Source of the DNA: a virus | DNA: 22,335 bases | Virus record (IMG/VR): IMGVR_UViG_3300022198_002109 | Location: 1-22,335 of that record | Strand: one strand, 5' to 3' | In this document: positions 1-22,335 of the stretch, in pieces | Layout of the letters: every line of letters starts with the position of its first letter | How positions within the stretch are numbered: the stretch's first letter is position 1 | Translations under genes and position numbers: made by a program | Notes under the pieces: generated by a model | The model's input: the letters and a program-made list of their open reading frames with translations, nothing else | Told to the model about the DNA's origin: nothing | The model's database searches: none

Positions 1-1
1 T

Positions 2-1396
2 ACTAAGGTTAAAAATTCAGTTACTTCATTTACTCAAGATGGTACTGGTGCCGTTGAAAGGGGTATGGAGGATAAGCTGAGGGAGGTTGTAAGTGTTAAA
101 GATTTTGGGGCTGATCCTGCCAACACAGGCTCAGAAAATTCAACTGCATTTCAGGCAGCGGTTGATAGCGGGGCAGCAACTGTATATATCCCTGCTGGTG
201 AATACACATTATCAGAGACATGGATTATACCGCAGTTTGTAAATATTAAGGGTGAAGGCCCAGAAAATACAACTCTGTTCTCAACAGCCACAGGTAGTGC
301 AATCACCAACACTGCTTACTGGTTTCATCAAGTTTTTGATGGTTTTTGTTTATCCCATAAGACCGCTACAGGTACAAATGACATAGACATGATTTATGCT
401 TTGTATGGTGCTAATAGTTGTATTTTTAGAAATCTCAGGCTACAAGCTAGGGAGGGTGTGACTAGAGATGGTTTAGTGGTAAGAGGCTACAACGGCTCTA
501 CAGCTAACAACAATCAATATAATAACTTATTTGAAAATATACGCACTCATGCAACAGATGGTACTGCTAATTACTCATCTGGTGAGATTGTTGGTACGGC
601 TCTGTGGTTATATGGTGAGGATATTAATGCAGCAAGAGCAAACTCCAATGTTGTTATTGGTGGAACCTATGATGGTTTTGAGACAGGTTTAGATGTAAAC
701 GGTAATGGTAACAGTTTTATATCCTTTACCATTAATGGCCCCGCTACAGGGTCAGCGATTATTTTTAGAGGGGATGGTACATTCAGCAATACTCTTTATT
801 CCATCTACTTTGATTCAGGTATTACTGGCAAACAGGTTGAGTTAATTCCTGCGGATGCTAACAGAATCCACATGGTTAGTATCATTGCTTGCCAAAACTG
901 TAAAACCCCTGCTGATGTATATCCAACAGGCACATTTGCTAGTTCTGCTGCATTTAATATAGAAGGTAGAAGCAATTTTATCGGCGGGTCAGCTCCAACA
1001 AGCTTGGCCTCGGCTGATATGTGCTCAGTTAGTCATTTTGAGGATGATGGGGTATTAAGCCTGATTGGTGGCACTGCGTATAACTCAGGCCGGACTATTG
1101 TATCTGGCTCTACATATGCGGGTGGTATCAATGCGGTATCTAACAATGGTGGCAACTCTGCCGTTATTAATGATGATGCTTCTGCTGAGTTTCGCGTAGT
1201 TAAAACACCAAACGGATCATCTTTCACTCGGCTTGTGTCTGTGGATAGCTCTGGAATAATCCGTTCAGATGGGCCAACTCAAACCACTGTTGGTGCTGCT
1301 GGTGGGGCCAGTGCTATACCGGCTACACCAACGGGATACCTTGAGTTTAAGATCGGTGCAACATCTTATGTTATCCCTTACTTTGCTAAAGCATAA
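2..1396 (+). CDS. Tailspike, pectate-lyase (beta-helix) fold, 5' end missing
   Basis: This is a receptor-binding or depolymerising tail protein that probably binds or cleaves a surface polysaccharide. The frame is open to the left edge. The 21 codons before the ATG at 65 already read like a phage tail protein (TSFTQDGTGAVER), so that methionine is internal and the true start lies upstream. The junction motif VVSVKDFGAD followed by AFQAAV and VYIPAGEYTL is the usual entry to the pectate-lyase superfamily beta-helix after an N-terminal particle-binding domain. The middle is rich in N, G, T and S, as in beta-helix rungs. The C-terminus (GYLEFKIG...YVIPYF) resembles the end motif of many phage tail proteins. 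About 464 residues are visible. Catalytic residues cannot be assigned by eye, so enzymatic activity is inference; the fold class is well supported. Confidence 0.85.
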   Translation, partial: TKVKNSVTSFTQDGTGAVERGMEDKLREVVSVKDFGADPANTGSENSTAFQAAVDSGAATVYIPAGEYTLSETWIIPQFVNIKGEGPENTTLFSTATGSAITNTAYWFHQVFDGFCLSHKTATGTNDIDMIYALYGANSCIFRNLRLQAREGVTRDGLVVRGYNGSTANNNQYNNLFENIRTHATDGTANYSSGEIVGTALWLYGEDINAARANSNVVIGGTYDGFETGLDVNGNGNSFISFTINGPATGSAIIFRGDGTFSNTLYSIYFDSGITGKQVELIPADANRIHMVSIIACQNCKTPADVYPTGTFASSAAFNIEGRSNFIGGSAPTSLASADMCSVSHFEDDGVLSLIGGTAYNSGRTIVSGSTYAGGINAVSNNGGNSAVINDDASAEFRVVKTPNGSSFTRLVSVDSSGIIRSDGPTQTTVGAAGGASAIPATPTGYLEFKIGATSYVIPYFAKA

Positions 1397-1463
1397 TAGC
1401 TATTCCAGTCCCAATAATAGGCTGTCTAATAGTGTCTAAGATAGACGAAATCAAGGAAGCTAA

Positions 1464-1499
1464 ATGACTGAAGAACGCAGAAACTACGATCAGACATGA
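1464..1499 (+). CDS. Possible micro-ORF, 11 codons, leader of the holin-terminase operon
   Basis: This tiny ORF (MTEERRNYDQT) has a good Shine-Dalgarno sequence, AAGGAAG at 1453-1459, four bases before its ATG. Its TGA stop overlaps the ATG of the next micro-ORF as ATGA, the same coupling used by the larger genes here. It is too short to judge by coding statistics. It may be a leader peptide, or the first half of a roughly 31-residue gene whose second half lies in the -1 frame. No function is proposed. Confidence 0.3.
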   Translation: MTEERRNYDQT

Positions 1500-1558
1500 A
1501 CAACCGTAGACAACAAGACCCAATAGTTCAAGAGCTTCTAATTCATTCTTTAAGGTAA
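1496..1558 (+). CDS. Possible micro-ORF, 20 codons, just upstream of the holin
   Basis: This short ORF (MNNRRQQDPIVQELLIHSLR) starts inside the stop of the preceding micro-ORF (ATGA) and ends four bases before the holin start. It has no Shine-Dalgarno sequence of its own, so it would depend on coupling or on a -1 shift from the upstream ORF. The translation is charged and helix-like at its end. It fills a stretch that otherwise has no gene. Whether it is made is unknown. Confidence 0.3.
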   Translation: MNNRRQQDPIVQELLIHSLR

Positions 1559-1562
1559 GCAT

Positions 1563-2000
1563 ATGTTTAGCTTCTTAGGAAAACTATTCGGCACAGATAA
1601 AGCAGGTGAGAAGCTTGTTGATGGTGCTACTTCTGCCATAGATAAAATCTGGTACACAGAAGAAGAGAAGGCAGAAGACGCAGCCCAAGCTAAACGAGAA
1701 GCTGCTGCGGTGTACATGAAATGGCTTGAGAGTACCTCTGGTTCTCGTCTAGCCCGTAGAATGATTGCCTTCATGGTAACATTCCCTTGGGCCTTAGCTA
1801 ACTTTGTAGCCATGATTCTTAGAGCATCAGCACCCTTCTTCCCTGAGAGTGCTGAAGTAATCAATGCATCTGCATCATCCCTAACTTCTGATGCATCTGA
1901 GAACAATACCTTAGTTGGTGTTGTGTTGCTCTTCTATTTTGGTGGGCCTGCTGCTGTAGATGCTAGTAAAGGTTTGGTTCAGAAGTGGGTTAATAAGTGA
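1563..2000 (+). CDS. Holin, 3-TM / gene-transfer-agent release type
   Basis: This 145-residue protein should form the inner-membrane lesion that times lysis. The pattern is that of the holin family first described for gene-transfer-agent release (Pfam 'Holin of 3TMs'). It has an amphipathic start (MFSFLGKLFG), a segment with TEEEK and YMKWLEST (31-58), then LARRMIAF leading into a hydrophobic helix at about 68-88. A second hydrophobic helix lies at about 116-133, with a basic tail after it. Only two strongly hydrophobic stretches are obvious, so the third membrane segment may be the N-terminal amphipathic helix. AAGG at 1552-1555 precedes the ATG. The stop overlaps the terminase start as GTGA. 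A holin beside the terminase matches T7, where lysis and packaging genes adjoin. No endolysin is adjacent. Confidence 0.8.
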   Translation: MFSFLGKLFGTDKAGEKLVDGATSAIDKIWYTEEEKAEDAAQAKREAAAVYMKWLESTSGSRLARRMIAFMVTFPWALANFVAMILRASAPFFPESAEVINASASSLTSDASENNTLVGVVLLFYFGGPAAVDASKGLVQKWVNK

Positions 2001-3526
2001 CAAAAGTTGACCAAATACGGGAAGCCGCTGAGCAAGATTTAAAAGTCTTTGCTAGACTTGTGAACCCTAAGCGAGTTTATGGAGGTATACACGATGAGGT
2101 GATGGACTGGTGGCAAGGTAGTAATTGTGCGGATAACACTCTACTATTACTGCCCCGTGCTCATATGAAGTCCCACCTTGCCGCTGTATATGCGGCGTGG
2201 TTAATCATTAAACACCCTTATATCACAATGTTGTACATTTCGGCAACATCTGATCTGGCTGAAAAACAACTATATGCCATTAAAAATATTCTGGATTCTA
2301 AGGCTGTGCGTAGGTATTGGCCACAACTGATTCATCCAGATGAAGGCAAGAGAGAAAAATGGTCTGCCACTGAAATCAGTGTAGACCACCCTGTTAGGAA
2401 AGAAGAGGGTGTGCGTGATCCAACTGTTAAAGCAGCAGGATTGACAACGAATATCACTGGTTTTCACACTGATTGGAATTTCTTAGATGATGTTGTTGTA
2501 CCTAATAATGCTTATACTGAAGATGGTAGAAGTAAAGTAGCTGCGATGTATTCTCAATTATCATCAATCAAAAATACGGATGCTAAAACTACGGTGGTTG
2601 GAACCCGTTACCATCCTAAAGACTTATATGACACCTTACTTAATACAAAAGTAGAGCTGTGGGCTGCTGGTGAGATGGTTTCTAAAGAGCCATTGTATGA
2701 TGTGTTACAGCGCGTGGTTGAGGAAGAGGGGGAATTCTTATGGCCTAAAACCACCAGATCAGACGGTAGGTCGTTTGGTTTTGATATGAATGAATTGGCT
2801 AAGAAAAAAGCGGAGTATATTGATATTACTCAATTCTATGCTCAGTATTATAACAACCCCAACGATCCGGGTAGTGCCAAGATTAACCCAACATTGTTTC
2901 AATATTATGATAAAAAATATATAGAACAACGTGAGGGTAGATGGTACTATAAAGACAACAGGTTGAATGTATTTGCTGCTATTGACTTTGCATACAGTTT
3001 AAATAAAAAGGCAGACTTTAGTGCAATTGTAGTTGTTGGGGTAGATCAATTTAATAATTTCTATGTTCTTGCCATTGATCGCTTTAAAACAGGCGACATT
3101 AAAGTGTACTATGATCATATTGTTGAACAACACACATTCTGGGGTTTTCGTAAGATGAGGGCTGAGGTCACAGCAGCGCAGGAAGTCATCGTAAATGATC
3201 TTAAGAACAATTATATTAAACCAAACGGACTGTCTTTGGTTATTGAGCCACATAGACCTACTAAACATGATGGTGCTAAAGAAGAGCGTATGATGAGTAC
3301 ACTGCAACCTAAATATTCTAATGGTCAAATGTGGCATTACCGAGGTGGTAATTGTCAACTTTTAGAAGAGGAACTAAAGATGGGCAAACCACCACATGAC
3401 GATATTAGTGATGCCTTGTCTAATGCTGTTGATGTAGCGGTAGCCCCTAGTAGACGCTACACATCATCATATACTAAAAAAGCTAATGTATACCACGGTC
3501 GTTTTGGTGGGGTAGCTGTAGCATGA
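1997..3526 (+). CDS. terL: Terminase large subunit (ATPase and nuclease)
   Basis: This is the packaging motor: it cuts concatemeric phage DNA and pumps it through the portal using ATP. Visible motifs in the 509-residue product are a Walker-A-like LLPRAHMKSH (51-60, K58/S59), a Walker-B-like WNFLDDVV (160-167) and a coupling motif VVGTRYHPKDLY (200-211). The C-terminal RNase-H-type nuclease shows AAIDFA (D330), an acidic centre RAEVTAAQE (389-396) and HDDISDALSNAVD (467-479). Length and motif layout fit T7 gp19-type terminases. The start is GTG at 1997, overlapping the holin stop; the next residues TKVDQIREAAEQDL look like a natural N-terminus. The end overlaps the portal start as ATGA. No small terminase subunit is recognisable in the window. 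Confidence 0.93.
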   Translation: MTKVDQIREAAEQDLKVFARLVNPKRVYGGIHDEVMDWWQGSNCADNTLLLLPRAHMKSHLAAVYAAWLIIKHPYITMLYISATSDLAEKQLYAIKNILDSKAVRRYWPQLIHPDEGKREKWSATEISVDHPVRKEEGVRDPTVKAAGLTTNITGFHTDWNFLDDVVVPNNAYTEDGRSKVAAMYSQLSSIKNTDAKTTVVGTRYHPKDLYDTLLNTKVELWAAGEMVSKEPLYDVLQRVVEEEGEFLWPKTTRSDGRSFGFDMNELAKKKAEYIDITQFYAQYYNNPNDPGSAKINPTLFQYYDKKYIEQREGRWYYKDNRLNVFAAIDFAYSLNKKADFSAIVVVGVDQFNNFYVLAIDRFKTGDIKVYYDHIVEQHTFWGFRKMRAEVTAAQEVIVNDLKNNYIKPNGLSLVIEPHRPTKHDGAKEERMMSTLQPKYSNGQMWHYRGGNCQLLEEELKMGKPPHDDISDALSNAVDVAVAPSRRYTSSYTKKANVYHGRFGGVAVA

Positions 3527-5280
3527 GTGGCTCCAACATTGAAGTTCGTGATGTCTTAAATCCTGATTATTTGGCTGAGGATGTTGCATACAAATACGAC
3601 CTATGGTCACGGAAAAGACTAGAAAAAGAGAAAGAGTGGAAAGAGTTACGCGATTATCTTTTTGCTGTTGATACAACTACAACTACGAACTCACAGCTTC
3701 CTTGGAAGAACAAAACAACTTTACCAAAATTGGCACAAATTAGGGATAATCTTCATGCTAATTACATGAGTGCGTTATTCCCTAATGATGATTGGTTGGT
3801 ATGGGAAGGTCATGAGACTCAAGGGGTCAATAAGGAGACCCGCCTTGCCATTCAAGAGTACATGAAAAACAAAACCAGATTGGGTGGGTTCCAGAAAGTA
3901 GTCTCACGCTTGTTGTATGATTACATTGACTACGGTAATGTCATTGCCGACGTTGAATACGTTCAAGAGAGACACTACGACCCGACCTCCGGAGAAGAAA
4001 TCGATGGATTTATTGGGCCACGAGCAATCCGTAGATCACCGTTCGATGTAGTATTCAACCCATTGGCACCTACCTTTGAGGATTCACCAAAAATCATCAG
4101 GGTTGTGTATACAATTGGTGAACTCCTTAAATCCGTAGAAGATAACCCTGAGAGTGGTTGGATGAAGGATGTTATTAAAGAACAGCTTAAAAATAGGAGT
4201 CGCATTCTCTCTGCCAATCAATCTGACATGGCCAAAAATCAAGGTTATATTGCAGATGGTTTTGATACTTTGCATGATTATTATGAGAGTGGTCATGTAG
4301 AGCTTCTGGAGTTCGTAGGGGATGTTGCAGACGAGCAAGGTGTTTTACACAGAAATCGTATGATTACTATCATGGATCGGTGTAAAGTTGTTCGTAATGA
4401 ACCTAACCCCGCATGGAACGGTAGTGATGGTATGTGCCACTGTGGGTGGCGTATGCGCCCTGACAATTTGTATGCAATGGGGCCACTGGATAACTTAGTT
4501 GGTATGCAATACCGCATTGATCACTTAGAAAATATCAAAGCAGATTTGTTTGATTTTATTGCCCACCCCCCACTAAAGATAAAAGGAAATGTGGAAGCAT
4601 TTGATTGGGAACCCTTTGCTCAGATTGAATGTGGTGATGACGGTGATGTTGAGGTATTAAAAGTAGATTCTACTGCTTTAGCGGCTGATACACAAATCGC
4701 GATTCTCGAACAACGAATGGAAGAAATGGCGGGTGCTCCCAGAGAAGCTATGGGTATTCGTTCTCCGGGTGAGAAAACCGCCTTTGAGGTGCAAAAACTA
4801 GATGACGCAGCTTCGAGGATTTTCCAAGAAAAGATACGCCAATTCGAGATTTTTATTCTAGAGCCTTTGCTTAACAACATGCTTGAAGTCGCAAGGCGCA
4901 ATCTAAATGCTAAGGACACAATTCGAGTCATTGACGATGATCTAGGTGCAGTCCAGTTTATGAACATCACCAAGGAGGACATAAGTGCAGCTGGGAAGTT
5001 GCGAGCTAAGGGTGCATCACACTTTGCTGCTAGGAACTTATTAGTTCAGAACCTCACCACTGTCTTCAATTCGAGATTGGGGGAAGTTATCATGCCTCAC
5101 GTTTCAGCCAAGGCATTGGCCAAGTTAGTCGAGGAAGCTTTTGGTTGGGAGCGTCATGCCCTTGTACGATTTAATGTACAGATCGCTGAGCAAGTAGAGC
5201 AACAACGTGCCATGAATGCTGGCCAAGACCAACTTGAGACTGAACAAATGCTTGCTGCTGAGGAGCCTAGAGGTATATGA
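3523..5280 (+). CDS. Portal (head-tail connector) protein
   Basis: This 585-residue protein should form the dodecameric ring at the capsid vertex through which DNA is packaged and released. The call rests on position directly after the terminase, on length, and on a sequence style common to podovirus portals. The N-terminal charged helix has WSRKRLEKEKEWKELRDYL, followed by a region with NLHANYMSALFPND. An asparagine/aspartate-rich wing (near DNLVGMQYRIDHLENIKADLF) precedes a C-terminal stem with VEVLKVDSTALAADTQIAILEQRMEEMAGAPREAMG and ends in a Q/E-rich helix. GEKTAFEVQKL is typical of portals near the stem. The start overlaps the terminase stop (ATGA), and its own stop overlaps the next gene in the same way. 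A strong family match is likely, but I cannot name the exact family. Confidence 0.87.
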   Translation: MSGSNIEVRDVLNPDYLAEDVAYKYDLWSRKRLEKEKEWKELRDYLFAVDTTTTTNSQLPWKNKTTLPKLAQIRDNLHANYMSALFPNDDWLVWEGHETQGVNKETRLAIQEYMKNKTRLGGFQKVVSRLLYDYIDYGNVIADVEYVQERHYDPTSGEEIDGFIGPRAIRRSPFDVVFNPLAPTFEDSPKIIRVVYTIGELLKSVEDNPESGWMKDVIKEQLKNRSRILSANQSDMAKNQGYIADGFDTLHDYYESGHVELLEFVGDVADEQGVLHRNRMITIMDRCKVVRNEPNPAWNGSDGMCHCGWRMRPDNLYAMGPLDNLVGMQYRIDHLENIKADLFDFIAHPPLKIKGNVEAFDWEPFAQIECGDDGDVEVLKVDSTALAADTQIAILEQRMEEMAGAPREAMGIRSPGEKTAFEVQKLDDAASRIFQEKIRQFEIFILEPLLNNMLEVARRNLNAKDTIRVIDDDLGAVQFMNITKEDISAAGKLRAKGASHFAARNLLVQNLTTVFNSRLGEVIMPHVSAKALAKLVEEAFGWERHALVRFNVQIAEQVEQQRAMNAGQDQLETEQMLAAEEPRGI

Positions 5281-5504
5281 GAACAACCTCACGTTTAGTC
5301 AAAAAAGTTGGGCACGAGCGTCTACTAGCCGTTAGAGATGTTTTACAAGATATACAAACCATTCTTAAGAATGATTTAGAAAGTTTGTACGCTGAGATGC
5401 TACAGGAACCATCAGGTGACTGGGTCTATCGGCAGGCAATGCTTATTGGCCAAGTGAAGGCCACTAAAAACCTTATTACTTTAATCAATACCGGAGATAA
5501 ATAA
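5277..5504 (+). CDS. Small helical protein between portal and scaffold, function unknown
   Basis: I do not recognise this 75-residue protein. It is predicted mostly helical, with a basic N-terminus (RTTSRLVKKVGHERLL) and acidic middle (ILKNDLESLYAEML). It has no membrane segment or cysteine. It sits between portal and scaffold, coupled to both by overlaps (ATGA at its start, TAATG at its end), so it is translated with the head assembly genes. A role in head assembly or packaging is inferred from position only. Its size could suit a small terminase-like or accessory head protein, but no DNA-binding motif is evident. That it is a real gene is well supported by the tight overlaps and good coding character. 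Confidence 0.72.
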   Translation: MRTTSRLVKKVGHERLLAVRDVLQDIQTILKNDLESLYAEMLQEPSGDWVYRQAMLIGQVKATKNLITLINTGDK

Positions 5505-6202
5505 TGTCTGACCAAGACAATCTATTTGAGAACCAGCAGCCTGTTGACCAACAAGCTGCGCCCGAGGCTGAGCCTCAAACACAAGTACAGGAAGATATGT
5601 TCAGCGACCTTCTGGACACAATCACTGATACTGAAGGCAATCCTAAGTACGCTGATGTTCCAACGGCTTTGAAAAGCCTCTCAGCATCTCAAGAGCACAT
5701 TCGCAAGTTAGAGCAAGAAGCTAAAGAGATGCGAGAGAAACTAGCAAAGCAAGAGGCTGCTGACGCTATTAAGGAGAAAGTGAAGTCTGCTCCTGCCGAG
5801 GCTTCAGTCAATGAGGAGTCGCTGTTTGATGTTGTAAACCGAGTCCTTGACGCCCGTACCAAACAACAAAAAGAGGAAGAAAATCTTTTGACTGTACATG
5901 CGAAATTCTCCGAAGTGTATGGTGAAAAAGCTTCCATTAGGATGAAGGAGCTAGCCGCTCAAAACGAAGTCTCGCTGCAGTTCTTGGAGCAAATGGCTAA
6001 AACCTCACCTAACGCCCTCTTTAAGTTGAGTGGTATTAGTTTAACCTCACGGACACCGAGCCATTCCCGTGGCTCAGTGAATACTGAGGCTCTTTCTCCC
6101 CAGCCTCCTGCTGAAAGACCAAAAAGCATCATGAACGGAGCAACAACTTCCGATGTTTTGGCCATGTGGCGATGGGCTGGTAGTCAAGTAACCAATCAGT
6201 AA
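5504..6202 (+). CDS. Capsid assembly scaffolding protein
   Basis: This internal scaffold is expected to guide coat assembly and then leave the prohead. The 232-residue product has the usual scaffold design: an acidic, Q/E-rich N-terminus (1-45), the motif GNPKYADVPTALKSLSASQ (45-63) found in many podovirus scaffolds, and a coiled coil with EHIRKLEQEAKEMREKLAKQEA at about 64-86. A helical segment follows at 103-165 (NVVNRVLDAR-like, LQFLEQM), then a low-complexity linker rich in S, P and R at 180-208. The end (SDVLAMWRW) is hydrophobic. It lies immediately before the major capsid gene, as in T7 (gene 9 before gene 10) and many phages. TAATG couples it to the upstream gene. Confidence 0.85.
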   Translation: MSDQDNLFENQQPVDQQAAPEAEPQTQVQEDMFSDLLDTITDTEGNPKYADVPTALKSLSASQEHIRKLEQEAKEMREKLAKQEAADAIKEKVKSAPAEASVNEESLFDVVNRVLDARTKQQKEEENLLTVHAKFSEVYGEKASIRMKELAAQNEVSLQFLEQMAKTSPNALFKLSGISLTSRTPSHSRGSVNTEALSPQPPAERPKSIMNGATTSDVLAMWRWAGSQVTNQ

Positions 6203-6205
6203 TAT

Positions 6206-6212
6206 AGGAGGG
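6206..6212 (+). promoter_or_regulatory. Strong ribosome binding site of the major capsid gene
   Basis: AGGAGGG lies four bases before the ATG at 6217 and is the best Shine-Dalgarno match in the window. Most other genes rely on stop/start overlap, whereas the major capsid gene has a free 14-base spacer and its own strong site. This fits the need for the highest protein yield. Confidence 0.85.
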
Positions 6213-6216
6213 ACAT

Positions 6217-7212
6217 ATGTCTCAAAACACTGGTAACACTACGGCTTTTATTGAAGCCGAGCAGTATTCCAAGTTTATTCTTGAGAATCTGCACGATGGT
6301 CTGCTTCCAGACCAATTCTCACGGGATGTGTCAGACTTTGGTACTGGTACAACGCTTAACATTAAGACCGTGGGCACAGCCACTCTGCAAGAAGTCTTTG
6401 AAGAGCAACCTCTGGCTTACAATGCAATTGACACTGGCACTGTGACTCTACGAATCACTGATTATGTAGGTGATGGTTGGTCTATCTCAGATGTATTGCG
6501 TCAAGATGGGTCTCAGATTGAGCAACTTCATGCTATGCGTGGTATGGAATCAACTCGTGCTCTTCAAGAGTACTTTGAGACCCGTGCTTTTGCTACTCTG
6601 AATGCTGGTCAAACTGCAGGAGCTATCAACTCGGTTAATGGTATCCCACACCGTTGGGTAGCTGATGCTGGTGGTGCTGCAGACGAAGGTAAAATCTCGT
6701 TGGATGATTTTCGTTTTATGAAGTACGCTTTTGATAAAGCGAATGCTCCAATGGCAGGACGGATCGCTGTAGTTGACCCTTCGGTTGAAGTAGCGATCAA
6801 CGGTCTCCTGACGGGAACTACCTCTATTGATTACAATCCACATTTCGAGGGCATTATCAATGAAGGTTTTGCTCGTGAACATGCTTTTGTGCGTAACATC
6901 TTTGGTTGGGATATTTATACCTCTAACCGTCTACCCCAAGGTCTGACTGAGGCTATCAACGCCAACGCTGCTGGTTTCAATGAAACTGACAGCTCTGTAG
7001 ACAGTGGTAATGGTGTGGCTAATATCTTCATGTGTGTATTGGATGATAACACTAAGCCGATGATGAGGGCTTGGCGTCAAGCACCAAAGACTGAAACTCG
7101 TCGTAACTTTGAACTCAAGCGTGATGAGTTCGATGTAACTGCCCGTTTTGGCCTTGGTCTCCAGCGTGTTGACACTCTGGGTATTGTTTTGACTGATGTT
7201 ACTAAGTTCTAA
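6217..7212 (+). CDS. Major capsid protein
   Basis: This is the main shell protein, 331 residues, very probably of HK97 fold. Supporting features are the position after the scaffold gene, the strong ribosome binding site and a codon choice cleaner than its neighbours. The sequence pattern is that of podovirus coat proteins: an N-terminal helix AEQYSKFILENL (14-25), PDQFSRDVSDFGTGTTLNI (31-49) and ITDYVGDGWSISDVLRQD (80-97). A middle part with GIPHRWVADAGGA precedes SLDDFRFMKYAFDKAN and RIAVVDPSVEVAINGLL. The C-terminus (RFGLGLQRVDTLGIVLTD) is the typical closing strand of this family. There is no sign of a programmed frameshift extension like T7 10A/10B, because the downstream gene has its own start. 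Confidence 0.9.
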   Translation: MSQNTGNTTAFIEAEQYSKFILENLHDGLLPDQFSRDVSDFGTGTTLNIKTVGTATLQEVFEEQPLAYNAIDTGTVTLRITDYVGDGWSISDVLRQDGSQIEQLHAMRGMESTRALQEYFETRAFATLNAGQTAGAINSVNGIPHRWVADAGGAADEGKISLDDFRFMKYAFDKANAPMAGRIAVVDPSVEVAINGLLTGTTSIDYNPHFEGIINEGFAREHAFVRNIFGWDIYTSNRLPQGLTEAINANAAGFNETDSSVDSGNGVANIFMCVLDDNTKPMMRAWRQAPKTETRRNFELKRDEFDVTARFGLGLQRVDTLGIVLTDVTKF

Positions 7213-7214
7213 TT

Positions 7215-7222
7215 GGAGGTGA
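7215..7222 (+). promoter_or_regulatory. Strong ribosome binding site of the gene after the capsid
   Basis: GGAGGTGA lies just before the ATG at 7226, with six bases between GGAGG and the start. It is the second strong, uncoupled Shine-Dalgarno site in a row, which suggests the downstream protein is also made in high amounts, as expected for a shell component. Confidence 0.8.
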
Positions 7223-7225
7223 TTT

Positions 7226-7798
7226 ATGGGTTTTGAATCAAGTTGGGCGAAAACTACTGATGTAGTTCGTAACCATTATGGCCCCCGCGAAGTCAAGGAT
7301 GTTTTTGGTGGACAGCGTGCTGATTCAGATGGTGTAAAGACTCTGGAATTTACGCTCTCTGCCTCAGACTTTTCTTCCGGGGTTTTTTCGGCTTATGCAA
7401 GTAATAGCACTGGTGTGGCTGGTATGGATGCACGGGTACCTGCCGGGGCACTCATCAAGGCTTGTCGTGCTAATGTGACCACTGCGTTCTCTGGTGGGTC
7501 TGTTTCGGTTCTGGACGTCGGTCTGGAGCAATCAGATGGTACGGATATTGATCCTGATGGCCTCATTGCTGGTGCCTCAGCCTCAGCTAGCACTGCTGGT
7601 TGGGTTGTTGGGGCTGGTGCCGACATTGGTACAATTGCTGATGCCACTGAAGATGGATACCTGCTGGTATCTCTGTTTGCTGTGGATGGCACCACTCCCG
7701 CTGCCGCGACTGCTGGTGAGGTGACTATTATCATTGAATATCTCGATGAGAATAAAGATGGTAGTGGTCGTTACACGGCTGGTGGTGTGAAGGCTTAG
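7226..7798 (+). CDS. Probable head decoration or structural protein
   Basis: This 190-residue protein is predicted to be beta-rich and extracellular-like, with no membrane segment. The start GFESSWAKTTDVVRNHYGPREV followed by TLEFTLSASDF resembles small structural proteins coded beside the coat gene in several marine podophages. The remainder is rich in G, A, S, T and V with alternating hydrophobic residues (SVSVLDVGLEQ, YLLVSLFAV, EVTIIIEYLDE) and contains one cysteine. Its location directly after the major capsid gene, its strong ribosome binding site and its stop just before the hairpin at 7816-7840 suggest a protein made in near-capsid amounts. Decoration of the shell is inference; a head-completion role is the alternative. 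Confidence 0.7.
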   Translation: MGFESSWAKTTDVVRNHYGPREVKDVFGGQRADSDGVKTLEFTLSASDFSSGVFSAYASNSTGVAGMDARVPAGALIKACRANVTTAFSGGSVSVLDVGLEQSDGTDIDPDGLIAGASASASTAGWVVGAGADIGTIADATEDGYLLVSLFAVDGTTPAAATAGEVTIIIEYLDENKDGSGRYTAGGVKA

Positions 7799-7815
7799 GC
7801 TACAACTTAGGTGAT

Positions 7816-7840
7816 GGGGGCTGAGCTTAGTAAAGCCCCC
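7816..7840 (+). terminator. GC-rich hairpin after the capsid block, possible terminator
   Basis: GGGGGCT at 7816-7822 pairs perfectly with AGCCCCC at 7834-7840 (7 bp, 11-base loop). It lies in one of the few real gaps of the window, 7799-7863. The bases after it (TGATCCTATT) lack a clear T-run, so it may be a leaky terminator or an RNA-stability or processing hairpin. Its place right after the head genes recalls the T-phi terminator of T7 after gene 10, which lowers transcription of later genes. Confidence 0.5.
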
Positions 7841-7863
7841 TGATCCTATTAACCGAGTTTCTT

Positions 7864-8646
7864 ATGACTATTGAACATAAAAACATATCTGATGCTGACA
7901 TTCACAACCCAAAGGGATTTGCATCTGCTGCTGCATCAACAAAGCTGACCAAAAATGCTGCTGGTAATTTGGAGTGGGTGTCTGATGCAACTGTGCCCAG
8001 TGATACGGCTCGTTATGGTGAGCTAATTACTGCTGATGGCAGTAGTAGTTCAGCATATGGACAGCGCGTATGGAAAGATATTATTGGTGTTTATCAAGAA
8101 GATAGTTCTGGAGCCACACGACCCACCAAAGCAGCTTTTAAAGGGAATGTGGATGCTTGGGCCTTCAGTGTTGGGGATTCAATTGATTACACATTCCACG
8201 TTCCCCATGATTATGCTGTAGGTACAGACATCTATCTCCATGTACATTGGGGACACAATGGAACCGCTATTAGTGGTAATTTGGTATGGAATGCTAATAT
8301 TACATACGCTCACCGGACAGCAGGCGTACCTTATGGAGTCTTCGGAAATAATATCACTCCACAGATAAGCTCTAATGATATAAGTGGGGCCATGACTTCC
8401 GGGAATTTTCCACGGTGGTGCCATGTTGTAGAAGAAATTCAACTGAGTGCTGCCTCACCGTCAGCAAACCAACTTGCAACTGCTGATATCTCTGTTGATG
8501 GGTTGGTTTTAGTTCACTTAGCACCTAGTGTAATTCCAAGTATAACTGGTGGTGCTCCAAATGAACCCTTTCTGTTTACGTTGGATATACACTACCAAGC
8601 TGATATTGAAGGGACAAAAAATAAAGACCCTAACTATTATAGCTAA
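7864..8646 (+). CDS. Virion fibre or decoration protein with IHxPKG-type N-terminus
   Basis: This 260-residue protein has a start that resembles a widespread phage structural N-terminus: H-K-N-I-S-D-A-D-I-H-N-P-K-G (5-18), then ASAAASTKLTKNAAGNLEWV, matching the common 'IHEPKG...GAGSGSW' pattern. That short anchor is usually followed by a variable beta-sandwich. Here the second part (from about 90) has DYTFHVPHDYAVGTDIYLHVHWGHN and LFTLDIHYQAD, consistent with a beta-sandwich rich in H, W and Y that could bind sugars. It sits between the head and tail genes, so it may be a head fibre or head-bound adhesin. The ribosome binding site is weak (no AGGAGG before 7864), and expression may depend on read-through of the upstream hairpin. 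Function is inferred. Confidence 0.65.
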   Translation: MTIEHKNISDADIHNPKGFASAAASTKLTKNAAGNLEWVSDATVPSDTARYGELITADGSSSSAYGQRVWKDIIGVYQEDSSGATRPTKAAFKGNVDAWAFSVGDSIDYTFHVPHDYAVGTDIYLHVHWGHNGTAISGNLVWNANITYAHRTAGVPYGVFGNNITPQISSNDISGAMTSGNFPRWCHVVEEIQLSAASPSANQLATADISVDGLVLVHLAPSVIPSITGGAPNEPFLFTLDIHYQADIEGTKNKDPNYYS

Positions 8647-8654
8647 GGTGAAAC

Positions 8655-9395
8655 ATGGCTAAACAAACACTGTTAGAGATTGTACAAGATATCCTGAATG
8701 ACATGGATGGTGATGAAGTGTCCAGCATAACAGACACCACCGAGTCTTTGCAAATAGCCAATATTGTTAGAAGCACATTCAATGAGATTGTAGATAGCCG
8801 GGATTGGCCTCATCTCAAGCAACTAGCTACATTAGTACCAAGTATCACATACCCGACTGTTTTTAATGTAACAGACACCTTCCGAACGATTGATTGGATA
8901 AAGTACAACAAACGAAAAGTTAGTGATGTCAGAGATAAATACGATGCAATTTTGTATCTGACACCTGAAGAGTTTATGAATTATTGTGATAGTCGTAGTA
9001 GTTCAGCAACGAATATCACTACAGTTGTCATTAATAATATTAAGTACAACATCAAAACTGATACTGCACCAACTTATTGGACCACCTTCGATGATGAGAC
9101 CATCATCATGGATTCGTATGACAGTGATGTTGATTCAAATTTACAAGCATCAAAAACACAATGCTTTGCAAGTTTGTTACCTGTGTTCACAATGTCAGAC
9201 ACTTATGTACCTGACCTTCCCGCCAAAGCGTTTTCCTACCTTGTAGCTGAGGCAAAAAGCACAGCCTCATATTCTTTGCGGCAAGTTGGTAACCAGAAAG
9301 AAGAACAAAAGAGTCAAAGACAACGTAAGTGGCTTGCGAGGGAAAAATGGCGTCTAAATGGTGGGATGTCGTTTCCAAACTACGGGAGAAAATAA
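8655..9395 (+). CDS. Tail tubular protein A / adaptor (T7 gp11-like)
   Basis: This 246-residue protein should form the ring that joins portal to tail nozzle. The N-terminal helix TLLEIVQDILNDMDGDEVSS (5-24) followed by SLQIANIVRSTFNEIVDSRDWP (31-52) is a hallmark of podovirus gatekeeper or tail tubular A proteins. A beta-rich middle follows (IKYNIKTDTAPTYWTTFDD, ETIIMDSYDSD). The C-terminal helix contains AKAFSYLVAEAKSTASYSL and a very basic stretch QRQRKWLAREKWR (about 220-232). A ribosome binding site (AAGGTG) lies before the ATG. The stop overlaps the next start as TAATG. Position directly before the small basic gene and the nozzle gene supports the assignment. Confidence 0.85.
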   Translation: MAKQTLLEIVQDILNDMDGDEVSSITDTTESLQIANIVRSTFNEIVDSRDWPHLKQLATLVPSITYPTVFNVTDTFRTIDWIKYNKRKVSDVRDKYDAILYLTPEEFMNYCDSRSSSATNITTVVINNIKYNIKTDTAPTYWTTFDDETIIMDSYDSDVDSNLQASKTQCFASLLPVFTMSDTYVPDLPAKAFSYLVAEAKSTASYSLRQVGNQKEEQKSQRQRKWLAREKWRLNGGMSFPNYGRK

Positions 9396-9634
9396 TGCCA
9401 GTATCTAAGACTAAAGGTGGCAAGAGTCACACCAAAGGGACTGTCAAAGAGTTACAGTTAGTACACAGTAAAATGAATATGTGGGAATGGAAGTACAACG
9501 ATGGTGGGCAAGTGCCTGCTGCTTTGTTAGGACAGTGGAATAATAAAGCTCAGGCTATTGTAGCCAAGGATGCTTATCTAAGATCACGCCCAGTACCGAA
9601 GAATGGCCAGAGCACAAACAACCAAGCAGTATAA
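9395..9634 (+). CDS. Small basic protein between tail tube genes, function unknown
   Basis: This is a 79-residue basic protein of unknown function. The ATG at 9395 is preferred because it overlaps the upstream stop (TAATG) and follows GGGAGAA. The longer version starting at 9329 would run 66 bases into the upstream gene. The N-terminus is Lys/Gly/Thr rich (SKTKGGKSHTKGTVKE). Next comes WEWKYNDGGQVPAALLGQWNNKAQAIVAKDAYLRSRP, then a polar tail. It carries three tryptophans and no cysteine. The last 32 bases overlap the nozzle gene start, so the three tail genes form one translational unit. A structural or assembly role in the tail is inferred from location only. Confidence 0.72.
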   Translation: MPVSKTKGGKSHTKGTVKELQLVHSKMNMWEWKYNDGGQVPAALLGQWNNKAQAIVAKDAYLRSRPVPKNGQSTNNQAV

Positions 9635-11969
9635 CACCTTCAACAAAGGGTTTAACACTGAAGCTAACCAAGTTAACTTCCCTGAAGGTTATAGCAAGGA
9701 CGAGGCAAATATGTTGCTTAACACTGATGGCAGTCGCCAGCGGAGGTTAGGCATGTCTTATGAAGCCAATTGGAGTGCTTTAGACACAGGCATCTCTCTA
9801 GCGGCTGGGGCGCAAAGTAGATGGCAGCTTTTTAGATGGGATAATGTAGACAACGATCCGAACACCTCGTTCGGTGTTGTTCGCTTCCGTGATACATTAT
9901 TTTTTGTGGATTTATTTAGTGATACGTTGAGTGTCCTTGTTGACAGTATTTCAATCCCATTAAACAACAAAGACGCTGATGTAAGTTTTACTACCTTGAA
10001 TGGTCAACTCATCTGTGCTTCAGCAGGGCTTACCTACCCAATCTTAGTCACGCATTCAAATTTTACTTGGACGACACAATATCTCCGGGTACAAACGAGG
10101 GATTTTTGGGGTGTAGATGACGGTTTAGATATTGATACACGACCAACAAGCCTTAGTACAGCCCATAAGTACAACCTCTTTAACCAAGGATGGACGCAGT
10201 CAAAACTGGATCAGTTTGGTGAGACTGATTCGTTTCTTAGGTGGGTCGCTATTTCGTACATTACAGCAGGCGAAATACGACAACCTAGGACAGCAAACGG
10301 ATACTTGTACGCAGCCGTAACCTCAGGTGATACTGGGGTATCAGAGCCTGTGTGGCCTACAACGATTGGTGGTACAGTTGTAGATGGATCAATCATTTGG
10401 AGTTGTTGGTCTGTAGCCTCTGGTGGGTCATATCCGAGCAATGCGGATATCATGTCTTTGGGAGAGAAGACAGATGGTTCTTGGGATAAGGACTTAATTA
10501 AAGATTACTTAGTAGGAAACACTCCTGCTCCAAAAGGACATTATATCATTGAAATTTTTGGGAGATCAGCTACCCGTCATCTTGCAAGTGGATTACTCCC
10601 CACGACTGATTATGATGCAGGTAGCTTTTCGCAAGTGGCAACTCACTTCAGTAGGGTTTTTTATTCTGGGGTTAAGAGTGAGGTCGTGGGTTCTGAACCC
10701 ACTGCTCCAAATCTAACTGGGTATATTTTCTTCTCTAGGGTGGTGCGTAATACTGCTGATCTAACTGTTTGTTACCAAGAGGCTGACCCAACCTCAGAAA
10801 CGATTAGCGACTTAGTAGACACGGATGGTGGTTATATTGTTATTCCAGAGATGTCTAATGTTAAGCATATGGTTCCCTTTAATGACCAATTAGTTATTTT
10901 CGCTGAGAACGGTGTTTGGTCCATCCGCTCTGAAGGTGGCTTCACAGCATTGAATTATAATATAGTTAAAGTGACGGATGTTGGGGTGATTAATCAAGAT
11001 TCTATTGTTCAAGCAGAAAATAATATTTTATATTGGAGTAAAGCTGGTATATATGCACTCTCGCTTGATAGCATTAGTACACAAATACAAATCCAAGACA
11101 TTACTGTAAACACCATCAAGTCGTATTATAATGAAATATCTACGATAGCCAAAGCAAATGTTAAAGGTTACTACGATCCACAAAGCAAAATTGTTGGTTG
11201 GTTATATAACGCTAATGATGATTATGATGGGAGTATTAATAAAGATAATATTGATACTGAATTGAGGTTTGACTTACAACTAGAGGCTTTTTATCCGTAC
11301 ACCATCAGCACAAAAGTCTCCGATAGTCCACATGTAGTTGGAGCAATAACCACGCCTAATTATATCACTAACGATGTGGTTCAAGGCGTTTATGTTGGGA
11401 ATGAGGCTGTACAAGCATCAGGGGTGGATGTGATTGTAACTACCCCCCAGAGATTTAAGACTACTAGGAGTATTAAGTATCTCGCTACTGTGCCTTCAGT
11501 TACCAATTATACATTCACTTTTGCGTTGTACTCTGACACCACTTTCCATGATTGGGACACAGAAGATTACAGTTCTTATGTAATAACTGGTGATGAAATT
11601 ATGGGAGATATAATGCGCTCTAAACACACACCGTATTTTATAGCCCACTTAAGGCGCACAGAGACTGGATTTGATGATAGTTTTAATCCGGTTAACCCGA
11701 GTTCGTGTTTGGTTCAAGGGAGATGGGACTGGAGCAATGATATCATTAGTAACCGATGGACCAAAGAACAACAAGCGTATCGCTATAAACAATTGTATGT
11801 GCCTTCTTCCAGCCTTGATACATTCAACACAGGCTTTGAACTAATAACTACTAAAAGTAAACTCCGTGGTAAGGGTAAAGCTCTACGAGTTAGTATGAAA
11901 TCAGAAGAGGGTAAAGATATGCATATTGTTGGATGGGCACTCTTTGTAGCGGGTCAAACTCAAGTATGA
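9603..11969 (+). CDS. Tail tubular protein B / nozzle (T7 gp12-like)
   Basis: This 788-residue protein should form the distal nozzle of the short tail. The N-terminus MARAQTTKQYNTFNKGFNTE followed by ANQVNFPEGYSKDEANMLLNTDGSRQRRLGMSYE is the classic opening of podovirus nozzle proteins (a nearly identical pattern, with 'TEASPLTFPENA' and 'GSRSRRLG', recurs in marine podophages). The remainder is beta-propeller-like, with FNDQLVIFAENGVWSI (about 430-445) and WRLFRW/DTLFFVDLFS-like strands near 75-105. The start at 9603 overlaps the preceding gene by 32 bases; the first residues match the family, so the overlap is real. It ends in ATGA with the next gene. No enzymatic domain is evident. Confidence 0.88.
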   Translation: MARAQTTKQYNTFNKGFNTEANQVNFPEGYSKDEANMLLNTDGSRQRRLGMSYEANWSALDTGISLAAGAQSRWQLFRWDNVDNDPNTSFGVVRFRDTLFFVDLFSDTLSVLVDSISIPLNNKDADVSFTTLNGQLICASAGLTYPILVTHSNFTWTTQYLRVQTRDFWGVDDGLDIDTRPTSLSTAHKYNLFNQGWTQSKLDQFGETDSFLRWVAISYITAGEIRQPRTANGYLYAAVTSGDTGVSEPVWPTTIGGTVVDGSIIWSCWSVASGGSYPSNADIMSLGEKTDGSWDKDLIKDYLVGNTPAPKGHYIIEIFGRSATRHLASGLLPTTDYDAGSFSQVATHFSRVFYSGVKSEVVGSEPTAPNLTGYIFFSRVVRNTADLTVCYQEADPTSETISDLVDTDGGYIVIPEMSNVKHMVPFNDQLVIFAENGVWSIRSEGGFTALNYNIVKVTDVGVINQDSIVQAENNILYWSKAGIYALSLDSISTQIQIQDITVNTIKSYYNEISTIAKANVKGYYDPQSKIVGWLYNANDDYDGSINKDNIDTELRFDLQLEAFYPYTISTKVSDSPHVVGAITTPNYITNDVVQGVYVGNEAVQASGVDVIVTTPQRFKTTRSIKYLATVPSVTNYTFTFALYSDTTFHDWDTEDYSSYVITGDEIMGDIMRSKHTPYFIAHLRRTETGFDDSFNPVNPSSCLVQGRWDWSNDIISNRWTKEQQAYRYKQLYVPSSSLDTFNTGFELITTKSKLRGKGKALRVSMKSEEGKDMHIVGWALFVAGQTQV

Positions 11970-12286
11970 ACATTATTATTGACACTCCAGCCCTTCAGGT
12001 GGGTATTGAGGATCATCCACAGGTAGGTGTGGTTATACACGCTACAGTACATAAATGGAGTCACACACTCTACAAAGTATATAAAGAAATTTTTAATGAT
12101 ATAATTCTTGAAACTGCTCTTAAGAACGTGGGTTGTGTCACAGCACCAATCGCAGATAGTAATACAAAGCTACAAAAATTTGCAGTTATGTTTGGCTTTA
12201 CTCCCACTGAATATATCTTTAATTTTGAACACAAAGAGCCACACCGATTGTGGCAATATATTTGGTTACCCCAAGAGGAACAATGA
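11966..12286 (+). CDS. Small internal virion protein, possibly T7 gp13-like (GNAT-like)
   Basis: This 106-residue protein uses the ATG at 11966 (ATGA overlap with the nozzle gene) rather than an in-frame ATG at 11933 inside the upstream gene. The middle and end, LETALKNVGCVTAPIADSNTKLQKFAVMFGFTPTEY, resemble the end of GNAT-fold proteins, where a neighbour-residue motif 'NxxsxklleklGF' is found. T7 gp13, at the same place in its genome (after the nozzle gene, before gp14), has a comparable stretch with HIRFLKTIGAVF. I therefore suggest a gp13-like assembly or internal protein. It is shorter than a full GNAT enzyme, and a catalytic acetyl-CoA loop (R/QxxGxG/A) is not visible, so enzyme activity is doubtful. 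Confidence 0.5.
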   Translation: MNIIIDTPALQVGIEDHPQVGVVIHATVHKWSHTLYKVYKEIFNDIILETALKNVGCVTAPIADSNTKLQKFAVMFGFTPTEYIFNFEHKEPHRLWQYIWLPQEEQ

Positions 12287-12287
12287 C

Positions 12288-12752
12288 ATGGGTCCAGAGA
12301 CTTACGCAGCAATTGCTGCCTTTTCAACAACTGTGGGTGTGATACAGCAGCAAAAGGCAGGACGAGCACAGAGACAGTCACAGAGATTGCAACAAAAAAT
12401 GGCTGAGAATCAAAACCGCCGAGAGCGCATACAAGCACTCAGACAAGCTAGAATCGCTCGGTCGCAAGCAGCAGCGGCACAAAGTGCAACATCAGGAGGT
12501 GGTGTTAGTTCTCAAGCTCTAGGGATTCAAGGGAGTATTCAATCCCAAGCCGGTGCCAACATTGCTTTCAGTAACCAGCAACAAGGGCTGATGAATCAAA
12601 TCTCAACTGCTAATATTGATGCCTCACGTGCTATGACGAACGCTTCTACATTTCAAGGGATTACCTCGTTGGCCAGCACAGGATTTGAGATGTCAGGTGG
12701 GTATGATAAGCTTATGGAGAATAATCCTGAATTAGCAAAGTTGTTTCGATAA
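12288..12752 (+). CDS. Internal virion protein B (T7 gp14-like)
   Basis: This 154-residue protein should be an ejected core protein that forms an outer-membrane channel piece in T7-like phages. The start at 12288 follows AGAGGAA with suitable spacing. Upstream in-frame ATGs (to 12108) lie inside the previous gene and are unlikely. The N-terminus (YAAIAAFSTTVGVIQQQKAG) is a short hydrophobic helix. It leads into a long charged Q/R-rich helix (AQRQSQRLQQKMAENQNRRERIQALRQARIARSQ, about 27-60). After this come GGGVSSQALGIQGSIQSQ and an A/S/Q-rich helical region. This order (hydrophobic helix, Q/R coiled helix, GSSG...GS-Q) is typical of gp14-type ejection proteins. It is coupled by TAATG to the giant gene. 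Confidence 0.78.
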   Translation: MGPETYAAIAAFSTTVGVIQQQKAGRAQRQSQRLQQKMAENQNRRERIQALRQARIARSQAAAAQSATSGGGVSSQALGIQGSIQSQAGANIAFSNQQQGLMNQISTANIDASRAMTNASTFQGITSLASTGFEMSGGYDKLMENNPELAKLFR

Positions 12753-15700
12753 TGACTAGTGAATCTCACCTAAATCCTTCATCTAGAATGACCCACGAGC
12801 AAAAAAAAGAAAAGCTCCGTCAAGCGCTTGACCAAGGGGCTTCTGTAGAAGACCTTAAGAACTTACGCAGTGATCAGTACGACACAGCACTGGACGAGGT
12901 GCTGATGGAGCGCAATGATGACAATTTTGATATTAACTTTGGGGCATTAGGTGAAGAGACTCAATTCTTAGGTCATGCTCAGAGACAAGGTGTCCCACCT
13001 AAAGCAGCATCAGAACAAGCATTCTTTAATGAGTATTCTAAGCCGATTCCCGACGTGCAAAACTATTATGCAAACAGAGATTTGCTAACGACTCGCGGCG
13101 AATCTAGTGAAATAGATGAGCGTAGAATACAACTAGCCGACGAGCAGGATAACCTCGTCATCGATGACACTGTTACTCAAGTAGCCCAAGGTCAATTGTC
13201 TACAGAGGCAGGGTATCAACTCCTAGCTGAGAGAGATCAAACAGACCCAGACGCTATCGATTGGTATAAAGAGTTTTATACAGCAGCTTTAGCCCGTAGG
13301 AAAAGTAATAACCAAGTTGAGAGATTCATTGCTGAAGATAAAATCAGAGAACTAGTTACGGATGATTATACAGCTACCATAGCTCTCGTTGATCAGCTAC
13401 AGGGGTTTGTTTCCACACTAACTGCTGATCCGTACAAAGCCTACCAAGGCATTTTAACTGATATTCTGCCTTACCAGACACAACAGGGCTTGGTACAAGC
13501 TGTACAAAAAGTGTTTGGGGGAGAGTATGAATTTACGGATGTGATCTTCCGGGGTCAATTTACGACAAAGGTTAGAGAACGACTTGCTAAAATGTCTCCT
13601 GAACAACGCTATGAGGCTTCACAAGCTCTTATGGTAGCTATCATGGAGAATGAGGATAGTTTATCTGGAACGGATTACCAAAAATATTTGCAACTGTATT
13701 CATTGTTTGATCCTGAATACGGATTGCTGGATCAATATATTGATAACGCTATCTCTGTGTTAGATGGCATGGCCGTAGGTGGTGTAGCAAAATCGCTCTG
13801 GAAAATATTCACTCGTGGTTTAAAACCCGGTAGTAATGTGGCACATCTTAATGCTGCAAATCCTGAGGAGGCTGGGACTGCTCTCGCTCGAACCGTTGTG
13901 TCCGATGGTGATGATCTGGCTGGCATGACCAAAGAGGAAATTGTTGAGAGTGTTGTCTATCCATCCCATTGGGATGATCCTCATTTAATGCCGGCCAATG
14001 TTCAAGATGAATTGGCAAAAGCGGACCTACTGGCTAAAAATATCTTGGATCGGACAGAATACAATACTTTGGCCTTGACTACTGACGAGGCAGGTGAGTC
14101 CTTGAAGGGAATGCGGCAACATATGCAAAGTGTAGGGAAACATGGGCTGTATGATGCCAACATAGCAGCTCGATACAAAGGAGTTGCTGGTGTAGATGAC
14201 TTGACCTTTACTGCACGTCAATCGGATCGTGGTTTTGAATTCAAGGCTACCTATGGGATGCGTAATGCGGACGGTGAAGTTCGCCCCTTTACGACTGCTG
14301 AATCAGCATTGCAAGGGGCCAAGGAACAATTCCCTGATTTGAAGTCTGTTGAAATATTACAAGTTACTAAGACAAAAGGTTTCAAAACGGTTCCTAAGAA
14401 CAAATATACTTCAAAAGCTAGGGGTGAGTACGTTTATAGAGTCACTGGAACTAAAAACCCTGTGGATGTGGCTAAAGGACTTAACAAGATTTTTTACCAA
14501 GTTGGTGATGTGGTGACGAGTGGTCCACTGGCTAAGTGGTTTCTTGATCCAGCTGCGAGATTTGCTAAATATATTTCCCAAGGTTATGACCAAGCTGGTG
14601 ATTGGAGTAAAGCTATTTCTGCTGACTTAGCTGAGATAGCTGTGCCATTTACTAAGTTAAATAACGCTAGGAAGCGTGAAGTTGTTAAACTACTAAATGC
14701 GTATGCAAAAGACCCCAGCAAGTTCGATATCCCCAAACTCTTATCAGAGGCTGGTGGTGATACTGATGTCCTAAGTGGGTTTGTTAGTATGCGTAAAACC
14801 TTTGATGTTTTATATGAGTTAGAGAACAGAAGTCTAAGACGGGACTTAATCAACCAAGGTGTTAAATCAATCACTATTGGTGAGTTCCGTAATATGGGTA
14901 AAGTGGTTAGTAAAGAGAAAATACTCTCTGAAATCGGGGATGGTATATCCGTGATTCACAACCCATACACTAAAAAGGCAATGCAGATTGATGCGAAGAA
15001 AACACTGAAGTTAGAGAAAGATGGTTATTCGTTCGTTAAGCTTAAAGAGCCTTATGGGAATCCCAAGCAATCGTTTACTTATGTTATTGCGAAAGCAGAT
15101 GACATTGGGGAACTCCCTCTTAATGTTTTAAAGAAAATTGATGGTTATATACCAAGGTATTACAAAGACACTTATTTTGTCCGGGGTTTAGTCCGAGGCA
15201 CTGAGAATGGTAAAGCTACTTTATCACGAACTGTGGTAGGAGCTTATCCAACTAAAGTTGAGGCTAATGCCGCCATCAAAAAATTGAAACTAGATGATAG
15301 ATATAAAGACATTGAGCTAAGTGTTGCTCATGATAGATCACTTAACATCCAAGAGAAAGCAACTCTGGACATGGAAGATAAGATATCTCTTCAGAGAATG
15401 TTTTATCATAGTCGGGGTGGACATCTCCCCGGCATCGATGGGCTGGCGGATGTTAGTGACCCTGTAGAAGCTTTGGTTAAAAATATAAGTAACACAGCTA
15501 ACTTTGTAGCGCATGAAGACCTCAATACAGCTATGAAGGCTAGGTGGATGTCTACGTTTGGGCATTTGATTGACCCCACAAGAGGGTTTCCAACCACTGC
15601 TAAGGAGATTGGGGTTACTGGGGTCAGTGGTGCCTCAAAAGAATTACAGGACGCTATTGACCTCTGGACACACATCAAAACTTCAGAAGGATTACAAACA

Positions 15701-17653
15701 GTAGAACAAAAGGGCTGGAAGGAGTTTTGGGTAACCCAAGCAGATAACATCATTGGTGATGCTACAGAAGTATCATCTCTTAGACAGCTTATGAGTAAGG
15801 GTGCTCTGGCTGCTGCTGACCACTCACCAAACCAAATGATGAGGACGTTAGCTTTTTATCACATGATTGCAATGTCACCTCTCAGACAGTTATATATTCA
15901 ATCACAGCAATGGCTATTTATTGCTGCTGTGTTACACCCAAAAGACATAGTTAAAGTACCCTTACAAAATAAAGCTGTGCTTGTGGGCTTGGCGCGTGAC
16001 TCATGGCCTGCTGGATATAAAGCCATGAAGGACGCAGCGGCAAAGTCATTAGGACTCAGCACTAAGGAGTACGAGAGATTCATCACAGAATTCAAAGCTA
16101 CTGGGTTACCTAAAGCTGTAGATTCTCATGACTTTGTTCGTGATGCTTTGTTAGAGTTTAGTAAGAACATCGACCCCGGAGTTGGTAAAACCATCGCCCG
16201 TGGTGCAAGTAACGTCGTCAAAGCTCCATTCAAGTTAGCCAAGAAAGTGGGTTTTAATGCTGGTGAGTTACACAACTTAATCAATACCTTCTTAGCCGCT
16301 AGACTACGATATCTCAGAAAGACGGGTAAGTCCCAACTTGTCACTAAGAATGATTTTCAACAAGTGGCTGCTGAGGCTCGCAGCTTGGCACTAAGTATGA
16401 CTAAAAGTGGAACTTTTAGATATCAAGAAGGCTTCTTTAGTGCTATTACTCAATTCTTCAGCATCCAGCATAAAGCCTTGTTGGCTATGAACTTCATGAC
16501 AAATAAATATGCTAACCAAGCATTCACTCGCACAGAGCGCTTCAAGATAGCAATGGGGCAAATATTCCTCAATGGTATTACTGGATTAGGTCTTTATGAA
16601 GGTTACCGTAAAGTCAGGGATGGGTTAGGAGTGGAGGTTGCTGAAGAAGATCGGTGGATGGAAGATTTAGTAGTCGGTGGTGTGTATGAAGCATTCATTA
16701 ATTTTGCGTTGTCAGAGATGACTGGTGAGGACACGAACTTGTATGTTGCTAAACACGTAGCACCAGCCTCAACATGGCAGCAAATGTATGGTGACTACAT
16801 TGGTGTTATTTTTAACAACAAGGGGATGTTGGACATGATGGCTGCTTCTAAGGTTATGAACCGTTATTATGATGCGGCTAAGCTTATTCATGATATGCGT
16901 AGTATCCCAAGTCTGAAAGATGACCAAGACCTCCTGACGTACATATCTGTATGGGGCACTACTACTTCAGGCTATAATAACTTTTTGAAGGGTCGTGCGG
17001 CAATGCGCTTAGGTTACCATGTGAGTAATAGTGGTCCCACAGTACAAGCTACATATAACCACGCTATAGCGGAAATGCTGGTAGGCATTACTCCAAGAGA
17101 ACTTGACGAGTATTATTTACTAAAAGACCAGTGGGGATCAGGTACGAAAAAAGAAAAAACTATTCTCCAAGACTCCGAAAGAGAACTTTCAGAAGTGTCG
17201 GAAGCATTGTATAAAAACATTATGAAAACATTGCTCCTCCATAATGATGAGTTTGCCCCAGCGTTAGAAGAGGGTGAAGAAGGAACTGATAAGTATTTAT
17301 TCCAACTACATAGGAAGAAAATCCAAGACATTTTGAAGGCTCGTACCCAAATACTAGCGCTGTTCGAGCCATTGGAGCGAGATATCATTTGGAATAAATT
17401 GGTACAGAAAGCCCGTTCTCAACGAGAGCAAGGTAAAGACAATTTAATTGATACCTTAGTAAAGTCTTTACAAATGGGGGGCTTGGCTGACCCTGATGCA
17501 GTCAAAACAGCCATGGTTAGGATAAAGAACAGTAGACTTATTGATGAGAATTCCCCAAAGGGGCAGTATCAATTACAAACTATGCAATTAATTATGGACA
17601 ACATCATGAAACAACGCACGTTATCCTCAGCGATTCACAACGGAGATAAATAA
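12752..17653 (+). CDS. Giant internal virion / DNA-ejection protein (T7 gp16-like position)
   Basis: This 1633-residue protein fills the place of the large ejection proteins of T7 (gp15/gp16). The TAATG start is preferred; an ATG at 12788 would be an alternative. The N-terminal ~400 residues are acidic and helical. A segment at about 345-480 is rich in polar helices. A compact mixed region at about 486-545 (FTARQSDRGFEFKATYGM, then EILQVTKTKGF) may be an embedded small domain. A long helical part follows, with hydrophobic patches near 1029-1065 (TLAFYHMIAMSPLRQLYIQ) and 1223-1290 (GFFSAITQFFSIQHKALLAM; FLNGITGLGLYEG), the second patch typical of phage core proteins. I see no lytic transglycosylase or lysozyme motif, unlike T7 gp16. 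The C-terminus is charged. It ends in TAATG with the next gene. Confidence 0.8.
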   Translation: MTSESHLNPSSRMTHEQKKEKLRQALDQGASVEDLKNLRSDQYDTALDEVLMERNDDNFDINFGALGEETQFLGHAQRQGVPPKAASEQAFFNEYSKPIPDVQNYYANRDLLTTRGESSEIDERRIQLADEQDNLVIDDTVTQVAQGQLSTEAGYQLLAERDQTDPDAIDWYKEFYTAALARRKSNNQVERFIAEDKIRELVTDDYTATIALVDQLQGFVSTLTADPYKAYQGILTDILPYQTQQGLVQAVQKVFGGEYEFTDVIFRGQFTTKVRERLAKMSPEQRYEASQALMVAIMENEDSLSGTDYQKYLQLYSLFDPEYGLLDQYIDNAISVLDGMAVGGVAKSLWKIFTRGLKPGSNVAHLNAANPEEAGTALARTVVSDGDDLAGMTKEEIVESVVYPSHWDDPHLMPANVQDELAKADLLAKNILDRTEYNTLALTTDEAGESLKGMRQHMQSVGKHGLYDANIAARYKGVAGVDDLTFTARQSDRGFEFKATYGMRNADGEVRPFTTAESALQGAKEQFPDLKSVEILQVTKTKGFKTVPKNKYTSKARGEYVYRVTGTKNPVDVAKGLNKIFYQVGDVVTSGPLAKWFLDPAARFAKYISQGYDQAGDWSKAISADLAEIAVPFTKLNNARKREVVKLLNAYAKDPSKFDIPKLLSEAGGDTDVLSGFVSMRKTFDVLYELENRSLRRDLINQGVKSITIGEFRNMGKVVSKEKILSEIGDGISVIHNPYTKKAMQIDAKKTLKLEKDGYSFVKLKEPYGNPKQSFTYVIAKADDIGELPLNVLKKIDGYIPRYYKDTYFVRGLVRGTENGKATLSRTVVGAYPTKVEANAAIKKLKLDDRYKDIELSVAHDRSLNIQEKATLDMEDKISLQRMFYHSRGGHLPGIDGLADVSDPVEALVKNISNTANFVAHEDLNTAMKARWMSTFGHLIDPTRGFPTTAKEIGVTGVSGASKELQDAIDLWTHIKTSEGLQTVEQKGWKEFWVTQADNIIGDATEVSSLRQLMSKGALAAADHSPNQMMRTLAFYHMIAMSPLRQLYIQSQQWLFIAAVLHPKDIVKVPLQNKAVLVGLARDSWPAGYKAMKDAAAKSLGLSTKEYERFITEFKATGLPKAVDSHDFVRDALLEFSKNIDPGVGKTIARGASNVVKAPFKLAKKVGFNAGELHNLINTFLAARLRYLRKTGKSQLVTKNDFQQVAAEARSLALSMTKSGTFRYQEGFFSAITQFFSIQHKALLAMNFMTNKYANQAFTRTERFKIAMGQIFLNGITGLGLYEGYRKVRDGLGVEVAEEDRWMEDLVVGGVYEAFINFALSEMTGEDTNLYVAKHVAPASTWQQMYGDYIGVIFNNKGMLDMMAASKVMNRYYDAAKLIHDMRSIPSLKDDQDLLTYISVWGTTTSGYNNFLKGRAAMRLGYHVSNSGPTVQATYNHAIAEMLVGITPRELDEYYLLKDQWGSGTKKEKTILQDSERELSEVSEALYKNIMKTLLLHNDEFAPALEEGEEGTDKYLFQLHRKKIQDILKARTQILALFEPLERDIIWNKLVQKARSQREQGKDNLIDTLVKSLQMGGLADPDAVKTAMVRIKNSRLIDENSPKGQYQLQTMQLIMDNIMKQRTLSSAIHNGDK

Positions 17654-19887
17654 TGGCCGAGCAGGGTATAATTGACTTGAGTCCTGAAGGAGTTACCAGC
17701 ACGGTTATCACTCCCCCAGCAACTGATTACATCAAACAAGGACTCGAAGCTGTCGGGAGTGCGTGGAGAGGTGCCACGGTAGGAGCAAAACAAACAGAGG
17801 CTAAAGAAGAAAGCAATAAGCTCATTGATAAGTTTACCCAAGCCTCCGAATACCAACAGCTCTCTCAGAGTCTAAGTGAGGCAGAAGTTGAAAAAAAAGA
17901 AATCTTATACTCATACAGTGACTCAGGCGATACTCCAGACTTCAGTGAAGATGATCAACTCAAACTAAAGCAAATAGAGGAACTTCAAAGCAAACTCTCA
18001 GACAAACGGAGTGCATTGATGCAAGGGCTGATGACTTCCTCAGAATTTAAACGAGAGGCTGAGGCAATGCTATATCAAATCTCGGCTACCACACCGGGTT
18101 TGGTTGATGAGATTGCTTCCACTATTCAGGGCATTGTTGGTTTTGACCCAAGGAGTCAAAATATAAAACTCGCAATGGAAGAAAGAGACCAGTATTTCAA
18201 AAATCAAGGTCAAGCAGCAGAAGCACAGCAAAAACTAATCGAGTATCAAGCCAAGAAAATTATTGATATGGGGTTTGGCGACTCGACTCGCCAGTCTGCT
18301 CGCGAGATTGTTGAAACCTATCTCGAGCAAGCTCAACAAGCACAAAGCGCTGATACTTTAGCCAATCAACTTCAGAATTTAGATCAAATAGGAGAGATTC
18401 AGAATACACAGCAGCTTAGAACCCACTTGCACAAAATGAGAACCTCACATGCTGCTACGGCTTGGAGTGCATTAAAGACGTTATCGTTGGTAGATATCAA
18501 TGGAGCAATGAAGAGTTTGTTTAAGATGTCTCCTAGTGATGTGTTAGCTTTGTCAGACGAACAAAAGCAAGCTTATTTAAATAGATTAAACACAGCTAGT
18601 ATTGAATTAGTACAACGATATGAAAACCACCAAGCACATTTCACATCAATAAATGAAGGTCAGGCATTTAAGCACCACATCGAGGCTGTTAAACAAATGC
18701 AAACGGACCTCATTGCGATCATACAGTCAACTGACATTGGTGCAATCACTGGCACTAGGTTACAGTATTACAAAGATGTAAATGATATTGCTTTGGAGTT
18801 AGAAGCCTCGCAGCTTCTTGGTAAGCATCCAAACCTGTTAACAATAGTGACGATGGCAGATAGGTTTGGGCTAAAGGATTTATTGGTGGACGCTGCTCAA
18901 CAAGGTGCTACACTTGATATTCTATCAGGTATCCTGCTCGGGAGTGGTGATGTTGATTACGGAGACCCTGATGCTATGTCCACAGGGGTGAGAGAGTTTG
19001 TGGTTTCTGGGCAAATAGAGTGGCTTAAGAAGGCCAGAGATTGGGCGGATCGGAATGGCGTTGAGGACTTAACCCCTGAGGAAGCCAAGGGCTTAGGAAA
19101 TGTTCTTAAGAATGTAATGAGACAACCTATAACCTCATTGGGTTCAAATGAGCCTCTGAGGTGGGAGGTGTTAGAAACGCTCTCTAACAAAAAACTTATG
19201 GATAATATTAAGAATAATCAACCTCGCTTATGGGCGATAATTGAGGGTCATAAAGATACATACCTCGGAACACAGATTAACTCTGTGCTTGCTCCTGATC
19301 TCCAAGCCCCGGTTATTAATCAATTTGGGGGTCAGTCCATACGATTGCTGACTGGTGCCTATCCTAGTATTGTAACAAAGGATGGCAAAGAGTATTTAAT
19401 GTTTAATGACACTGAATTCTCTAAACAACCAACATGGAACTGGAATCCAACAATGATTAGGTACATGCCTAACTACGTTAGGAAACTCAATGCCAGTCCC
19501 ACAGCTAGACGTAGGTTCCTAAATACAGCTAAAGTATATGCTAATACTTATGATATGCCACTTGACACAGCAGTACAAGAGATCGCAAAGATGGTTGGGT
19601 TTGCAACTGGTCCATATAAAGACGAAGGCAATACTGAGGCACCAGTAGAGGAATTGCGTGAGGCACCACAACCATCAAAGCCACAAAAGCAACCAGAAAA
19701 TAAAACTCCTAGTGAGGCACAAGCAGGGACGCAAGACCAGCCACTAACTCGTGAGGAGATTGAGGCTGCACGTGCTTTCTGGGAGCAACATAAAGACAGT
19801 CAAGATCAAGATGCTGCAACTGTTGTGATGGAATTTTTTCGTAAAAGACTTAACCCTAAGGCTCAACAACATGAGGATACACCCTAA
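17653..19887 (+). CDS. Internal virion / ejection protein (T7 gp15-like position)
   Basis: This 744-residue, mostly helical protein is expected to be virion-associated and, from its place between the giant protein and the histone-like protein, probably ejected with the DNA. It has long charged helices (EAEVEKKEILYSY, KLKQIEELQSKLSDKR at about 75-115; EQAQQAQSADTLANQLQNLDQIG at about 220-245). Regions with PSDVLALSDEQKQAYLNRL (about 295-315) and WLKKARDWADRNGVEDLTPEEAKGLG (about 460-485) follow. Near 545-600 is a domain with APVINQFGGQSIRLLTGAYP. A P/Q/E-rich linker (about 660-705) separates a final helix (EEIEAARAFWEQHKDS) and a C-terminal MEFFRKRLNP. No enzyme motif is recognised. The stop overlaps the next start (TAATG). 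Confidence 0.75.
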   Translation: MAEQGIIDLSPEGVTSTVITPPATDYIKQGLEAVGSAWRGATVGAKQTEAKEESNKLIDKFTQASEYQQLSQSLSEAEVEKKEILYSYSDSGDTPDFSEDDQLKLKQIEELQSKLSDKRSALMQGLMTSSEFKREAEAMLYQISATTPGLVDEIASTIQGIVGFDPRSQNIKLAMEERDQYFKNQGQAAEAQQKLIEYQAKKIIDMGFGDSTRQSAREIVETYLEQAQQAQSADTLANQLQNLDQIGEIQNTQQLRTHLHKMRTSHAATAWSALKTLSLVDINGAMKSLFKMSPSDVLALSDEQKQAYLNRLNTASIELVQRYENHQAHFTSINEGQAFKHHIEAVKQMQTDLIAIIQSTDIGAITGTRLQYYKDVNDIALELEASQLLGKHPNLLTIVTMADRFGLKDLLVDAAQQGATLDILSGILLGSGDVDYGDPDAMSTGVREFVVSGQIEWLKKARDWADRNGVEDLTPEEAKGLGNVLKNVMRQPITSLGSNEPLRWEVLETLSNKKLMDNIKNNQPRLWAIIEGHKDTYLGTQINSVLAPDLQAPVINQFGGQSIRLLTGAYPSIVTKDGKEYLMFNDTEFSKQPTWNWNPTMIRYMPNYVRKLNASPTARRRFLNTAKVYANTYDMPLDTAVQEIAKMVGFATGPYKDEGNTEAPVEELREAPQPSKPQKQPENKTPSEAQAGTQDQPLTREEIEAARAFWEQHKDSQDQDAATVVMEFFRKRLNPKAQQHEDTP

Positions 19888-20321
19888 TGACTATACCTGC
19901 ACCAGCGTTTGACCCAGAACGCAAAACCAAAGCAAAGAAAACGGTGGTTAAAAAAGCCCCTACTAAGAAAGCAGCACCTAAGAAGAAAGTGGCTACTAAG
20001 AAAGCCACTACTAAAAAGATGCAAACCAAAAAGGCAGCGGTGAAGAGAGCTGCGCCAAAAGCTACCACCAACACTTCTGAATTGAGTACCAAAGATGTCG
20101 TCTCTGGAGCAAAGAAAGCTAGTAAAGTAAGTAAGGTTCTTAAGGCCACTCCTGCTGGCGTAGTCGGAGCTATCTCTTATGAAGTGGGTAAAGCCCTAGG
20201 CTCGTATGCTGTGAGCAAGATGTACAAACCTAACATTGGGAAAAGTGGTATCACTTCTCCAGATAAAAAGACCAGAGCCTTGTCCGAAGTATATCAAAAA
20301 GCTCGTAGAAAGGTTAAATGA
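19887..20321 (+). CDS. Histone-like, Lys/Ala-rich (KKA repeat) protein
   Basis: This 144-residue, strongly basic protein could bind DNA or RNA, or neutralise DNA in the virion. Residues 12-60 are an H1/AlgP-like tract of imperfect KKA/TKK/PKK units (nucleotides 19920-20066), probably disordered. Residues 61-75 (TTNTSELSTKDVVSG) are a polar hinge. Residues 76-112 hold a basic-hydrophobic segment with KATPAGVVGAISYEVGKALGSYAVSKMY, which could be a membrane-active or amphipathic helix. The end (SEVYQKARRKVK) is basic again. It is coupled to the ejection-protein gene by TAATG and to the collagen-like gene by ATGA, so it belongs to the late virion set. Function is inferred from composition; similar repeats occur in histone H1 and in bacterial regulators, where charge and not homology drives the resemblance. 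Confidence 0.8.
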   Translation: MTIPAPAFDPERKTKAKKTVVKKAPTKKAAPKKKVATKKATTKKMQTKKAAVKRAAPKATTNTSELSTKDVVSGAKKASKVSKVLKATPAGVVGAISYEVGKALGSYAVSKMYKPNIGKSGITSPDKKTRALSEVYQKARRKVK

Positions 20322-20950
20322 TATCGTCTACTTACCAATCTCTAGTCAGGCGCACCTTAGAACTCAAAGCACAACGCTTGAGGGATGAGCGTCTAAGAGG
20401 ACCACAAGGAATACAGGGACCACCGGGGCCAAAAGGAGACCAAGGTTTACAAGGCCAATCAGGCAAGGATGGGAGAGATGGCAAGGATGGCAAGGACGGT
20501 AGGGATGGTATTGATGGGACAGCCGGGAGAGATGGCAAGGACGGGCGTGATGGTATTGATGGAAAAGATGGTCCAATTGGACCCATGCCTAAACATGAAT
20601 CCAGAGGGGATGCCATCAGGTTTGAGCAATCTGAGGGTGTTTGGGGTAAGTGGGTTAGGTTAGGGGGACACTCCACTGGAGGAGGGATAGGTAAGGACTC
20701 CGTGTTACAACTGATTGAAAGTTATTTAGAGATAGGTATGTCACAATATAATAAACTTATTGATACTGTGGGTACTATTAAGTACATAGGTGAGTCACTG
20801 CCCGGAACTGCATCTTCTAGTGCCTCTTGGAGGATTAAGAAGGTTGACCTCACTGATGAGGATATTGAAATCACTTGGGCAGATGGTACTTCTGAATTTA
20901 CTAAAGTATGGGATGATAGAGCTAGTTATGATTACACAGTTTCAGCATAA
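20318..20950 (+). CDS. Collagen-like fibre protein with phage C-terminal domain
   Basis: This 210-residue fibre probably forms a trimeric, collagen-like shaft. Residues 28-90 are 21 uninterrupted Gly-X-Y triplets, first proline/glutamine-rich (GPQ GIQ GPP GPK), then charged (GKD/GRD/GID), and closed by GPI GPM. The N-terminal 27 residues are basic and helix-like (LVRRTLELKAQRLRDERL) and may trimerise or attach the fibre. A linker with VWGKWVRLGG precedes a helical region (DSVLQLIESYLEIGMSQYNKLIDT). The C-terminal domain (about 153-206: IKYIGESLPG, WRIKKVDLTDEDIEITWADG, FTKVWDDRASYDY) matches a small domain seen at the end of many phage and prophage fibre proteins. The gene is coupled to the histone-like gene (ATGA). 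An adhesion role is inferred. Confidence 0.85.
   Translation: MISSTYQSLVRRTLELKAQRLRDERLRGPQGIQGPPGPKGDQGLQGQSGKDGRDGKDGKDGRDGIDGTAGRDGKDGRDGIDGKDGPIGPMPKHESRGDAIRFEQSEGVWGKWVRLGGHSTGGGIGKDSVLQLIESYLEIGMSQYNKLIDTVGTIKYIGESLPGTASSSASWRIKKVDLTDEDIEITWADGTSEFTKVWDDRASYDYTVSA
20489..20560 (+). repeat. Direct repeat of 27 bases inside the collagen tract
   Basis: Bases 20489-20515 and 20534-20560 are near-identical copies (beginning GGCAAGGAC and ending GATGGTATTGAT), coding for GKD GRD GID twice, with an 18-base spacer between. Such repeats allow the number of Gly-X-Y triplets to change by slippage or recombination, so shaft length may vary between related phages. Confidence 0.75.
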
Positions 20951-21053
20951 AACTATTCTTAAGAACAGAAAAGAAAATAAAACCAAGAAAGTGAGGCCTC
21001 GGCGTATGCGTATTGAAGGGGTCCCGCTTGACTATGCGCGGGACGGTGAGTGA
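20928..21053 (+). CDS. Small basic ORF, 41 residues, function unknown
   Basis: This ORF overlaps the collagen-like gene by 23 bases and ends one base into the ATG of the next ORF (TGATG), so it fits the coupled style of the operon. The product is basic in its first half (residues include KTILKNRKENKTKKVRPRR) and ends MRIEGVPLDYARDGE. There is no strong ribosome binding site before the ATG at 20928. Earlier in-frame ATGs lie inside the collagen-like gene. Codon style changes about halfway: AT-rich before about 20,990 and GC-rich after it. I do not recognise it. It may be a real small virion gene, or the stitched junction of two different sources. Confidence 0.5.
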   Translation: MITQFQHKTILKNRKENKTKKVRPRRMRIEGVPLDYARDGE

Positions 21054-22335
21054 TGGCTCACATCGTAGCAACAACACCATCAGACACAGGCGGGAGTGGA
21101 TCAAATTCACTGACTGTTGACCTCGGCACGTTTGATGCTGGCGATATTTTAATAATTGCGCTATCAACATATTTCTGCACGACTGGTTGGGTAGAGTCTG
21201 GAACATCGCAGTGGACGGCACAGCAAAGCACAACTAACCCAGGGTCTGCCACGTTTACAAGGGTGATGACCGGCGGGGAGTCTGACCCGACGTTTACATA
21301 TACAGGCACCGCTTATCAGGCACAGGCCGAGGTCACTCGGATCACCGGGGGAGGCGTCATTATTACCTCCGCCCTCAGCAATCAACAGGTTGCGAAGCCC
21401 GTGTGGGCTTCTGTCAACACTACAGGTTACCCTAATGCGTTAATTCTAGGTATCGCGTTCACCCGGGATTCCTACCGCTCCGGGGAGCATTCACCCGAGG
21501 TAAAGGATTTTATCAAGGCGCGGGTGTCAAGCACCGGGTCAATCGACGGTGCCTATTTCCACCAGCAAACCCCAACTGTCGCCACACCAACCCCCACGAT
21601 CTACAGACCGCATAGCTCAACTTACAGCGGTTTTTTCATGGCCTGTCACACAATCGCGATCAGCGACGGTGCGGGCGAGGGCAGCGAGGGGCAGGTCAAG
21701 ACAACTTCGCCGCCCGCTGAACTGATCTGTATGGCGGCGTTCGGGAACGTACAGTCTAACCCGACAACATTGGTGCCGGATGTAGACACAATAAATACTG
21801 TTTACGAGAGTGATGGCGTTACTAGTGCTTTTTACAACAAGTACATATCTACCCCGCAAGCACATTTTTTTACGGTCAATACCTCGGGGGGATACAACAA
21901 GGTTGTTTGTAAAGCCTTGGACCTGACCGACACTCAAGACTTATCGGGTGAGGTTATCAGCATCTCGTCAGCCGCAGCAGGGGCTAGCTACGCGGTAGCA
22001 ACCGACACAAACGGCGGGCGATATCTCGGTATTATCACCGGCTCTGATGCGGGCGCGAAAATATGGAAAACAGACGCTGCCGACACAAATGTTAACCCAA
22101 AAAAAGGGTTGTTTCCGTACATCATCGATGTGAGCAACGGCGCTGGCGCGGAGATCAAAGGTGCGCTTGACTTAACATCCCCGACGAAGCTATTTCTAGG
22201 CGTGGTTGCGACGGGTACTACTATTACGTCATGGCGTAGCGTCTGGAAGCACAATCTAAAAATAATGGTCGGCGGGTCATCAGCAACGCCGCTCGATTTT
22301 AATGACATCGTAAAACATGCTGAGACATCATCGTT
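21053..22335 (+). CDS. Putative receptor-binding / tail protein, runs off the right edge, GC-rich
   Basis: From the ATG at 21053 the frame is open without a stop to the window end (427 full codons), so the gene is incomplete here. It overlaps the preceding stop (TGATG). The product is rich in G, A, S and T and predicted beta-rich. Residues 14-95 (SGSNSLTVDLGTFDAGDILIIALS ... SATFTRVMTGGESDPTFTYTGTAYQAQAEVTRITGG) look like a small phage surface-protein domain with alternating strands. Residues 125-175 hold GYPNALILGIAFTRDSYRSG. From about 285 a second domain begins (LDLTDTQDLSG ... FLGVVATGTTITSWRSVWKHNLKIMVGG). No enzyme motif is seen. Position beside the collagen-like fibre supports a host-contact role. 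Codon use is unlike its neighbours: many GCG, ACG, CCG, GGC and GGG codons, with sampled lines at 45-72% G+C. Horizontal acquisition is likely. Confidence 0.7.
   Translation, partial: MAHIVATTPSDTGGSGSNSLTVDLGTFDAGDILIIALSTYFCTTGWVESGTSQWTAQQSTTNPGSATFTRVMTGGESDPTFTYTGTAYQAQAEVTRITGGGVIITSALSNQQVAKPVWASVNTTGYPNALILGIAFTRDSYRSGEHSPEVKDFIKARVSSTGSIDGAYFHQQTPTVATPTPTIYRPHSSTYSGFFMACHTIAISDGAGEGSEGQVKTTSPPAELICMAAFGNVQSNPTTLVPDVDTINTVYESDGVTSAFYNKYISTPQAHFFTVNTSGGYNKVVCKALDLTDTQDLSGEVISISSAAAGASYAVATDTNGGRYLGIITGSDAGAKIWKTDAADTNVNPKKGLFPYIIDVSNGAGAEIKGALDLTSPTKLFLGVVATGTTITSWRSVWKHNLKIMVGGSSATPLDFNDIVKHAETSS

Follow-up and report, generated by a model that had tools for sequence, protein, structure and literature searches.

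The last open reading frame (ORF) of the window, P0001, is foreign in base composition and codon usage to the rest of the DNA. The composition switches sharply just ahead of it, behind a collagen-like gene and at the place where related viruses hold their fibre module. Natural exchange of a fibre module is favoured here over an assembly chimera, with a probability of about 0.6; this figure, like the grading of the alternatives, is a judgement and not computed odds. P0001 would be the first, or the first surviving, gene of a fibre module that a Zobellviridae-type podophage took in through recombination, the donor being a phage whose base composition differs.

The window and its phage type

The window is the whole IMG/VR record, a linear virus fragment of 22,335 bp. 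From left to right, the plus strand encodes the end of a pectate-lyase-type tailspike, a small gene, the terminase large subunit (TerL), portal, scaffold, capsid and tube proteins, followed by a 1633-aa internal virion protein, a 744-aa second large protein, a lysine-rich protein, the collagen-like protein and P0001. The order TerL, portal, scaffold, capsid, tube A, tube B and two large ejection proteins is the same in members of the Zobellviridae type, and the TerL is 51–59% similar to that of seven such members. This gene order and similarity place the window with Zobellviridae such as MEP401 and ICP2, and the window is the structural module of a podophage of this type. DNA nearly identical to the window was not present in the phage collection. 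The GTDB relatives of the TerL all sit within metagenome bins and therefore give no reliable word on hosts.

The features around the right end are the following.

20318 to 20950, plus strand: collagen-like protein of 210 aa (PF01391, E 8e-10; tail-fibre PHROGs), native in composition, marking the edge of the fibre module
20951 to 21052: gap of 102 bp between the collagen-like gene and P0001, AT- and purine-rich in its first part (20951–20993) and GC-rich in its second
20988 to 21018: support interval of the composition switch from the change-point analysis, best estimate 20995
21006 to 21053, plus strand: MRIEGVPLDYARDGE followed by a stop, perhaps a short ORF or the last part of a truncated gene, whose TGA overlaps the ATG of P0001 (TGATG)
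21053 to 22333, plus strand: P0001, 427 aa, truncated on its 3′ side where the contig stops; fibre-like, with no known relatives

Between the genes of the second large internal protein and the collagen-like protein lies a gene for a 144-aa protein (19887–20321, plus strand), the first half of which is lysine- and alanine-rich and histone-H1-like, with weak sub-threshold Pfam matches only; no relatives of this protein were found. Both ends of the window, 1 and 22335, fall inside genes of the host-contact type, the tailspike on the left and the fibre-like ORF on the right, which is what one would see if assemblies break where such genes vary between strains.

Composition of the last open reading frame

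P0001 starts at the ATG at 21053, with an in-frame GTG at 21050, and stays open up to the contig end, so that it is unfinished in the window as the original prediction had described. At this G+C, an open frame of 427 codons would arise by chance with a probability of about 6e-9, and P0001 is therefore taken as a real ORF. Windows of the same size over the rest of the contig average 0.427 G+C (sd 0.022, maximum 0.481), whereas P0001 has 0.523. The GC3 reaches 0.56, compared with 0.30–0.44 in all 17 other genes, and the CpG odds ratio is 1.12 versus 0.59 elsewhere in the contig. The log-likelihood of its codons, given the other genes, corresponds to z = -10.8, while the other genes tested range from -2.5 to +2.3. 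The codon usage is foreign along the whole ORF, from the first codon. P0001 thus shows the signature by which horizontal acquisition was judged, a base composition and a codon usage that both depart from those of the genome.

These values bear out the earlier claim that the last ORF is compositionally unlike the rest, and the per-gene comparison of G+C and codon usage leaves P0001 as the sole outlier in GC3 and codon z within the contig. Three details of that claim need correction. The other genes lie at 38–51% G+C and not at the 37–40% taken from sampled lines of the ejection genes. In 60-base frames P0001 ranges over 0.37–0.68, compared with the 45–72% of the sampled lines. GCG, to which the alanine codons were said to switch from GCT, is the commonest of the 42 alanine codons but forms no majority (GCT 10, GCC 9, GCA 8, GCG 15). 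The reading of the ORF as foreign is reasonable. An origin of P0001 by internal duplication of two halves was rejected, as the score of 44 between the halves is near that of shuffled sequences (37.6 ± 6.6).

The joint

The switch had been placed at the start of the ORF. It is real, but the change-point analysis, which used a dinucleotide model on the stretch from 12 kb to the contig end, puts it at about 20995, behind the last base of the collagen-like gene (20950) but ahead of the P0001 start codon, which means that the foreign stretch starts 58 bp ahead of the gene. In steps of 150 bp, the CpG odds are 0.00–0.38 before the switch and 0.8–1.7 after it. The same gap measures 6–11 bp in relatives, versus 102 bp in the window. 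A scan of IMG/VR with a DNA pattern for the upstream peptide MRIEGVPLDYARDGE gave no match.

Only 1.34 kb separate the switch from the end of the contig, which is metagenomic, and this makes an assembly chimera a live alternative, one that is absent from the original prediction. The last ~1.34 kb would then come from another virus or cell of the same sample, joined at about 20995 beside an A/G-rich low-complexity stretch. The abrupt change of all composition measures near the contig end speaks for such a join, as do the overlong gap, the low-complexity stretch just before it and the possible tail of another gene with which the foreign side opens. That the foreign DNA begins before P0001, perhaps with the last part of a truncated gene, likewise counts against the exchange of a fibre module.

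Fibre module behind the collagen-like gene in relatives

Two scans of IMG/VR with alignments of the TerL and the tube-B protein yielded about 158 related loci. Relatives of the collagen-like protein of the window occur in L091, L126 and L167, and three relatives, G003, L126 (G047) and L167 (G067), have their own related collagen-like gene in this position. In these three, the collagen-like gene is followed after 6–11 bp by a gene of ~140 aa and then by more genes of the fibre type; in G003 the ~140-aa product belongs by its match to PF23140, "Podophage GP4 fiber I protein gp80". The presence of a fibre module after the collagen-like gene in three relatives makes the place of P0001 the entry of the fibre module. 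The fibre module and P0001 both sit after a related collagen-like gene. The relatives differ from the window in their first gene of ~140 aa, in the lack of a P0001 relative and in a composition that stays steady after the collagen-like gene. The absence of a switch in three relatives of the same layout counts against the exchange. In its favour is the sharpness of a switch that leaves the genes on both sides intact and coincides with the border of the fibre module in this family; the codon usage, foreign throughout P0001, and the tailspike-like residue make-up point the same way. The same position argues against a chimera, as a random join would rarely fall between intact genes exactly where relatives hold the fibre module and also bring in a fibre-like protein.

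Searches for relatives and the host-contact role

The profile searches by which the family of P0001 was to be recognised did not deliver one: Pfam, PHROGs and NCBIfam, searched with the whole protein and in pieces up to E 10, contained no relative, and only two sub-threshold PHROG matches appeared (E 0.32 and 1.6). There was no match among the PDB sequences. No relative was found by tblastn at E 10, with the whole protein and two parts, in 50,697 phages, nor among 72,556 plasmids, nor in 754 genomes of two bacterial classes and 8 metagenome bins. Three sub-threshold matches in Arthrobacter phages, spanning 29–52 residues, were taken as chance. P0001 is absent from 83 related virus records, and IMG/VR and GTDB, scanned with peptide patterns that can reach no further than close relatives, gave nothing. 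None of these searches pointed to a donor lineage. AlphaFold2 models of the whole fragment and of residues 1–210, predicted without relatives, had a pLDDT of about 31 and were unusable. That no related virus carries the gene counts against the exchange of a fibre module and in favour of a chimera.

The family, PDB and phage searches thus gave P0001 no sequence match to any fibre, spike or receptor-binding family, while the place in the fibre module, with G003, L126 and L167 as the reference, is that of a fibre gene. The residue make-up is rich in Ser, Thr and Gly and spike-like: Ser+Thr+Gly+Asn amount to 0.38 in P0001 versus 0.39 in the tailspike of the window, and Lys+Arg+Asp+Glu to 0.14 versus 0.15. 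A host-contact role fits this gene place and make-up, and the P0001 product may be a beta-rich part of the tail-fibre complex which would touch the host surface. The proposal of a foreign receptor-binding protein behind the collagen-like fibre accordingly holds for the composition, the place and the fibre-like residues, and not for receptor binding itself, for which no match or homologue was found. The further statement that a receptor-binding protein was swapped in and could change the host range goes beyond the evidence; that P0001 is in the virion, that it binds a host structure and that host range changes through it can only be inferred. P0001 could also be the founder of an undescribed host-contact protein family, on a fibre module which passes from phage to phage across differences in base composition and inserts immediately after the collagen-like linker gene, but this extended reading is doubtful.

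Composition steps in related records

As a control, the GC3 excess over the core genes, and also CpG, was surveyed in 912 genes of at least 200 aa from 113 related records, with mechanically called ORFs and some overlapping loci. Best-split scores, which mostly picked up strand switches in the other records, were dropped. The excess of P0001, +0.20, is the second-largest of the 912 genes. The largest belongs to the P22-type coat gene of L014 (IMGVR_UViG_3300005613_000282), and ranks three to five are taken by a gene of L018 with a fibre-like start, a left-end tail protein of L088 and the ctOsX528 tail fibre. In the locus of L088 (1–2475), the left-end tail genes have 46–60% G+C, while the core genes on their right have about 42%; this is a further composition step at fibre-type genes in a relative, either natural or chimeric.

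In L014, the P22-type genes for scaffold, coat (PF11651, E 7e-88) and adaptor have a GC3 of 0.70–0.76 (locus 1–6727), and beyond a G+C step at ~6727 the contig continues with Zobellvirid TerL, portal, capsid and tube genes. Its two unrelated capsid gene sets mark it as very probably an assembly chimera, so that the sole GC3 excess above that of P0001 among the relatives lies in a contig of this kind, which again favours a chimera in the window. The tail fibre of ctOsX528 (L006, MW202697.1, 31411–34488, minus strand) has a GC3 of 0.16 in the first 100 aa, then 0.26–0.36, and about 0.5 from residue ~600, over its last 400 residues. This genome is complete and circular, and such a mosaic fibre indicates that foreign fibre ends arise naturally too, a precedent within the family for the exchange.

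The balance of the explanations

Chimeras are known from viral metagenomes, where they stay below 5% of contigs of at least 10 kb in simulations (PMC5610896). The assembly chimera is regarded here as somewhat unlikely. Very improbable is an old native gene, long in the lineage and shaped by selection on a repetitive surface protein rich in small residues rather than by recent transfer: tail or fibre-like genes do account for several of the highest GC3 excesses among relatives, but the tailspike of the window has the same residue make-up with a GC3 of 0.30 and ordinary codon use, the excess lies in synonymous sites and starts in the gap ahead of the gene, and fibre genes in the closest layouts are unshifted.

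Under the exchange of a fibre module, the joint would lie in the short gap behind the collagen-like linker gene, so that the virion core and ejection proteins would stay native and the exposed proteins beyond would be replaced. P0001 lacks a native N-terminal anchor, unlike the ctOsX528 fibre, and the contig ends before a second joint becomes visible; both points count against this reading. If the joint is present in a real virus, as is inferred, the collagen-like gene would be a defined exchange point at which core and ejection genes are kept and fibre genes replaced, and the comparison of core-gene and fibre-gene composition could indicate different host histories of uncultured podophages. 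If it is artificial, composition islands at the contig ends of metagenomic phages should not be read as host-range swaps unless reads support them.

Comparison with known systems

Fibre mosaicism and chimeric contigs are both well known, and the case of P0001 is ordinary in kind. L014 resembles the window in that Zobellvirid structural genes are joined to GC-richer DNA near fibre genes; its foreign side holds a second, unrelated capsid set, whereas that of the window holds one ORF with no assignable family. The ctOsX528 tail fibre belongs to the same phage type and has strongly raised GC3 and CpG, as P0001 does, but it lies upstream of the terminase in a complete genome and has an N-terminus of native composition, while P0001 is foreign from the first codon and lies at a contig end. 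Whole host-recognition modules are exchanged between distant marine phage families (PMC10579305). An example is given by the Alteromonas phages A5, V22 and P24, in which the shared module is known by homology between isolated phages, whereas for P0001 the evidence is its composition and place; the likeness is that the exposed fibre genes differ in origin from the adjoining core virion genes.
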